From Sphingomonadales bacterium (GTDB taxonomy: Bacteria; Pseudomonadota; Alphaproteobacteria; Sphingomonadales; Sphingomonadaceae): a stretch of DNA of 64,000 nucleotides. The notes below the pieces were generated by a model, which saw nothing but the letters and a program-made list of their open reading frames with translations, made no database searches and was not told where the DNA came from. The position numbers and the translations under genes are program-made. Below, in pieces: positions 1 to 64,000 of this stretch; position 1 is the stretch's first letter; the number at the start of each line of letters is the position of its first letter. The stretch lies in contig JACXVD010000031.1 in assembly GCA_014763545.1 (NCBI GenBank), forward strand, positions 1 to 64,000, read 5' to 3'.

Positions 1-924
1 GATGATCTTCACCGTCTTGGTCGGCGCCGGGCGCGACACGGTTTCGGTGACATATTCCTCGGTCACATATTCGCGCACCACTGCACGCTGGGGCACGGCG
101 ACCATTACCGGCACCAGCATGTAGCCATAGGCCGGGTAACCGTAACCATAGCCGTAAGAGCCATAGCCGGTGTGGTATTGCGCCATGTAGCGATCGAGAT
201 AGGCGGCGCATTCTTCGCGGTCGCCATGCTTGCCTGCCGCGGAACCGATCGAGCCGCCGATCAGGCCGCCGAGAATCCCGCCCGCTCCTGCACCGATCAG
301 TGTACCGGCAAGCCGCTCGCTGTCGTAAATGCGATTGCCCGCGATCCCGCCGGCGATTGCGCCCAGCAGGCCGCCGATGATCGAGCCGCGCTTCTTGCCC
401 TTGCTGCCGTGCAGCCGGGTCTCGCAATCGTCGAGCCAGGCGTCGCGGTCGAACGACGGTGCGGGATAGGCGGCCGGGGCCGCGCCCGGATAGGGCATCG
501 GCTGGCCGGGATAGGCCTGCATGGGGTAGGGGTGCGCCATAGCCGGATGAGCCATGCCGGGATGAGCCATGCCGGGATGAGCCATGCCGGGATGAGCCAT
601 GCCAGGGTGCGGGCCTGCCATCGGCGGCTGGCCCTGGGGCTGCGGAGGCCCGGCATAGTCATACTCATATTCGTAGTCGGCGCCCGCCTGCGCCGGCATG
701 GGTTGCGGCGCGGGTACGGGCTGGACGACCGGCTGGCTGGTGAACACCGGCGTGGGCGGTGCATCTGCCTGCGGTGGGACCGGTGCCGGAGCCGGTATCG
801 GCTGGGCATATTCATAGACCGGGCCATCGTAACCCATTTCCGGCCCCGGCTGGGCATAGGCGGGGCTGGCGATGGCCAGTGCGGTTCCGGCACTGGCAAG
901 GCAAAGCAGGTGGCGAGCGGTCAT
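1..924 (-). CDS. Secreted glycine-zipper envelope protein (3' end beyond window)
   Basis: Open frame of 308 codons starting at ATG 924 and running off the left edge without a stop. Residues 1-25 form a signal peptide ending SPAYAQ. A Pro/Tyr-rich region follows, with a MAHPG pentapeptide repeated around residues 108-128. Then comes a glycine zipper of two hydrophobic GxxxG-rich stretches (about residues 176-228), and after that a Tyr/Gly-rich stretch and a Val/Glu-rich tail. Glycine-zipper proteins of this kind usually sit in or on the outer membrane. The function is unknown, and the C-terminus cannot be judged because it is cut. The start follows from the signal peptide. Confidence 0.8.
   Translation of the reverse strand, partial: MTARHLLCLASAGTALAIASPAYAQPGPEMGYDGPVYEYAQPIPAPAPVPPQADAPPTPVFTSQPVVQPVPAPQPMPAQAGADYEYEYDYAGPPQPQGQPPMAGPHPGMAHPGMAHPGMAHPGMAHPAMAHPYPMQAYPGQPMPYPGAAPAAYPAPSFDRDAWLDDCETRLHGSKGKKRGSIIGGLLGAIAGGIAGNRIYDSERLAGTLIGAGAGGILGGLIGGSIGSAAGKHGDREECAAYLDRYMAQYHTGYGSYGYGYGYPAYGYMLVPVMVAVPQRAVVREYVTEEYVTETVSRPAPTKTVKII
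541..615. repeat. 15-bp tandem repeat encoding MAHPG units
   Basis: Three identical 15-bp copies (556-570, 571-585, 586-600) are flanked by one degenerate copy on each side (541-555 and 601-615). The unit is in frame with the minus-strand glycine-zipper gene and encodes MAHPG. Near-identity at DNA level suggests recent expansion, so copy number may vary between strains. Confidence 0.9.
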
Positions 925-1040
925 GCGAAGAATCCCTGTTCGATCCGGGCCGAATCCCCGGTTAACAGAAAATCTACCATCGCAAGGCGCGGCTTCCCAA
1001 GCCTCGCGCTTGCCCTGTCCCGTTTCGGGGCGAAACGCGC

Positions 1041-1535
1041 TCAGATACGGGAGGACAGCAGCGCGGCGAGCGCTTCGATCCCCGCGCGGTCTTCCACGTC
1101 GAACCGGGCGAGGGCCGGGCTGTCGAGGTCGATCACCGCGACCACATCGCCATCGCGGATCACCGGCACTACCAGCTCCGAGCGGCTCGCCGCATCGCAG
1201 GCGATATGGCCGGGGAAAGCGTGGACATCCTCGACCAGCTGGCTCTCGCCGGTGGCCGCCGCCGCCCCGCACACGCCCTTGCCCAGCGGGATGCGGATGC
1301 AGGCGGGTCGCCCGGCGAAGGGGCCAAGCACCAGTTCGCCGCCCGACACAGAACGGTCCATGCGATAAAAGCCTGCCCAGTTCAGTTCGGGCAGGAATTC
1401 CCACATCAGCGCCGCGACATTGGCCATATTGGCCACGGCGTCGCGCTCACCGGCGGTCAGCGCATCGGCTGCGTCACACAGCTGGCGATAGGTTTCGGGC
1501 TTGGGCTGTGCGGGATCGGGGCGGAAATCGAACAT
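1041..1535 (-). CDS. msrC: Free methionine-(R)-sulfoxide reductase (GAF domain)
   Basis: A 164-residue single GAF-domain protein. It carries the three cysteines of the fRMsr family at C79, C89 and C113 (contexts RPACIRIP, GKGVCGAAA, HIACDAAS), spaced as the family requires for binding and reducing free methionine-R-sulfoxide through thioredoxin. SRSELVVPV and VIDLDSP near the C-terminus are also typical. Length is normal. It acts in the cytosol against oxidative damage. It is divergent from the dehydrogenase gene starting at 1600, so the 64-base gap probably holds both promoters. Confidence 0.9.
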   Translation of the reverse strand: MFDFRPDPAQPKPETYRQLCDAADALTAGERDAVANMANVAALMWEFLPELNWAGFYRMDRSVSGGELVLGPFAGRPACIRIPLGKGVCGAAAATGESQLVEDVHAFPGHIACDAASRSELVVPVIRDGDVVAVIDLDSPALARFDVEDRAGIEALAALLSSRI

Positions 1536-1599
1536 GGCGCACAGGCTCTACCGCTTCCGGCCATTGCCGCAAGCGCGATGCGGGCCTAAATCGCTCGTC

Positions 1600-3060
1600 A
1601 TGAGCACATTGCGCAAGATCCTCATCGCCCTCCTCGTCATCCTCGTGCTGCTGGCCGGGTTCGGCTGGTACATGACCAGGGGCCAGACGGCCGAACTGAC
1701 CATGGACCAGGTGAGCGGCACCGATCCCAAGCTGGCCGACCCCAGCCCCGAAAATTTCCCCACCGTGGGCATTGCCGATCCGGTCGGCTGGGGCGCGGAT
1801 CAGGTGCCCGCCGCAGCGCAGGGGCTGGCGGTGACCCGCTTTGCCGACGGGCTCGATCATCCGCGGGTGGTCTATACGCTGCCCAATGGCGATGTGCTGG
1901 TTGCGCTGACCAACCGCCCGCCGGCGAGCGATCCGGGCGGGATCACCGGCTGGTTCATGCGCACCTTCCTCGACAAGGCTGGCGCGGGCGACGCATCGCC
2001 CAACCAGATCGTGCTGCTGCGCGATGCCAATGGCGACGGCAAGGCCGATGTGAAGCAGGTGCTGCGCTCCGACCTCTCCTCGCCCTCGGGCATGGCCTGG
2101 CGCGATGGCACACTTTACGTAGCCGATCACGACGCGCTGCTCGCCTTCAAGTACCAGCCGGGCGAGATGGCAATTTCCGGCACGCCGGAAAAGCTGATGG
2201 ACCTGCCGCCTGCCGGCAACCACTGGATGCGCAACATCATCATCTCACCCGATGGCAAGCAGATCTATGTCGCGGTCGGTTCCTCGTCGAACATCGGCGA
2301 GAACGGGATGGACAAGGAGGAAGGGCGCGCCGCGATCTGGGAATACGACATCGCGAAGAAGCGACAGCGACTTTACGCCTCGGGCCTGCGCAATCCCAAT
2401 GGCCTTGCGTGGAGCCCGATGTCGGGCGAATTGTGGACCACGGTCAACGAACGCGACATGCTCGGCGGCGATCTGGTCCCCGACTACCTCACCAATGTCC
2501 CGGTCGGCGCGCAATATGGCTGGCCGTGGGTCTATTGGGGCGACACATTCGATCGCCGGGTCGAGGCGCCGGTTCCGGCCTATCTCACCGAATATGCCCG
2601 CAAGCCCGAATTCGCGCTCGGCCCGCATGTCGCGGCGCTGGGGCTGGTGTTCACCCAAGGCGGCAGCATGCTGGGCGAGAAGTTCTCGCATGGCGCGATC
2701 ATCGCGCGCCACGGTTCGTGGAATCGCAAGCCGCCGTCGGGCTACGACGTGGTCTATGTCGCCTTCGACGATCTCGGCAATCCGGTGGGCAAGCCGGTGC
2801 CGCTACTGACAGGCTTCCTCGAAGATGGCGGCAAGACCCATGGTCGGCCGACCTGGGTGGCCTGGGCTGGCGATGGCGCGCTGCTGGTCAGCGACGATAC
2901 CGCCGGGATCATTTGGCGGGTGGTCGCACCCGGTGCCGCCCCGGCCCAGGCGATGAAGCCGCTCACCGGCACCTCGCTGCCGCCGCGGACCGAACTCAAT
3001 GGCGATAGCCAGGCGGCATTCGGCCCGGAGGATTACGCGCGGGTCGAACCGGTGAACTGA
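1600..3060 (+). CDS. Membrane-anchored sorbosone/glucose-dehydrogenase-like beta-propeller protein
   Basis: 486 residues from ATG 1600. The open frame extends upstream, but this start places one hydrophobic anchor at residues 8-24 right at the N-terminus. The rest is a six-bladed propeller of the PQQ-dependent sugar dehydrogenase/L-sorbosone dehydrogenase family: FADGLDHPRVV, LPNGDVLVA, a calcium-site-like DANGDGKADV, a SGMAWRDGTLYVAD blade, GLRNPNGLAWSP and HGSWNRKPPSGYDV near the end. It probably oxidises a sugar or alcohol on the periplasmic side. The substrate, and whether PQQ is really used, cannot be told from sequence. Confidence 0.85.
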   Translation: MSTLRKILIALLVILVLLAGFGWYMTRGQTAELTMDQVSGTDPKLADPSPENFPTVGIADPVGWGADQVPAAAQGLAVTRFADGLDHPRVVYTLPNGDVLVALTNRPPASDPGGITGWFMRTFLDKAGAGDASPNQIVLLRDANGDGKADVKQVLRSDLSSPSGMAWRDGTLYVADHDALLAFKYQPGEMAISGTPEKLMDLPPAGNHWMRNIIISPDGKQIYVAVGSSSNIGENGMDKEEGRAAIWEYDIAKKRQRLYASGLRNPNGLAWSPMSGELWTTVNERDMLGGDLVPDYLTNVPVGAQYGWPWVYWGDTFDRRVEAPVPAYLTEYARKPEFALGPHVAALGLVFTQGGSMLGEKFSHGAIIARHGSWNRKPPSGYDVVYVAFDDLGNPVGKPVPLLTGFLEDGGKTHGRPTWVAWAGDGALLVSDDTAGIIWRVVAPGAAPAQAMKPLTGTSLPPRTELNGDSQAAFGPEDYARVEPVN

Positions 3061-3064
3061 TCGC

Positions 3065-3892
3065 TCAGGCGCTGGCCCCGGCGCGCCCGGCCAGTTCGGT
3101 GACGAACTGCCACGCGCTGCGGCCAGAGCGGGCGCCGCGCTGCGCGGCCCATTCGATCGCTTCGCTTTCCTCGAAGTCCAGCCCCAGCGCCGCGGCATAG
3201 GTCGCCACGATTTCGAGGAACACGTCCTGGCTGGCGACGTGGAAGCCCAGCGCTATGCCGAAGCGGTCGGCCAGCGCCAGCTTGTCGTCGGTTACATCGC
3301 GCGGATTGATCGGGTCGTCCTGCTCGGCCATGTGGCGCGCCACGATCGCGCGGCGGTTGGCGGTGACTGCGAGGCGAATATTGGCGGGCCGCGCCTCGAC
3401 CCCGCCTTCCAGCCAGCTGCGCAGCTGCCGGGGTCCGGTGGTGTCGTCGTCGGCAAAGCCGAGGTCGTCGATAAAGACGAGGAACCGCCGGTCGACCTCG
3501 CCCAGTCGGGCAAACAACGCAGGCAGCGCGTCGAATGCGCCGGCGCCTGCCTGCACCAGCGCCAGCGTGCCGGGCATGTCCGCCTGTGCGGCAAGCACCG
3601 CCGAGCGCACCAGCGCCGACTTGCCCATGCCGCGCGCGCCCCACAGCAGCATGTCGTGCGCGGCCACGCCATTGGCCAAACGGCGGACATTTTCGGCGAC
3701 GCGCGCCTTCTGCTGGTCGATCCCGCGCAATTGTTCGAGAGCAGGCGCGTCGATCCGCGCCACACCGCGCGCGGCGCGGCCATCCCAGACATAGGCGGGG
3801 AAGGCCCGCCAGTCCGCCTGCGCGGGCGGGGGCGGGGCAAGCCGATCGAGCGCGTCGGCTATGCGGGCGAGCGGATCTCCCTGGTCGGCCAT
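3065..3892 (-). CDS. DUF815-family AAA+ ATP-binding protein
   Basis: 275 residues. Walker A is GARGMGKS (residues 85-92) and Walker B is FLVFIDDLGF (137-146), with VTANRR as sensor-1-like segment. This is the DUF815 architecture of AAA+ ATPases common in alphaproteobacteria. The biological role is not established. It is convergent with the dehydrogenase gene (4-base gap) and lies 10 bases downstream of the acyl-CoA dehydrogenase gene on the same strand, so it may be cotranscribed with it. Confidence 0.85.
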   Translation of the reverse strand: MADQGDPLARIADALDRLAPPPPAQADWRAFPAYVWDGRAARGVARIDAPALEQLRGIDQQKARVAENVRRLANGVAAHDMLLWGARGMGKSALVRSAVLAAQADMPGTLALVQAGAGAFDALPALFARLGEVDRRFLVFIDDLGFADDDTTGPRQLRSWLEGGVEARPANIRLAVTANRRAIVARHMAEQDDPINPRDVTDDKLALADRFGIALGFHVASQDVFLEIVATYAAALGLDFEESEAIEWAAQRGARSGRSAWQFVTELAGRAGASA

Positions 3893-3902
3893 GCCCGCAG
3901 CC

Positions 3903-5645
3903 CTAGCCGGTCAATTGCTCCGCCGAAAGCGTGTAAAGCAGGCTCGCCCCGGCCGCGACCGAGGATTTGAGCCCGGCCGCTTCGGGCACGACATGCGCCA
4001 GGAAGAAATCGACCGTCACCGGCTTGGTTGCTGCCTGTGCCGGGCTCGCCCCGCCAGCCACGGCGCGCTTCTGGCGCAGCAATTGCCAGCCGGTCACGGC
4101 GACGGCGGACATGGTGAGGAAGGGGACCGATCCCGCCAGCCGGTCGTCGAGGCTGGCACCCTCGCGCATCCAGGCTGCCAGCTGCGCGCAATCGCCCGCC
4201 AGCGCGCGCAGGGCGGGCGCATCCTCGCTATCGGCGACGATGTCGGCCATCAGCCGGGCGAAATCATCGCCATTGCCGAGGCCAAGCTTGCGGGTGACGA
4301 GGTCGGCGGCCTGGATGCCGTTGGTGCCTTCGTAGATCGGCGCGATGCGCGCATCGCGGAAATGCTGGGCCGCGCCGGTTTCCTCGATAAAGCCCATGCC
4401 GCCATGCACCTGCAGCGCGATGCTGGCCACTTCGCAGCCCATGTCGGTCGCCCATGCCTTCATCAGCGGCACCAGGATTTCGGCGCGCCGCGCGGCGGCT
4501 TCGTCGCCCAGCTGGCCGCGATCGACCTGTCCGGCGGTGTAATAATAGAGCGCGCGCATCCCTTCGGTCAGCGCCTTCATGCGCAGCGCCATGCGCCGGA
4601 CGTCGGGATGTTCGATGATCGCCACCGGGGTCTTGTCGGGCGATCCGGCGCGGGCAGACTGGATGCGCTCGCTCGCGAAAGTCAGCGCCTGCTGCATGGC
4701 GCGTTCGGCCACCTGGATGCCCTGGCTGCCGACGTTGATCCGCGCCGAATTCATCATCGTGAACATCGCCGCCAGCCCGCGATGCGGTTCGCCCACCAGT
4801 TCGCCGATGCATTGGCCGTTGTCGCCATAGCTCATCACACAGGTCGGCGACGCCATGATTCCCAGCTTGTGTTCGAGGCTGGCGCAGCGAAGATCGTTGC
4901 GCACACCCAGCGAGCCGTCGTCCATGACGAAATATTTGGGCACCACGAACAGCGAGATGCCCCGGCTGCCCTCGGGCGCGCCCGGCAGGCGGGCGAGGAC
5001 GAGGTGGATGATGTTCTCGGCCAGCTCATGCTCGCCCCAGGTGATGAAGATCTTCTGCCCGGCGATGCGGAACTTGCCGGCATGCTCGCCGTCTTCGATA
5101 GGGGTTGCGGTGGTGCGCAGCGCGCCGACATCGCTGCCCGCCTGCGGTTCGGTCAGGTTCATCGTACCCGACCATTCGCCACTCACCAGCTTGGGCAAAT
5201 ACATCGCCTTCTGCGCCTCGCTGCCATGGTGGTCGAGCGCCTCGACCGCCCCGACCGACAACATCGGCAGGAGGGTGAAAGCCATGTTGGCCGAGCCGAG
5301 ATTTTCCAGCACATTGCAGGCCAGCGCGAAGGGCAGGCCCTGCCCCCCGAATTCGGGCGCGCCGGAAATCGCGTTCCAGCCCTGTTCGACATAGGCGCGG
5401 TAGGCTTCGGCAAATCCATCGGGGAGGGTGACGACCCCATCCGCCAACACCGCGCCTTCCAGGTCGCCCTTGCGGTTGAGCGGGGCGAATTCCCCCGCCG
5501 CGAAGGCACCGATTCCTTCGACGATCGCCTGCACCATGTCATCCTCCGCGGCGGCGAAGCGACTGTGCTGCGCCAGCTCGGCGATCCCCGTGTTGACGGT
5601 AAGGGCGAGCAACTGGTCAGCGGTGGCAGGGGTAAATTGCGACAT
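3903..5645 (-). CDS. Acyl-CoA dehydrogenase (DmdC-like, long form)
   Basis: 580 residues from ATG 5645 (MSQFTPATADQ). The full acyl-CoA dehydrogenase fold is present: SGTMNLTEPQAGSDV and FITWGEHE for FAD and substrate binding, then GMGFIEETGAAQHFRD and IYEGTNGIQAADL, whose Glu439 sits where the catalytic base lies. An additional C-terminal helical domain gives the roughly 580-residue length of the group that includes 3-methylmercaptopropionyl-CoA dehydrogenase DmdC. Many group members act on fatty acyl-CoAs, and no other DMSP-pathway gene is nearby, so DMSP use should not be assumed. Electrons would go to EtfAB (encoded at 62-64 kb). Confidence 0.9.
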   Translation of the reverse strand: MSQFTPATADQLLALTVNTGIAELAQHSRFAAAEDDMVQAIVEGIGAFAAGEFAPLNRKGDLEGAVLADGVVTLPDGFAEAYRAYVEQGWNAISGAPEFGGQGLPFALACNVLENLGSANMAFTLLPMLSVGAVEALDHHGSEAQKAMYLPKLVSGEWSGTMNLTEPQAGSDVGALRTTATPIEDGEHAGKFRIAGQKIFITWGEHELAENIIHLVLARLPGAPEGSRGISLFVVPKYFVMDDGSLGVRNDLRCASLEHKLGIMASPTCVMSYGDNGQCIGELVGEPHRGLAAMFTMMNSARINVGSQGIQVAERAMQQALTFASERIQSARAGSPDKTPVAIIEHPDVRRMALRMKALTEGMRALYYYTAGQVDRGQLGDEAAARRAEILVPLMKAWATDMGCEVASIALQVHGGMGFIEETGAAQHFRDARIAPIYEGTNGIQAADLVTRKLGLGNGDDFARLMADIVADSEDAPALRALAGDCAQLAAWMREGASLDDRLAGSVPFLTMSAVAVTGWQLLRQKRAVAGGASPAQAATKPVTVDFFLAHVVPEAAGLKSSVAAGASLLYTLSAEQLTG

Positions 5646-5708
5646 GGCGCGGCGTCCTCGGTCAGGATTTCCTTGGCTTTGCGAGTCTTGCAGATATAGC
5701 GGCGCGCC

Positions 5709-6665
5709 ATGGCCGACAAGAACGCTACGGAACTGCTGGGCAGCGATGCGGCGGGAATCGCGCGGGCCTGTGCGCTGCTTGCAGCGGGCGAACTGGTCGC
5801 CGTGCCGACCGAGACGGTTTACGGCCTGGCGGGCCCTGCCGGCAGCGAGGCTGCCGTCGCGCAGATCTACCGCGCGAAGGGCCGGCCGGACTTCAATCCG
5901 CTGATCGTGCATGTCGCCTCGCCGGCGCAAGCCGAGCGGATCGCTGTCTTCGATTCTCGCGCCCGCACTCTGGCTGCGCGCTACTGGCCCGGCCCGCTGA
6001 CCATGGTGCTGCCACTGCGCGACGGGGCGGGCATCGCACCGGCAGTGACGGCGGGCCTGCCGACCGTCGCCCTGCGCTGCCCGGCGCATCCGGTGATGCA
6101 GGCGCTGTTGCGCGAACTGGGCGAGCCGCTCGCGGCGCCATCGGCCAATCGCAGCGGCGCGGTCAGCCCGACTTCCGCGGAACATGTCATGGAGGGCCTC
6201 GCCAGGCGGATCGCTGCGGTGGTGGATGGCGGGGCGTGCGAGGCAGGGCTGGAATCGACCATCGTGGCCCTGCGCGACGATGGCAGCTGGCAATTGCTGC
6301 GTCACGGCCCGATCGACGCGGGCGAGCTGGCGGAGTTGCTCGGCCCGCCGGGCGACGTCATGCGGCAGGCGATCGAGGCGCCGGGCCAGCTGGCACAGCA
6401 TTATTCGCCTGGCAAGCCGGTGCGCCTCGATGCTGTCGCAGCTGAACCGGGCGAGTTCCTGATCGGGTTCGGCCCCGATTCCTGCAGCGGTGCCTGTGAC
6501 TGCAATCTGTCGCATTCGGGCGATCTCGCCGAGGCGGCGTCACGGCTCTATGCCTGCCTGCACCGCGCTGCCGCCTCATCCAGCGAGCGGATCGCGGTGG
6601 CGCCGATCCCGAGTGAGGGAATCGGCGCTGCGATCAACGACCGGCTGCGCCGCGCCGCAGCCTGA
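5709..6665 (+). CDS. tsaC: L-threonylcarbamoyladenylate synthase (Sua5/YrdC/YciO family)
   Basis: 318 residues. The N-terminal YrdC domain (about 10-200) has the VPTETVYGLAG, IYRAKGRPDFNPL, YWPGPLTMVL and PSANRSGAVSPTSAEHV signatures; a C-terminal Sua5 domain follows the linker PGQLAQHYSPGKPVRL. It makes threonylcarbamoyl-AMP from threonine, bicarbonate and ATP for t6A37 in ANN-decoding tRNAs, an essential modification. The length marks it as the long Sua5 type rather than the short TsaC. It is divergent from the acyl-CoA dehydrogenase gene with 63 bases between them. Confidence 0.95.
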   Translation: MADKNATELLGSDAAGIARACALLAAGELVAVPTETVYGLAGPAGSEAAVAQIYRAKGRPDFNPLIVHVASPAQAERIAVFDSRARTLAARYWPGPLTMVLPLRDGAGIAPAVTAGLPTVALRCPAHPVMQALLRELGEPLAAPSANRSGAVSPTSAEHVMEGLARRIAAVVDGGACEAGLESTIVALRDDGSWQLLRHGPIDAGELAELLGPPGDVMRQAIEAPGQLAQHYSPGKPVRLDAVAAEPGEFLIGFGPDSCSGACDCNLSHSGDLAEAASRLYACLHRAAASSSERIAVAPIPSEGIGAAINDRLRRAAA

Positions 6666-6693
6666 AACGCGCAACGGCGCTCAGCGGCGCCTG

Positions 6694-7029
6694 TCAGTGG
6701 TGGCGGTCGGGTTCGGCCGGGATCGTCGGCAGGATCTGCTGGATCTCGTCATAGGTGTCGCGCGCGTCGGCACAGGCGCGCTCGTCGCCCTTGCTGCATG
6801 CGGCACGCTGCTTGTCATACTGGCGTTCGAGCTTGCCGAGCCGTTCCTCGCGCTTGCGGATTTCGCGCCCGCGCTTTTCATCGGCTTCGGACTGGCTGGT
6901 GGTGGCTACATCGACCGCCTTGCCCGCCACGCGTACCGGCGCGGTGGCGACATCCAGCGCGGTTTTCGCCAAGCAGCCGGACAGCGACAGCGCCAGAACC
7001 GGCGCGATGATGAGCGAAATGCCGCGCAT
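6694..7029 (-). CDS. Small lipoprotein with charged coiled-coil region
   Basis: 111 residues from ATG 7029, chosen because AAGGA lies 8 bases upstream and because this start gives a clean lipoprotein signal ending LSLSGC (Cys19). An ATG 24 bases further out is in frame but poorer. After the lipid anchor come a Val/Ala-rich segment, a Lys/Arg/Glu-rich helix (about 50-75, likely coiled coil) and two cysteines. I do not recognise the family. The start codon lies inside a long inverted repeat (see 7019-7053). Confidence 0.75.
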   Translation of the reverse strand: MRGISLIIAPVLALSLSGCLAKTALDVATAPVRVAGKAVDVATTSQSEADEKRGREIRKREERLGKLERQYDKQRAACSKGDERACADARDTYDEIQQILPTIPAEPDRHH

Positions 7030-7053
7030 GGAGATTCCTTCCATGCGCGGCAT
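7019..7053 (-). promoter_or_regulatory. 14-bp perfect inverted repeat around a lipoprotein start codon
   Basis: Arms 7019-7032 and 7040-7053 are perfectly complementary, with a 7-base loop. On the minus-strand transcript the AGGA ribosome site falls at the loop and the ATG of the lipoprotein gene lies in the 3' arm. The hairpin also sits 38 bases after the stop of the upstream DUF2807 gene. It could limit translation of the lipoprotein or end the upstream transcript; only a weak T-run follows. The structure is seen; the role is inferred. Confidence 0.6.
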
Positions 7054-7091
7054 AGGCCGTTTTGCGTTGCGGGTCGATGAACCCGCCGGGA

Positions 7092-7931
7092 TCAGTCGCC
7101 CGTGCCCGGAGCTTCGGGGGCCGGAGGCGTTTCGGGGGCTTCCGGTGCTTGCGGTGCGTCGGGCGCTGCGTCAGCGGCCGTGGCACTCGTGCCGCCGGTG
7201 CAGGTCAGCTTGCCCGAACCCATCGACTTGACGGTGCAGGTGGCATTGCCCGCTACCTTGACTTCACCCGAACCCATGATGTTCGCTTCGACCTTGCCGT
7301 CGGAGGCGAAGGCGGCGCTACCCGAACCGGCGACCGTCACTTCTGCCTTCTCGACCTTGAGCCCTTCGGTCGCGGCCGTGCCCGAGCCGGCGACGGTGAG
7401 TTTCAGCGACTTTGCGGCGCCGGCACCGGTAAAGGTGCCCGACCCGGCGATGGTGAGATCGAGCGTATCGGCGTCGATCGTCGCAACCTTGGCGTCGCCG
7501 CTGCCCGCAATGGTCACGCCGGTCTTGCCCTTGGGCGATGCCTTCAGCGACTGGGCGGTGACGGTACCCGACCCGGCGATGGTGATTTCATGCGGGGTCG
7601 GCATGGTGACGCGGACAATGGCCTTGCCCTTGTCGCTCCAATTGCCCTTCTCGCGCATGATGCCCAGCGCATCGTCATCGAGCGTGAAGCGAACATGGTC
7701 GGCAGCCTCGCCTTCCACGGTGATCGCCAGCTTGTCGCCATCGGTCACGACGACATCGTCCGGCCCGGCGAGCACGATCCCGCCGGGGGTCTTGCCGGCA
7801 AGGTCCAGTTCCGACAACGGCACACCCTTGCTGTCGTTGATTTCGATGTTCACCCCGTCGCAGGCGACGAGGCCCATCGACAGCACGACCGCCGCAACCG
7901 GGGCGACGCCTTTGATGATCTTGTGCAACAT
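7092..7931 (-). CDS. DUF2807 (head GIN domain) lipoprotein
   Basis: 279 residues from ATG 7931, with GGAGGAATT just upstream. The signal peptide ends LVAC (Cys24), a lipobox. The body has many short beta repeats of the form VAGSG/IAGSG (DLTIAGSGTFTGAG, KLTVAGSGTAATEG, EVTVAGSGSAAFAS and so on), the mark of the DUF2807 beta-helical head domain. The tail is rich in Pro, Ala and Glu. Probably anchored to a membrane and facing the periplasm or outside; no enzymatic residues are evident. The lipoprotein at 6694-7029 follows on the same strand after 62 bases. Confidence 0.85.
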   Translation of the reverse strand: MLHKIIKGVAPVAAVVLSMGLVACDGVNIEINDSKGVPLSELDLAGKTPGGIVLAGPDDVVVTDGDKLAITVEGEAADHVRFTLDDDALGIMREKGNWSDKGKAIVRVTMPTPHEITIAGSGTVTAQSLKASPKGKTGVTIAGSGDAKVATIDADTLDLTIAGSGTFTGAGAAKSLKLTVAGSGTAATEGLKVEKAEVTVAGSGSAAFASDGKVEANIMGSGEVKVAGNATCTVKSMGSGKLTCTGGTSATAADAAPDAPQAPEAPETPPAPEAPGTGD

Positions 7932-8007
7932 GCCAATTCCTCCGCATCTATCCTCAAACCGTATTGCTGATATAATACGGCAAGCAGGGAGGAACAAGGC
8001 GGACGGC

Positions 8008-8035
8008 AAAAGGGGCCACCCTTGCGGGCAGCCCC
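8008..8035 (-). terminator. Rho-independent terminator after carD
   Basis: On the minus strand, a 10-bp stem with two G-U pairs (arms 8026-8035 and 8012-8021), a GCAA loop, then TTTT (8008-8011). It lies 28 bases after the carD stop. Confidence 0.8.
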
Positions 8036-8063
8036 TTGTCGATCACCGTACGTCGCCCGTCGA

Positions 8064-8597
8064 TCAGGCGTCTTCGGTGTTCTCGTAATATTGCGGCGCA
8101 TGTTCGCGCAGCACTGCGAGGATCTTGCCCAGCGCGGCGGGCTCGTCGGTCTTTTCCATCGCCGCCAGTTCGCGGGCGAGGCGGCTGGAGGCCGCTTCGA
8201 AGATCTGGCGTTCGGAATAGGACTGTTCCGGCTGGTCTTCGGGGCGGAACAGGTCGCGGGTCACTTCGGCGATCGACACCAGGTCGCCCGAATTGATCTT
8301 CGCTTCATATTCCTGCGCGCGGCGCGACCACATGGTGCGCTTGACCTTGGGTTTGCCCTTGAGCGTTTCCATCGCTTCCTTGAGCGTCTTGTCGCTCGAC
8401 AGCTTGCGCATGCCGATCGCTTCGACCTTGTTCACCGGGACGCGCAGGGTCATGCGTTCCTTTTCGAAGCGGAGCACGTAGAGTTCCAGCTGCATGCCGG
8501 CGATCTCTTCGTTCTGAAGTTCGATCACCCGGCCAACGCCGTGTTTGGGATAGACAACATAATCGCCGACATCGAAGGCGGGGGCATTGCTTGCCAT
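8064..8597 (-). CDS. carD: CarD/CdnL-family RNA polymerase-binding regulator
   Basis: 177 residues. The N-terminal Tudor-like RNA polymerase-interaction domain (FDVGDYVVYPKHGVGRV, about 8-65) is followed by the helical DNA-binding domain (KRTMWSRRAQEYEAKINSG, then IAEVTRDLF). CarD/CdnL proteins stabilise open promoter complexes, especially at rRNA promoters, and are usually essential in alphaproteobacteria. In many relatives carD adjoins fdxA; here the Sel1 gene lies between them on the other strand. A strong terminator follows. Confidence 0.95.
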   Translation of the reverse strand: MASNAPAFDVGDYVVYPKHGVGRVIELQNEEIAGMQLELYVLRFEKERMTLRVPVNKVEAIGMRKLSSDKTLKEAMETLKGKPKVKRTMWSRRAQEYEAKINSGDLVSIAEVTRDLFRPEDQPEQSYSERQIFEAASSRLARELAAMEKTDEPAALGKILAVLREHAPQYYENTEDA

Positions 8598-8843
8598 TTA
8601 CAGTCCTTTCGCCAGAGGCAGACCGGACGTGACAGTAAGCCGGACCTTGCGACCGATCTCGCCGGGGCGGGATTCGGTCGACATTGCGGCTTGTCCTGTC
8701 GCAGGGTGGTGCTGCCTCTCCAAATAGAGCAAGGCACCGGGAAGAATCGGGGTGCTTGTCACATTATATAGCAGAACCGAAACAAAATTGCCAGTCCTGC
8801 TACGAAATGCTTGGATGCGGCGTGTTGTTGCAAAGGATTTTCG

Positions 8844-9752
8844 ATGTCGGCTTTGCTCTCCAGCCTGCTCCTGATGGCATCGTCACCCGCAGCCAGCTTT
8901 CCCGAGGAAGCTTACGAGGTGGTGGTGAGCGACGAAGTGCGCGCGGTCTTGGCCGCACGCGACGGGCTACAGGGTGCTGAAATTGCGGCACAGCTGGACG
9001 ACCTGTTCGAGCGGGGGGACGATTCCGCCGGGGAATTGCTCGGCGAAGCCTATAATTTCGGCGTGCTCGGCCTGACCGCAGACGACACCAGAGCCTGCGA
9101 CTATTTCGAAAAGCTGGCCGACAAGCGCCCCGATGCCGCCCATAATTTCGCCACCTGCTATTATAACGGCCGCGGTCGGGAGCGTGATTTCGCCAAGGCA
9201 CGCGTCCTTTATCGGCAAGCGGGCGAGGGCGGCTGGCTGATGGGCCAATGCGCCTATGGCAACATGCTGGTGCGCGGGCAGGGCGGGCCGAGCGATGTCG
9301 CCCAGGGCCTCGCCATCTGCCGCCATGCGGCGGAACTGGGCGATGCCAATGCGCAAGCCGATGTCGGCACCTATTACCTGACCGGGGAGTTCGTCACCCG
9401 CGATCCGGTCGAAGCGCGCAAATGGCTCGCCATGGCGGGCGACCAGGGGCAGATGAACGCGGCGTTCCTGCTGGCCCAGATATACCAGCGCGGCGACGGG
9501 GTGGACAAGGATCTGGCCGCCGCGCGCAGCTGGTTCATCCGCGCGCATGAGGCCGGGCGCAACGATGCCGCCTATTGGGTGCTGGCGCTGACGGTAACGG
9601 GCGCGATGCGCGACGAAGGCGGCAACAGCACCTTGGATCCCGCCGCCTTTCCCGAGATTCGCCACTGGGCCGCGCTGACGATCGAGCACGATCCCGCGCC
9701 TGCACGGCGCCAGATGGCAACCGACATGCTCAACAGCCTGGACGGGAAATAG
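8844..9752 (+). CDS. Secreted Sel1-repeat protein
   Basis: 302 residues from ATG 8844, preceded by AAGGA seven bases upstream; an ATG 33 bases earlier gives an unlikely Cys-rich leader. The signal peptide is short and ends SSPAAS. At least four Sel1-type repeats follow (ARVLYRQAGEGGWLMGQCAYG, AICRHAAELGDANAQADVG, ARKWLAMAGDQGQMNAA, ARSWFIRAHEAGRNDAA), giving a solenoid for protein contacts. Function unknown. It is a lone plus-strand gene between fdxA and carD, both minus. Confidence 0.8.
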   Translation: MSALLSSLLLMASSPAASFPEEAYEVVVSDEVRAVLAARDGLQGAEIAAQLDDLFERGDDSAGELLGEAYNFGVLGLTADDTRACDYFEKLADKRPDAAHNFATCYYNGRGRERDFAKARVLYRQAGEGGWLMGQCAYGNMLVRGQGGPSDVAQGLAICRHAAELGDANAQADVGTYYLTGEFVTRDPVEARKWLAMAGDQGQMNAAFLLAQIYQRGDGVDKDLAAARSWFIRAHEAGRNDAAYWVLALTVTGAMRDEGGNSTLDPAAFPEIRHWAALTIEHDPAPARRQMATDMLNSLDGK

Positions 9753-9797
9753 CGCCTGCCTGCGACCGGGGGCCGCAGGTGACGCAGCAAAGCGCGA

Positions 9798-10136
9798 TCA
9801 GTCGCCTTCGCCGGGTTCGGCCGAGAAGTATTTGTCGAACTTGCCTTCTTCGTCCTTGTGGTCGTCGGCGCCGTCCAGCGGATCCTTGCGGCTGGTGATA
9901 TTGGGCCATTCGGCCGAATATTTGGTGTTGAGTTCCAGCCACTGTTCCAGCCCGCTTTCGGTGTCGGGCAGGATTGCTTCGGCCGGGCACTCGGGTTCGC
10001 ACACGCCGCAGTCGATGCACTCGCTGGGGTTGATCACCAGCATGTTTTCGCCTTCGTAGAAACAGTCGACCGGGCATACCTCGACGCAGTCGGTGTATTT
10101 GCATTTGATGCAGGCGTCGGTGACGACATAGGTCAT
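9798..10136 (-). CDS. fdxA: Seven-iron ferredoxin FdxA
   Basis: 112 residues. C9, C17 and C50 would hold a [3Fe-4S] cluster and C21, C40, C43 and C46 a [4Fe-4S] cluster ([21 protein letters not shown]), followed by the long acidic tail ([19 protein letters not shown]) of the alphaproteobacterial FdxA type. It is a cytosolic electron carrier. Its ATG overlaps the stop of the S4 gene (ATGA), so it is the last gene of the helicase-S4-fdxA operon. It converges with the Sel1 gene. Confidence 0.95.
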
Positions 10137-10489
10137 GGTAGTGCGTGTCCTTCGCTCGGATTAGCTTTCGGCGGTGCTATGGCGCTTTGTTCGCTCGCGT
10201 CAAGCATCCGGTAGCACGCCTGTGCTTCGCGCGGCGGGCCGCGGCGCAGGGGCAGCGCCAGCAACTCCACGACTGAGACCCGCGCATGCGGCCCGTGACC
10301 GAGCGGCAGGGTTAGCACGTCGCCTGCGCCCACCGGCTGGCTGCCACGCGTCACCCGCACACCGTTGCGGCGGATATGGCCGGTTTCGGCCATGGTGGCA
10401 GCGAGTGAGCGACTCCGGGCGAAGCGCAGGTAGAACAGCAACCGGTCGAGCCGCATGGCTTCGGGTGCGCTCGCCTGCTCCGCTGTCAC
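10133..10489 (-). CDS. S4-domain RNA-binding protein (Hsp15/HslR-like)
   Basis: 118 residues if started at GTG 10489, which overlaps the helicase stop (GTGA); a start at ATG 10456 gives 107 residues and begins right at the S4 domain ([19 protein letters not shown]). The S4 domain spans about 12-70 ([18 protein letters not shown]). The Hsp15 family binds 50S subunits with stalled nascent chains. Its stop overlaps fdxA (ATGA), so translation is probably coupled through all three genes. The exact start is undecided. Confidence 0.8.
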
Positions 10490-13032
10490 CCCAGCAAATC
10501 CGCCAGCCCGGCAAAGGCGCTGCCTTCGCGTACCTGCGGCTTTTCGCTGCGTTCCTGCTTGCGCCGCGAGGGGCGCCATTCCCAGCTGTCGGGCGCGGCC
10601 GGGCCGAAAGCGCCTTCGGCCAGCTTGCGTGCGCGGTGGACGCGGAAACCCGCCGCACCGAGCAGGCGGTGGAAATTCTCCTCGGCCAGCCCGGTCGAAA
10701 TGCCCAGTGCCGGATCGATATGGAAACGCCGTTTGCCGCCGGCCTTGGCACGCGCTTCATGCGCGGCGCGGAGCAGCTTTTCCGCCATATCGACGCGAAT
10801 CGCCTGCTTGCCCGCCGGGCGATAGCCGCTCGGCAGCTTGCCTTCGCCCGCGATCACCGACCGCATCGCCTGCTCGAGCGGGCGCCGATCGATGCCCAGC
10901 GCATGGAGCAGCTGGCGCGGCGCAGGCTTGAGCAAGTCGCGCGCAAAAATGTCGAGCGCGCCGAAAGTCACCCCCAGCTTGCGCAGGAAGGGGCGCATTT
11001 CCTTGGGCAGATGTTCGATCCCGGCATTCTCGCGGGTTACATGGCCGTGCCCGGCGACCAGCGTCAGCAGCAGCGCGCGGGCCTGCGACCCGGCCTGCGG
11101 ATCGCGCGCTGCCGCCGCCAGCTTGCGCAGCGGATCGAGCGGGGCAAGCTGCGCCTCCAGCCATTCGCCCAGTTCGGCCAGGAAGGTGCGCCGCACCGCT
11201 TCGGGCAGCAGGTTGAGCTCACGCTCGGGCAGGATGCGCGGCGGCGCGCTGCCATCGCCGGCTTCCAGCGTGGCGAGGCGCCGCCCCTGCCAGGTCAGCG
11301 CGCCGCGTTCGATCGCGACGCCCGCGAAACACGCGTCGGCCAGGGCCTGCGCCCGCTCGGCGAGGATCGCCGGGAGCGCCTTCTCGCCTGCGGCCAGCAG
11401 CATCCGCCGGTCCTCGTGATTGGCCTGGTGATCCACGGTGAAATGGAAGCCGGTGATACGGCCGATGACCTCGTCCTCCACCCGCAGCATCCCGTCTTCG
11501 TCCAGTTTCACCGGCAACATGCCGGCATCGCTTCCCAGCGCCTTCATCAGGATCGCCGTCCTCCTGTTTACGAATCTCTCGGTCAGCCGCGCGTGCAGCG
11601 CGTCCGACAATTTCGCCTCGACGGCGCGGGCCCGCGCCGCCATCTCGTCGCGCGCCAGCACCCAATCGGGGCGCTGGCAGATATACGCCCAGCTGCGGAT
11701 CGCCGCGATCCGGCCCTGCAGCGTATCGATGCCGCCCTGCATATTGTCCAGTTCGGCGATCCGCGCAGCGGCATAATCCGCGCCGATGTATCCTTTCTGC
11801 AAGTCCTGCCACAGCCGCGCGACGAAGCGCGCGTGGGTTTCGGCGCCCTGCTGGCGGAAGTCGGGCAGGCTGCAGGCCTCCCAGAAGCGGCGCACCGCAC
11901 CCGCCCCGCGCACATCGTCCGGCAGCGGCTCGCCCGCCAGCCGCCGGAGCACGGCGAGGTCGATGGCCTCGGGCGCGGGGGCCAGCCCCTCTTCGCCCGG
12001 TGGCGCTTCGAGATCGGCGATCAATTGCGCGACACTGTCGAAACGCGGTTCCGCTTCGCGCCAGAACAGCTTGGTCAGCGGGGCGAAGCGATGTTCCTCG
12101 ATCGCGTAGATTTCTTCCTCGGCGAATTCGGGTGCGGGCTTGCCGTGTCCGCCCGCCCCGGCGAGCGTGCCGAAAGTGCCGTCGCGCTGGTGCCGCCCCG
12201 CCCGCCCGGCGATCTGCGCCATTTCGGCAGGGACCAGCCGACGCTTGCGGCGACCGTCGAATTTCTCCAGCGCGGCGAAGGCGACATGGTTGACGTCAAG
12301 ATTGAGCCCCATGCCGATCGCATCGGTGGCGACGATGTAATCGACCTCGCCATTCTGGAACAGCGCGACCTGCTTGTTGCGCGTTTCCGGGCTCAGCGCG
12401 CCCATCACCACCGCCGCGCCGCCACGAAAGCGGCGCAGCATTTCGGCCACGGCATAGACCTGCTCGGTCGAGAAGGCGACCACCGCGCTGCGTGGCGGCA
12501 GGCGCGACAATTTGCGCGGCCCGATATGGCTCAGCGTCGAAAAACGCGGGCGAGTGACGATCTCGGCCCGGGGCAGCAATTGCCGCACCAGCGGCTCCAG
12601 CGTCGCCGCGCCCAGCAACATCGTTTCCTCGCGCCCGCGCGCGTGCAACAGCCGGTCGGTGAAGATATGCCCACGCTCGGGATCGGCGGCGAGCTGCGCT
12701 TCGTCCAGCGCGACGAAGGCGAGCTTGCCCGCATCGCGCGGCATGGCTTCGGCGGTGCAGAGGAAATAGCGCGCATCCTTGGGCTCGATCCGCTCCTCGC
12801 CGGTGATCAGCGCGACCTGTTTCTCGCCCTTGATCGCCACCACCCGATCATACACTTCGCGCGCCAGCAGCCGCAGCGGGAAACCGATCGCGCCGGAGGA
12901 ATGGCCGCACATCCGCTCGATCGCGAGATGGGTCTTGCCGGTATTGGTGGGTCCGAGGACCGCCTTGATGCTGCCATCGGTCACGCCGGTGAATGTGGCA
13001 CCGGGCGGGGCAGGGTTCAATCGCCGATCCAC
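10486..13032 (-). CDS. SUV3/MgpS-like DEAD-type helicase
   Basis: 848 residues. Walker A GPTNTGKT (27-34), DEAQ box (110-113), FSTEQVYAVAEML and IVATDAIGMGLNLDV in the second RecA lobe, and the arginine-finger motif QIAGRAGRH. A long helical C-terminal region (about 350-848) includes conserved zinc-free accessory domains seen in bacterial SUV3-like proteins. It probably unwinds structured RNA. First gene of the operon with the S4 gene and fdxA. The Arg/Lys-rich end (RPSRRKQERSEK) may help RNA binding. Divergent from the M23 peptidase gene; the CtrA box lies between them. Confidence 0.9.
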   Translation of the reverse strand: MDRRLNPAPPGATFTGVTDGSIKAVLGPTNTGKTHLAIERMCGHSSGAIGFPLRLLAREVYDRVVAIKGEKQVALITGEERIEPKDARYFLCTAEAMPRDAGKLAFVALDEAQLAADPERGHIFTDRLLHARGREETMLLGAATLEPLVRQLLPRAEIVTRPRFSTLSHIGPRKLSRLPPRSAVVAFSTEQVYAVAEMLRRFRGGAAVVMGALSPETRNKQVALFQNGEVDYIVATDAIGMGLNLDVNHVAFAALEKFDGRRKRRLVPAEMAQIAGRAGRHQRDGTFGTLAGAGGHGKPAPEFAEEEIYAIEEHRFAPLTKLFWREAEPRFDSVAQLIADLEAPPGEEGLAPAPEAIDLAVLRRLAGEPLPDDVRGAGAVRRFWEACSLPDFRQQGAETHARFVARLWQDLQKGYIGADYAAARIAELDNMQGGIDTLQGRIAAIRSWAYICQRPDWVLARDEMAARARAVEAKLSDALHARLTERFVNRRTAILMKALGSDAGMLPVKLDEDGMLRVEDEVIGRITGFHFTVDHQANHEDRRMLLAAGEKALPAILAERAQALADACFAGVAIERGALTWQGRRLATLEAGDGSAPPRILPERELNLLPEAVRRTFLAELGEWLEAQLAPLDPLRKLAAAARDPQAGSQARALLLTLVAGHGHVTRENAGIEHLPKEMRPFLRKLGVTFGALDIFARDLLKPAPRQLLHALGIDRRPLEQAMRSVIAGEGKLPSGYRPAGKQAIRVDMAEKLLRAAHEARAKAGGKRRFHIDPALGISTGLAEENFHRLLGAAGFRVHRARKLAEGAFGPAAPDSWEWRPSRRKQERSEKPQVREGSAFAGLADLLG

Positions 13033-13075
13033 AGGCCAAACGGCTGGCCGCGCGGGGGACTCGGATCACCGCAGA

Positions 13076-13091
13076 TTAAGCCGATCTTAAC
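13076..13091 (+). promoter_or_regulatory. Perfect CtrA box (TTAA-N7-TTAAC)
   Basis: TTAA (13076-13079), seven bases, then TTAAC (13087-13091): the exact full CtrA recognition sequence of alphaproteobacteria. It lies about 90 bases upstream of the TTG start of the M23 peptidase and 44 bases upstream of the helicase start on the other strand. It is the only perfect site I found in the window. Confidence 0.7.
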
Positions 13092-13179
13092 TTCAATCGG
13101 GCAGGGATTTCCGCCAAGGGAACCGCTCGGGTCGGGCTGCTGCGCATGGATCGCGCCGCGCCCCTGGAAGGAGGGCGCG

Positions 13180-15862
<2,683 letters not shown>

Positions 15863-15869
15863 CGCGGGC

Positions 15870-16451
15870 ATGGGGGGGCAATTCGGCATCGAAACGGAAC
15901 GGCTGGTGCTGCGCGAATGGCGCGAGGACGACTGGCCCGAATTCTTCCGCGTGACCAACACGCCTGCCGTCATGCGCTGGCTCGGCGGTGTGCTGGATGA
16001 AGCGGGCCGGGCGAAGCAGCACGACCGGGTGATGGCCTGCCATGCGCGCAATGGCTTCTGCTTCTGGCCTGTGTTTCGCAAGGCGGATGGCGGGCATCTG
16101 GCGGGTGAGCTGCTCGGCTTCTGCGGGATCAAGCGGGCCGACGCGAGCAATTGCACCGTGACCGGCGAATTCGAGATCGGCTGGCGCCTGCGCGAAGAAG
16201 CCTGGGGCCAAGGTTATGCGCGCGAGGCGGCGCAGGCGGTGCTCGAGGCGAGTTTCACCCGGTTCGGCGCGGAAGAAATCTTTGCCCTCACGATCGTCGA
16301 GAACGAGGGCAGCTGGGGGCTGATGCGCCGCCTGGGCATGCGGCGGCGCGCGGATCTCGACTTCGTCGATCCGCGCTATGCCAGCCCGTGGTGCGACACG
16401 ATCATGTATTCGATCACGCGCGAGGAATGGCGGGCGGGGATCGGCGCTTGA
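15870..16451 (+). CDS. GNAT family N-acetyltransferase (RimJ/RimL type)
   Basis: 193 residues from ATG 15870. Opens with ETERLVLREWREDDWPEFF, the usual start of the Acetyltransf_3 group. The acetyl-CoA loop is at GWRLREEAWGQGYAREA, and NEGSWGLMRRLGMR is motif B. The substrate is unknown. It lies 7 bases after hemB, and its TGA overlaps the TTG start of the next gene, suggesting a three-gene transcript. Confidence 0.88.
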   Translation: MGGQFGIETERLVLREWREDDWPEFFRVTNTPAVMRWLGGVLDEAGRAKQHDRVMACHARNGFCFWPVFRKADGGHLAGELLGFCGIKRADASNCTVTGEFEIGWRLREEAWGQGYAREAAQAVLEASFTRFGAEEIFALTIVENEGSWGLMRRLGMRRRADLDFVDPRYASPWCDTIMYSITREEWRAGIGA

Positions 16452-18661
16452 CCGGTTCGGCTCGACGCACGCTGTTCGTGGCGACCATCCTGGTCGGCAG
16501 CTTCCTGCTGTTCCTGGTTCAGCCGCTGGTCGCGCGGCTCGCGCTGCCACTGCTCGGCGGTGCGCCCAATGTCTGGAACAGCGCGATGCTGGTGTACCAG
16601 GCGCTGCTGCTTGGCGGATATGCCTATGCCCATTTGCTGTCGCGCTGGCCGGTGCGGCGGCAGGCGGTGGTGCATCTGTCGCTGATGGCGCTGGCCAGCC
16701 TGACGCTGCCGATCTCGCTCGCCCAGCTGCCACCGCCGCAGCCTGGGATGGAGGCGCTGTGGGTGCCTGCGTTGCTCGCCCTGACCATCGGCCCGGTTTT
16801 CCTGCTGGTTTCGGCACAGGCGCCGCTGATGCAGCGCTGGTTCGCAGCGGAACAGGGCGCAGGCGATCCCTACTGGCTCTACGCGGCATCGAATCTCGGC
16901 AGCTTCGCGGGATTGCTGAGCTACCCCCTGCTGTTCGAACCCTTCCTGTCGCTGCGCGAGCAGAGCGGGTTGTGGAGCGCCCTCTACGCCTTGCTGCTGC
17001 TGCTGGTCGGCGCGGCCGCCGCCGCCCGCTGGCAGGCGCGCAAGGTGGATGAGGCGGCCGATGACGCCGTGACGCCCGCACAACCAATTGGTACGAAACG
17101 AATTTTTCTGTGGCTGGCGCTGGCGGCGGTGCCTTCGGGCTTGATGCTGTCGACCACCACGCACCTGACCACCGATATATTCGCCATGCCCCTGCTGTGG
17201 GTGATTCCGCTCGGCCTTTACCTGCTGAGCTACGTTCCCGCCTTTTCGGAAAACCGCACCGTCGCCCGGCTGATCTCGCGCCCGGCGCCACTCGTGCTGC
17301 TGCTGGCGGGCGGGATGGCGATGGTCAGCCGGGGCAATTCCGATCTGTCGGGCGCGGCGGCGGCGGTGGTGATGCTGTTCGTTGTCGCAGTCGCGCTGCA
17401 TTCGCGGCTCTACGACTTGCGGCCCGACGCGTCGCGGCTGACGCTGTTCTACCTGGTGATGTCGGCCGGCGGGGCGCTGGGCGGGCTGTTCACTGCGCTG
17501 ATCGCACCGCTGGTGTTCGACTGGGTGTGGGAACATCCGCTGCTGGTGCTCGCCGCCGCGGCGCTGCTGCCCGATTCGCCGCTGCTGCGCTGGATGGGCC
17601 GGTTTTCGCTGTCGCAGACCCAGCGGTTGGTGATCGTCGGGCTGCTGGTGCTGCTGGCGATCCTGCTCGGCGGGGAGATGATCAAGCGGTTCTATGCCGA
17701 GGATTCGGGCATGGTGCTGGCGCTGACGCTGGCCATCGCGATCTGCGGCGCGCTGGTCTTCACCCGGCGGTGGGCCTTCGTGCTCGTCCTGCTGCTGCTG
17801 ATGGTGTCGCGCGGCGGGCTCGACACTTTGCGCACCTCGTGGGACGGTGCGCGCAGCCGCAGCTATTTCGGGGTCTATACGGTTCGCGAATTCGCCGATG
17901 AGCAAGTGCGCACGCTGGCGCATGGTACCACCCTGCACGGCAAGCAATATGTGGCGCCGGCGCGTGCGCTGTTGCCGACGACCTATTACGGCCCGACCTC
18001 GGGCGTGGGCCTCACGCTGGCAGGGGCGAAGACGATTTTCGGCCATGGGGCGCATATCGGCGTCGTCGGGCTGGGGACCGGCACGCTCGCCTGCTATCGC
18101 CGGGCCGACCAGCAGTATGATTTCTTCGAGATCGATCCGGCGGTGCTGGCGTTTTCGCAGCAGAAAACCTTCACCTACATCGCCTCCTGCGCGCCGGATG
18201 CGACCATGCATATCGGCGATGCCCGGCTCAAGCTGAGCGAAATGCCGGCGGGTTGCTTCGATGTGCTGGTGATCGATGCCTTTTCATCCGACGCGATCCC
18301 GCTGCATCTGCTGACGCGCGAGGCGCTCGACACCTATCGCCGCGCGCTGGCGCCCGACGGGATCATGCTGTTCCATATCTCCAACCGCTATATCGACCTG
18401 CGCCCGGTGCTCGCCGCTGCGGCGCGCGATCGCGACTGGCAGATCCTGCTGCGCGACGATCGCCCCGATGACCGGAACGGCGAAACCGCTTCGCACTGGG
18501 TCGCGACCAGCGGCGATGCGGATTCGCTCGCGCGGCTGCAGGCACTGAGCGGCGACTATCCCTGGGAGGTGTTGCCCCGGCCCGAAGGCAAGGCGTGGAC
18601 CGACGATCACGCCTCCATCCTGCCTTTCATTCGCTGGCAAAACATGCTTTCCAACCGCTGA
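16448..18661 (+). CDS. Fused MFS/spermidine-synthase-like protein
   Basis: 737 residues from TTG 16448, which overlaps the GNAT stop (TTGA). The first ~470 residues are a run of hydrophobic segments (FVATILVGSFLLFLVQPLVA onward). The C-terminal ~220 residues are a Rossmann domain like spermidine synthase: GLGTGTLACY at about 540, FEIDPAVLAF, then VLVIDAFSSDAIPLHLLT. Proteins of this fused family are widespread; a polyamine product has not been shown for most. The gene stops in a TGATG overlap with the carbonic anhydrase-like gene. Confidence 0.85.
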   Translation: MTGSARRTLFVATILVGSFLLFLVQPLVARLALPLLGGAPNVWNSAMLVYQALLLGGYAYAHLLSRWPVRRQAVVHLSLMALASLTLPISLAQLPPPQPGMEALWVPALLALTIGPVFLLVSAQAPLMQRWFAAEQGAGDPYWLYAASNLGSFAGLLSYPLLFEPFLSLREQSGLWSALYALLLLLVGAAAAARWQARKVDEAADDAVTPAQPIGTKRIFLWLALAAVPSGLMLSTTTHLTTDIFAMPLLWVIPLGLYLLSYVPAFSENRTVARLISRPAPLVLLLAGGMAMVSRGNSDLSGAAAAVVMLFVVAVALHSRLYDLRPDASRLTLFYLVMSAGGALGGLFTALIAPLVFDWVWEHPLLVLAAAALLPDSPLLRWMGRFSLSQTQRLVIVGLLVLLAILLGGEMIKRFYAEDSGMVLALTLAIAICGALVFTRRWAFVLVLLLLMVSRGGLDTLRTSWDGARSRSYFGVYTVREFADEQVRTLAHGTTLHGKQYVAPARALLPTTYYGPTSGVGLTLAGAKTIFGHGAHIGVVGLGTGTLACYRRADQQYDFFEIDPAVLAFSQQKTFTYIASCAPDATMHIGDARLKLSEMPAGCFDVLVIDAFSSDAIPLHLLTREALDTYRRALAPDGIMLFHISNRYIDLRPVLAAAARDRDWQILLRDDRPDDRNGETASHWVATSGDADSLARLQALSGDYPWEVLPRPEGKAWTDDHASILPFIRWQNMLSNR

Positions 18662-19251
18662 TGACCCAGCAAAGCAGCCCTTTTCGCCCGGACGTGTCGA
18701 TCATTCCGATCCACGGAAAATCCCCGCAGATCCACGACAGCGCCTTCATTGCGCCGGGTTGCCGGATCATCGGCGATGTGACCATCGGGCCCGACAGTTC
18801 GATCTGGTACAATTGCGTGATCCGGGCGGATGTGAACCGGATCGTGATCGGCGCGCGCAGCAACATCCAGGATGGCACGGTGATTCACTGCGATTCGCCG
18901 GGCCCGATGCAGCCCGATGGCTTCCCAACCACGATCGGCGACGATGTGCTGGTGGGCCACAATGCCATGATCCACGGCTGCACGCTGGAAGATCGCGCCT
19001 TCGTCGGCTTGTCGGCCACGGTGATGAACGGCTGCGTGATCGAAGGCGATGCGATGCTGGCCGCCGGCGCGATGCTGACCCAGGGCAAACGCATGCAGGC
19101 GCGCGAGCTGTGGGCCGGAACTCCGGCCAAGCTGTTGCGTACCCAGCCCGATGCGGCAATTGCCGAGATGAGGTTGGGCGTGGCGCATTACGTCGAGAAT
19201 GCGAAACACCATGCGGCGGCGATCGCGGCGGCCCGCGATGGCCAGGCCTAG
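18661..19251 (+). CDS. Gamma-carbonic-anhydrase-family hexapeptide protein
   Basis: 196 residues from ATG 18661. Left-handed beta-helix repeats (IGDVTIGPDSSIWYNCVIR, IVIGARSNIQDGTVIH, VLVGHNAMIHGC) with the expected metal histidines in TVIHCDS and VGHNAMIHG. A family member may be a zinc or iron carbonic anhydrase or an acetyltransferase-like scaffold; activity cannot be read from sequence. Translationally coupled to the gene before (TGATG) and overlapping the DUF167 gene after it by 14 bases. Confidence 0.9.
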   Translation: MTQQSSPFRPDVSIIPIHGKSPQIHDSAFIAPGCRIIGDVTIGPDSSIWYNCVIRADVNRIVIGARSNIQDGTVIHCDSPGPMQPDGFPTTIGDDVLVGHNAMIHGCTLEDRAFVGLSATVMNGCVIEGDAMLAAGAMLTQGKRMQARELWAGTPAKLLRTQPDAAIAEMRLGVAHYVENAKHHAAAIAAARDGQA

Positions 19252-19519
19252 GCGCGACTACCCCGCTGCTACCGCGATCCGTGCGCTCGCCGATGGCGAA
19301 GGCCGCCTGGCCCTGCGGGTGACACCGGGCGCAAGGGTCGAAGGGGTGGAGCTCGCGGGCGGCGTCGTGGCGGTGAAAGTCCGCGCAAAGCCCAAGGACG
19401 GCGAAGCGAACGAGGCGGTGCTGGCCATGCTGGCCGATGCGCTGGATGTGCCGACGTCACGGCTTCGCATGTTGCGCGGCGCAACCGGGCGCGACAAGCT
19501 GGTGCAGATAGTCGACTAG
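19238..19519 (+). CDS. DUF167 (YggU) family protein
   Basis: 93 residues from ATG 19238, inside the end of the preceding gene. Conserved core RVTPGARVEG, VKVRAKPKDGEANEAVLAMLA, then LRMLRGATGRDKLVQI, the standard YggU fold. Conserved but of unknown function. Last gene of the hemB-side plus-strand run; convergent with the SulP gene 21 bases away. Confidence 0.9.
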   Translation: MARPRRDYPAATAIRALADGEGRLALRVTPGARVEGVELAGGVVAVKVRAKPKDGEANEAVLAMLADALDVPTSRLRMLRGATGRDKLVQIVD

Positions 19520-19540
19520 GCCCGACGCGCCGCGCGCGTC

Positions 19541-20803
19541 CTAGCGGTCGGGCGTGGTCCAGTCTTCCGGCTCGACATGCTGCTGGCGCAGGCGCAGCGC
19601 CAGGCCGAAAGCCACGCCCACCCCGATTGCGACCGTCAGATCGGCCAGCACCGTGAGCACCAGCGTCAACAGCAGCAGGAAGCGCTCGCTCGCCGGGGCG
19701 GCCCAGTAACTGGGCCATTTATGCGGCTCGCTCATGTTCCAGGCGGTGATCAGCAGCAGCGCGGCGAGCGCGGGCATGGCGAGATAGCCTGCCAGCGGCG
19801 CGGCTACGATCATCACCAGCAGCACGGCCAGCGCATGGACGATGCCGGCCACCGGCGTGCGCCCTCCTGCCCGGACGTTGGTGGCGGTGCGGGCAATCGC
19901 GCCGGTCGCGGGCAGTCCGCCGAACAGCGCCGATCCGATATTGGCCCAGCCCTGGGCCAGAACCTCGGCATTGGGCCGGTGGCTGCCTTCGATCATCCGG
20001 TCGGCGACCATCGCCGACAGCAGCGATTCGATTGCCGCAAGCAGGGCGATGACCAAGGCAGACGGCAATAGCTCGACGATGCGCGCGACGCTTATGGCGG
20101 GAATGTGCGGCATGGGCAGGCCGCGCGGCAGCTCGCCATAGCGCGAGGCGATCGTGTCGACCGGCAGGGCGAGCAAGGCCGCCGCCGCCGATGCCGCCGC
20201 GACCGCGACAATCAGCCCTGGAAAGCGTGGGAACAGGCGCCGCAGGGCGATGATCGCCACCAGCGCCCCGATCCCGATGGCGAGCGCCGGCCAGGCAATC
20301 GTATCGCGCGCCGCCCACAGCGCGGCGAGCTTGGGCAGGAAATCGGCGGGCAAATCCTTTGCAGTGATGCCGAGGAAATCCTTCAGCTGGCTGGTCCCGA
20401 TGATCACCGCGATCCCGATGGTGAAGCCGTTGACCACCGCTTCGGGGATATAGCGCACCAGATTGCCGAGCCGCAGCAGCCCGGCGAGCACCAGGATCAG
20501 CCCGGCCATCGCCGTTGCCAGCACCAGCCCGTCGAGCCCGTGGCGCGCGACCACGCCATAGACGACAACGATGAAGGCGCCGGTCGGGCCGCCGATCTGC
20601 ACCCGGCTGCCGCCCAGCAGCGAGATGAGGAAACCTGCGACGACTGCGGTGACCAGCCCCTTGTCGGGCGTCGCACCCGATGCGATGGCGATCGCAATGC
20701 TCAGCGGGATGGCAACCATCGCCACGGTAACGCCTGCGATCAGGTCGCCGCGAAACTGGCGTCCGTCATAGGTTGCCAGCGTAGTCAGCAATTTGGGCTT
20801 CAT
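19541..20803 (-). CDS. SulP-family anion transporter lacking a STAS domain
   Basis: 420 residues. Membrane segments through the whole length, with the SulP core near the N-terminus (RGDLIAGVTVAMVAIPLSIA, GSRVQIGGPTGAFIVVVYG) and EAVVNGFTIGIAVIIGTSQL. Usual SulP proteins are 500-570 residues and end in a cytosolic STAS domain; this one stops 18 residues after the last membrane helix. Likely substrates are sulfate or bicarbonate. A carbonic-anhydrase-like gene is encoded nearby (18661-19251), but on the opposite strand. Confidence 0.88.
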   Translation of the reverse strand: MKPKLLTTLATYDGRQFRGDLIAGVTVAMVAIPLSIAIAIASGATPDKGLVTAVVAGFLISLLGGSRVQIGGPTGAFIVVVYGVVARHGLDGLVLATAMAGLILVLAGLLRLGNLVRYIPEAVVNGFTIGIAVIIGTSQLKDFLGITAKDLPADFLPKLAALWAARDTIAWPALAIGIGALVAIIALRRLFPRFPGLIVAVAAASAAAALLALPVDTIASRYGELPRGLPMPHIPAISVARIVELLPSALVIALLAAIESLLSAMVADRMIEGSHRPNAEVLAQGWANIGSALFGGLPATGAIARTATNVRAGGRTPVAGIVHALAVLLVMIVAAPLAGYLAMPALAALLLITAWNMSEPHKWPSYWAAPASERFLLLLTLVLTVLADLTVAIGVGVAFGLALRLRQQHVEPEDWTTPDR

Positions 20804-20859
20804 GGGCGCGGATTACAGCCCGTCGGGGGTTGCCGCAATCCCTGCGGCGCAATCCCGCG

Positions 20860-21258
20860 TCAGTCGACCACCATCGCCTTGGCCATGGTGTCGAGCCGCA
20901 GCGCCATTTCGCGGGCCAGCGCCTTGTCCGGCGGGGCGACATCGGCGATGGCGCGGGCCATGGCGTCGGCCCATTGCGCGGCGAATTCGCGGCTCACGCC
21001 CAGCCCGCGATGCGCGCTCATCATGCATTTGCCGGGATTCTCGTCGAACCAGTCGCGCGGGCCCCCGGCCCATGCACTGAGCCAGCCGGCCAGCGAGTGG
21101 CGCATCGGCGCCAGATCTGCCGCGTGGATCCGGCGCAGCGGGGCATATTGCGGATCGCTGTCCATCAGATCGTAGAAGCGATCGACCACCTGCTGGATCA
21201 CCTGCTGGCCTCCCAGCAGTTCGTACGGCGTCTTGGGCGGGGCGGTTTCGGCGTTCAC
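20860..21258 (-). CDS. Group II truncated haemoglobin
   Basis: 132 residues. PYELLGGQQVIQQVVDRFYDLM at the N-terminus, then RHSLAGWLSAWAGGPRDWF and MMSAHRGLGVSREFAAQWADAM; the histidine of AHRGLGV is the proximal haem ligand, and the Trp in QWADAM is the group II tryptophan. Such proteins bind oxygen or NO and may protect from nitrosative stress. It lies 56 bases upstream (on the minus strand) of the SulP gene. Confidence 0.92.
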   Translation of the reverse strand: MNAETAPPKTPYELLGGQQVIQQVVDRFYDLMDSDPQYAPLRRIHAADLAPMRHSLAGWLSAWAGGPRDWFDENPGKCMMSAHRGLGVSREFAAQWADAMARAIADVAPPDKALAREMALRLDTMAKAMVVD

Positions 21259-21346
21259 GTGGTTACAACTCCGGCAGTCTGGTCATGGCGCATTGCCCCT
21301 GATCGCGGCAACGCGCCTTGACCCTGCGCAAATTGCGCTGCGCCGG

Positions 21347-21859
21347 TCAGCTTTCCGGCGCCCGGGCGTAGCGCATCATGTGCGGCAGGAAATCGGCCTT
21401 GCCGATCTGCAGTCCGTCACGCCGCAACAAGGCATAGGCCATGGCGGTGTGGAAGTAGAAATTGGGCAGCGTCCAGTCGCGCAGATAATCGCCGGCCGAC
21501 ATGACGAAGCGCATGGCGTTGGGCAGGGTGAAATCCACCTCGCTCTCCACCGCGATCCAGCCCCGCTGCCCGGCGTCCTCGACCAGCTTGCGCAGCGCGC
21601 CCAGCCGTTCGCGCACTTCGCCGAGCGAGCCATAGGGCGTTTCGTCGAGCGGCATCTCGATCCCGCAGGTGCGCACCAGCGCCAGGATCACCTGGTTGAT
21701 GGCGATGCGGAACTGGGTTTCGAGCGGGAACATATCCTCCGCCAGCTTGGCCGCGAGAATATCGTCGCCCAGCGCGGCCTGTTCGGCCTTGCCCGCGAGG
21801 TGATCGAGCGTGCCGAGCATGTTGGAAAACGTTGCGCAGGCGTCTTGCGAATAGGACAT
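21347..21859 (-). CDS. DUF1993 family protein
   Basis: 170 residues from ATG 21859, with AGAAGGA upstream; an in-frame ATG 30 bases earlier is less likely. Features of the DUF1993 (DinB-like helical bundle) family: a conserved N-terminal helix with FSNMLGTLDHLAGKAEQAA, then LPNFYFHTAMAYALLRRDGLQIGKADFL at the end. No metal or catalytic site is evident to me. Function unknown. Confidence 0.8.
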   Translation of the reverse strand: MSYSQDACATFSNMLGTLDHLAGKAEQAALGDDILAAKLAEDMFPLETQFRIAINQVILALVRTCGIEMPLDETPYGSLGEVRERLGALRKLVEDAGQRGWIAVESEVDFTLPNAMRFVMSAGDYLRDWTLPNFYFHTAMAYALLRRDGLQIGKADFLPHMMRYARAPES

Positions 21860-21928
21860 GGGGGAATCCTTCTGATGGGGAGGCAACATTGGTTGCGGTT
21901 TGCAACCTAGTGATGGGCTCCCCGCCCG

Positions 21929-23530
21929 TCAATCCCGCACGAGCGCCGCCAGCGCGGCGATCCGGTCTGCTTCATGCGCGGGTTTGTCCCAGCGAATGCG
22001 GTGGATGCGCGGGAAGCGCATGGCGAGCCCCGATTTGTGCCGCTTGCTCGCATGCACCGAATCGAAGGCGACCTCGAACACCAGGCTCTTGTCGGTTTCC
22101 CGCACCGGGCCGAAGCGGTTGACGGTGTGCTGGCGGACATGCCGGTCGAGCTGCTTGAGCTCCTCATCGGTGAAACCGAAATAGGCCTTGCCCACGGGCA
22201 GCAGTTCCGCGCCCTGTTCCGGGTCGCCGTCCCAGCAGCCGAAGGTGAAATCCGAATAGAAACTGCTGCGCTTGCCGCTGCCGCGCTGGGCATACATCAA
22301 CACGCAGTCCACCAGCAGCGGGTCGCGTTTCCACTTGTACCACAGGCCGGTGCGCCGACCGGCAACATAGGGCGAATCGCGCCGCTTGAGCATCAACCCT
22401 TCGATCGCCGCATCACGCGCCTGTTCGCGCAATTGCGCCAGATGCGCGAAGTCGCGCGCCTCGACCAGTTGCGAGAGATCGAAGCGGCGATCGGGCAGCA
22501 CGCCCATCAGCGCCTCCAGCCGGGCACGGCGGGCGCTCCACGGCAATTCGCGCAGATCCTCGCCGCGCAACAGCAGCACATCGTATAGCCGGAGGAAGGC
22601 CGGGCAATCGGCCAGCATCTTCTTCGACACGCTCTTGCGGCCGAGCCGCTGCTGAAGCGCGTTGAAACTCGCCGCGCCGCCATCCTCTCCGCCCTGATGG
22701 CTGCCGCGCACCAGCAATTCGCCGTCGAGCACCGCGGGGAAAGGCAGCGCATCGGCCAGATCGGGGAAACTTGCCGAAATATCGTCACCCGAGCGGGAGA
22801 AGACCCGCGTTTCCTCTCCCGCGCGCACCAATTGCACGCGAATCCCGTCCCATTTCCATTCGGCGGCATAGTCGGCGAGGTCGACCACCGCCCCGTCTTC
22901 CAGCGGATGGGCGAGCATGAAGGGGCGGAAGGTCGGCAGTTCGGCCAGGTCCGGCGCGGGCGCTGCCCCGCTCGCCCAGGCGAACAGCGGCGCGTAGGGT
23001 GGCTGGAGCCCGTGCCAATATTCCTCCACCTCGTCCACCGGGACATCGAAGGCCTGGGCGAAAGCGGTCTTCGCCAGCCGTGCCGAAATGCCGATCCGCA
23101 TTGCCCCCGTCGCCAGCTTGATCAGCGCATAGCGGCCATTGGCATCGAGCCGATCGAGCAGCTTGGGCAATTCGGACATCACTGTTGCGCGGGTCATATT
23201 GCCGAGCATCTCGACCACTTGCGAGACGGTAGGCGGCGTCACTGCGTCATCGCCGGGCGCCTCGGGCCACAGCAGGCTGGCGGTTTCTGCGGTATCGCCC
23301 ACGAAATCGCGGCTGAGCGTCCACAGCAGCGGATCGACCCGCTCGGCCATCAGATTGCGGATAGTGGAGGCCTTGACCGCCGGAAAATCGAGCCCGTCGG
23401 TCAGCGCCGCGAGCGCCCACCCGCGATCCGGATCGGGCGTCTCGCGCAGATAGTGCGCGAGCAGCGCCAGCTTCGCATTGCGCCCGGTGGTGTAGGTGAG
23501 CGCGTCGACAAGGGCGGCGAAGCGTTGCAC
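21929..23530 (-). CDS. ATP-dependent DNA ligase of the ligase/exonuclease repair module
   Basis: 533 residues from GTG 23530. N-terminal helical domain (to about 200), then adenylation domain with the nucleotidyl lysine in EWKWDGIRVQL, VLDGELL, and motif V-like VEGLMLKR-type sequence (IEGLMLKRRDSPYV); the OB domain follows (KVDCVLMYAQRG-like LLVDCVLMYAQRGSGKR). This is the group called cisplatin-damage-response ligases, always found beside an MBL-fold exonuclease. Here the two genes are 2 bases apart. The usual partners, an Lhr-type helicase and a PdeM-type phosphoesterase, are not in this window. Confidence 0.9.
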   Translation of the reverse strand: MQRFAALVDALTYTTGRNAKLALLAHYLRETPDPDRGWALAALTDGLDFPAVKASTIRNLMAERVDPLLWTLSRDFVGDTAETASLLWPEAPGDDAVTPPTVSQVVEMLGNMTRATVMSELPKLLDRLDANGRYALIKLATGAMRIGISARLAKTAFAQAFDVPVDEVEEYWHGLQPPYAPLFAWASGAAPAPDLAELPTFRPFMLAHPLEDGAVVDLADYAAEWKWDGIRVQLVRAGEETRVFSRSGDDISASFPDLADALPFPAVLDGELLVRGSHQGGEDGGAASFNALQQRLGRKSVSKKMLADCPAFLRLYDVLLLRGEDLRELPWSARRARLEALMGVLPDRRFDLSQLVEARDFAHLAQLREQARDAAIEGLMLKRRDSPYVAGRRTGLWYKWKRDPLLVDCVLMYAQRGSGKRSSFYSDFTFGCWDGDPEQGAELLPVGKAYFGFTDEELKQLDRHVRQHTVNRFGPVRETDKSLVFEVAFDSVHASKRHKSGLAMRFPRIHRIRWDKPAHEADRIAALAALVRD

Positions 23531-23532
23531 CG

Positions 23533-24540
23533 TCAGTCGTCCTCATCCTCATAGCCGACCAGCGCCAGCGCGCGGGCGCGGCGCTGGTTGAGCTGGCACC
23601 AGCGCAGCAGCGCCTCTTCGCGCCCATGGGTGATCCAGCTTTCTGCCGGGTTCACCTCGGCAATCGTTGTGGTCAGCTCGGTCCAGTCGGCGTGGTCCGA
23701 AATGACCAGCGGCAATTCCACCCCGCGCTGCCGTGCACGCTGGCGCACGCGCATCCAGCCGCTGGCCATGGCGGTCACCGGGTCAGGCAGGCGGCGGCTC
23801 CAGCGATCGTTGAGCGCGGATGGCGGGCAGACGGCGACCTGGCCGCGCATCGCATCCTTCTTCGCATCGCTTACCAGCCGCAATTCGCCCAGTGCGACAC
23901 CGAAGTCTTCGTAGAGGCGGCACATCTTTTCCATCGCGCCGTGGAGATAGATCGGCTCGTGGTGTCCCGCCGCGCGCAGTTCCGCGATCACCCGCTGCGC
24001 CTTGCCCAGCGCATAGGCGCCGACCAGCACGCAGCGATCGGGTTCCGCCGCCAGCCGGTCGCGCAGCTTGCCGATCTCCTGTGCGATCGGCGGGTGGGTG
24101 AAGACCGGCAGGCCAAAGGTCGCCTCGGTGATGAAGATGTCGCAGGCCGTGACCTCGAACGGCGCGCAGGTGGGGTCGGCGCGGCGCTTGTAATCGCCGG
24201 TGACCACCACCCGCTCGCCCGCGTGTTCGAGCAGGACCTGCGCGCTGCCCAGCACGTGACCGGCGGGCACGAAAGTGGCGCTGACCCCGCCGCCCAGCGC
24301 GATACTCTCGCCATAGTGCACCGACACCGCACCGTCGCGCGTGTTGTAGCGCAATTCCATGATCGCCAGCGTCGCAGGCGTGGCAATCGTCTCGCCATGG
24401 CCGCCGCGCGCATGATCCGCATGGCCATGCGTCACCAGCGCCCGCGCGACGGGGCGCGACGGATCGACCCAGACATCGGCGGGCACGATATGGATGCCGT
24501 GCGGTTCGGGGCGGATCCAGGAGAATTCGAGGGCCATCAT
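23533..24540 (-). CDS. Ligase-associated DNA exonuclease (metallo-beta-lactamase fold)
   Basis: 335 residues. MBL/beta-CASP signature: THGHADHARGGHGE, FVPAGHVLGSAQVLLEH, VVTGDYKRRADPTCAPFE and VISDHADWTELT. Members of this group are partners of the ATP-dependent ligase next to them and act as DNA exonucleases in repair. The start is either ATG of a tandem pair at 24540. The ligase GTG begins 2 bases after the stop, so the pair is likely coupled. A terminator of clpA lies upstream. Confidence 0.9.
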   Translation of the reverse strand: MMALEFSWIRPEPHGIHIVPADVWVDPSRPVARALVTHGHADHARGGHGETIATPATLAIMELRYNTRDGAVSVHYGESIALGGGVSATFVPAGHVLGSAQVLLEHAGERVVVTGDYKRRADPTCAPFEVTACDIFITEATFGLPVFTHPPIAQEIGKLRDRLAAEPDRCVLVGAYALGKAQRVIAELRAAGHHEPIYLHGAMEKMCRLYEDFGVALGELRLVSDAKKDAMRGQVAVCPPSALNDRWSRRLPDPVTAMASGWMRVRQRARQRGVELPLVISDHADWTELTTTIAEVNPAESWITHGREEALLRWCQLNQRRARALALVGYEDEDD

Positions 24541-24550
24541 GTCCCAAACG

Positions 24551-24587
24551 AAAGGGGCGCGAACCGTATCCCGGTGCGCGCCCCCTT
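24551..24587 (-). terminator. Terminator after clpA
   Basis: On the minus strand, an 11-bp outer stem with one G-U pair (arms 24577-24587 and 24551-24561) with an inner ACCG/CGGT extension, followed by TTTCGTTT. It lies 24 bases after the clpA stop and ends just before the exonuclease start, separating the two units. Confidence 0.75.
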
Positions 24588-24611
24588 GCCATCAGATGTT
24601 CGATCGCACGG

Positions 24612-26978
24612 TCAGCCTTCGCTGTCCTCCGCGCCTTCGCTCGCATCGGCCTCCGGCTGTTTCGCGACCGGCTTCTTGCGCGGCTTGCGCTTGGGCGCGG
24701 CCTTGGGCGGGGCGGGAGTCAGTTCGAAGCTCGGCCTGCCGCCCTTGATGCTGACATGCACCTCGCCGCCATCGGCGAGTTTGCCGAACAGCAGTTCCTC
24801 GGCCAGCGGCTGCTTGATCTTCTCCTGGATCAGCCGCGCCATCGGCCGCGCGCCGTAGAGCTTGTCGTAACCCTTGTCGGCCAGCCATTCGCGCGCATCG
24901 CCATCGAACTGGATGTGGACGTTCTGTTCGGCCAGCTGCAGTTCGAGCTGGAGGATGAACTTGTCCACCACCCGCGACACGGTCTGCTTGCCGAGATAGC
25001 CGAAGGGCACGATCGCATCGAGCCGGTTGCGGAATTCGGGGGTGAACATCTTCTTCACCGCCTCGTCGCCCGCGTCTTCCTTCGACACGTCGCCGAAGCC
25101 GATGCCCTGCCGCGCCATGTCGGACGCGCCGGCATTGGTCGTCATGATCAGCACGACGTTGCGGAAATCGACCGTCTTGCCGTGGTGGTCGGTCAGGCGG
25201 CCATTATCCATCACCTGCAGCAGGATGTTGAACAGGTCCGGATGCGCCTTCTCGATTTCGTCGAGCAGCAGCACGCAATGCGGGTTCTGGTCGACCGCAT
25301 CGGTCAGCAGCCCGCCCTGGTCATAGCCGACATAGCCCGGAGGCGCGCCGATCAGGCGCGAAACGCTGTGGCGTTCCATATATTCGGACATGTCGAACCG
25401 CTTGAGCTCGATCCCCATGATGCTGGCGAGCTGGCGCGCGACCTCGGTCTTGCCGACGCCGGTCGGGCCGGAGAACAGGAAACTGCCGATCGGCTTGTCG
25501 GGATCGCGCAGCCCCGCACGGCTCAGCTTCATCGCGGTGGATAGCCTGTGGACCGCGGCATCCTGCCCGAACACGACATGCTTCAGGTCGCGTTCGAGGT
25601 TCTCGAGCGCCTTCTTGTCGTCCTTGCTCACCGATTTGGGCGGGATGCGCGCCATGGTCGCGATGACCTGCTCGATCTCGCGCGCGGTGATCTTCTTCTT
25701 GCGGCGGCTGGGTGGCACCAGCATCTGCATCGCGCCGACCTCGTCGATCACGTCGATTGCCTTGTCGGGCAGCTTGCGGTCGTTGATGTAGCGCGCCGAG
25801 AGTTCGACCGCGGTCTTGATCGCCTCGGGCGTGTATTTGACCTTGTGATGGTCCTCGAACGCGCTGCGCAGGCCCTTGAGGATCTTGATCGTATCCTCGA
25901 CCGTCGGCTCGTTCACATCGATCTTCTGGAACCGGCGCAGCAGCGCGCGGTCCTTCTCGAAGTGGTTGCGGAATTCCTTGTAGGTGGTCGATCCGATGCA
26001 GCGGATCGTGCCGCCCGACAGCGCGGGCTTGAGCAAATTGGAGGCATCCATCGCCCCGCCGCTGGTCGCGCCGGCCCCGATCACCGTGTGGATTTCGTCG
26101 ATGAACAGGATCGCATGCGGCATCTTCTCGAGTTCGTTGACGACCTGCTTGAGCCGTTCCTCGAAATCGCCACGATAGCGCGTGCCGGCAAGCAGTGCGC
26201 CCATGTCGAGCGAGTAGATCACAGCGGGCGCGAGCACTTCGGGCACGTCGCCTTCCACGATCTTGCGCGCCAGCCCTTCGGCGATGGCGGTCTTGCCGAC
26301 GCCGGGATCGCCGACATAGAGCGGGTTGTTCTTGCTGCGGCGGCACAGGATCTGGATCGTGCGATCGACTTCCGGCCCGCGCCCGATCAGCGGATCGACC
26401 TTGCCGGCCTCCGCCTTGGCATTGAGGTTGACGCAGAACTGGTCGAGGGCGGTTTCCTTCTTGTTGCCGCTCTCGGCGGGCTTTTCCTCGGCCTGGCTTT
26501 CCTGCGCGCCCTGCGGCGGCTTGCTTTCCAGCTGCTTGCCGCCCTTGCCGATGCCGTGGCTGATGAAGCTGACCGCGTCGAGCCGGCTCATGTCCTGCTG
26601 CTGCAGGAAATAGACCGCGTAGCTGTCGCGTTCGGAAAACAGCGCGACCAGCACATTGGCGCCGGTCACCGTATCCTTGCCGGAAGACTGCACATGCAGG
26701 ATCGCGCGCTGGATCACCCGCTGGAAACCGGCGGTCGGCTGCGGGTCCGCACCATCCTCGGTCTTCAGCGACTGGTATTCCTGGTCGAGATATTGCTTCA
26801 CCACCTCGCCCAGTTCGGGAAGGTCGACCCCGCAGGCATTCATCACCTGCGCCGCGTCGTCATCGTCGACCAGGGCGAGCAGCAGATGCTCCAGCGTCGC
26901 ATATTCATGCTTGCGCTCTGCCGCATTGGTCAGCGCGTTGTGGAGCGTCTTTTCGAGGTTCTGTGCGAAACTGGGCAT
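24612..26978 (-). CDS. clpA: ATP-dependent Clp protease ATP-binding subunit ClpA
   Basis: 788 residues. Double Clp-N repeat (1-145: [16 protein letters not shown]), linker of Lys/Glu-rich sequence, then two AAA+ domains: [10 protein letters not shown] with [14 protein letters not shown]-like [12 protein letters not shown], and [13 protein letters not shown] with [12 protein letters not shown]. The C-terminus ends in a Lys/Ala-rich tail of about 50 residues, typical in sphingomonads. It unfolds substrates for ClpP; N-end-rule delivery through ClpS would be expected. It stands alone with its own terminator. Confidence 0.97.
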
Positions 26979-27088
26979 TCAGCGATCTTTCCACGGCAGG
27001 AGGAAGCTCTCCCTTGCGGGAGAATATGAACGAACAGGGTTAACCGAACATATATGGTTGCATGCGGGACAGGGGCGGCCCGCGCGGA

Positions 27089-27292
27089 TCATGAGGTCGG
27101 TTTCCCGAACAGGGCATCGGCGGCGGCGCGATGTGCCGCCGCCTTCGACATATGGGATTCGATCCGCGAAATTTCATCCCTCAGCAGCGCGATGCGTTCT
27201 GCCAGCTCGTCCTGCGAATAGGGGGAGAGGTCCTCCTTCGCGAGGAGGCTCGCGGCGTCACCGCGGCGACGCGGGCGATCGTCTTCGTCCAT
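27089..27292 (-). CDS. DUF1192 family small protein
   Basis: 67 residues from ATG 27292 (MDEDDRPRRRG). Conserved LSPYSQDELAERIALLRDEISRIE and AHRAAADALF are the marks of this short helical alphaproteobacterial family. The frame is open 93 bases further upstream, but the family begins with acidic residues as here. Function unknown. Divergent from the quinone oxidoreductase gene. Confidence 0.85.
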   Translation of the reverse strand: MDEDDRPRRRGDAASLLAKEDLSPYSQDELAERIALLRDEISRIESHMSKAAAHRAAADALFGKPTS

Positions 27293-27399
27293 CGATGGCG
27301 AACATCGCAAGCATGGCCGCTTGCTGTCAATGGGCCGCTTTAGTAGGGGCACAACCAAGCGCGGCGAGTGTCGCCTCGCTGCCACAGCGGAGTAGCCGG

Positions 27400-28416
27400 A
27401 TGACCACCAGCCCGACCGCGACCATTTCCCGCACCATGCTGGCGATGGGCTTCGATGCGCCCGGCGGGCCCGAGGTGCTATGCGCCGAGCAACTGGCGAT
27501 CCCGCAGCCCGGCCCGGGCGAAGTGTTGATCAGGGTCAGCCATGCAGGCGTCAACCGGCCCGATGTGATCCAGCGGCAAGGTTACTATCCACCGCCCCCC
27601 GGCGCTTCGCCCATCCCGGGGCTGGAAATTTCGGGCCACGTCACCGCGCTGGGCGACGGGGTGGAAACGGTGGTGGAAGGCCAGGCAGTCTGCGCGCTGG
27701 TTTCGGGCGGGGGCTATGCGCAATATTGCCTCGCCCAGGCGGGCCACCTGCTGCCGGTGCCGGCAGGCCTGTCGCTAGCCGAGGCCGCCGCGATCCCCGA
27801 AACCCTGTTCACCGTATGGCACAATGTGTTCGAGCGCGGCTGGGCGAGCGAGGGTGAAACGCTGCTGGTGCATGGCGGCACCAGCGGTATCGGCACCATG
27901 GCGATCATGCTGGCCAAAGCCTTCGGCATCTCGGTGATCGCGACCTGCGGCAGCGAGGACAAGTGTGCTGCCGCCCGCGCAATCGGCGCCGACCATGCGC
28001 TCAATTATCGCGAAGGCGATTTCGTCGAACAGGTGAAGGACATCACCCATGGTGCGGGGGTCAACATCGTGCTCGACATGGTTTCGGGCAGCTATGTCGC
28101 GCGCAATCTCGCTTGCCTCGCGCCCGACGGGCGGCATGTGACCATCGCCGTGCTCGGCGGGATGGAGGCGACGATCAACATGGCGCTGGTGATGCGCAAC
28201 CGGCTGACGCTGACCGGATCGACGCTGCGCGCGCGCAGCGATGTGTTCAAGGCGCTGCTGGCCGAAGAGATCGCCCGCAACGTCTGGCCGCTGTTCGAGG
28301 ACGGCACATTGCGCCCGGTGATGGACCGCAGCTTCCCCCTCGCCGAAGCCGCCGCCGCCCATGCGCGGATGGAGGCGGGCGATCATATCGGGAAGATCGT
28401 GCTGGACTGCGGGTGA
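27400..28416 (+). CDS. NAD(P)H:quinone oxidoreductase (zeta-crystallin/QOR type)
   Basis: 338 residues from ATG 27400; a start at ATG 27436 (MLAMGFDAPGG) would give a more usual N-terminus. Medium-chain dehydrogenase without zinc: HAGVNRPDVIQRQGYYP, PGLEISGHV, LVHGGTSGIGTMAIMLA for NAD(P)H binding, then GADHALNYREGDFVEQV. The enzyme would reduce quinones with NADPH. TGATG overlap couples it with the GST gene. Confidence 0.9.
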   Translation: MTTSPTATISRTMLAMGFDAPGGPEVLCAEQLAIPQPGPGEVLIRVSHAGVNRPDVIQRQGYYPPPPGASPIPGLEISGHVTALGDGVETVVEGQAVCALVSGGGYAQYCLAQAGHLLPVPAGLSLAEAAAIPETLFTVWHNVFERGWASEGETLLVHGGTSGIGTMAIMLAKAFGISVIATCGSEDKCAAARAIGADHALNYREGDFVEQVKDITHGAGVNIVLDMVSGSYVARNLACLAPDGRHVTIAVLGGMEATINMALVMRNRLTLTGSTLRARSDVFKALLAEEIARNVWPLFEDGTLRPVMDRSFPLAEAAAAHARMEAGDHIGKIVLDCG

Positions 28417-29042
28417 TGGACAAGCTGACCCTGCACGAGGACCCGCGCAGCGGCAATTGCTACAAGATCCGGCTCACCGCCGCGATGCTCGGCCTCCCGC
28501 TCGAGCGGGTGCAGTACGACATTGTGCGCGGCGATACGCGCACGCCCGATTTCCTCGCCCGCGTGAATGCCAACGGGCGCATCCCGGTGCTGCAGGTCGG
28601 CGAGGGGGACAGCGCACGCTTCCTGCCCGAAAGCAACGCCGCCTGCTGGTATCTCGCCGAAGGTAGCGCGCTGGTGCCGGGCGATCGCTTTGCGCGGGCG
28701 GACATGCTGCGCTGGATGTTCTTCGAACAATATAGTCACGAACCCAACATCGCGACCCTGCGCTTCTGGCTCTATTTCATCGGCGAGGCGAATCTCGGCG
28801 AATACCAGCGCAGCCAGTTGCTGCCCAAGCGGATCGCCGGCGAAGATGCGTTGGCGTTGATGGACCGGCACCTCGTCACCCGCGATTGGTTTGCTGGCGG
28901 CGCGGCCAGCCTCGCCGACATCGCGCTCTATGCCTATACCCATGTGGCCGAGGCGGGCGGTTTCGCGCTGCGCGACCACGCCCATGTCTGCGCCTGGCTC
29001 GACCGGGTGGCCGCGCTGCCCCACTATGTCGCGATGGACTGA
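28416..29042 (+). CDS. Glutathione S-transferase family protein
   Basis: 208 residues from ATG 28416. Thioredoxin-like N-terminal half (LHEDPRSGNCYKIRL, VNANGRIPVLQVG, LPESNAACWYLAEG) with Ser11 or Cys14 near the glutathione thiol site, and an all-helical C-terminal half (ASLADIALYAYTHVAEAGGF). Substrate not predictable. Coupled to the upstream quinone oxidoreductase by TGATG, which points to a detoxification pair. Confidence 0.9.
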   Translation: MDKLTLHEDPRSGNCYKIRLTAAMLGLPLERVQYDIVRGDTRTPDFLARVNANGRIPVLQVGEGDSARFLPESNAACWYLAEGSALVPGDRFARADMLRWMFFEQYSHEPNIATLRFWLYFIGEANLGEYQRSQLLPKRIAGEDALALMDRHLVTRDWFAGGAASLADIALYAYTHVAEAGGFALRDHAHVCAWLDRVAALPHYVAMD

Positions 29043-29066
29043 CGGCCCGATCTTGCGGCGCGAAGC

Positions 29067-29084
29067 CTGTCACCGGCCCGTCGC
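29067..29084 (+). promoter_or_regulatory. Candidate Pho box (distal pair)
   Basis: CTGTCAC at 29067-29073 and CCGTCGC at 29078-29084 start 11 bases apart, the register of PhoB direct repeats (consensus CTGTCAT/C repeated every 11 bases). It lies about 110 bases before the plcP-like start. Confidence 0.4.
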
Positions 29085-29096
29085 AATTACGCACAA

Positions 29097-29125
29097 GCGT
29101 CACCGGATTGTGAATCGCCTGTAAC
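29097..29125 (+). promoter_or_regulatory. Candidate Pho box (three 11-base-spaced repeats)
   Basis: Repeats GCGTCAC (29097), TTGTGAA (29108) and CTGTAAC (29119) begin at exact 11-base intervals. Individual matches to the Pho repeat are partial (best is CTGTAAC), but the spacing, AT-rich position and downstream Pho-regulon-type genes favour a PhoB site. Confidence 0.45.
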
Positions 29126-29178
29126 AAAGCGCTGCCATGGCTGCGAAGCGACGAACCCGCGCTTTGCAGGAAAAAGCC

Positions 29179-30096
29179 ATGGCCGACGCGACGACCACCC
29201 ATCTTTCCGCCGATCTTCACCCGCTGCCCAATGTGGCGCAGTTCCCGCTGCGCGATCCGGTGATCCCGGAGCCGGTCGGCAACGAACGGCGGCGCTATCG
29301 CACGATCTGGATCAGCGACGTCCATCTCGGCACCAAGGGTTGCAATGCGGAGCTGCTGATCGACTTCCTCGACCATACCGACAGCGACACGATGTATCTG
29401 GTGGGCGACATCATCGACGGCTGGCGCCTGCGCAAGAAATTCTACTGGCCCGATGCACATAACGATGTGGTCTGGCGCGTGCTCAAGCGGGCCAAGCGCG
29501 GCACGCGGATCATCTATGTCCCGGGTAATCACGACGAATTCCTGCGCCCCTTCGCGGGGATGCATTTCGGCGGGGTGGAGATCGCCCGCGCCGCCTTCCA
29601 CACCACCGCCGACGGGCGCAAGCTGATGGTGCTGCATGGCGACGAATTCGACGCGGTGATGCTGGCGCACCGCTGGCTCGCCTTCGTCGGGGATGCGCTT
29701 TACACCATGATGATGGGGCTCAACCGCTGGGTGAACCTTGCCCGGCAGAAGCTCGGCCTGCCCTATTGGTCGCTCAGCAAGATGGCCAAGCACAAGGTCA
29801 AGAACGCGGTCGAATTCATCGGTCGCTACGAGGAACTGGTCGCCCGCGCGGCGCGCGAACGCGGGATCGACGGGGTGGTCTGCGGCCATATCCACACCGC
29901 CGAGATCCGCGAATTCGACGGGGTTGCCTATTATAACGACGGCGATTGGGTCGAAGGCTGCACCGCGCTGGTCGAACATTTCGACGGGCGGATGGAAGTG
30001 CTCCACTGGCCGGAGGAAATGGCGAAGCGGGCGCTGGTGCCCGTGCCTGAAGCGGCAGGCGGCGAGGGCGGCGACCGGGTGCCGGTGGCGGCATGA
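29179..30096 (+). CDS. plcP: PlcP-like phospholipase C-type metallophosphoesterase
   Basis: 305 residues from ATG 29179 (AGGA seven bases upstream); ATG 29137 is in frame but lacks a ribosome site. Calcineurin-like motifs: ISDVHLG, GDIIDGW, GNHDEF, HGDEFD and CGHIHTA. Usually labelled UDP-2,3-diacylglucosamine diphosphatase, but its sequence (NDVVWRVLKRAKRGTRI, FIGRYEELVARAARERG) and its partner resemble PlcP, the enzyme that removes phosphate head groups from phospholipids under phosphate starvation in alphaproteobacteria. It shares ATGA with the glycosyltransferase gene, the usual plcP-agt layout. Confidence 0.75.
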   Translation: MADATTTHLSADLHPLPNVAQFPLRDPVIPEPVGNERRRYRTIWISDVHLGTKGCNAELLIDFLDHTDSDTMYLVGDIIDGWRLRKKFYWPDAHNDVVWRVLKRAKRGTRIIYVPGNHDEFLRPFAGMHFGGVEIARAAFHTTADGRKLMVLHGDEFDAVMLAHRWLAFVGDALYTMMMGLNRWVNLARQKLGLPYWSLSKMAKHKVKNAVEFIGRYEELVARAARERGIDGVVCGHIHTAEIREFDGVAYYNDGDWVEGCTALVEHFDGRMEVLHWPEEMAKRALVPVPEAAGGEGGDRVPVAA

Positions 30097-31217
30097 ATTT
30101 GGCGCTCGCCATCCCGCTCGACGGCGATGTGGCGGGTGCCGTCGCCGGCCAGCCTGCCGCACGCCCGGGCGAGCCCGCGCGGATCGCGGTGGTAACCGAT
30201 GCCTGGTTCCCGCAGATGAACGGGGTGGTGCGTACGCTGTCGACCACGATCGAGACCTTGCGCGGCTGGGGGCACGAGGTTGCGGTGATCTCGCCCGACC
30301 AGTTTCGCTCGCTCCCGTGCCCGACCTATCCCGAAATCCGGCTGGCGCTGAGCGTGCCCGGGGCAGTGGGGCGGCGGCTGGCGCGGCTGGCGCCCGATGC
30401 GGTGCATATCGCGACCGAAGGGCCGCTGGGCCTGGCCGCGCGGCGCCATTGCCTGAGGCGCGCGATTCCCTTCACCACCGCCTATCACACGCAGTTCCCG
30501 GAATATGTCGCGCGGCGCACGCGCCTGCCGGCGCGCTGGTTCTGGCCCTATATCCGCTGGTTCCACCGCCCGGCGCAGCGGGTGATGGTGGCAACCCACT
30601 CGATCCGCGCCGAACTGCGCGACCAGGGGGTGGCGCGGCTGCATCACTGGAGCCGGGGCGTCGATCTCGCCTGCTTCAATCCCGATGCGCCCATGCCGAC
30701 AGAATTCGCCGCGCTGCCGCGCCCGATCCAGCTCTATGTCGGGCGCGTGGCGGTGGAGAAGAATATCGAGGCGTTCCTCGCCGCAGATACGCCGGGCAGC
30801 AAGGTGGTGGTGGGCGACGGCCCGGCGCGCGCCGCGCTGGCCGCCCGCTTCCCGCAGGCACATTTCCTCGGCAAGCGCAGCGGCGCGGCGCTGGCGGGCT
30901 GTTATGCCCATGCCGACGTGTTCGTCTTTCCCAGCCGCACCGACACATTCGGGCTGGTGATGATCGAGGCGCTCGCCTGCGGCACGCCGGTCGCCGCCTT
31001 CCCGGTGCCCGGCCCGCTCGATATCGTCGATGACGAGGTTGGCGCACTGTCGGAAAAGCTCGACCGTGCGATCGCTGCCGCGCTGACCTGCGATCGCCGC
31101 GCCTGCGCCGCGCGCGGGGCGAATTACAGCTGGGAAGCGGCGACGCGGCAGTTCCTCGCCGGGCTGGTCGCTTTCGATGGCGAGGCGGAGGCAGCGGCGG
31201 CGGTCCTTGGCGCCTGA
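30093..31217 (+). CDS. agt: Agt-like GT4 glycosyltransferase (glycolipid synthesis)
   Basis: 374 residues. GT-B fold: N-terminal VVTDAWFPQMNGVVRTLSTT and FTTAYHTQFPEYVARRT, C-terminal YVGRVAVEKNIEAFL, VVGDGPAR and DTFGLVMIEALACGTPVAAF (EX7E-type site). Overlaps plcP by ATGA. In other alphaproteobacteria the same pair makes glycosyl-diacylglycerols from the diacylglycerol that PlcP releases, replacing phospholipids when phosphate is scarce. A different GT4 role, for example with a mannosyl acceptor, cannot be excluded. Confidence 0.75.
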   Translation: MNLALAIPLDGDVAGAVAGQPAARPGEPARIAVVTDAWFPQMNGVVRTLSTTIETLRGWGHEVAVISPDQFRSLPCPTYPEIRLALSVPGAVGRRLARLAPDAVHIATEGPLGLAARRHCLRRAIPFTTAYHTQFPEYVARRTRLPARWFWPYIRWFHRPAQRVMVATHSIRAELRDQGVARLHHWSRGVDLACFNPDAPMPTEFAALPRPIQLYVGRVAVEKNIEAFLAADTPGSKVVVGDGPARAALAARFPQAHFLGKRSGAALAGCYAHADVFVFPSRTDTFGLVMIEALACGTPVAAFPVPGPLDIVDDEVGALSEKLDRAIAAALTCDRRACAARGANYSWEAATRQFLAGLVAFDGEAEAAAAVLGA

Positions 31218-31335
31218 CCATCGGCTTGGCGCGTCCGGCGCAGGGGCGAATCTCTCCGCGCCAGCACAAGATCGGCCTGCGGGGGCGAGAAATGCTTGCC
31301 CTTGGGCTGCGAAGAGCCTAATCCTGCGCCCGCAC

Positions 31336-31363
31336 GGCCGCTCCGAAAGGGGCGGCCCTTTTA
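31336..31363 (+). terminator. Hairpin with T-run between agt and trcR
   Basis: 9-bp stem with one G-U pair (31336-31344 and 31349-31357), GAAA loop, then CTTTTA. It is 119 bases after the agt stop and 40 bases before the trcR start, so it could end the plcP-agt transcript. A TTGCCC/TAATCC pair with a 17-base gap lies at 31296-31324, just before it, so it may instead be a leader hairpin of trcR. Confidence 0.65.
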
Positions 31364-31402
31364 TTTCCGGACAAGATTTGCCCCTTGCGGGTGGAGAGAC
31401 CC

Positions 31403-32125
31403 ATGGCCCAACCGACCCCCCTGATGCCGCATGCGACCGCCACCTGGCTGGTCGACAACACTGCGCTGAGCTTCCAGCAGATCGCCGACTTCTGCGGGCT
31501 GCACATCCTCGAAGTGCAGGCGATGGCCGACGATCTGGCGGGCAGCAAATATACCGGCCGCGATCCGGTGCATTCGGGCGAACTGACCCAGGGCGAGATC
31601 GAGCGTGGCCAGGCCGATCCGGCCTATGTGCTCAAGATGCAGAAAGCCCCGGTCGAAGTCACCCGCACCAAGGGTCCGCGCTACACTCCGGTGTCCAAGC
31701 GGCAGGACAAGCCCGACGGCATCGCCTGGATCCTGCGCAACCACCCCGAAGTTTCGGACGCGCAGATTTCCAAGCTGATCGGCACCACCCGCAACACCAT
31801 CACCGCGATTCGCGAACGCAGCCACTGGAACATCCAGAACATCGTCGCCAAGGATCCGGTGACGCTGGGCCTGTGTTCGCAGCGCGAGCTGGACGCGATG
31901 GTGGCCAAGGCGGCGAAGAAGGCCGGCTTGGCCGATGGCGAGGCGGTGGCCGTGCCGGGCGGATCGGACAAGGAAAAGCTGATCGAGGAACTGCGCGCCG
32001 AACGCGAAGCCGCCGCCAAGGCCGCGGTCGAAGCCGCGCAGGAAGCCGAAGCCGCCGCATGGCTCGAAGCCAAGCGCGCTGCCGAAGCGGGCACCGGCTC
32101 GGGTGAGGGCGCGACCGAGGAATAA
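31403..32125 (+). CDS. trcR: Cell-cycle transcriptional regulator TrcR (DUF1013)
   Basis: 240 residues from ATG 31403 (GGAGA upstream). DUF1013 core: ATWLVDNTALSFQQIADFCG, IAWILRNHPEVSDAQISKLIG with a helix-turn-helix-like stretch, and TTRNTITAIRERSHWN. The last 60 residues are Ala/Glu/Lys-rich helix, probably coiled coil. In Caulobacter, TrcR associates with RNA polymerase and influences cell-cycle transcription. It stands alone between a hairpin and a strong terminator. sciP (53.4 kb) and a CtrA box (13.1 kb) are also in this window. Confidence 0.88.
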   Translation: MAQPTPLMPHATATWLVDNTALSFQQIADFCGLHILEVQAMADDLAGSKYTGRDPVHSGELTQGEIERGQADPAYVLKMQKAPVEVTRTKGPRYTPVSKRQDKPDGIAWILRNHPEVSDAQISKLIGTTRNTITAIRERSHWNIQNIVAKDPVTLGLCSQRELDAMVAKAAKKAGLADGEAVAVPGGSDKEKLIEELRAEREAAAKAAVEAAQEAEAAAWLEAKRAAEAGTGSGEGATEE

Positions 32126-32162
32126 GCCTCCTCGCCGCGCTGCCTGTCGGCAGCCGACGAAC

Positions 32163-32201
32163 AAAACCCGTCGGCGCGCCTCATGCGACCGGCGGGTTTT
32201 T
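32163..32201 (+). terminator. Strong terminator after trcR
   Basis: 12-bp stem with one G-U pair (32163-32174 and 32189-32200), 14-base loop, then TTTTTG, 38 bases after the trcR stop. It also faces the bactofilin gene (minus strand) and, with the A-run on its 5' side, may work in both directions. Confidence 0.85.
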
Positions 32202-32254
32202 GTTGTCCGCTATAGGGGGCGTGCGATCAACGCGCGCCGGTCAAACCGCGCGGA

Positions 32255-32692
32255 TCAATTCGCAACAATCAGCTTGGGTTCGCCATCGCTGCCGACCGGC
32301 GCGGCAGCCTTGGCCGGAATGCGGTGGGCGAAGCGGCCTTCGACCTCAGCCCCCTGTTCGATGGTCAGCGCATCGTAATGCACATCGCCTTCGATCCGCG
32401 CAGTCTTGAGCACGACCAGCTCGCGCGCGGTGATCGAACCGACCACCTTGCCGGCCAGTCGCGCGCTTTCGGCGGTGATCGCACCGTGGATCTCGCTCGC
32501 TTCGCCCTGCACCAGCGAGGAACAGGCCAGATCGCCCTCGATCTTGCCGTCGACATGGAGGTCGACCGAGGCGGAAATGTCGCCCTTGATCGCGACGTCG
32601 GCGCCGATCACCGAGAAGGTCGAGCCACTAGCCATGGGTCGCGGTCTCGCGGTCGCGCTGGCCTGGGGCGGCGCGGGCTTCTTCGAGAACAT
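32255..32692 (-). CDS. Bactofilin (polymer-forming cytoskeletal protein)
   Basis: 145 residues from ATG 32692, with GGAG upstream. Disordered N-terminus, then the right-handed beta-helix bactofilin core (about 24-120: FSVIGADVAIKGDISASVDLHVDGKIEGDL, VVGSITARELVVL, RIEGDVHYDALTIEQGAEVEG). Bactofilins form membrane-bound filaments that position cell-wall enzymes. The gene begins 65 bases inside the end of the M23 peptidase gene, the classic bactofilin-peptidase arrangement. Confidence 0.92.
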   Translation of the reverse strand: MFSKKPAPPQASATARPRPMASGSTFSVIGADVAIKGDISASVDLHVDGKIEGDLACSSLVQGEASEIHGAITAESARLAGKVVGSITARELVVLKTARIEGDVHYDALTIEQGAEVEGRFAHRIPAKAAAPVGSDGEPKLIVAN

Positions 32693-33800
32693 GGGGGGCT
32701 TTCTCCAGGAACAGGCGCGGGTTCACCGCGCGATCGTTGATGCGCACTTCGAAGTGGAGGTGCGGGCCAGTCGAGCGGCCGGTGCTGCCGATAGCGCCGA
32801 TCACGTCGCCCGCATCGACCTTCTGCCCCACCCGGGCAGCGAAGCGCGACATATGCGCGTAACGGGTCATCAGGCCGTTGCCGTGGCTGATTTCCACCAC
32901 ATTGCCGTAACCCGACCGCTGGCCGACGAAGGAGACGGTGCCGCGCGCAGCAGCATAGATCGGGGCGCCGATCGGGCCGCGGAAATCCAGCCCGCTGTGC
33001 ATCGCCGGATGGCCGGTGAAGGGATCGCGGCGGATGCCGTAGCTCGACGTGACCATTTCGACGCGCGCGGGCAGGTACTGCGGCACGGCTTCCAGCCCGC
33101 GTTCCAGCGCATCCATCCGCGCAACACTGAGGCCGAGGCGTTCGAAGCGCGGATCGATCTGGCCGTTGGGCCCGGTGGTCAGCGCCTCGAAGGGGCCGCC
33201 CATTGCGGCGGTATTGGCCTTGCCGACGATGGCGTCGGGGTTGAGGCCGAGCTTGCGCAGCGCATTGGCGGCGCGGGCGGCGCGCCGGTCGGCATAGCGG
33301 GTCAGCCGTTCGACGAAGGCGAGCTGGCGGGCTTCCATGCGAACCAGCTTGCCAGCTTCGGGCATCACCGCGCTGACCTTGTCAACCGCCTTGGTCGATT
33401 CGGTCGAGGAATCGGAGACGTTCTCTTCCGCCTTGATGTCGTCGGGCAGGCTGGCGACGGTATCTTCGATGAATTTCTGGCGCCGTTCGAGATCGGCAGC
33501 GACCGAGGAAATATCCTTGCGATAGGCGTCGACGCGCTCTTCCGACTTGGCCACGCGGGCTTCGCGTTCGAGCAGCGACGAGCGATCGGCCTGCGCGCGA
33601 TACTGGCTCCACGCCATACCGCCCATGCTGATGCCCCAGGCGAGCAGCGCGGCGAGCGCAATGGTCGCGGCGACGATCTGGACGCGCGAGGAAATCTTGA
33701 TGAAGCGGACCTGACCTTGCGAGCGCATGAAGAACTCGCGATCAGGGAACCATTCGCGCAGCCGCTGCGACAGCGCGCCGGTGTTACCAATTTTCGACAA
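32628..33800 (-). CDS. M23 (LytM) peptidoglycan endopeptidase of the bactofilin pair
   Basis: 390 residues from TTG 33800, with GAGGGG five bases upstream; ATG 33728 is a shorter alternative. One membrane segment (about 40-60, AATIALAALLAWGISMGGM), a coiled-coil region (about 70-135), and a LytM domain with the complete zinc set: HSGLDFRG, YAHMSRF and HLHFE. It would trim peptidoglycan cross-links at a site set by the bactofilin. The last 65 bases overlap the bactofilin gene. Confidence 0.88.
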   Translation of the reverse strand: MSKIGNTGALSQRLREWFPDREFFMRSQGQVRFIKISSRVQIVAATIALAALLAWGISMGGMAWSQYRAQADRSSLLEREARVAKSEERVDAYRKDISSVAADLERRQKFIEDTVASLPDDIKAEENVSDSSTESTKAVDKVSAVMPEAGKLVRMEARQLAFVERLTRYADRRAARAANALRKLGLNPDAIVGKANTAAMGGPFEALTTGPNGQIDPRFERLGLSVARMDALERGLEAVPQYLPARVEMVTSSYGIRRDPFTGHPAMHSGLDFRGPIGAPIYAAARGTVSFVGQRSGYGNVVEISHGNGLMTRYAHMSRFAARVGQKVDAGDVIGAIGSTGRSTGPHLHFEVRINDRAVNPRLFLEKAPHVLEEARAAPGQRDRETATHG

Positions 33801-34020
33801 AACGACCCCTCGATTCGTCCGAAACGACTTGGCGGGGCCGCTAACACGCAACCCATGGGGGGTCGAATCGAGTCTTGGCCCAACGGGGCGAGTCGAAGGA
33901 CTCACGCGATGAATCGTTTTTCGGCCGGGAACCCTTTGCGACAGGTCGAAAACTTTCACGCCTGACGGGCGGGAAATGCCGCGCTGACACGGGCGTTGCA
34001 TGCTGCTACCGGGCGCAGCC

Positions 34021-34993
34021 ATGGACAATGCGCTCACACAGGAAACCGGCGATGTCGCCGCGCTGGTCGCAACGCTGGCCAAGGCCGGGCGCACAGCGCA
34101 GCGCGAGCTTCTACGAAAGCCGCCCCAACGTCACCGCCGATGCCGCCGCCCTGTGCGTGCGCTCGGGCAATGCGGCGCTGCTGCGCGGGGGCAGCGAGGC
34201 GGTGCTTTCCAACCATGCGATCCATGCCGCGATGGCCCGCGGGCTGGTGCGCGGCGGGCTGCCTGAAGCGGCGGTGCAACTGCTCCCCACGCAAGATCGG
34301 GCGGCAGTCGGCGCGATGCTGGCGGCGGCAGGGCTGATCGACATGATCGTGCCGCGCGGCGGCAAGAGCCTGGTCGCGCGGGTGCAGGCCGATGCCCGGG
34401 TACCGGTGCTCGCCCATCTCGACGGCATCTGCCACAGCTATATCCATTCTTCCGCCGATCCCGAGATGGCCCGCGCCATCGCGCTCAACGCCAAGATGCG
34501 GCGTACCGGGGTTTGTGGGGCGATGGAGACGCTGCTGCTCGACAGCGGCTTCCCGGCATCGGGCGACGTGATCGAGGCGCTGCTCGATGCGGGGTGCGAA
34601 TTGCGCGGCGACGGGCGGGCACAGGCGCTCGATCCGCGCATCGGCAATGCCGGGTGCGAGGATTGGGACACGGAATATCTCGACGCGATCCTCGCGGTGG
34701 CGGTGGTCGACGGGCTCGACGCCGCGCTCGACCATATCGCGCGCCACAGTTCGGGCCACACCGATGCGATCGTGGCGCAGGATGCGGATGTGCAGGAACG
34801 CTTCCTGGCCGAAGTGGATTCCGCCATCGTCATGGCCAACGCCTCCAGCCAGTTCGCCGATGGCGGCGAATTCGGGCTGGGTGCGGAAATCGGCATCGCG
34901 ACAGGCAGATTACATGCGCGGGGCCCGGTCGCACTCGAGGGGCTGACTACCTATAAATGGCAGGTGCGCGGCACCGGACAGACCCGCCCATAG
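34021..34993 (+). pseudogene. proA: Decayed glutamate-5-semialdehyde dehydrogenase (internal deletion plus frameshift)
   Basis: From ATG 34021 one frame reads a normal ProA N-terminus ([20 protein letters not shown]). At about 34105 homology jumps by roughly 95-100 residues to [16 protein letters not shown] in the next frame, which then continues to a normal ProA C-terminus at 34993 ([27 protein letters not shown]). The catalytic Cys segment [14 protein letters not shown] is intact, but much of the NADPH-binding part is missing and the frames do not match. A full enzyme is about 420 residues. Its position before nadD-rsfS-rlmH is the ancestral proA location. Either a real loss (needs another proA or proline uptake) or an assembly error. 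Confidence 0.8.
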
Positions 34994-35048
34994 GTCGCAC
35001 CCCGCCCGTCGCACGGCCTCTCGGCCATGCCATCGGAAGGAAAACCCC

Positions 35049-36092
35049 ATGAAATACAATCGCCTCGGCAACACCGGCCTGTTCGTTTCCGAACTGTGCC
35101 TCGGCACCATGACCTTCGGCGGCGAGGGCATGTGGACTGCCATCGGCGAACTCAAGCAGGACCAGGCCGGCGCACTGGTGCGGCATGCGTTCGATGCCGG
35201 GATCAATTTCTTCGACACGGCCAATGTCTATTCGGAAGGCCAGTCGGAAGAGATCACCGGCCGGGCGCTGAAAGATCTCGGCGTCTCGCGCGACGAATAT
35301 GTGCTGGCGACCAAGGCGCTCGGCCCGATGGGCGACGGGATCAACCAGCGCGGCGGATCGGCCTATCACGTGCTGCACCAGATCGACGCCAGCCTGGCCC
35401 GGCTCGGGCTCGACCATGTCGATCTCTACCAGATCCACGGCTGGGATTCGGCTACTCCGATCGAGGAAACGCTGCGCGCGCTGGAGGATATCGTGCGTTC
35501 GGGCCGCGCCCGCTATATCGGCGTGTCGAACTGGGCGGCGTGGCAGATCATGAAGGCGCTGGGGATTTCGCAGCGGCTCGGCTTGTCCAGCTTCGTCTCG
35601 TTGCAGGCCTATTACTCGGTCGCCGGGCGCGGTCTCGAGCGCGACGTGCTGCCGATGCTCGAAAGCGAAGGGCTGGGGCTGATGGTGTGGAGCCCGCTGG
35701 CGGGCGGGTTCCTGTCGGGCAAATATACCCGTGCAGGCGATGCTGCCGACGGGCGCCGCGCCAGTTTCGACTTCCCGCCGATCGACAAGGACCGCGCCTA
35801 TGATGCGGTCGATGTGATGCACGACATCGCCGCCGCGAAGGGCTGCACCGTGCCGCAGGTCGCGCTCGCCTGGCTGCTGGCCAAGCCGGCGGTGACATCG
35901 GTGATCGTCGGGGCCAAGCGGACCGACCAGCTGGAGGACAATCTGGGTGCGGTGGATATCGCCCTGAGCGCGGAGGAAATCGCCCAGCTCGATGGCTGCT
36001 GCCCGCTGCCCAGCGAATATCCCGGCTGGATGCTCGAACGGCAGGGCGCCTATCGCCGCGGCGTGCGCGCGGGCGCGACCGAGGAGCAATAG
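35049..36092 (+). CDS. Aldo/keto reductase
   Basis: 347 residues from ATG 35049, with a very good AAGGA site. TIM-barrel reductase: SELCLGTMTFGG, then catalytic Asp and Tyr in FFDTANVYSEGQSEE, Lys in VLATKALGPMG and His in YQIHGWD. NADPH-binding end VTSVIVGAKRTDQLEDNL. The substrate is unknown (AKR11/12-type). It sits between decayed proA and nadD, interrupting a block that is normally contiguous. Confidence 0.9.
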   Translation: MKYNRLGNTGLFVSELCLGTMTFGGEGMWTAIGELKQDQAGALVRHAFDAGINFFDTANVYSEGQSEEITGRALKDLGVSRDEYVLATKALGPMGDGINQRGGSAYHVLHQIDASLARLGLDHVDLYQIHGWDSATPIEETLRALEDIVRSGRARYIGVSNWAAWQIMKALGISQRLGLSSFVSLQAYYSVAGRGLERDVLPMLESEGLGLMVWSPLAGGFLSGKYTRAGDAADGRRASFDFPPIDKDRAYDAVDVMHDIAAAKGCTVPQVALAWLLAKPAVTSVIVGAKRTDQLEDNLGAVDIALSAEEIAQLDGCCPLPSEYPGWMLERQGAYRRGVRAGATEEQ

Positions 36093-36098
36093 GCGCCT

Positions 36099-36758
36099 AT
36101 GTATCCGCGGCGCACCGGCTTGCTGGGGGGCAGTTTCAACCCCGCACATGGCGGGCACCGCCGGATCAGCCTGTTCGCGCGCGATGCGCTGGCGCTGGAC
36201 GAGGTGTGGTGGCTGGTCTCGCCCGGCAATCCGCTCAAGCCGCGTGCCGGGATGGCCCCGCTCGCCGCCCGGCTGGCGTCGGCGCAGGCGCAGGCCCGGC
36301 GGGCACCGATCCGCGCCACCGCGATCGAGCGCGAGCTGGGCACGCGCTATACCGTCGATACGCTGCGCAAGCTCGTGCGGCGCTATCCCGGCAGGCAGTT
36401 CGTGTGGCTGATGGGGGCGGATAATCTCGCCCAGTTCGACCGGTGGAAGGACTGGCGCGATATCGCGCGATTGATGCCGATTGCGGTGATCGCCAGGCCG
36501 GGCTATGATGGTGCTGCCTTCGCGAGCCCCGCGATGGCCTGGCTCAGGCGCTATCGGGTGCCCGCCGCCAGCTTACGTAGCAAGGGCAAATGGAGCGCAC
36601 CGGCGCTGGTGTTATTGCGTTTCGATCCCGATTCCCGTTCGGCCACGGCCCTGCGCCGCGCCGATCCGGATTGGGCGTCACGCCATTCCGGCGCTTCTCC
36701 ACGGGACATGGTGACGCATCGGCTGGTTGCACCGGGGGAGGACCCGCGGGCGCAATGA
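36099..36758 (+). CDS. nadD: Nicotinate-nucleotide adenylyltransferase
   Basis: 219 residues. N-terminal nucleotidyltransferase motif GGSFNPAHGGHRRIS, then WLVSPGNPLKPRAGM, VWLMGADNLAQFDRW and a C-terminal SRSATALRR (ISTxxxR-type motif). Converts nicotinate mononucleotide to deamido-NAD in NAD synthesis. Follows the aldo/keto reductase by 6 bases and precedes rsfS, the conserved order in proteobacteria. Confidence 0.95.
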   Translation: MYPRRTGLLGGSFNPAHGGHRRISLFARDALALDEVWWLVSPGNPLKPRAGMAPLAARLASAQAQARRAPIRATAIERELGTRYTVDTLRKLVRRYPGRQFVWLMGADNLAQFDRWKDWRDIARLMPIAVIARPGYDGAAFASPAMAWLRRYRVPAASLRSKGKWSAPALVLLRFDPDSRSATALRRADPDWASRHSGASPRDMVTHRLVAPGEDPRAQ

Positions 36759-36815
36759 AGCCGTTTTGTGCCATCCTGTCCCGCGCCCCCAACCTCAGGA
36801 GCATGACCAACGCCT

Positions 36816-37244
36816 ATGACACAGGCGCAGATCGTGCCGGTTTCGGCCGGCAACCAGGCAACAGCAGCGGGCGCGATGCCCACGGTTGAAGCCGAACCCG
36901 GATCGCTGCTCGCGCTGGTCCTCGGCCAGCTCGAAGACGACCAGGCCCAGGAAGTCGTGGTGGTTCCGCTCGAAGGCAAATCGAGCATTGCCGACCACAT
37001 GGTGATCGCCTCCGGGCGCTCGACCCGCCAGGTCGCGTCCATCGCCCAGAAACTCGCCGAAAAGGTCAAGCAGGACGGGTTCGGCCCGGTCCGGCTCGAA
37101 GGCCTGCCGGCGGCCGACTGGGTGCTGATCGACGCGGGCGACGTGGTCGTCCACCTGTTCCGCCCGGAAGTGCGCAGCTTCTACAACCTCGAACGCATGT
37201 GGGCGATCGGGGATGCACCGGCCGTGGCCGGGGGCCACGCGTAA
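36816..37244 (+). CDS. rsfS: Ribosome silencing factor RsfS
   Basis: 142 residues. The Iojap/RsfS core is at about 30-130: ALVLGQLEDDQAQEVVVVPL, IADHMVIASGRSTRQVASIA, ADWVLIDAGDVVVHLFRPEVRSFYNLERMW. It binds ribosomal protein L14 and blocks subunit joining in starvation. The first ~25 residues are an extension beyond the usual start, so a later start is possible. The expected place between nadD and rlmH supports the call. Confidence 0.95.
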   Translation: MTQAQIVPVSAGNQATAAGAMPTVEAEPGSLLALVLGQLEDDQAQEVVVVPLEGKSSIADHMVIASGRSTRQVASIAQKLAEKVKQDGFGPVRLEGLPAADWVLIDAGDVVVHLFRPEVRSFYNLERMWAIGDAPAVAGGHA

Positions 37245-37339
37245 GCAATTCGCCGCGCGCGGCCCGGCGGGCCGCCTGCAGGCAGTGACATGACGCCCGG
37301 CGCGGCACGCGCCCGTCGGCGCGCGAGGCTGAACACGCA

Positions 37340-37762
37340 ATGCTGCTCCACGTCATCGCCCGCGGTAAGATCGGCCGCTCGCCGGAGGCGGAGCTGGTTG
37401 CACGCTATGAAAAGCGGCTGACCTGGCCGTTCAAGCTCACCGAACTGCCCGACAGCGGCGGGAAAATGCCCGAACCGCAGCCGCAATCGCGCACCGTGCT
37501 GCTCGACGAGAAGGGCAAGGATCTTTCGTCCGAACAATTCGCCGAAGCGCTCGGCCGCTGGCGCGACGAAGGGGTGCGCGAGGTGCGCTTCCTGATCGGC
37601 GCGGCGGATGGCCACAGCGATGCCGAACGGGCCGAGGCCGACCTGCTGGTCGCCTATGGCAAGGCCACCTGGCCGCACCTGCTGGCTCGCGCCATGCTGA
37701 TGGAACAGCTTTACCGGGCAACGGCAATCCTTGCCGGGCATCCTTATCATCGGGCAGGGTGA
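37340..37762 (+). CDS. rlmH: 23S rRNA (pseudouridine1915-N3)-methyltransferase RlmH
   Basis: 140 residues, SPOUT fold. LLHVIARGKIGRSPEAELVARYEKRL at the start, VLLDEKGKDLSSEQFAEAL, RFLIGAADGHSD (SAM-binding knot) and HLLARAMLMEQLYRA at the end. Methylates helix 69 pseudouridine of 23S rRNA. Its TGA overlaps the GTG start of the EnvC-like gene. Confidence 0.95.
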   Translation: MLLHVIARGKIGRSPEAELVARYEKRLTWPFKLTELPDSGGKMPEPQPQSRTVLLDEKGKDLSSEQFAEALGRWRDEGVREVRFLIGAADGHSDAERAEADLLVAYGKATWPHLLARAMLMEQLYRATAILAGHPYHRAG

Positions 37763-39006
37763 CCGGCGTGACCCGCGCCGCGCCTTTCCTGTTTGCCATC
37801 GCCAGCCTGCTTGCATTGGGCGCAGGCCTGCCGCTGCTGACCGGCGCGCTGGAGGCGCAGCGCGATGCCGGGTTCGAAAGCGCGGACGAAACCCGCGCCG
37901 CGCTGCAACGCGCCCGCCAGCAGGCCCGCGATGCCGAAACGCGCGGCACAAGGCTGGAAATCGAGGCGCGTCAGGCGACCGAAGCGGCGGACAAGACCGC
38001 GCGCGAAGCCGCCGCGCTCGCCGCGCGCATCCAGCAGACCGAAGCGGGGATCGCCGAATCCGAAGCGCGCATCGCGCTGGTCGGCACGCAGCGCGTGGCA
38101 CTTGCCCGGCGGTTGGCCGAGCGGCGCGAACCGCTGCTGCGGCTGACCGCTTCGCTCCAGAAGATGGCCCGGCGCCCGCTGGTGCTGTCCGCGCTACGCC
38201 CCGGATCGCTGCGCGAAACGGTCTATCTGCGGGCCATGCTGGCCGCGACCGTGCCCCAGGTTCGCGCGCGCACCGCCGCGCTGCGGGCCGAGATCGAACG
38301 CGGCAAGGCGCTGGAGCGCGAGGCGCGCCGCGCGCTGGCGCAATTGCGCGCGCAGGAGGCGACGCTGGGCGAACGGCGCAAGGCGTTGGCCGCGCTGGAA
38401 ACCCGCCAGCGCCTGCAGTCGCGCGCCGCCAGCGGCGCCGCCGATCGCGAAAGCGAACGTGCGCTGGCGCTGGCGGAGGAGGCGCGCGATCTCGATACGC
38501 TGGTCGACAAGCTCGACCAGGCCGGCTCGCTGCGCGAGGAACTGGCCGCACTGCCCGGCCCGATCATGCGCCCGCGCCTGCCCGAAGAGAGCGAGGTGGT
38601 GGCCAACGGCGGGCCGACGCCCGCCGCCAGCAGCGCCGCGCCACCCGCAGGCCTGCAATTGCCGGTCGCCGGGCGAACCCTGGCCGGTTTCGGCTCGGTG
38701 GAGGAAGGCGGGGTGCGCTCCAAGGGCATTTCGCTCGCCCCGCGCGACGGTGCGCAGGTGGTCGCCCCGGCAGCCGGGCGGGTTGCCTTTGCCGGGCCCT
38801 ATAGCGGTTTCGGGCGGATCGTGATCATCGAACATTCCGGCGGCTGGACCAGCCTCGTGACCGGGCTGGCCCGCAGCGATGTCGCGGTCGGCCAGCAGCT
38901 GGTCGGCGGATCGCCGCTGGGTGTCGCCGGTGTCGGCCGCCCGGTGGTGACCTTCGAACTGCGCCGCGCGGGCGAACCGGTGAATCCGCTCGATTACCTG
39001 GGGTAA
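37759..39006 (+). CDS. EnvC-like murein hydrolase activator (degenerate LytM)
   Basis: 415 residues from GTG 37759 (GTGA overlap with rlmH). N-terminal signal/anchor (about 8-25), a long coiled coil (about 30-250, with many Glu, Arg, Ala) and a C-terminal LytM domain whose catalytic positions are lost: the HxxxD motif is SKGIS and the HLHFE position reads TFELR. Such degenerate LytM proteins do not cut peptidoglycan but activate amidases (EnvC/NlpD type) at the division site. Next to ctpA, a common arrangement. Confidence 0.88.
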   Translation: MTGVTRAAPFLFAIASLLALGAGLPLLTGALEAQRDAGFESADETRAALQRARQQARDAETRGTRLEIEARQATEAADKTAREAAALAARIQQTEAGIAESEARIALVGTQRVALARRLAERREPLLRLTASLQKMARRPLVLSALRPGSLRETVYLRAMLAATVPQVRARTAALRAEIERGKALEREARRALAQLRAQEATLGERRKALAALETRQRLQSRAASGAADRESERALALAEEARDLDTLVDKLDQAGSLREELAALPGPIMRPRLPEESEVVANGGPTPAASSAAPPAGLQLPVAGRTLAGFGSVEEGGVRSKGISLAPRDGAQVVAPAAGRVAFAGPYSGFGRIVIIEHSGGWTSLVTGLARSDVAVGQQLVGGSPLGVAGVGRPVVTFELRRAGEPVNPLDYLG

Positions 39007-39185
39007 GCGGGTTGTCGGATGCGGTCGGGGATTTCGCCGATACGGCCCGGCACCGGCGCATTGCCTCTGCCCGGTAACCTCTCGCCCCCGGATTTCCCGT
39101 TCCGGCACAGGCGCGCGGCGGGGCAATCCTCATCTGGCATTCATCGCTGCAGCGCGATAGAACCCCCGCCAAAGGAAGGTGTTCA

Positions 39186-40526
39186 ATGCCCAAATTCGCC
39201 GCTCTTGCCCGTTCCGCCGCGCTGGTGACCGCGGTCGCGCTGATCCCTGCGACCACTGCCTCCTTCGCGCAGGTCGAAGGCAGCGCCGGCCCCGAATTTG
39301 CCAAGCTGTTCGCGGTGTACCAGCGGGTGAAGGCCAGCTACGTCGATCCGGTGGACGACAAGGCGCTGGTGAAGGGCGCGATCAACGGCATGCTCGCCAG
39401 CCTCGATCCGCATTCGGCCTATCTCGACGGGTCGGATTTGCAGCGGCTCGAAACCATGATCGACGGCAATTATTCGGGCCTCGGCCTGTCGGTGGTGATG
39501 GATGATGGCGCGGTGAAGGTGATCAGCCCGTTCCGCGGCAGCCCGGCCGAACAGGCCGGGGTCAAGGCGGGCGACTACATCACCCATCTCGACGGCAAGC
39601 TGATCTACGGCGGCGATCTCGACGATGCGGTCAACCAGATGCGCGGCCCGGCGGGCAGCCAGATCCGCCTGACGATCTATCGCGCCGGGCGCGACGAGCC
39701 GTTCGACGTGACCGTGACGCGCGGCGTGATCGAGCTGGAACCGGTGACCTTCGAACTCAAGCCCGGCAATATCGGGGTGATCACGGTCAACGAATTTTCG
39801 CGCGATGTGGGCGCCGATGTCTATTCGGCGTGGAACAAGCTGCGCACCCAGGCGGCGGGCCGGATCAACGGGCTGGTGCTCGACCTGCGCTCCAACCCCG
39901 GCGGTTCGCTGGACGAGGCGGTCGCCATGTCCGACCTGTTCCTCGACAAGGGGCGGATCGTGTCGCAGCGTGGGCGCGCCAAGGGCGAAACGCTGCTCTA
40001 CGATGCGGAAACGGTCTATCGCGGCCAGATCGCGCAGGGCGTGCCGATGATCGTGCTGATCGATGCCGGCACCGCGTCGGCCAGCGAAATCGTTGCCGGG
40101 GCGCTGCAGGATCATCGCCGTGCGGTGATCATGGGCGTGCGCAGTTTCGGCAAGGGCAGCGTGCAGACCCTGCTGCCGCTGGGCAGCGACGCCGCGCTCA
40201 AGCTGACCACCGCGCGCTATTACACGCCGTCGGGCCATTCGGTGCAGGAAGGCGGGATCGAGCCGGACATCGAAGTGCCGCAGCTTTCCGATCCCGACCT
40301 TGCCAAGCGGGCCAAGTTCCAGCTGCGCGAAAGCGACCTGCGCGGCCACTTGGTCAACGAAGCAGCGCTGAAGGACGAAGATCTGGAGAAGGACAAGCGC
40401 GAAGATCCGCGCTTCCAGCAGACCAGCGAACAGCTGGACAAGCAGGGGATCAAGGACTTCCAGCTCTATTACGCGCTGGAAACCTTGCGCCGGACCAGCC
40501 CGACCAGCGTCGCTTCGCGCAACTGA
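39186..40526 (+). CDS. ctpA: C-terminal processing peptidase (S41 family, CtpA)
   Basis: 446 residues, with AAAGGAAGG before ATG 39186. Signal peptide ends TTASFAQ. A PDZ domain (about 95-175: GLGLSVVMDDGAVKVIS, SPAEQAGVKAGDYITH) precedes the S41 protease domain, in which Ser of GTASASEIVAGAL and Lys of RSFGKGSVQTL are the catalytic dyad. It trims periplasmic proteins and often regulates peptidoglycan hydrolases. It has its own 179-base upstream gap, probably with a promoter. Confidence 0.95.
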   Translation: MPKFAALARSAALVTAVALIPATTASFAQVEGSAGPEFAKLFAVYQRVKASYVDPVDDKALVKGAINGMLASLDPHSAYLDGSDLQRLETMIDGNYSGLGLSVVMDDGAVKVISPFRGSPAEQAGVKAGDYITHLDGKLIYGGDLDDAVNQMRGPAGSQIRLTIYRAGRDEPFDVTVTRGVIELEPVTFELKPGNIGVITVNEFSRDVGADVYSAWNKLRTQAAGRINGLVLDLRSNPGGSLDEAVAMSDLFLDKGRIVSQRGRAKGETLLYDAETVYRGQIAQGVPMIVLIDAGTASASEIVAGALQDHRRAVIMGVRSFGKGSVQTLLPLGSDAALKLTTARYYTPSGHSVQEGGIEPDIEVPQLSDPDLAKRAKFQLRESDLRGHLVNEAALKDEDLEKDKREDPRFQQTSEQLDKQGIKDFQLYYALETLRRTSPTSVASRN

Positions 40527-40540
40527 GCGGAGACGCACCC

Positions 40541-41023
40541 ATGCCTTCCATCCTCACCGCACCGCCCGAGCGCCAGGCGCAATGGCTCGCCATCGCGCTG
40601 CCCGCGCTGCTGCTGGGCGGGGCCTATTTCGGGCAATATGTCTTCGGCCTCTATCCGTGCGAAATGTGCTGGTGGCAGCGTTACCCGCACTTCCTGGCGC
40701 TGGTGGCGGGGCTGCTCTCGCTCGTGGCGCCGCCGCGCCGGGGCTGGATCGCGCTCGCCGGGCTGGGCGTGCTGGTGTCCGGCCTGATCGGCGGCTTCCA
40801 CGCGGGGGTCGAATATGGCTGGTGGGAAGGGGTGACCGCCTGTTCGCGCGTCGCGAGTGGCGGCGGCGACCCGCTCGACGCGGTGATGAACGCGCCGCTG
40901 GTGCGCTGCGACGAAGTGCAGTGGAGCCTGTTCGGCATTTCGCTGGCGGGGTTCAATTTCCTGATCTCGACCGGCGGGGGGCTTGCCATATTGTGGCTGC
41001 TCGGGCGAAAGCAGGCGGCATGA
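40541..41023 (+). CDS. Disulfide bond formation protein B family
   Basis: 160 residues from ATG 40541. Four membrane segments; CEMC (C40, C43) after the first helix near WWQRYPH is the quinone-linked redox pair. A second pair of cysteines is in TACSRV and VRCDE, with an 18-22 residue loop. It would reoxidise a DsbA partner using ubiquinone. Its TGA overlaps the coq7 start (ATGA), an apt neighbour since Coq7 makes ubiquinone. Confidence 0.9.
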   Translation: MPSILTAPPERQAQWLAIALPALLLGGAYFGQYVFGLYPCEMCWWQRYPHFLALVAGLLSLVAPPRRGWIALAGLGVLVSGLIGGFHAGVEYGWWEGVTACSRVASGGGDPLDAVMNAPLVRCDEVQWSLFGISLAGFNFLISTGGGLAILWLLGRKQAA

Positions 41024-41541
41024 GCAAGGTGAATACCAAGCGGATGATCCGGGTCGACCAGGCCGGGGAGTTCGGCGCGACCCGCATCTATGCCGGGCAG
41101 CTGGCGGTCATGGGCGATCGCGGGCCCAATTCGGCGGAAATCCGCCATATGGCGGCCCAGGAAGAAGGCCACCGGGCGAAATTCGATGCGCTGATGGCGC
41201 AGCGCGGCGTGCGGCCCACCGCCCTGCAGCCCTTCTGGTCGGTGGCCGGCTATGCGCTGGGTGCGGCGACCGCGCTGATCGGGCCGAAAGCGGCGATGGC
41301 CTGCACCGCCGCAGTCGAGGAAGAGATCGATCGCCACTATACCGCCCAGCTCGACGAGCTCGCGGAAAGCGGCAACGATCCCGAACTGGCCGCGATGATC
41401 GAGGAATTTCGCGCCGACGAGCGCGACCATCGCGATGCCGCGCTGGCCGCGGGCGCCGAACAGGCACCGGCCTATCCGCTGCTGTCGGGCGTAATCCGGC
41501 TGGGCTGCCGCGCGGCAATCCGGCTGGCGGAGCGGATCTGA
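41020..41541 (+). CDS. coq7: Demethoxyubiquinone hydroxylase (Coq7/CAT5)
   Basis: 173 residues from ATG 41020. Di-iron residues are at Glu17 (DQAGEFGATRIY), in QEEGH (47-51), in EEEIDRHY and in ERDHRDAAL near the end. Hydroxylates 2-octaprenyl-3-methyl-6-methoxy-1,4-benzoquinone in ubiquinone synthesis at the membrane. Coupled to the DsbB-like gene by ATGA; last gene of this block. Confidence 0.95.
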   Translation: MSKVNTKRMIRVDQAGEFGATRIYAGQLAVMGDRGPNSAEIRHMAAQEEGHRAKFDALMAQRGVRPTALQPFWSVAGYALGAATALIGPKAAMACTAAVEEEIDRHYTAQLDELAESGNDPELAAMIEEFRADERDHRDAALAAGAEQAPAYPLLSGVIRLGCRAAIRLAERI

Positions 41542-41682
41542 CCGGGATTCACCGGCCTTGATTCCGGCGCTTTGATCGCGAACAAGGCGCGCCGTGCCAG
41601 ATTGCGGCACGATCTTCATATGGAGTTCAGCGCCCGCAATGCCTAGATTGCAGGTGCGCCCTAGCCGGAGATGGATCGAACG

Positions 41683-42288
41683 ATGAACCGCCTGATTGCC
41701 GCCAGCCTGCTGGCCCTCGCCCCCGCTGCCAGCCTTGGCCTTGCTGTCCCTGCCTCCGCGCAGGACGATGCGGGCGACAAGGTCAACATGGTGGTGATCT
41801 ATGGCGACGATTCGTGCCCGCCCTCGACCGAAGGCGAAATCACCGTCTGCGCGCGGCTGGACGAGAGCGAGCGGTTCCGCATTCCCGAAACTTTGCGTGA
41901 TAGCTCCAGCCCGGATACCGTCGCCTGGGCCGAACGTGCGAAATCTTTCGAAACGGTCGGCTCCTATGGCGCGCTGTCTTGCTCGCCCACCGGGGCTGGC
42001 GGGTTCACCGGTTGCACCCAGGCGCTGGTCGATGCCGCCTATGGCGAAAAGAAGGAAGCGCCCGGCGTGCGTTTCAGCCAGCTGATCGACAAGGCGCGCG
42101 AGGAACGGCTTTCGACCATCGACCAGGAAGCGGCCGAGGAACAGGCACGGGTCGAAGTGATCGAGAAGCAGTATGAAGCCAAGCTGGAGGCCGAACGCGC
42201 CGCGCCGCTGCCGGGCGAAGATGGCGCGGCCACCGACACCGGCGCGCAGGGTGACGAAGCCCTGCCGCCGATCACTCCGAAAAACTAG
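41683..42288 (+). CDS. Secreted hypothetical protein
   Basis: 201 residues from ATG 41683 (ATG 41671 would place its GGAG too close). Signal peptide ends VPASAQ. The mature part has an acidic CPPSTEGEITVCARL segment with two cysteines, then a conserved-looking SLSCSPTGAGGFTGC-like stretch (ALSCSPTGAGGFTGCTQ) and a Glu/Lys-rich helix near the end. I do not recognise a named family, though such proteins are common in sphingomonads. Nearby coq7 and wecB give no clear hint. Confidence 0.7.
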   Translation: MNRLIAASLLALAPAASLGLAVPASAQDDAGDKVNMVVIYGDDSCPPSTEGEITVCARLDESERFRIPETLRDSSSPDTVAWAERAKSFETVGSYGALSCSPTGAGGFTGCTQALVDAAYGEKKEAPGVRFSQLIDKAREERLSTIDQEAAEEQARVEVIEKQYEAKLEAERAAPLPGEDGAATDTGAQGDEALPPITPKN

Positions 42289-42332
42289 GCTGGATAGCGC
42301 GCCGTTAACCTTGCCCTGCTAGGGGGCGGGGC

Positions 42333-43457
42333 ATGACCGGACCTCGCAAGATCCTCACCGTCTTCGGCACGCGCCCCGAAGCGATCAAGCTGTTTCCACT
42401 GGTGCATGCGCTGGATAGCGATCCACGCTTCGTTTCGCGCGTCTGCGTGTCGGGGCAGCATCGCGGGATGCTCGACCAGGTGCTGGAAATCGCCGGGATC
42501 GTCCCGCAGCACGATCTCGACGTCATGCAGCCGGACCAGACCCTCGATGCGCTGACCGCGCGGCTGCTGACCGGCATCGGCCAGGTGCTCGATGTTGAAA
42601 CGCCCGATATGGTCGTGGTGCAGGGCGATACGGCGACCGCCATGGCCGGGGCGCTGGCCGCCTATTACCGCAAGATCCCGGTCGCCCATGTCGAGGCGGG
42701 GCTGCGCAGCGGCAATATCCACCATCCCTGGCCCGAAGAGGTCAATCGCAAGATTGTCGGCAGCTTTGCCGCGCTGCATTTCGCGCCGACCGAAACCGCC
42801 GCCGCGGCCTTGCTGCGCGAGAATGTCGATCCGGCCAGCGTGCATGTCACCGGCAATACGGTGATCGATGCGCTGCACTGGATTACCGCGCAGATCCGCG
42901 AAAACCCGGCGCTCGCCGGCGGGCTGGCGGAGCTGGAAGCGCGGTTCGCGGGCAAGCGGATCATCGGCGTGACCAGCCACCGGCGCGAGAATTTCGGCGG
43001 CGGGATGGAGGGGATCGCCGATGCGATCCGCCGCATCGCCGCGCGCCCCGATGTGGCGATGATCTTCCCCGTCCACCTCAACCCCAATGTGCGCAAGGTA
43101 ATGAATTCGGCGCTCGCCGGGCTGGACAATGTCGCGCTGATCGAACCGCTCGACTATCCGCATTTCGCCCGGCTGCTCGATATCTGCACGCTGATGCTGA
43201 CCGACAGCGGCGGGGTGCAGGAAGAGGCGCCCGCGCTGGGCAAGCCGGTGCTGGTGATGCGCGAGACGACCGAGCGCCCCGAAGGGGTGGAAGCGGGCAC
43301 GGCCAAGCTGGTCGGTACCGATGCCGACACGATCGTCGCCGAATGCAGCCGCCTGCTCGACGACGAGGCGGCCTATGGCGCCATGTCGCGTGCCCATAAT
43401 CCCTTCGGGGACGGGCATGCGGTGGAACGGATCGTCGAACTGCTCGCCGGGCAGTAG
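42333..43457 (+). CDS. wecB: UDP-N-acetylglucosamine 2-epimerase (non-hydrolysing)
   Basis: 374 residues. TVFGTRPEAIKLFPLVHAL at the N-terminus, VVVQGDTATAMAGALAAY, AHVEAGLRSGNIHHPWPEE, TSHRRENFGGGM and TDSGGVQEEAPALGKPVLVMRETTERPE. Makes UDP-ManNAc from UDP-GlcNAc. Followed at 65 bases by wecC, so the pair would supply UDP-ManNAcA for a surface polysaccharide. Confidence 0.95.
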   Translation: MTGPRKILTVFGTRPEAIKLFPLVHALDSDPRFVSRVCVSGQHRGMLDQVLEIAGIVPQHDLDVMQPDQTLDALTARLLTGIGQVLDVETPDMVVVQGDTATAMAGALAAYYRKIPVAHVEAGLRSGNIHHPWPEEVNRKIVGSFAALHFAPTETAAAALLRENVDPASVHVTGNTVIDALHWITAQIRENPALAGGLAELEARFAGKRIIGVTSHRRENFGGGMEGIADAIRRIAARPDVAMIFPVHLNPNVRKVMNSALAGLDNVALIEPLDYPHFARLLDICTLMLTDSGGVQEEAPALGKPVLVMRETTERPEGVEAGTAKLVGTDADTIVAECSRLLDDEAAYGAMSRAHNPFGDGHAVERIVELLAGQ

Positions 43458-43522
43458 CGTTACCGCAATCTTTACCCCTTGCTGCCATGGGTTTGCGGTC
43501 AATTCATTTCACGGAACATCCC

Positions 43523-44824
43523 ATGCGCGGCGAAGAAAAACCCCAGGTTTGCGTGATCGGCCTCGGCTATATCGGCCTGCCGACGGCGGCGATCATTGCC
43601 CGGGCCAATTGCCCGGTCACCGGCATCGACGTGTCGCAGCATGTGGTCGACACGATCAACCGGGGCGAAATCCATATCGAGGAAGTCGATCTCGACGGAC
43701 TGGTGCGCGGCGTGGTCCAGCGCGGGCTGCTCAAGGCCAGCACCCAGGTCCAGCCTGCCGATGTCTTCGTGATCGCGGTGCCGACCCCGTTCGAACACGA
43801 CGGGCAGCACACGCCCGACCTGTCCTATGTCATGGCCGCCGCGACCGAAGTCGCCGGCGTGCTCAAGAAGGGCGACTGCATCATCCTCGAATCGACCTCG
43901 CCGGTCGGCACGACCGAGACGATGCGCGACCTGATCGCCGGGCTGCGGCCCGATCTCAAACTGCCTGGCCTGACGAGCGAGACGCCCGATGTCGCCATCG
44001 CCTATTGCCCCGAACGCGTGCTGCCCGGCCGCATCCTCGAGGAACTGACCAACAACGACCGCTCGATCGGCGGGATCACGCCGCGCTGCGCGCGCAAGGC
44101 GCTGGCCTTCTACAAGCGGTTCGTGCGCGGCACCTGCGTGACCACCGACGCGCGCAGTGCCGAGATGTGCAAGCTGGTCGAAAACAGCTTCCGCGACGTG
44201 AACATCGCCTTCGCCAATGAATTGTCGATCATCGCCGACAAGATGGGGCTGGATGTGTGGGAGGTGATTCGCCTTGCCAATCGCCACCCGCGGGTCAACA
44301 TCCTCCAGCCCGGCCCGGGCGTGGGCGGGCATTGCATCGCGGTCGATCCGTGGTTCATCGTCCATGGCGCGCCCGAAGAGGCGAAGATGATCCGCGCCGC
44401 GCGCGATATCAACGATGCCAAGATGCACCATGTCGTCGCCCGCGCCGCCGCGCTGGTGGAGGCCAACCCGGGCGCGAAAGTCGCCTGTCTCGGCCTCGCC
44501 TTCAAAGCCAATATCGACGATTTCCGCGAGAGCCCGGCGCGCTTCGTCGCCTCGCGGCTGGCGCAGAAATTCGGATCGCGCATCAGCGTGGTCGAACCCT
44601 ATGCGGCTGAATTGCCGCGCGAATTCGACGGCACCGGGGCGCAACTGGTCGATATCGACACCGCGCTGGAGGAATGCGGCGTGCTGATCGTGCTGGTCGA
44701 CCACGACATCTTCCGCGTGATCCCGTTCGAGGAACGCAGCAGCGCCGTGGTTTACGACACGCGCGGCATCTGGCCCGACGCGCTGGGCGCGCCGGAAAAG
44801 CCCGGCCTGCGGCTGGCGAGCTGA
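43523..44824 (+). CDS. wecC: UDP-N-acetyl-D-mannosamine dehydrogenase
   Basis: 433 residues from ATG 43523; ATG 43487 is in frame but adds an unusual leader. Rossmann motif GLGYIGLPTAA (about 13-23), ESTSPVGTTETMRD, VAIAYCPERVLPGRILEEL, catalytic lysine and cysteine in KLVENSFRDVNIAFANE and GPGVGGHCIAVDPWF, C-terminal LAFKANIDDFRESPA. Oxidises UDP-ManNAc to UDP-ManNAcA with NAD. No glycosyltransferases for the polymer are in this window. Confidence 0.95.
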   Translation: MRGEEKPQVCVIGLGYIGLPTAAIIARANCPVTGIDVSQHVVDTINRGEIHIEEVDLDGLVRGVVQRGLLKASTQVQPADVFVIAVPTPFEHDGQHTPDLSYVMAAATEVAGVLKKGDCIILESTSPVGTTETMRDLIAGLRPDLKLPGLTSETPDVAIAYCPERVLPGRILEELTNNDRSIGGITPRCARKALAFYKRFVRGTCVTTDARSAEMCKLVENSFRDVNIAFANELSIIADKMGLDVWEVIRLANRHPRVNILQPGPGVGGHCIAVDPWFIVHGAPEEAKMIRAARDINDAKMHHVVARAAALVEANPGAKVACLGLAFKANIDDFRESPARFVASRLAQKFGSRISVVEPYAAELPREFDGTGAQLVDIDTALEECGVLIVLVDHDIFRVIPFEERSSAVVYDTRGIWPDALGAPEKPGLRLAS

Positions 44825-44876
44825 CGGGGGCCGCGCCGCGGCTCCCCCCGCCCCTGTCGCATCAAGCGTTGCTGCA

Positions 44877-45686
44877 TCAAGCCTTGTCGAGCGCGATATC
44901 GGGGGCGTCTTCCTGCTTCATGCCGACGAGGTGATAGCCCGCGTCGACATAATGGACCTCGCCGGTCACGCCCGATGACAGGTCGGACAGGAAATAGAGC
45001 CCCGAACCGCCGACATCCTCGATCGTCACCGTGCGGCGCAGCGGGGCGTTGAGCTCGTTCCACTTGAGGATGTAGCGGAAATCGCCGATCCCGCTGGCGG
45101 CCAGCGTCTTCACCGGCCCGGCGCTGATCGCATTGACGCGGATATTGTCGGGGCCGAGATCGTTGGCGAGATAGCGCACACTGGCTTCGAGCGCGGCCTT
45201 GGCCACACCCATGACATTGTAATGCGGGATGACCTTTTCCGCGCCGTAATAGGTCAGCGTCAGGATGCTGCCGCCATCGGGCATCATCGCCGCCGCACGC
45301 TTGGTCACCGCGACGAGGCTGTAGGCCGAGATGTTCATCGTCATCAGGAAATTGTCGAGGCTGGTGTCGACATATTTCCCGCGCAATTCGCTCTTGTCGG
45401 AAAAGCCGATCGCGTGGACCACGAAATCGAGCGTATCCCACCGCGCCTTGAGCGTGTCGAACGCCGCATCGAGCGCCGCCATGTCCGACACGTCGCATTC
45501 GAACACGAAGTCCGAGCCGAGTTCCGCCGCCAGCGGCTCCACCCGCTTCTTCAGCGCATCCCCCTGATAGGAGAAGGCCAGCTCGGCACCCTGTTCGGCC
45601 AGCTTTTTCGCAATGCCCCAGGCCAGCGACTTGTCGTTCGCCAGCCCCATGATCAGGCCGCGCTTGCCCGCCATCAATCCGCTCAT
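44877..45686 (-). CDS. fabI: Enoyl-[acyl-carrier-protein] reductase (NADH), FabI
   Basis: 269 residues. SDR family: KRGLIMGLANDKSLAWGIAKK, FVVHAIGFSDKSELRGKYVDT, and catalytic Tyr-x6-Lys in YYGAEKVIPHYNVMGVAKAA. The RYLANDLGPDNIRVNAISAGPVKTLAASGI stretch is classical FabI. Final step of the fatty acid elongation cycle and the triclosan target. Its ATG overlaps the YihY stop (ATGA). Convergent with wecC. Confidence 0.95.
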   Translation of the reverse strand: MSGLMAGKRGLIMGLANDKSLAWGIAKKLAEQGAELAFSYQGDALKKRVEPLAAELGSDFVFECDVSDMAALDAAFDTLKARWDTLDFVVHAIGFSDKSELRGKYVDTSLDNFLMTMNISAYSLVAVTKRAAAMMPDGGSILTLTYYGAEKVIPHYNVMGVAKAALEASVRYLANDLGPDNIRVNAISAGPVKTLAASGIGDFRYILKWNELNAPLRRTVTIEDVGGSGLYFLSDLSSGVTGEVHYVDAGYHLVGMKQEDAPDIALDKA

Positions 45687-46708
45687 TCCGTAACGTCCTC
45701 CGTGGCCGTCGTGTTCACCGCCCGGCGCCGGTCATCCTCCTGACCGATGCGGTTGGCTTCCTCCTCCGGCGTTTCGGCCAGCGCCGCATTCAGTTCGGCG
45801 CCGACCACGAAGCCTAAGCCGACCAGCCAGAAAAAGAAAAGAGAGATCATGATCCCGGCGAGGCTGCCGTAGGTCAGATCGTAGCTGAAAAAGCGCCGTA
45901 GCAGCGATGGCAGGGCGATCGTCACCGACATCCACCAGCCCGCAACCACGAAGGCACCCGGCCATTTGGGATAGCGCCGCCCGCGATATTTCGACGGGGT
46001 GAGGAACAGGAACAGCAGGTACAGCGACAGGATCAGGCCGACGCCCGCGATCATCCGGCTGATCGACAGTTCGGCCAGCCAGCTCGCCAGCCAGGGCAGG
46101 CGGGTGGTGATGATTTCCTGCGTCGCGCCGATGATCACCTGCGCCAGCAGCGACAGCAGCAGCAGGAACACCGCCGCGATGATGATCCCGGTCGAAATCA
46201 GCCGCGCCTTCCAGAAAGCATGGGTCGCGCGCGTGCCATAGGCGCGGCGCAGAATGTCGCGGATCGTCTCGATCAGGCTGCCAGTGGTCCACAGCCCGAC
46301 CAGCGCGCCGGCCCACAGGAACCAGCCGCTGCGCAAGTCGATGATCGTCAGCGCGACCGGTTCGAGCACCTTGTTGACCACCGGCGGCAGGGCGGACCCG
46401 ACGGTGCGGACCATCTGCGCGCGTTCCGAGGCTTCGCCGAACAGCTGGAACACTGCCGAGCCGAGCACGAAGAAGGGGAACATCGCCAGCAGCGACATAT
46501 AGGCGAGGTTGCCCGCGTGGATGAAACCGTCGTTATAGGTGCCCACGAACACCCGCCGCGCGATTTCGAACACCCGCGTTCCGGGGCCGACGCGCCGCTC
46601 GATTCGCTGCCTGAGTTTCGCATCCCGCCGACGCGCTTCGGGCGACAGGGACTTGATTTCCCGCTCTTCCGGCGGGGGCAGCAAGTCGCCTACGGATCGA
46701 TGCGGCAA
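45683..46708 (-). CDS. YihY/virulence factor BrkB family membrane protein
   Basis: 341 residues from TTG 46708, two bases after the dnaJ-type stop and preceded by GGGGTG; the open frame extends upstream but only by overlapping the chaperone gene. Five to six membrane segments (MSLLAMFPFFVLGSAVFQLF, LISTGIIIAAVFLLLLSLLA, LYLLFLFLTPSKY, LFFFWLVGLGFVVGAELNAAL). Family function is poorly defined. It sits between a chaperone and fabI with minimal gaps, so the three may be one operon. Confidence 0.85.
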   Translation of the reverse strand: MPHRSVGDLLPPPEEREIKSLSPEARRRDAKLRQRIERRVGPGTRVFEIARRVFVGTYNDGFIHAGNLAYMSLLAMFPFFVLGSAVFQLFGEASERAQMVRTVGSALPPVVNKVLEPVALTIIDLRSGWFLWAGALVGLWTTGSLIETIRDILRRAYGTRATHAFWKARLISTGIIIAAVFLLLLSLLAQVIIGATQEIITTRLPWLASWLAELSISRMIAGVGLILSLYLLFLFLTPSKYRGRRYPKWPGAFVVAGWWMSVTIALPSLLRRFFSYDLTYGSLAGIMISLFFFWLVGLGFVVGAELNAALAETPEEEANRIGQEDDRRRAVNTTATEDVTE

Positions 46709-46710
46709 AT

Positions 46711-47670
46711 TTACACCCCAAGCCTGCTGCGCGGATTGCTCGTGTCCTGCCAACCTTCGAGCCGCTTGGCCAGTTCCGAAATATCCTCGGGCAGCGCGAT
46801 CTCCAGCGTCACCAGCTGGTCGCCGCGCCCGCCGGATTTCTTCGAAAAGCCCTTGCCCTTGAGCCGCATCACCGTCCCGCCCGATGTGCCGGGCTTGATC
46901 GTCAGCATCACCGCGCCATCCACCGTGGGGCATTTGACCTTGGCGCCGTTCACCGCCTCGTCCAGCCGCACGGGCAGGTCGAGCCGCACATCGTCGCCCT
47001 CGCGGCGGAAGAAGGCGTGGCGTTCGACCTCGATCGTCACCGTCGCATCGCCCGCGCCACCGGGGCCGGGTTCACCCTTGCCCTTGAGCCGCATCTGCGT
47101 GCCGTCCTCGACACCGGCGGGCAGCTTGAGGTCGATCGTCTTGCCGTCGCCCAGCGTGATGCGCTGTTCGGCCAGCGTTGCCGCGTCGATGAAGGGCACT
47201 TTCAGGCGGTAGGAGACATTGGCGCCCCTTTGTGGCGGCGGCGGGCGGCGCTGGCCGCCAAATCCGCCCCCGAACCCGCCGGCACTGCGGCGCGCGCCAC
47301 CGCCGCCGCCGAACAGCCCTTCGAACAAATCGCCCAGATCGACGCCTTCCTGGTTGAAGCCGCCGAAATCCTCTGCCCGGAAACCACCTTGCTGGCCGCC
47401 GCGCCCACCGCCGAAGCCGCCGCCCATCCCGCCGAAGGGATTGGCGGGATTGCCGTCGCCGTCGATCTCGCCGCGGTCGAACTGGCCGCGCTTGTCCTTG
47501 TCGGACAGCAGATCGTAGGCTTGCGTGACCTTGCTGAACCGCTCCGCCGCGTCGGGCTTGTCCTGGTTGCGGTCGGGGTGCAACTCTTTCGCCAGCTTGC
47601 GATAGGCGCTCTTGATCTCCGCTTCGCTGGCGGTGCGGGAAACGCCGAGGGTTGCGTAGGGATCGCTCAT
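46711..47670 (-). CDS. DnaJ-type co-chaperone without zinc finger (CbpA-like)
   Basis: 319 residues. J domain (1-70: DPYATLGVSRTASEAEIKSAYRKLAKELHPDRN, with the HPD motif), a long Gly/Phe-rich region (about 75-140), then the substrate-binding C-terminal domains (FKVPFIDAATLAEQ-like LKVPFIDAATLAEQRITL, KLPAGVEDGTQMRLKGKGEPG). It lacks the Cys-rich zinc domain of true DnaJ. Would stimulate DnaK. Divergent from pdxH. Confidence 0.92.
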   Translation of the reverse strand: MSDPYATLGVSRTASEAEIKSAYRKLAKELHPDRNQDKPDAAERFSKVTQAYDLLSDKDKRGQFDRGEIDGDGNPANPFGGMGGGFGGGRGGQQGGFRAEDFGGFNQEGVDLGDLFEGLFGGGGGARRSAGGFGGGFGGQRRPPPPQRGANVSYRLKVPFIDAATLAEQRITLGDGKTIDLKLPAGVEDGTQMRLKGKGEPGPGGAGDATVTIEVERHAFFRREGDDVRLDLPVRLDEAVNGAKVKCPTVDGAVMLTIKPGTSGGTVMRLKGKGFSKKSGGRGDQLVTLEIALPEDISELAKRLEGWQDTSNPRSRLGV

Positions 47671-47921
47671 GCCGTGTTAGCTAGGTAATGCAGGGGCATG
47701 GCGCAAGCGGCGAGCGCATCCAGCGTGCGATTGCCGGCGGGCGACAGCCCCCTTTCCTACCGCGCCGGGGCAACCTAAGACGGGGGCATGCCCTGCCGCC
47801 TGCCATCCCGCCGTTCGATCCCGCGTTGCCACCGTGCCGGGCGACGCATTTTTTCGCGCCAGGACTGTGGTCCATGCGGTCCATGTCTCGGCTTGCGGGC
47901 GGCAAACCGGGAGGCTCGGCG

Positions 47922-48533
47922 ATGAGCGACGAACACGCCGAAACCGCGATTCCCATGTCGCAGCCGATCGCGCTGTTCGGCGACTGGTTCGCCGAGGCGA
48001 AAGCGAGCGAGCCCAACGATCCCGAAGCGGTTGCGCTCGCCACCGCCACGCCCGATGGCGCGCCATCGGTGCGCATGGTGCTGATGAAGCATTTCGATGA
48101 GGACGGCTTCGTGTTCTACACCAATGGCCACAGCCGCAAGGGCGGGGAAATCGCCGCCAATCCGCAGGCCGCGATGCTGTTCCACTGGAAGAGCCTGCGC
48201 CGCCAGGTGCGCATCGAAGGCACGGTGGCGGAAGTCGATCCGGCGATGGCCGATGCCTATTTCGCCAGCCGCAGCCGCGATTCGCAGCTCGGCGCCCATG
48301 CCTCCGACCAGTCGCGCCCGCTCGGCTCGCGCGGCGAATTCATCGCCCGCATCGCGAAGGTGACGGCGACGCATCTCATCGGCACGGTCCCACGCCCGCC
48401 GCACTGGACCGGCTTTCGCCTGACCCCGCAGCGGATCGAATTCTGGATGGACCGCCCCTTCCGCCTGCACGAGCGGCGATTGTTCACCCGTGAAGCGGGG
48501 GGCGGCTGGTCCAGCACGCTGCTCTATCCATGA
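47922..48533 (+). CDS. pdxH: Pyridoxamine 5'-phosphate oxidase
   Basis: 203 residues from ATG 47922 (GGGAGG upstream). FMN-binding split barrel: PDGAPSVRMVLMKHFDEDGFVFYTN, HSRKGGEIAANPQAAMLFHWKSLRRQVRIEG, SRDSQLGAHASDQS and the C-terminal ERRLFTREAGGGWSSTLLYP. Oxidises pyridoxine/pyridoxamine phosphate to pyridoxal phosphate. The first of three coupled genes (pdxH-CDF-PhzF): ATGA, then GTGA. The 251 bases before it hold only the divergent promoter region with dnaJ. Confidence 0.95.
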   Translation: MSDEHAETAIPMSQPIALFGDWFAEAKASEPNDPEAVALATATPDGAPSVRMVLMKHFDEDGFVFYTNGHSRKGGEIAANPQAAMLFHWKSLRRQVRIEGTVAEVDPAMADAYFASRSRDSQLGAHASDQSRPLGSRGEFIARIAKVTATHLIGTVPRPPHWTGFRLTPQRIEFWMDRPFRLHERRLFTREAGGGWSSTLLYP

Positions 48534-49477
48534 GCGGGGTGCATGCGCACGATCGGGGCAAGCTGACGCGCGGCGCGGCCTATGCCTCGATCGCCATGGC
48601 CGTGGTGCTGGTCGCGCTCAAGAGCTGGGCGACCTGGCGCACTGGATCGACCGCGATGCTCGGCAGCCTTGCCGACAGTTCGCTCGACCTGATCGCCAGC
48701 CTGGCAACGCTGGCCGGGGTGTGGATTGCGGCGCAACCGGCGGACGAGGATCACCGTTTCGGCCACGGCAAGGCAGAGGCGCTGGCGGCGATCTTCCAGG
48801 TCATGCTGATCACCCTGTCGGCCATCGGCATCGGCTTTCGCGCGGTGGGGCAATTGTTCGGTACGCAGGAAACCTCGGCGGCGGGCGACGGGATCGTCGT
48901 TTCGCTGATCGCCATTGCGGGCACGTTCGCGCTGCTGGCCTGGCAGCGGCATGTGATTCGCCGCACCGGTTCGGTCGCGATCCGGGCGGATAATGTCCAT
49001 TACCAGTCCGACCTGCTGCTCAATCTGGCGGTGATCGCCGCGCTGGTGATCGACCAGTATCTCGGCTTTTCGCAGGCGGACCCGCTGTTCGGGCTCGGCA
49101 TCGCGGCCTGGCTGCTGTGGGGCGCATGGAATGCGGCGAGCGAGGCGATCGACCATCTGATGGACCGCGAATGGCCGGAGGAACGGCGCGAGGCCTTCCT
49201 CGCCGTGCTGGCCAAGCATCCCGACATCAAGGGCGTGCACGACCTGCGGACCCGCACCAGCGGGGCGGACGATTTCGCGCAGTTCCACATGGCGATCGAC
49301 CCCCGCCTGACCGTCGCCGAAGCGCATGACATCATGGATTCGGTGGAAGAACGCATCGCGCTCGACTTCCCCGGGGTGGAGGTGCTGATCCATCCCGACC
49401 CCGAAGGCCATGTCGGAGAAGTCGGCGTCGCGGCCGAGGAATTGCTGCCCGAGGCCGCGATCCGCGCCGAGGCGTGA
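48530..49477 (+). CDS. Cation diffusion facilitator metal transporter (FieF/YiiP-like)
   Basis: 315 residues. Six membrane segments with the transport-site residues in SLADSSLDLIASLATL (Asp and Asp) and YQSDLLLNLAVI (preceded by His, HYQSD), then a cytosolic domain (VHDLRTRTSGADDFAQFHMAID, HIHPD-like VLIHPDPEGH). Exports zinc, iron or manganese by proton antiport; which metal cannot be told. Coupled to pdxH by ATGA and to the PhzF gene by GTGA. Confidence 0.92.
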   Translation: MSGVHAHDRGKLTRGAAYASIAMAVVLVALKSWATWRTGSTAMLGSLADSSLDLIASLATLAGVWIAAQPADEDHRFGHGKAEALAAIFQVMLITLSAIGIGFRAVGQLFGTQETSAAGDGIVVSLIAIAGTFALLAWQRHVIRRTGSVAIRADNVHYQSDLLLNLAVIAALVIDQYLGFSQADPLFGLGIAAWLLWGAWNAASEAIDHLMDREWPEERREAFLAVLAKHPDIKGVHDLRTRTSGADDFAQFHMAIDPRLTVAEAHDIMDSVEERIALDFPGVEVLIHPDPEGHVGEVGVAAEELLPEAAIRAEA

Positions 49478-50283
49478 TCGCGCTGCCCGATTGGCGGCAG
49501 GTCGATGCCTTCACCGGGCCGGGTTGCGCAGGCAATCCGGCGGCGGTGATGCGGCTCGATGCATGGCCCGGGACGGACCGGCTGGCGGAGATCGCCCGGA
49601 TCATCGGCCTGCCGGCGACGGCATTCCTCGCGCCTTCCGCCACGCCGGGCCGCCGTCGCGTGCGCTGGTTTTCGGCCAGCGGCGGCGAGATCGCGCTGTG
49701 CGGTCACGGCTCGCTGGCGGCAGGGCATGTGTTGCTGGGCGCGAGCGACGCCGCGCAGGTCGAGTTGGCAACCGCGGGCGGGCAGCTGCTGGTGATTCGC
49801 CGCCTGCCGGGCGAATCGCGTTACGAATTGTCGCTGCCCGCCATGCCCACTGCGCCGCTCGCGCTGCCCGCGATTGCCGCCGCGATCGGGGGCCGCCCGG
49901 TGGAAATGCGCTGGAATCCGGCGGGCTATGCGCTGCTTGCCTATCGCGATGCGAGCGAAATTGCCGCGCTGGCACCCGATTTCGCCGCGCTCGCCGCCTG
50001 CGGCTGCGTGCAGGTCAGCGTGACCGCGCCGGGTGGGGGCGAGGAGGATGTGACAAGCCGGGTATTCACCACTTCGGGCGGTGGGGGCGAGGATGCGGCA
50101 ACCGGATCGGCCCATGCGGTGCTCGCGCCCCATTGGTCCGCGCGGCTGGGCCGGGCGGATTTCACCGCACGCCAGGCCAGTGTGCGCGGCGGCTGGTTTG
50201 AGGTTTCGCTGGCAGGGGATGCGGTGCGCCTCGGCGGTGCGTGCCGCGACGCTGGCCAATCCGCTGGCCAATCCGCTGGCTAG
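49474..50283 (+). CDS. PhzF-family protein with a substituted catalytic-Glu position
   Basis: 269 residues from GTG 49474. PhzF fold: QVDAFTGPGCAGNPAAVM, FSASGGEIALCGHGSLAAGHVL and GGEDAATGSAHAVLAPHW are conserved. The glutamate of the usual NLSESTF/LSETAF motif (Glu45 in Pseudomonas PhzF) is replaced here: GLPATAFLAP, Ala48. It may be a different isomerase or a non-catalytic member. The C-terminus ends in an AGQS repeat made by a 12-bp duplication. Coupled to the CDF transporter. Confidence 0.85.
   Translation: MIALPDWRQVDAFTGPGCAGNPAAVMRLDAWPGTDRLAEIARIIGLPATAFLAPSATPGRRRVRWFSASGGEIALCGHGSLAAGHVLLGASDAAQVELATAGGQLLVIRRLPGESRYELSLPAMPTAPLALPAIAAAIGGRPVEMRWNPAGYALLAYRDASEIAALAPDFAALAACGCVQVSVTAPGGGEEDVTSRVFTTSGGGGEDAATGSAHAVLAPHWSARLGRADFTARQASVRGGWFEVSLAGDAVRLGGACRDAGQSAGQSAG
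50251..50280. repeat. 12-bp tandem repeat at the PhzF C-terminus
   Basis: Two identical 12-bp copies (50251-50262, 50263-50274) and a half copy (50275-50280) encode AGQSAGQSAG just before the stop of the PhzF gene. Such a repeat right at the end is probably a slippage product. Confidence 0.85.
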
Positions 50284-51431
50284 TCCCCCGTGCCGGGATA
50301 GAGCGCGAAGATATCTGCCAGCTCGGGCATCAGCGCCTTGCGCTGGGCATCGTCCGAATGGCCGAGCCGCACGACCGTCAGCTTCTCACCCGGCGAGACC
50401 AGCACATATTGCCCCATATGGCCGATCGCCGCGAACAGGTCGCGCGGACCGCGCTCGGGAAACAGCGGGTTGTCGCCGCTCTTCACCGGGCGGTTGAGCC
50501 AGGTCTGCGCACCGTAATTGGGGCTGCGCGGGCTGGGCGCGGTCATGAACTCGATCCATTTGCGCGGGATCAGCTGCGATCCGCGATAGGAACCCTTGTT
50601 GCGCAGGAATTCGCCGAAGCGCGCCCAGTCGCGGGCATTGCCATGGATCAGGCTGCCACCGATCAGCGTGCCCGATGCATCGTATTCGGGGACCATCGAA
50701 TCCATCGCCAGCGGCGCGAACAACCGGCTGCGCAGGTAATCGTCCACCACGCGGCGGCGCGTTTCGGGATTGCGGCTGGCGGTCAGCGAGCGGGCGGCGA
50801 TATCCGCCAGGATCACGCTGGTGGCGCTGGAATATTCGAAATGCCGGCCCGGTTCGTCCTCCAGCGGCTGCGATTCGGCCCAGTCGGCCATATCGTCGCG
50901 CCCGTCGAGGAATAGCATCCGCACTTCCGAGCTTTCCCACGGCGGGTCGCCCGCTTCGGTGTGGCGCAACCCGCTGCGCATCTGCAGCAGCTGGCGCAGG
51001 GTGATCTCGCCGCGCGGGTCGCCCGGGCGCTGCCAGCGCGGCACCGGCGGCGATTCGTCGAGCCGCAGCCGCCCGTCGGCCACCAGCATGCCGATCATCA
51101 CCGCGGTGACCGTCTTGGCCATCGACCAGCTGACGAAGCGCGTGTCCGGCCCGTAGCCGGGGGCATACCGTTCGGCCACGATGCGCCCGCCATACATCAC
51201 CACCACCGCGCGGGTTTCGCCCAGCTCCGGTTTGCTGAACAGATCGTCGATCTCGCGCGCCAGTTCCTCGTTCGGCGCGCCTGCATCGCTCACCTTGACC
51301 GCCGCCAGCGCCTCTTTCGTCAGCGGCGGCGGGGGCGGTTGCTGCTGCGAACAGGCGGCAAGGCTTGGCAGGAGGGCCAGCAGGGCGATAAGGGGGCGCG
51401 ACAGGAAACGACGGGGGTGGCGGCGCGACAT
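50280..51431 (-). CDS. Serine hydrolase lipoprotein (class C beta-lactamase fold)
   Basis: 383 residues. Lipoprotein signal ends PSLAAC (Cys27), followed by a Gln/Pro-rich stretch. The SxxK motif is SMAK (Ser103, Lys106), then a YSS in FEYSSATSVIL where the YxN motif usually lies, and the KTG-equivalent HMG near GHMGQYVLV. Members of this family are esterases or D-amino-peptidases rather than true beta-lactamases. Periplasmic, anchored by lipid. Divergent from the small membrane protein at 51446. Confidence 0.88.
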   Translation of the reverse strand: MSRRHPRRFLSRPLIALLALLPSLAACSQQQPPPPPLTKEALAAVKVSDAGAPNEELAREIDDLFSKPELGETRAVVVMYGGRIVAERYAPGYGPDTRFVSWSMAKTVTAVMIGMLVADGRLRLDESPPVPRWQRPGDPRGEITLRQLLQMRSGLRHTEAGDPPWESSEVRMLFLDGRDDMADWAESQPLEDEPGRHFEYSSATSVILADIAARSLTASRNPETRRRVVDDYLRSRLFAPLAMDSMVPEYDASGTLIGGSLIHGNARDWARFGEFLRNKGSYRGSQLIPRKWIEFMTAPSPRSPNYGAQTWLNRPVKSGDNPLFPERGPRDLFAAIGHMGQYVLVSPGEKLTVVRLGHSDDAQRKALMPELADIFALYPGTGD

Positions 51432-51445
51432 GGCGCTCCCCTCGC

Positions 51446-51826
51446 ATGAGCGGAATCACCTTGGCAATGGCAAAATCCGGCACTCGCAAATCGCCGCGTG
51501 CAACCCACCGCTCGCGCCGCTGGCCTTACGTGCTGCTGGCGGGTTTCGCGGTGCTGGCGCTGGCATGGTGGTATTACGGCGCAACTGCGCGCGGCTATGC
51601 CCGTGTCGGCACCGCCTATGGCGCGCGGGTCGCCTGTTCGTGCCGCTATGTCGCCGGGCGCAGCCTTGCGGATTGCAAGAAGGACAAGCTCGCCGGGATG
51701 GAGCTGATCACGCTCAGCGACGATGACGAGACCAAGAGCGTCACCGCCCGTTTCCCGCTGCTCGCCAGCGACACGGCCACCTGGCGCAAGGGTTACGGCT
51801 GCGTGCTCCAGCCGTGGGAGGATTGA
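51446..51826 (+). CDS. Small membrane protein with CxC...C motif
   Basis: 126 residues from ATG 51446; ATG 51467 is an alternative. Basic N-terminus, one membrane helix (about 27-44: WPYVLLAGFAVLALAWWYY), then a periplasmic part with VACSCRYVAGRSLADCKKD and a fourth cysteine in KGYGCVLQP. The conserved cysteines suggest disulfides or a metal site. Sphingomonads often carry such a protein next to a serine hydrolase, as here (14 bases, divergent), hinting that the two work together. No function known to me. Confidence 0.7.
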   Translation: MSGITLAMAKSGTRKSPRATHRSRRWPYVLLAGFAVLALAWWYYGATARGYARVGTAYGARVACSCRYVAGRSLADCKKDKLAGMELITLSDDDETKSVTARFPLLASDTATWRKGYGCVLQPWED

Positions 51827-51845
51827 GGCGCGGTCGCGCCGCCCA

Positions 51846-53030
51846 TCACGCGCTTTCGGTCGAATCGATCCAGCCGCCGCCGACGACCCGGTCCCCGGCA
51901 TAGAGCACCGCCGCCTGGCCCGGTGCGACGCCATATTCGGGCGCGGCGAAGCGGATTGTCGTCGCCGCGCCTTCGCCCAGCGGCCCTTCGAGCGTGATCG
52001 GCACCGGCTTGGCGAGCGAACGGACCTTGGCGGTCAGCGGGGCACCGTCGGCGATTGTCGGCAGCGGGCCGATGCGGTTGGTTTCGACCAGCCGCGCGGC
52101 CGCGACCGCCAGCATCCGGCGCGGCCCCGCCATCACTTCTGCCCGCCCGGCATCGAGCGCAACGACATAGAGCGGCTCGGGCTGGCCACCGATCTCCAGC
52201 CCGCGGCGCTGGCCCACCGTGTAATGGACGATGCCCTTGTGCCGACCGAGGATCTCGCCCGTCTCGGCGTGCACGACATTGCCCGGCTGCCCCCCTTCCG
52301 GTCGCAGGCTGCGCACGATCCTGGCGTAATCGCCGTCGGGCACGAAGCAGATGTCCTGGCTGTCGGGCTTGGCCGCATTGCGCAGGCCTGCCGCTTCGGC
52401 CAGCCGCCTGACCTCCGGCTTGGGCAGGCCGCCCAGCGGGAAGCGCAGGAAATCGAGCTGCGCCTCGGTCGTGCCATAGAGGAAATAGGACTGGTCGCGC
52501 GCGGGATCGAGCGCGCGATGCAGTTCGGGCCCGGCTTCGCCGATCATCCGGCGCACATAATGCCCGGTGGCGAGGCAATCGGCACCCAGCTCGCGCGCCA
52601 TTCGCAACAGGTCGGTGAATTTCGGCCCCATGTTGCAGCGGATGCACGGCACCGGGGTGCGCCCGGCGAGGTAATCGTCCGCGAATCGTTCGACCACCTC
52701 CTCGCGAAAGGCGCTTTCATGGTCGAATACGTAGTGGGCAATACCTAGCCGGTCGGCGACCGCGCGCGCGTCACGAATATCGTCGCCCGCACAGCAGGCG
52801 CCCTTGCGCCCGGTGGCGGCGCCATAATCGTAGAGCTGCAGCGTGATCCCGATCACTTCCGCGCCGCTCGCAGCCGCCAGTGCCGCAACTACCGACGAAT
52901 CGACCCCGCCCGACATGGCGACCACGATGCGGCAATCGGCGGCGGCCCGCGGAAGGTCGAACAGCGCGGCCGGGTCGAGCGCGCCATCGCTCTCGAAAAG
53001 CGCGGAAACGGGGGAAATCGGGGCAGTCAT
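51846..53030 (-). CDS. mnmA: tRNA 2-thiouridine(34) synthase MnmA
   Basis: 394 residues from ATG 53030; ATG 53042 is also in frame. PP-loop [16 protein letters not shown] (about 38-54), the first catalytic Cys in [13 protein letters not shown], the second in [13 protein letters not shown], and [11 protein letters not shown] toward the C-terminal domain. Adds sulfur to U34 of tRNAs for Lys, Glu and Gln, with sulfur from a cysteine desulfurase relay. The gene is convergent with the small membrane protein. Confidence 0.95.
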
Positions 53031-53141
53031 TGCCCCGCCCATACACGCCGGGCCTGCGTTTCGCCAGCGATGCCGGTAATCCTAACCATCGGTAAAGCGG
53101 TGCTTTACGGCTTCTTGACCATGTCGTGCCTAGAAGGGGGC

Positions 53142-53447
53142 ATGTTCGAGACTTCTTTCCCCCCTGCGGCGCATGCCGGGTCGGCAGACGGCATGCAACT
53201 GCATGCTTTCGCTTGGCCGGAACTGGTCGCGCGGCTGGCGGCAGCGCAGGAATTGCGCGGCCTGCTGGCGGGGCGGCGCTACAGCGCGGCGGGAAGTTTC
53301 GACGGCGGCGCCGCAGGCCATCTCGCCCGGCGCGGAAATGACGAACGCGCCGTTAACCCAATTGCTTTAGCCCATGACAAGCCGGACGCGGCAAATTCGC
53401 GATGTGTTGCGAATGGCGCGACGAGTGGCGACCGAGAGTACGAATGA
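53142..53447 (+). CDS. Small hypothetical protein coupled to sciP
   Basis: 101 residues from ATG 53142, which has AAGGGGG close upstream; other in-frame ATGs precede it. An Ala-rich N-terminal half with LHAFAWPELVARLAAAQELR helix, then GSFDGGAAGHLA and a polar tail (NPIALAHDKPDAANSR). No known domain recognised. Its TGA overlaps the sciP start (ATGA), so it is cotranslated with this CtrA inhibitor and may have a link to it. Confidence 0.65.
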   Translation: MFETSFPPAAHAGSADGMQLHAFAWPELVARLAAAQELRGLLAGRRYSAAGSFDGGAAGHLARRGNDERAVNPIALAHDKPDAANSRCVANGATSGDREYE

Positions 53448-53743
53448 TCGAGAACCAGAAAATCCGACCCGCCCAGGTCATCGGCCCGCTCGGGGAGCCG
53501 CTGACGCTTGGCGACCTGCCGCCGCCCAACACCAAACGGTGGGTGGTGCGGCGCAAGGCCGAAGTCGTGGCTGCCGTCAACGGCGGCCTGCTGACGATCG
53601 ACGAAGTGTTGGAACGCTATGACCTGACGCTGGAGGAATTTGCCTCGTGGCAGCGCGCGGTCGATCGTTCGGGCATGCAGGGCCTGCGGGTGACCCGCAT
53701 CCAGCATTATCGCGATCTCTACGAGCGCCAGCTGAAATATTGA
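53444..53743 (+). CDS. sciP: CtrA inhibitor SciP (DUF1153)
   Basis: 99 residues from ATG 53444 (ATGA with the preceding gene). DUF1153 core: VIGPLGEPLTLGDLPPPNTKRWV, then a helix-turn-helix RRKAEVVAAVNGGLLTIDEV and ERYDLTLEEFASWQRAVDRSG. In Caulobacter SciP binds CtrA and blocks its activation of many promoters in G1. A terminator follows 65 bases downstream. Confidence 0.95.
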   Translation: MIENQKIRPAQVIGPLGEPLTLGDLPPPNTKRWVVRRKAEVVAAVNGGLLTIDEVLERYDLTLEEFASWQRAVDRSGMQGLRVTRIQHYRDLYERQLKY

Positions 53744-53807
53744 TCGGCGCATGACCCTGCGCGAGGCGGCTGTGTAACGCTGCCTTGCAGAAACAGATGC
53801 ATTCTTG

Positions 53808-53837
53808 AGCCGCTCCGATATGTTCGGGGCGGCTTTT
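53808..53837 (+). terminator. Terminator after sciP
   Basis: 11-bp stem with one G-U pair (53808-53818 and 53824-53834), TATGT loop, TTT after the stem. It lies 64 bases after the sciP stop. Confidence 0.8.
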
Positions 53838-53896
53838 GCATGTCAGCCGGTGTCAGAGGGGCAGTCCGGACCATGCGAAGCAGGAGGAGAAGTGCA

Positions 53897-54169
53897 TTGA
53901 TCAGCTTCATCATCGCGCTCGTCATGGGCGGAATCATCGGCTGGGTCGCCAGCCTGATCATGAATCGCGATGCCAGCATGGGCATCTTCTGGAACATCGT
54001 CGTCGGCTGTGTGGGTTCGATCCTCGGGCGTTTCCTGCTGGGCGGCTTGCTCGGCGGCGGGCACCTGCGCGGCGATGCCTTCGACCCGATGACCCTCGTC
54101 ACCGCGCTGATCGGCGCCGTGATCCTGCTGGGCATCGTCAACCTGGTGAAGCGCGGGCGCGTTCGCTGA
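53897..54169 (+). CDS. GlsB/YeaQ/YmgE family membrane protein, copy 1
   Basis: 90 residues from TTG 53897, chosen because AGGAGGAG lies seven bases upstream and this start matches the family's usual N-terminus (ISFIIALVMGGIIGWVAS). Three membrane helices rich in Gly; conserved NRDASMGIFWNIVVGCVGSILG. The family (transglycosylase-associated protein) is often stress-induced; its molecular role is not known. Followed by a paralogue at 54345. A strong hairpin separates the two. Confidence 0.85.
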   Translation: MISFIIALVMGGIIGWVASLIMNRDASMGIFWNIVVGCVGSILGRFLLGGLLGGGHLRGDAFDPMTLVTALIGAVILLGIVNLVKRGRVR

Positions 54170-54217
54170 TTGCGCCAGGGCCGGCCCAGGCGGCTGGCCG
54201 AATTGCACGCGATAACA

Positions 54218-54256
54218 CGGGGCGGGTGCCGGTTTGCGGTGCCCGCCCCGCTTTCG
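54218..54256 (+). terminator. Terminator between the two GlsB/YeaQ genes
   Basis: 14-bp stem with two G-U pairs (54218-54231 and 54237-54250), 5-base loop, followed by CTTTCG. Lies 48 bases after the first GlsB stop, so each copy is probably its own transcript. Confidence 0.75.
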
Positions 54257-54344
54257 TTTCGGAACATCATATCGCGGTCATGGAACGCATTGTCGCTTGC
54301 GTCGTTCTGCAACCATACGTCCGAACACAGGAGCTTTGCGGAAC

Positions 54345-54611
54345 ATGGGACTTATCATTACCCTCATCGTCGGCGGCATCGCCGGCTGGCTCGCCTCGAT
54401 GGTCATGGCGCGTGACGCGTCGATGGGCATCATCCTCAACATCATCGTCGGCATCATCGGTGCCTTCCTCGGCAACTGGCTGATCGCCCCGCTGATCGGC
54501 TTCGGCGGCGACATCAGCAGCTTCAACCTGCCCGGCCTGATCATTGCCGTGCTGGGTGCGATCGTCCTGCTGGCCATCGCCAATCTGATCCAGCGCGGTC
54601 GTCTGCGCTAA
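54345..54611 (+). CDS. GlsB/YeaQ/YmgE family membrane protein, copy 2
   Basis: 88 residues from ATG 54345 (GLIITLIVGGIAGWLASMVM). Three Gly-rich membrane helices; ARDASMGIILNIIVGIIGAFLG aligns with copy 1 (NRDASMGIFWNIVVGCVGSILG). The two are tandem paralogues with about half their residues identical. Its promoter is in the 175-base gap after copy 1, and a strong terminator follows. Confidence 0.9.
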   Translation: MGLIITLIVGGIAGWLASMVMARDASMGIILNIIVGIIGAFLGNWLIAPLIGFGGDISSFNLPGLIIAVLGAIVLLAIANLIQRGRLR

Positions 54612-54637
54612 TCCGGCGTAACACCGAGCTTTTTCGA

Positions 54638-54672
54638 GGGCGGGCGCGGAACCAACCGCGCCCGCCCTTTTT
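54638..54672 (+). terminator. Strong terminator after GlsB copy 2
   Basis: 12-bp perfect stem of G and C (54638-54649 and 54656-54667) with an AACCAA loop and a TTTTT tail (54668-54672). Lies 26 bases after the stop of copy 2 and insulates it from the efflux operon. Confidence 0.9.
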
Positions 54673-54788
54673 CATGCCTGTCATCCGGCCCGTCCGTTCA
54701 CCAAAAGCCGCTCGTCGGGCGGATATGTTGCCCGTCGAAGCCGCAATTGCCGTGTCCGGCACGCCAGACTAATGCCCCGACACGCGCC

Positions 54789-54819
54789 TTGTGCGCACTG
54801 ATTTAGATGTGTAATACAC
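54789..54819 (+). promoter_or_regulatory. Putative promoter and overlapping palindromic operator of the RND operon
   Basis: -35 TTGTGC (54789-54794), a 17-base spacer and -10 TAATAC (54812-54817). The -10 lies within the perfect odd palindrome GTGTA-A-TACAC (54809-54819), the size and position of a repressor operator such as those of TetR-type regulators. The regulator itself is not in this window. Confidence 0.5.
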
Positions 54820-54856
54820 TGTTGCGGTGAATTTGCCGCGTTGGGGCAGTTGGCCA

Positions 54857-56059
54857 ATGAATTACGAAGCGACCCTTTCGGCCGATGGCGGCGAAGTTCT
54901 GACCGAAGACGCGGTCTATGCCGACGAGGCAGGCGCCGCGCCCAAGGGCGGCCGCAAGCTGATCGTCATCCTGATTATCGCTGCGGTGATCGCGGCGGTG
55001 GGGCTGCTGTATTATTTCACCCATGGCAGCGAGGACAAGCCGTTCGCGCCGACCAAGGATGTGCAGGTGCCGGTGGTTTCGGTGATCGCGCCGGGCCGGA
55101 CGACGATCGAAGGCGAGATTGAGACGACCGGTACGCTGGCGGCGCGTCGGCCGATGCCGGTCGGCTCGGTCGGCGAAGGCGGCCGCGTGGTCGCGGTGCC
55201 GGTCGATGCCGGTGACTGGGTCAACCAGGGCCAGTTGCTGGTGTCGATCGACCGTTCGGTGCAGGTCCAGCAGATCGCCAGCGCGCGAGCCAGTGTTTCG
55301 GTGGCCGAGGCCGACGCGCAGCTGGCGCAGGCAAATCTCGACCGTGCGCTCAAGCTGGTTGCGCGCGGCTTCGTCTCGCAGGCCGATGTGGACCGGCTGA
55401 CGGCAACGCGCGATGCGGCGCGGGCGCGGGTCCAGGTGGCGCGCGCGCAGCTGGGCGAATTGCAGGCCCGCACCGCGCGGCTCAACATCTATGCGCCCGC
55501 GTCGGGCCTCGTGCTCGACCGCAGTGTCGAGGTTGGCCAGACCGTGGCCGGCGGCGGCACGCCGGTGTTCACCATCGCGCGCGGCGGCGAGATGGAACTG
55601 CTCGCCAAGGTCAACGAGGAAGAACTGTCCCGCCTGTCGCCGGGTGTGCAGGCGAGCGTGACGCCGGTCGGCAGCGACAAGAGCTTCAGCGGGCAGGTGT
55701 GGCAGATTTCGCCGATGATCGACCAGCAGAGCCGCCAGGGTACCGCGCGTATCGCGCTGTCCTACGCCCCCGGCCTGCGTCCCGGCGGTTTCGCCAAGGT
55801 GACCATCGCCAGCGGGCAGGTCGTGGCGCCGATGTTGCCCGAATCGGCCATCCAGACCGACGAGAACGGCGCTTTCGTGATGATCGTGGGCAAGGACAAC
55901 AAGGTCGTGCGGCGCAATGTGAAGACCGGCCTGGTTACCGAAAAGGGTATCGTGGTGCGCGAAGGCCTCACTGGCAACGAGCATGTGGTGCTGCGCGCCG
56001 CCGGGTTCCTCAACCCGGGCGACAAGGTCGAACCGCATCTGGTGAAGACCGGAAAGTAA
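54857..56059 (+). CDS. RND efflux periplasmic adaptor (membrane fusion protein)
   Basis: 400 residues from ATG 54857; GTG 54827 is in frame. One N-terminal membrane anchor (34-54), then the barrel-sandwich domain (VPVDAGDWVNQGQLLVSIDR), a coiled-coil hairpin (about 135-185) and the beta-barrel (GQVWQISPMIDQQSRQGTARI). Links the inner-membrane pump to an outer-membrane channel; no TolC-type gene is present here. It precedes the RND permease by 12 bases. Confidence 0.92.
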   Translation: MNYEATLSADGGEVLTEDAVYADEAGAAPKGGRKLIVILIIAAVIAAVGLLYYFTHGSEDKPFAPTKDVQVPVVSVIAPGRTTIEGEIETTGTLAARRPMPVGSVGEGGRVVAVPVDAGDWVNQGQLLVSIDRSVQVQQIASARASVSVAEADAQLAQANLDRALKLVARGFVSQADVDRLTATRDAARARVQVARAQLGELQARTARLNIYAPASGLVLDRSVEVGQTVAGGGTPVFTIARGGEMELLAKVNEEELSRLSPGVQASVTPVGSDKSFSGQVWQISPMIDQQSRQGTARIALSYAPGLRPGGFAKVTIASGQVVAPMLPESAIQTDENGAFVMIVGKDNKVVRRNVKTGLVTEKGIVVREGLTGNEHVVLRAAGFLNPGDKVEPHLVKTGK

Positions 56060-56071
56060 CGGCATCCAGCG

Positions 56072-59000
56072 ATGAACATGCGCAATATCTCTGCCTGGTC
56101 GATCCGCAACCCGATCATCCCGATCGTGCTGTTCCTCGGCCTGCTCGTGGCGGGCATGGTCTCGTTCAACCGGATGACGGTGTCGAACATGCCGGACATC
56201 GATTTTCCGGCGACGAGCGTCAGCATTTCGCAGCCCGGCGCGGCCCCGACCGAAATCGAGACCCAGATCACCCAGAAGGTCGAAGCCGCGATCCGCTCGA
56301 TCCCGGGGGTCAACCAGATCTCCTCCACTGCGCGCGAAGGCAACAGCCAGACGATCGTGCAGTTCGATCTCGGGATCGACCCCGATGTCGCGACCAACCA
56401 GGTCAAGAACGCCGTCGACCAGGTGCGCGGCGATTTGCCCGACGGGATCATCGAGCCGCAGGTCACCAAGCTGGAGGCCGGCGGCGGCGGCCCGATCGCC
56501 TATTTCGCCGTCAATGCCGACGACATGACGATCGAACAGCTCAGCTGGTTCATCGACGATACGATTGCCCGCGAACTGCTCAGCATCGAGGGGATGGCGA
56601 CAGTCAGCCGCTCGGGCGGCGTGGACCGCGAAATTCGCGTCGTGCTCGACCCGGCGCGGATGCAGGCGCTGGGCGTCACCGCAGGGCAGGTCAACACCGT
56701 GCTGCGCCAGACCAATGTCGACGCCGCCGGCGGCCAGTCGGAAATCGCCGGTGCGCGCCAGTCGGTGCGCGTGCTCGGCAATGCACGCGATGCGAACGAT
56801 CTCGCCAACAAGGAAATCAACCTCGGCAATGGCCGCACGGTCAAGCTCAGCCAGGTTGCCGATGTCAGCGATCAATATTCGGAAAAGACGCGCATCGCGC
56901 GGCTGAACGGGCGCGAGGTCGTGACCTTCAGCATGGAACGCGCCAAGGGCGCGTCCGAAGTCGCGGTTTACGATGGCGCGATCAAGAAGCTCAAGAAGAT
57001 CGAGGAAGACAATCCCGGCGTTCACTTCACCCAGCTGTTCACCTCGGTCGATTACACCAAGGGGCAGTACAACAGCTCGATGGAGGCGCTGGTCGAAGGC
57101 GCCGTGCTGGCCATCGTCATCGTGTTCCTGTTCCTGCGTGACTGGCGCGCGACGATCATCAGCGCGATCGCCATCCCGCTCTCGGCGATTCCGACCTTCT
57201 GGTTCATGGAATTGATGGGCTTCAACCTCAATTTCCTCTCGCTGCTCGCGCTCAGCCTGGTGGCGGGTGTGCTGGTCGATGACGCGATCGTGGAGATCGA
57301 GAACATCGTGCGCCATATGCGCATGGGCAAAAGCGCCTACCAGGCGGCGATCGACGCGGCGGACGAGATCGGCCTGGCGGTAGTCGCGACCACGTTCTCG
57401 ATCGTCGCGGTGTTCCTGCCGGTCGGGCTGATGCCCGGCATTTCGGGCCAGTTCTTCAAGAATTTCGGCCTCACCGTGGTCGCCGCGGTGCTGATGAGCC
57501 TGGCCGTGGCGCGCATGATCACCCCGATGATTGCGGCCTATTTCCTCAAGTCGCATGGCCATGCCGAACATGCCGGTGGCCCGGCGATGGACCTCTATAT
57601 GAAGATCCTCGCCTGGACGCTCGATGCGCGCAAGGCACGCGCCGCGCTGGCCAAGCTGACCTACGTCCCGCCACGTTTCGCCTATTATGTGCTCGCACTG
57701 GTGGTGGGTGCGGCGGCCACAGTCGCCAGCGCGGTGATGGCGCATAGTGCGGCGGTTGCCGCAGAGCAGGACCCGCCCTCGGGCTTCGGCCATGTCCTCG
57801 GGCTGCTGTTCGGCTCGTTCCTGCCGGCCACGCTGGCGGTGATGCTGCTCAGCCTGATCGTCGGGCTGATCGTAGCCCGGGTTCGCGGCGCCGAGGGCCA
57901 TGGCTGGGCCGCTCGCTGCCGCTTCTCCGGCAAGCGCGCGCTGGCCTATGCCCGCGATCACCGGTTCTGGATGTTCTGCGGCGGCTTCACCTCCTTTGCG
58001 GCGACCATCGCCCTGATGATGTTCCTGCCGCAACAGTTCCAGCCCAATGCCGACGAGGACACCAGCCGGGTCAACGTCGAAATGGTCCCGGGCACCACGC
58101 TTGAACAGACCGCGATGGTCACCAAGCAGGTGAGCGACATCCTCGTCGCCCAGCCCGAAGTGGCGCGCGCGCTGGAAAGCGTGCGGGTCGGCGGTGCCAA
58201 CGTCTATATCGGCCTGGTGCCGCGTAGCGAGCGCGAGGCGACCAGCACCGAATTCGAGCGCCGGATTGCGCCGCAATTCCTCAAGATCCCCGATGCGCGC
58301 GTAACCTTTGCCTCGCAATCGGGCGGGTTCGGCAGCGGGCGCGACATCACGGTGATGCTGTCGAGTTCGAACCCCGAACTGCTCGACAAGACCGCGCGCG
58401 ATCTCGTCAAACAGATGGAGGGCATCCCCTCGCTGGTTGCCCCGCGCATCGCGGCCGACCTCCAGCAGCCCGAACTGCAGATCGTGCCCCGGCTCGACCT
58501 CGCCGCCCAGCTGGGCGTGACCACCGCTTCGCTGAGCCAGGCGATCCGCATCGCGACCCTGGGCGAGATTGACCAGAATGCGGCGAAATTCTCGCTCAGC
58601 GACCGGCAGATCCCGATTCGCGTGGTGCTCGACAAGAATTCGCGGCGCGACATCTCGGTGATCGAGAACCTCCCCGTGCCCACCGCCAGCGGCGGTTCGG
58701 TGCCGCTCAAGACAGTGGCGGATATCCGCTTCGGTGCGGGACCGACGCAGATCCAGCGTTTCAACCAGTCGCGCCGCATCCTGGTCGGTGCCGATCTGGC
58801 CGAAGGCCAGGTCAAAGGCCCGGCCATGCAGGCGATCCAGAACCTGCCGATCATGAAGAACCTGCCGCAGGGTGTGTCCAACGCCCCGGTCGGCGAGGAC
58901 GAATGGCAGGCGGAGATGATCACCAATTTCATCACCGCCGTGGTTAGCGGGATCTTCCTCGTCTTCGCGGTGCTGGTGCTGCTCTACAAGCGCTTCGTCT

Positions 59001-59521
59001 CGCCGCTGGTCAACATGACCTCGCTGCTGCTGGCGCCGCTGGGCGGGCTGATCGCGCTGGGCATCGCCGGGCAGCCGATTTCCATGCCGGTGTATATCGG
59101 CATCCTGATGCTGCTCGGCATCGTGGCGAAGAACTCGATCCTGCTGATCGACTTCGCGCTGGAAGAGATGCAGCGCGGCGTGCCCAAGCTGGAGGCGATC
59201 ATGGAGGCCGGGCACAAGCGCGCCCAGCCGATCGTGATGACGACCGTCGCGATGACCGCGGGCATGGTGCCGACTGCCCTGTCGCTGAGCGGCGACGGTG
59301 CATGGCGCGCGCCGATGGGCATTACGGTGATCGGCGGACTGATCCTGTCGACCCTGCTGACGCTGGTGATCGTGCCGGCGGGCTTCAGCCTGGCCGACGG
59401 CTTCGAGAAGCGCATCGGCCCGTGGCTGCGCAACCGCTTCCTGACCTACAAGCCGGGTGACGAGCACGAAGCCGGGGCGCACTTGCCACCGGCGCGTCCG
59501 GAGGCCACACCGGCCGAGTGA
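56072..59521 (+). CDS. RND efflux permease with an unusual ~110-residue insert
   Basis: 1149 residues; typical HAE1-family permeases have 1020-1060. Standard parts: N-terminal [54 protein letters not shown] with the proton-relay Asp pair ([11 protein letters not shown]), and a C-terminal [21 protein letters not shown]. Between about residues 515 and 625, after the first membrane bundle, extra sequence adds two hydrophobic helices and a polar loop. Substrates unknown; the DDAIV motif puts it with drug/HAE pumps. The gene ends in a GTGA overlap with the DUF445 gene. Confidence 0.92.
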
Positions 59522-60801
59522 CGGCACCGGATCCTAACCACCAAGCCATGCGCCTCTCCGGCGCGGCCCTGCTGCAGGACCGTTCGCGGCGGATGCGCAT
59601 CGTGGCGACATCGATGCTGGTCGCCATGGCGGCGCTGTTCTTCGTCGCCCGCCATTTCGCCGGCACGCATCCGGCGTGGGGCTATGCGCTGGCCTTCTCC
59701 GAGGCGGCGATGGTCGGCGGGCTGGCAGACTGGTTCGCGGTAACCGCGCTGTTCCGCCATCCGCTGGGCATCCCGATCCCGCATACGGCGATCATTCCCG
59801 AAAAGAAGGATCGCATCGCCGAAACCATGGCGGAGTTCCTCCGCGCCAATTTCCTCACCCCCGCGGTGGTCGCCCGGCGGATGCGCGAAATGAATATCGC
59901 CCGCGCGATGGGCAATTTCCTCTCCGAACCCGGAGAGGGCCGCGAAAGCCGGATCGGCGCGGGGGCCGCGGCCTTGCTGGCCGACATCCTCGAATCGCTC
60001 GATCAGGAACGGCTTGGCGGGCAAGTGAAGGCGGGGATGCTGCACCAACTCGAAAAGCTCGAGATCTCGCCGCTGCTCGGGCAGATGTTGCAGACCGCGA
60101 TTGCCGACCGGCGCCATCTGCCGCTGATCGACAGCATGATCCGCTGGGCCGGGCTGGTGCTGGAGGACAATGAAGAGCTGGTCCGCGCGACGATCCACGA
60201 ACGCGCCAATGTCGTGCTGCGCTGGACGGGGCTGGACGAACGGCTCGCCAATTCGGTGCTCGACGGGCTGTACAAGCTGCTGGCCGAAGTGCTGGTCGAT
60301 CCCGAGCATCCACTGCGGGGCAAGTTGCAGGAAGGGCTCGACCAGCTGGCGGTCAATCTGGTCGAGGATGCGGAGACGCGCGCCAAGGTCGAAGGGTTGA
60401 AGCGCGAACTGCTCGCCAATCCGGCGCTCGGCAGCTGGTGGACCGGGGTGTGGGAACGGGTCCGCGCCGGGCTGATCGCGATGGCGCGCAATCCCGATCG
60501 CGCGATGTCGGGCCAGTTCGGCCATGCGCTGGCAGAACTCGGCGGGCATCTGCGCGACGATCCCGCGCTGCAGGCCCAGATCAACCGCTTTGCCCGGCGC
60601 ACCGCCGTGGGCCTCGCCACCCGCCATGGCGACCAGATCGTCCGGCTCGTGTCCGAAACGGTCAAGCGCTGGGATGCGCAGACGGTCAGCGGGCGGATCG
60701 AAAGCGCGGTCGGCCGCGACCTGCAATTCATCCGCATCAACGGCACGCTGGTGGGCGGGCTGGTCGGGGTCACGATCCACACGCTGGACATGCTGCTGTG
60801 A
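59518..60801 (+). CDS. DUF445 membrane protein
   Basis: 427 residues from GTG 59518 (GTGA overlap with the permease). Membrane anchor around 30-45, then a motif-rich segment (EAAMVGGLADWFAVTALFRHPLGIPIPHTAIIPEKKDRIAETMAEF region, conserved pieces GGLADWFAVTALFRHPLG and PHTAIIPEKKDRIA) and a long helical body; a hydrophobic segment at the very end (NGTLVGGLVGVTIHTLDMLL). Widespread and of unknown function. The GNAT gene starts in its stop (GTGA). Confidence 0.88.
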   Translation: MTAPDPNHQAMRLSGAALLQDRSRRMRIVATSMLVAMAALFFVARHFAGTHPAWGYALAFSEAAMVGGLADWFAVTALFRHPLGIPIPHTAIIPEKKDRIAETMAEFLRANFLTPAVVARRMREMNIARAMGNFLSEPGEGRESRIGAGAAALLADILESLDQERLGGQVKAGMLHQLEKLEISPLLGQMLQTAIADRRHLPLIDSMIRWAGLVLEDNEELVRATIHERANVVLRWTGLDERLANSVLDGLYKLLAEVLVDPEHPLRGKLQEGLDQLAVNLVEDAETRAKVEGLKRELLANPALGSWWTGVWERVRAGLIAMARNPDRAMSGQFGHALAELGGHLRDDPALQAQINRFARRTAVGLATRHGDQIVRLVSETVKRWDAQTVSGRIESAVGRDLQFIRINGTLVGGLVGVTIHTLDMLL

Positions 60802-61424
60802 CCGAAGGGCCCCTGCTCACCACCGAGCGGCTCGAACTATGGCGCCCCGTCGCCACCGACCACGCCGGGCTTTATGCGATGATGCAGTCGCCCGTTACGC
60901 GCCGGTTCCTCGGCAGCTGGGAGCCGAGCGAGGCGGACCTTCATGCGCGGCTGCTGCGCAATGCCGGCAGCTGGGCGCTCTATGGCTATGGCACCTTCAT
61001 GGTCCGCCGCCGGGGCGAGGGGCGGATCGTCGGCAATTGCGGCATCTTCCACAGCTGGCGCGGGCTGGGCGCGGATTTCGACGACCTGCCCGAAGCCGGC
61101 TGGATCCTCGCCGACGACCAGGTGGGGCAGGGCGTGGCGGGCGAAGCAATGCGCGCGGCCTATGCGTGGTTCGACGCGACCCACGGCCCGCGCCGCACGG
61201 TCTGCATGATCGACCCCGACAACACGCCCTCGATCCGCATGGCCGAAAAACTCGGCTTCACCCCCCTGCGCGCCGCGGAATTCGGGGGCGAGAAGGTCGG
61301 GCACGGGGTCTACCATCAAGCGCACCTGCACCAGCCCGGGCTGGCCCTTTCTCAACATGCCAGTCGGATAGTCCTTGGGAGTGACCCAAGTGCCGGGATT
61401 GCCCAGCGGCACCACCTCTCTTGA
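60798..61424 (+). CDS. GNAT family N-acetyltransferase with aberrant C-terminal tail
   Basis: 208 codons from GTG 60798 (overlaps the DUF445 stop). A normal acetyltransferase up to about residue 170: TERLELWRPVATDHAGLYAMM, WILADDQVGQGVAGEAMRAAY, MIDPDNTPSIRMAEKLGF. After GHGVY (about 61310) the frame runs on through sequence that is the antisense of the next gene, giving about 37 residues of unrelated sequence. The true end seems to have been deleted with part of the convergent gene. The core fold is complete, so it may still work. Confidence 0.7.
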   Translation: MTEGPLLTTERLELWRPVATDHAGLYAMMQSPVTRRFLGSWEPSEADLHARLLRNAGSWALYGYGTFMVRRRGEGRIVGNCGIFHSWRGLGADFDDLPEAGWILADDQVGQGVAGEAMRAAYAWFDATHGPRRTVCMIDPDNTPSIRMAEKLGFTPLRAAEFGGEKVGHGVYHQAHLHQPGLALSQHASRIVLGSDPSAGIAQRHHLS

Positions 61425-62027
61425 AAGAGTGCGATGCGCATCGACGTCGATGCCCCAATGGGTCAGGAGCTCGTCATTGCAGGTGCGCAATGAATCCATC
61501 GGGGTTTTCATCGGCCCAAGGTCAAGCCGCACGATGTCGTCACTCTTGGTGCCGAGGCCGAGCCAGACGATGCTCTCCTCTTCACTTGGTGAAAGCACCT
61601 TTTCCGGGACGTCCCTGTTCTCGCGCTTGGCGGCCAGTTCTTCCTCGCTCAGCGGCGCGAACCTGCCGGTGGAAATGATGAAGGATGGATCATATTGGCC
61701 AAGCGTGCCAATCAATGGCTCACTACGCTGGCGCAATTGGCTCGGCCCGAATTGGTAGTAAAGACCTAGGTAGTTTTTCGCCCGCCGCAACGGGGACCCA
61801 GCTACGACCAATTGGAAACTCGATGTAGTCCCATAATCTTCGAGGTAAAATGCAATTTGGGCATCGCCCGTGCCGAAGGTGCGGGCTAGCCGGCAACTGT
61901 CGTCGCCATAATTGACCATCCATTGCGACGACGGCTCGAGAACAAGCGGTTCCTTGGCCAACAGGGGGGCGTGCGGTCCCGCCATTACTATCCCGACAAG
62001 AACGGCCGATCGAAAGAGGGATTTCAT
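61308..62027 (-). pseudogene. Secreted hypothetical protein, C-terminus lost by deletion
   Basis: From ATG 62027: signal peptide (ending PHAPLLAKEP region), then SQWMVNYGDDSCRLARTFG, YLEDYGTTSSFQLVVAGS and YPTGMLRKGQPGLVQVRLMVD. In this family a TonB-C-like end of about 60-80 residues normally follows the VRLxVD strand. Here the frame instead enters the antisense of the GNAT gene at about 61308 and stays open to 60837 without further homology. So the last part is missing. The position of the break is inferred from the loss of likeness on both sides. Confidence 0.65.
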
Positions 62028-62064
62028 GCGAAAATAATAACCGGGTTTTCGCCAACAGCAAAAG

Positions 62065-62092
62065 AAAACCCCGCCGGCAGGGGCGGGGTTTT
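62065..62092 (-). terminator. Bidirectional terminator after etfA
   Basis: 11-bp perfect stem, AAAACCCCGCC/GGCGGGGTTTT (62065-62075 and 62082-62092), 6-base loop, with T-rich sequence on both outer sides. It is 24 bases after the etfA stop on the minus strand and can also stop plus-strand readthrough. Confidence 0.85.
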
Positions 62093-62116
62093 CCTTTTGT
62101 GTTGTCGGTTCGCGGT

Positions 62117-63046
62117 TCAGAGCTTGTCCATCAGCTCCGGCACGATCTTGTAGAGATCGCCCACCAGGCCGACGTCGGCGACCTGGAAGATCGGGGCGTC
62201 CTCGTCCTTGTTGATGGCGATGATGGTCTTGGAATCCTTCATCCCGGCAAGGTGTTGGATCGCGCCCGAAATGCCGATGGCGATATAGACTTCCGGAGCC
62301 ACGATCTTGCCGGTCTGGCCGACCTGGTAATCGTTGGGGACATAGCCCGCGTCGACCGCGGCCCGGCTCGCGCCCACGGCGGCGCCGAGCTTGTCGGCCA
62401 GCGGCATGATCACCTGTTCGAAGGTTTCGGCATCCTTCAGTGCGCGGCCACCGGAAACGATGATCTTCGCGCTGGTCAGTTCCGGGCGCTCGCTCTTGGC
62501 GAGTTCGGAGCCGACGAAGCTGGAGGTACCGGCATCGCCGGTGCCCGAAACCGCCTCGATTTCCGCATTGCCGCCCTCGGCAGCAGCCTTGTCGAAGGCG
62601 GTGCCGCGCACGGTGATCACCAGCTTGGGATCGCTCGACTCGACCGTGGCGATGGCATTGCCGGCGTAGATCGGCCGGGTGAAGCTCTTCTCGCCCTCGA
62701 CCGAGAGGATGTCGGAGATCTGCATCACATCGAGCAGCGCGGCGACGCGCGGGGCGATGTTCTTGCCGGTGGTGGTCGCGGGGAACAGCACCGCGTCGTG
62801 ATGGCCCATCAGATCGGCAACCAGCGGCGCGACATTTTCGGCCAGCTGGTGTTCGTAGGCGGCATCGTCGGCCACATGGACCTTGCCGACACCGGCGATC
62901 TTCGCGGCGGCTTCGGCCACCGCACCGCAGCCCGATCCGGCGACCAGCAGGTGGACTTCGCCCAGTTTCGATGCCGCGGTGACGACCGCGAGGGTCGCAT
63001 CCTTGAGCGTGCTATTGTCGTGTTCGACGTAAACCAGCGTCTTCAT
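62117..63046 (-). CDS. etfA: Electron transfer flavoprotein subunit alpha
   Basis: 309 residues from ATG 63046. N-terminal [23 protein letters not shown]-terminal FAD domain with [61 protein letters not shown] and [22 protein letters not shown]. Carries FAD and passes electrons from acyl-CoA dehydrogenases (such as that at 3903-5645) to ETF-ubiquinone oxidoreductase. ATG overlaps the etfB stop (TGATG). Confidence 0.97.
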
Positions 63047-63798
63047 CAGGCGACTCCCAGGGCTTTGAGCTTGGCGACCAGCGCATCGACATCGGCAACC
63101 TTTTCGCCCGCCTGGCGCACCGGCGGTTCGCTGACCTTCAGCGTCTTGACGCGCGGGGCGATGTCGACGCCGTAATCGGCCGGGCTCTTGGTCGCGAGCG
63201 GCTTGCTCTTGGCCTTCATGATGTTCGGCAGCGAGGCATAGCGCGGCTCGTTCAGGCGAAGGTCGGTGGTGACGATGGCCGGCATCGCCAGCTTCACCGT
63301 CTCCAGCCCGCCGTCGATCTCGCGCTTCACGGTCACGTGATCGCCCTCGACCTCGACCGTGTTGGCGAAAGTGCCCTGCGGGCGCCCCATCAGCGCGGCG
63401 AGCATCTGGCCGGTCTGGTTGCAATCATCGTCGATCGCCTGCTTGCCGAGGATCACCAGCCCGGGGGTTTCCTCTTCGGCGATGGCCTTGAGGATCTTGG
63501 CGACCGCCAGCGGTTCCACCTCGGCGCCGTCGTCCACCTGCACCAGGATCGCGCGGTCGGCACCCATGGCGAGCGCGGTGCGCAGCGTTTCCTGCGCCTT
63601 GGCCGGGCCGACCGAAACCACGACGATCTCTTCCGCCTTGCCCTTTTCCTTCAGCCGGATCGCCTCTTCGACGGCGATTTCGTCGAACGGGTTCATGCTC
63701 ATCTTGACGTTGGCGAGGTCGACGCCCGAACCGTCGGCCTTGACCCGCGGCTTGACGTTGTAATCGATCACCCGCTTCACGGGCACGAGGATCTTCAT
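63046..63798 (-). CDS. etfB: Electron transfer flavoprotein subunit beta
   Basis: 250 residues. [44 protein letters not shown] (family signature) and [28 protein letters not shown]. Binds AMP and pairs with EtfA in a 1:1 heterodimer. First gene of the etfB-etfA operon; promoter region upstream in the 137-base gap to the acyltransferase tail. Confidence 0.97.
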
Positions 63799-63935
63799 GG
63801 AGTTTCCTTCCTCTCGAATGCAGTTGCCCCGCCCTAGCTCGCGCTTACGTAAACGTCAACCGCGTGGCGGCCAATGCAGCTTCCATCGGCTGCCGCTTTC
63901 GCGTCGTTGGGGCAGGGCGTCAAGCGCGGGGGCGC

Positions 63936-64000
63936 TCAATCGTCGGGCGTGCGCAACGGGCGGGCGGGATTGCCGGCAACCACGGCATGCGCGGGCACAT
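63936..64000 (-). CDS. C-terminal end of a hexapeptide-type acyltransferase (5' end beyond window)
   Basis: The minus frame entering at the right edge encodes VPAHAVVAGNPARPLRTPDD and a stop at 63936-63938. The phrase VPAHAVVAGNPAR is typical of the last coil of left-handed beta-helix acyl- or acetyltransferases. Only 20 residues are visible, so the exact type cannot be judged. Confidence 0.6.
   Translation of the reverse strand, partial: VPAHAVVAGNPARPLRTPDD

Follow-up and report, generated by a model that had tools for sequence, protein, structure and literature searches.

A two-piece, frame-shifted proA in a draft Sphingomonadales genome: probable recent deletion with predicted proline auxotrophy, or assembly error

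The systems closest to the locus described here are intact γ-glutamyl phosphate reductases (ProA; NCBIfam TIGR00407), pseudogenes that carry a single lesion or derive from assembly, and natural cases, in the same family and order, in which the proline pathway has been lost. With the ProA structures 4ghk (145-443) and 1o20 (133-423), the C-terminal part of the present gene aligns at near full length, and the Cys-containing motif is retained together with 83 of 83 strongly conserved columns; the difference from ProA is that approximately 101 residues before YESRPN are absent and that the remainder is read in another frame than the N-terminus. According to the accessible part of PMC11017572, assembly accounts for many of the putative pseudogenes in public genomes, and low coverage matters in this respect. 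The present gene resembles the single-lesion or assembly-derived pseudogenes treated in that part of the paper in having one lesion, an otherwise undegraded sequence, and intact pathway partners, although the lesions discussed there are short indels and internal stops, and the present one, a 305-bp deletion, is larger. With natural pathway loss it shares a predicted absence of ProA function, whereas in those cases there is no proA match at E ≤ 1e-20, and 7 of the 8 genomes without proA in a sample of 58 relatives also lack proB; the present genome keeps proB, proC, and a truncated proA. Literature searches on proline auxotrophy in Sphingomonadales, on proA pseudogenes, and on proA in Erythrobacter found no papers, and in the accessible part of PMC10665431 the word “proline” occurs only in the reference list.

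The window, i.e., the whole stretch of 64,000 nucleotides analyzed (C56:1-64000), belongs to a 3.07-Mb draft genome in 123 contigs with 97.55% completeness and 2.75% estimated contamination. As judged by the ProA remnant, the closest named records among the matches listed are Altererythrobacter, Novosphingobium, and other Sphingomonadales. At 34021-34993, a single proA gene is present as two pieces, an N-terminus in frame 1 and a C-terminal part in frame 2; this observation is confirmed, and its components are the following:

34021..34109, plus strand: N-terminal remnant of proA in frame 1, approximately 30 codons, ending within a Leu codon; from the relatives’ N-terminus profile and the sequence
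34109..34110, plus strand: deletion junction, lacking 305 nt that 30 of 30 close relatives have, with a change of frame; inferred microhomology of at most 1 bp
34110..34993, plus strand: C-terminal remnant of proA in frame 2, approximately 294 codons and a stop, without internal stops; from TIGR00407 and the conserved columns
34514..34516, plus strand: retained Cys codon of the GVCGAMETL motif; from the motif position and the sequence

The C-terminal part matches positions 110-398 of the 398-position TIGR00407 profile at 34109-34957 with 303.9 bits, which is under the curated cut-off of 317.45 bits; the gene thus falls short of a full-length match, and it does not form a single continuous reading frame, the N- and C-terminal parts lying in different frames. 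The Cys motif of ProA is nevertheless found, with GVCGAMETL at residue 134 of the remnant, and we take its Cys to be the catalytic Cys of ProA. The N-terminal part was detected at 34021-34109 with a profile of the N-terminal sequences of 30 close relatives; when the whole window was searched in six frames, it gave E = 1.1e-8, against E = 0.48 for the next best frame. An earlier note on this DNA had recognized both ends of ProA in different frames, and the two profile matches bear it out.

The extent of the loss was determined from the spacing of two landmarks, the Leu of an AQRxL-like stretch and the Tyr of YESRPN, which are exactly 102 residues apart in 30 of the 30 closest intact relatives (the loci at least 76% identical to the remnant, out of 107 intact; the script accepted spacings of 86-124). 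Between the same landmarks, the window has 2 bases versus 307 in the relatives; therefore, 305 nt (approximately 101.7 codons) are missing, and because this number is not a multiple of three, the frame is shifted. The lost part corresponds approximately to residues 37-138 of the 431-residue protein of a same-genus genome, i.e., to its first third. The earlier note had described a frameshift and the loss of approximately 95-100 internal residues from the central part, with a join at about 34105; the internal loss and the frameshift stand, while the size is corrected by the spacing in all 30 relatives, the missing stretch lies in the first third and not in the centre, and the join is best placed at 34109/34110. 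With the relatives standing in for the ancestor, all 30 comparisons give an inferred microhomology of 0 bp on the left side of the junction, and on the right side 23 of them give 0 bp and 7 give 1 bp. No repeat spanning the junction was found in the window, and a repeat-driven deletion was rejected on this ground and on that of the near lack of bases shared between the two ends, as judged by comparison with the relatives; since the microhomology is at most 1 bp, a simple repeat collapse does not explain the junction.

We judge it somewhat better than an even chance that a single, very recent internal deletion in proA has made this organism a probable proline auxotroph. One recent 305-bp deletion with blunt or near-blunt ends would inactivate proA by removing approximately 101 codons within its first third, presumably a part of the cofactor-binding domain of the enzyme superfamily, and by throwing the remainder out of frame; no single frame of the assembled sequence holds the whole enzyme. 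Cells with this sequence would be unable to reduce γ-glutamyl phosphate and would rely on proline from outside, for which a PutP-type symporter offers a possible route of import. We infer a deletion in living cells, a loss of enzyme activity, and auxotrophy from the sequence. A local assembly error, by which 305 bp of a proA that is intact in the cell would have been lost via a chimeric fragment, gap closing, or a scaffold join, has a substantial probability, short of even. The 123 contigs and the estimated contamination of the draft speak for such an error, as does the origin of many putative pseudogenes in assembly (PMC11017572, accessible part), whereas the ends offer no repeat to collapse, as judged with the relatives in place of the ancestor. 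In either case, the locus looks ordinary, i.e., like a well-known gene that carries a young deletion or was misassembled, and not like a new kind of biology.

The 110 relatives’ loci with a ProA match comprised 80 found with the C-terminal part only, 20 best-scoring full-length rows, and 10 picked by hand, and the last 30 are biased to intact genes because they were chosen from high-scoring or full-length rows. Of the 110 loci, 107 have an open frame of 110 codons or more upstream of the junction point, and the other three run into a contig end; among the 80 loci not selected for intactness, 77 are open and three (L061, L079, and L089) lie at contig ends. The lesion is thus absent from the relatives, as expected of a pseudogene, and the 22-base string at the junction occurs in 3 of 131 loci, all three of which come from the window’s own genome. 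The earlier note had held that a conserved short form in close relatives would speak against a lesion, and no examined relative shares the short form. The only same-genus genome sampled (G001, 77% complete) carries an intact proA of 431 residues, which counts in favor of an assembly error. Its DNA is 76% identical to the window on the M23 peptidase side, 79% on the nadD side, and 80% over the proA remnant; with both sides alignable, the remnant occupies a position orthologous to an intact copy.

The remnant shows no decay. Compared with the same-genus gene, its dN is 0.119 and its dS is 0.906 (dN/dS of approximately 0.13), and its dN to three outgroups, 0.146-0.179, is inside the range of nine intact genes, 0.133-0.202; dS in these comparisons is 0.7-2.3, and the values are hence rough. 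The remnant differs at 0 of 83 columns whose conservation across 108 relatives is 98% or higher (two of the 110 were dropped, as their match is short of the first residues), and in a leave-one-out control, the 108 relatives themselves differ at 0 columns in 77 cases, 1 in 23, 2 in 7, and 4 in 1. Relaxed selection after inactivation is not seen in the dN/dS to the same-genus gene or in the 83 columns, and decay of the remnant was rejected on the same two measures. A remnant without decay implies either a very young lesion or an artefact, in accordance with the earlier note, which had called the C-terminal part undegraded and pointed to a recent event or an assembly error.

The surroundings of proA comprise the following genes:

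32631..33800, minus strand: M23 peptidase gene, divergent from proA (Pfam PF01551); alignable in the same-genus genome
35049..36092, plus strand: aldo/keto reductase gene between proA and nadD (Pfam PF00248, positions 1-289 of 291)
36099..36758, plus strand: nadD-like gene with a cytidylyltransferase-like domain (Pfam PF01467)
36876..37244, plus strand: rsfS (Pfam PF02410)
37340..37762, plus strand: rlmH, with a SPOUT methyltransferase domain (Pfam PF02590)

The earlier description of proA in its conserved place by nadD-rsfS-rlmH is correct as to the neighbourhood, with the amendment that the aldo/keto reductase gene (35049-36092) intervenes before nadD. This gene separates proA from nadD in the window; in G001, nadD-matching DNA lies directly after proA. 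Gene calling yielded 63 frames in the window, of which 58 other proteins were scanned by Pfam, with the small frames 19346-19519 and 27089-27292 omitted and with nadD and the aldo/keto reductase scanned separately, together with the proA frames. By eye, no comparable gene break was seen among the 58 proteins, apart from 6 without a Pfam family at E ≤ 1e-5 and 1609-3060 with only a partial, weak match, which cannot be judged; the lack of a comparable break among the scanned proteins argues against an assembly error. One of the 6, the called frame 13093-14448 on the minus strand, was rejected as wrong, a plus-strand frame reading by eye as M23-peptidase-like. An open frame of 1542 codons on the plus strand (10174-14802) lies antisense to a helicase gene and extends into this M23-peptidase-like sequence, again by eye; such antisense open frames are usual in GC-rich DNA. 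No tRNA was found when the window was scanned, which has no bearing on proA.

A profile search of the 123-contig assembly found no second proA. The sole other proA match (31.5 bits), an open frame of 534 codons on contig C88, was rejected as an aldehyde-dehydrogenase-like gene, named by eye. Elsewhere in the assembly the lost stretch was not found either, a 165-residue same-genus query matching only the retained end (next E = 0.15), and its absence from the other contigs is evidence against an assembly error. Because no other proA was found, the cells are predicted to be unable to reduce γ-glutamyl phosphate and to need imported proline. The partner genes are in place: proB is intact with 377 codons after an ObgE-like frame (ObgE by eye) and is the one proB over the cut-off in the genome, and proC is full length with 189.9 bits, slightly below its cut-off of 196.75. 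Intact proB and proC, together with the undecayed rest of proA, weigh against a real deletion, as they are also expected of an assembly error. A proline dehydrogenase domain in a frame of 1086 codons and a PutP-type symporter over its cut-off are both present, which makes proline uptake plausible. A TGA within the symporter match was followed up, and a broken PutP was rejected: the frame and the match end at the same base, 2958 of L132, and the stop is thus the gene’s own. Two bypasses were also rejected, namely ornithine cyclodeaminase (best match of 20.7 bits, below the cut-off of 24) and ornithine aminotransferase (best match of 252 bits, below the cut-off of 378.4), the latter match being presumably an arginine-pathway aminotransferase. 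The sequence as assembled predicts that proline synthesis is lost and that uptake is possible. The earlier note had anticipated that proline would have to be made with another gene copy or supplied from outside; neither a second proA nor the lost piece was found in the assembly, which does encode the PutP-type symporter, and the genome search for a second proA and for proB that the note had proposed gave no second proA and an intact proB. In five genomes of the family, a second proB over the cut-off was observed, divergent from proA at approximately 0.3-1.2 kb:

G003, C1:2091859-2092932: second proB
G005, C8:407518-408594: second proB
G007, C4:122133-123209: second proB
G017, C7:21812-22888: second proB
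G027, C1:2074020-2075099: second proB

Across 58 relatives sampled (G001-G058), eight are without a proA over the cut-off (G018, G019, G020, G042, G046, G051, G053, and G058), and seven of these eight are also without a proB over the cut-off, the exception being G019; missing proA alone is therefore unusual, with the reservation that G019 and G058 are 85% complete and that G046 has a proB fragment at a contig end. In G024, proA is present and proB is absent over the cut-off. Since a loss of proA with proB kept occurs otherwise only in the 85% complete G019 among these 58, this pattern adds to the case for an assembly error. In a wider sample of 199 family genomes, drawn evenly and including the row of the window’s own genome, 186 have a proA match at E ≤ 1e-20 and 183 are over the cut-off; among the 187 with a completeness of at least 90% and a contamination of no more than 5%, 176 have a proA match. 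Among the matches listed, the window’s genome alone combines a completeness of at least 90% with a best E weaker than 1e-110, and the other listed rows with a best E weaker than this (G106, G182, G200, and G213) are 66-88% complete. All listed members of g20, g75, and g98 are among the 13 of 199 genomes that have no proA match at E ≤ 1e-20. These eight listed members, i.e., G020 and G129 (g20), G078, G153, and G209 (g75), and G101, G168, and G220 (g98), are all 99% complete with genomes of 2.2-2.8 Mb, which suggests a lineage-wide loss of the whole gene. Furthermore, G008 carries proA in two abutting pieces (C1:1677102-1679406; profile positions 1-52 and 53-398) and proB in two pieces; in this single-contig genome, 86% complete with 7% contamination, the split genes may reflect base-level error.

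That the lineage stands at the first step of proline-pathway loss, with proA just deleted and with proB, proC, and uptake intact, is a tentative reading, which we regard as rather unlikely. A mixed population is improbable: the deletion would be one allele among co-sampled strains, kept by the assembler, with the other alleles intact, and although this is a general possibility for a draft genome and the intact pathway partners fit it, a second version of the locus was not found in the assembly. Finally, we give next to no credence to a short form that would be functional or repurposed and under selection, for although the 294-codon C-terminal frame is open and keeps 83 of 83 strongly conserved columns, the junction string (3 of 131 loci) is confined to the window’s own genome, among the matches listed every other family genome of at least 90% completeness has a best E no weaker than 1e-110, approximately a quarter of the protein is lost, and undecayed sequence is equally expected of a very young lesion.

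If the deletion is not real, the locus would be a reminder that auxotrophy calls in draft genomes from one broken gene need read-level support. If the single recent deletion in proA is real, the species would be expected to be auxotrophic for proline, with a cause of very recent origin, and would provide a starting-point case for the evolution of amino-acid dependency in this family, some genera of which show no proA. Were the lineage also at the first step of pathway loss, it would indicate that proA can go first, at the start of a dependency on outside proline.
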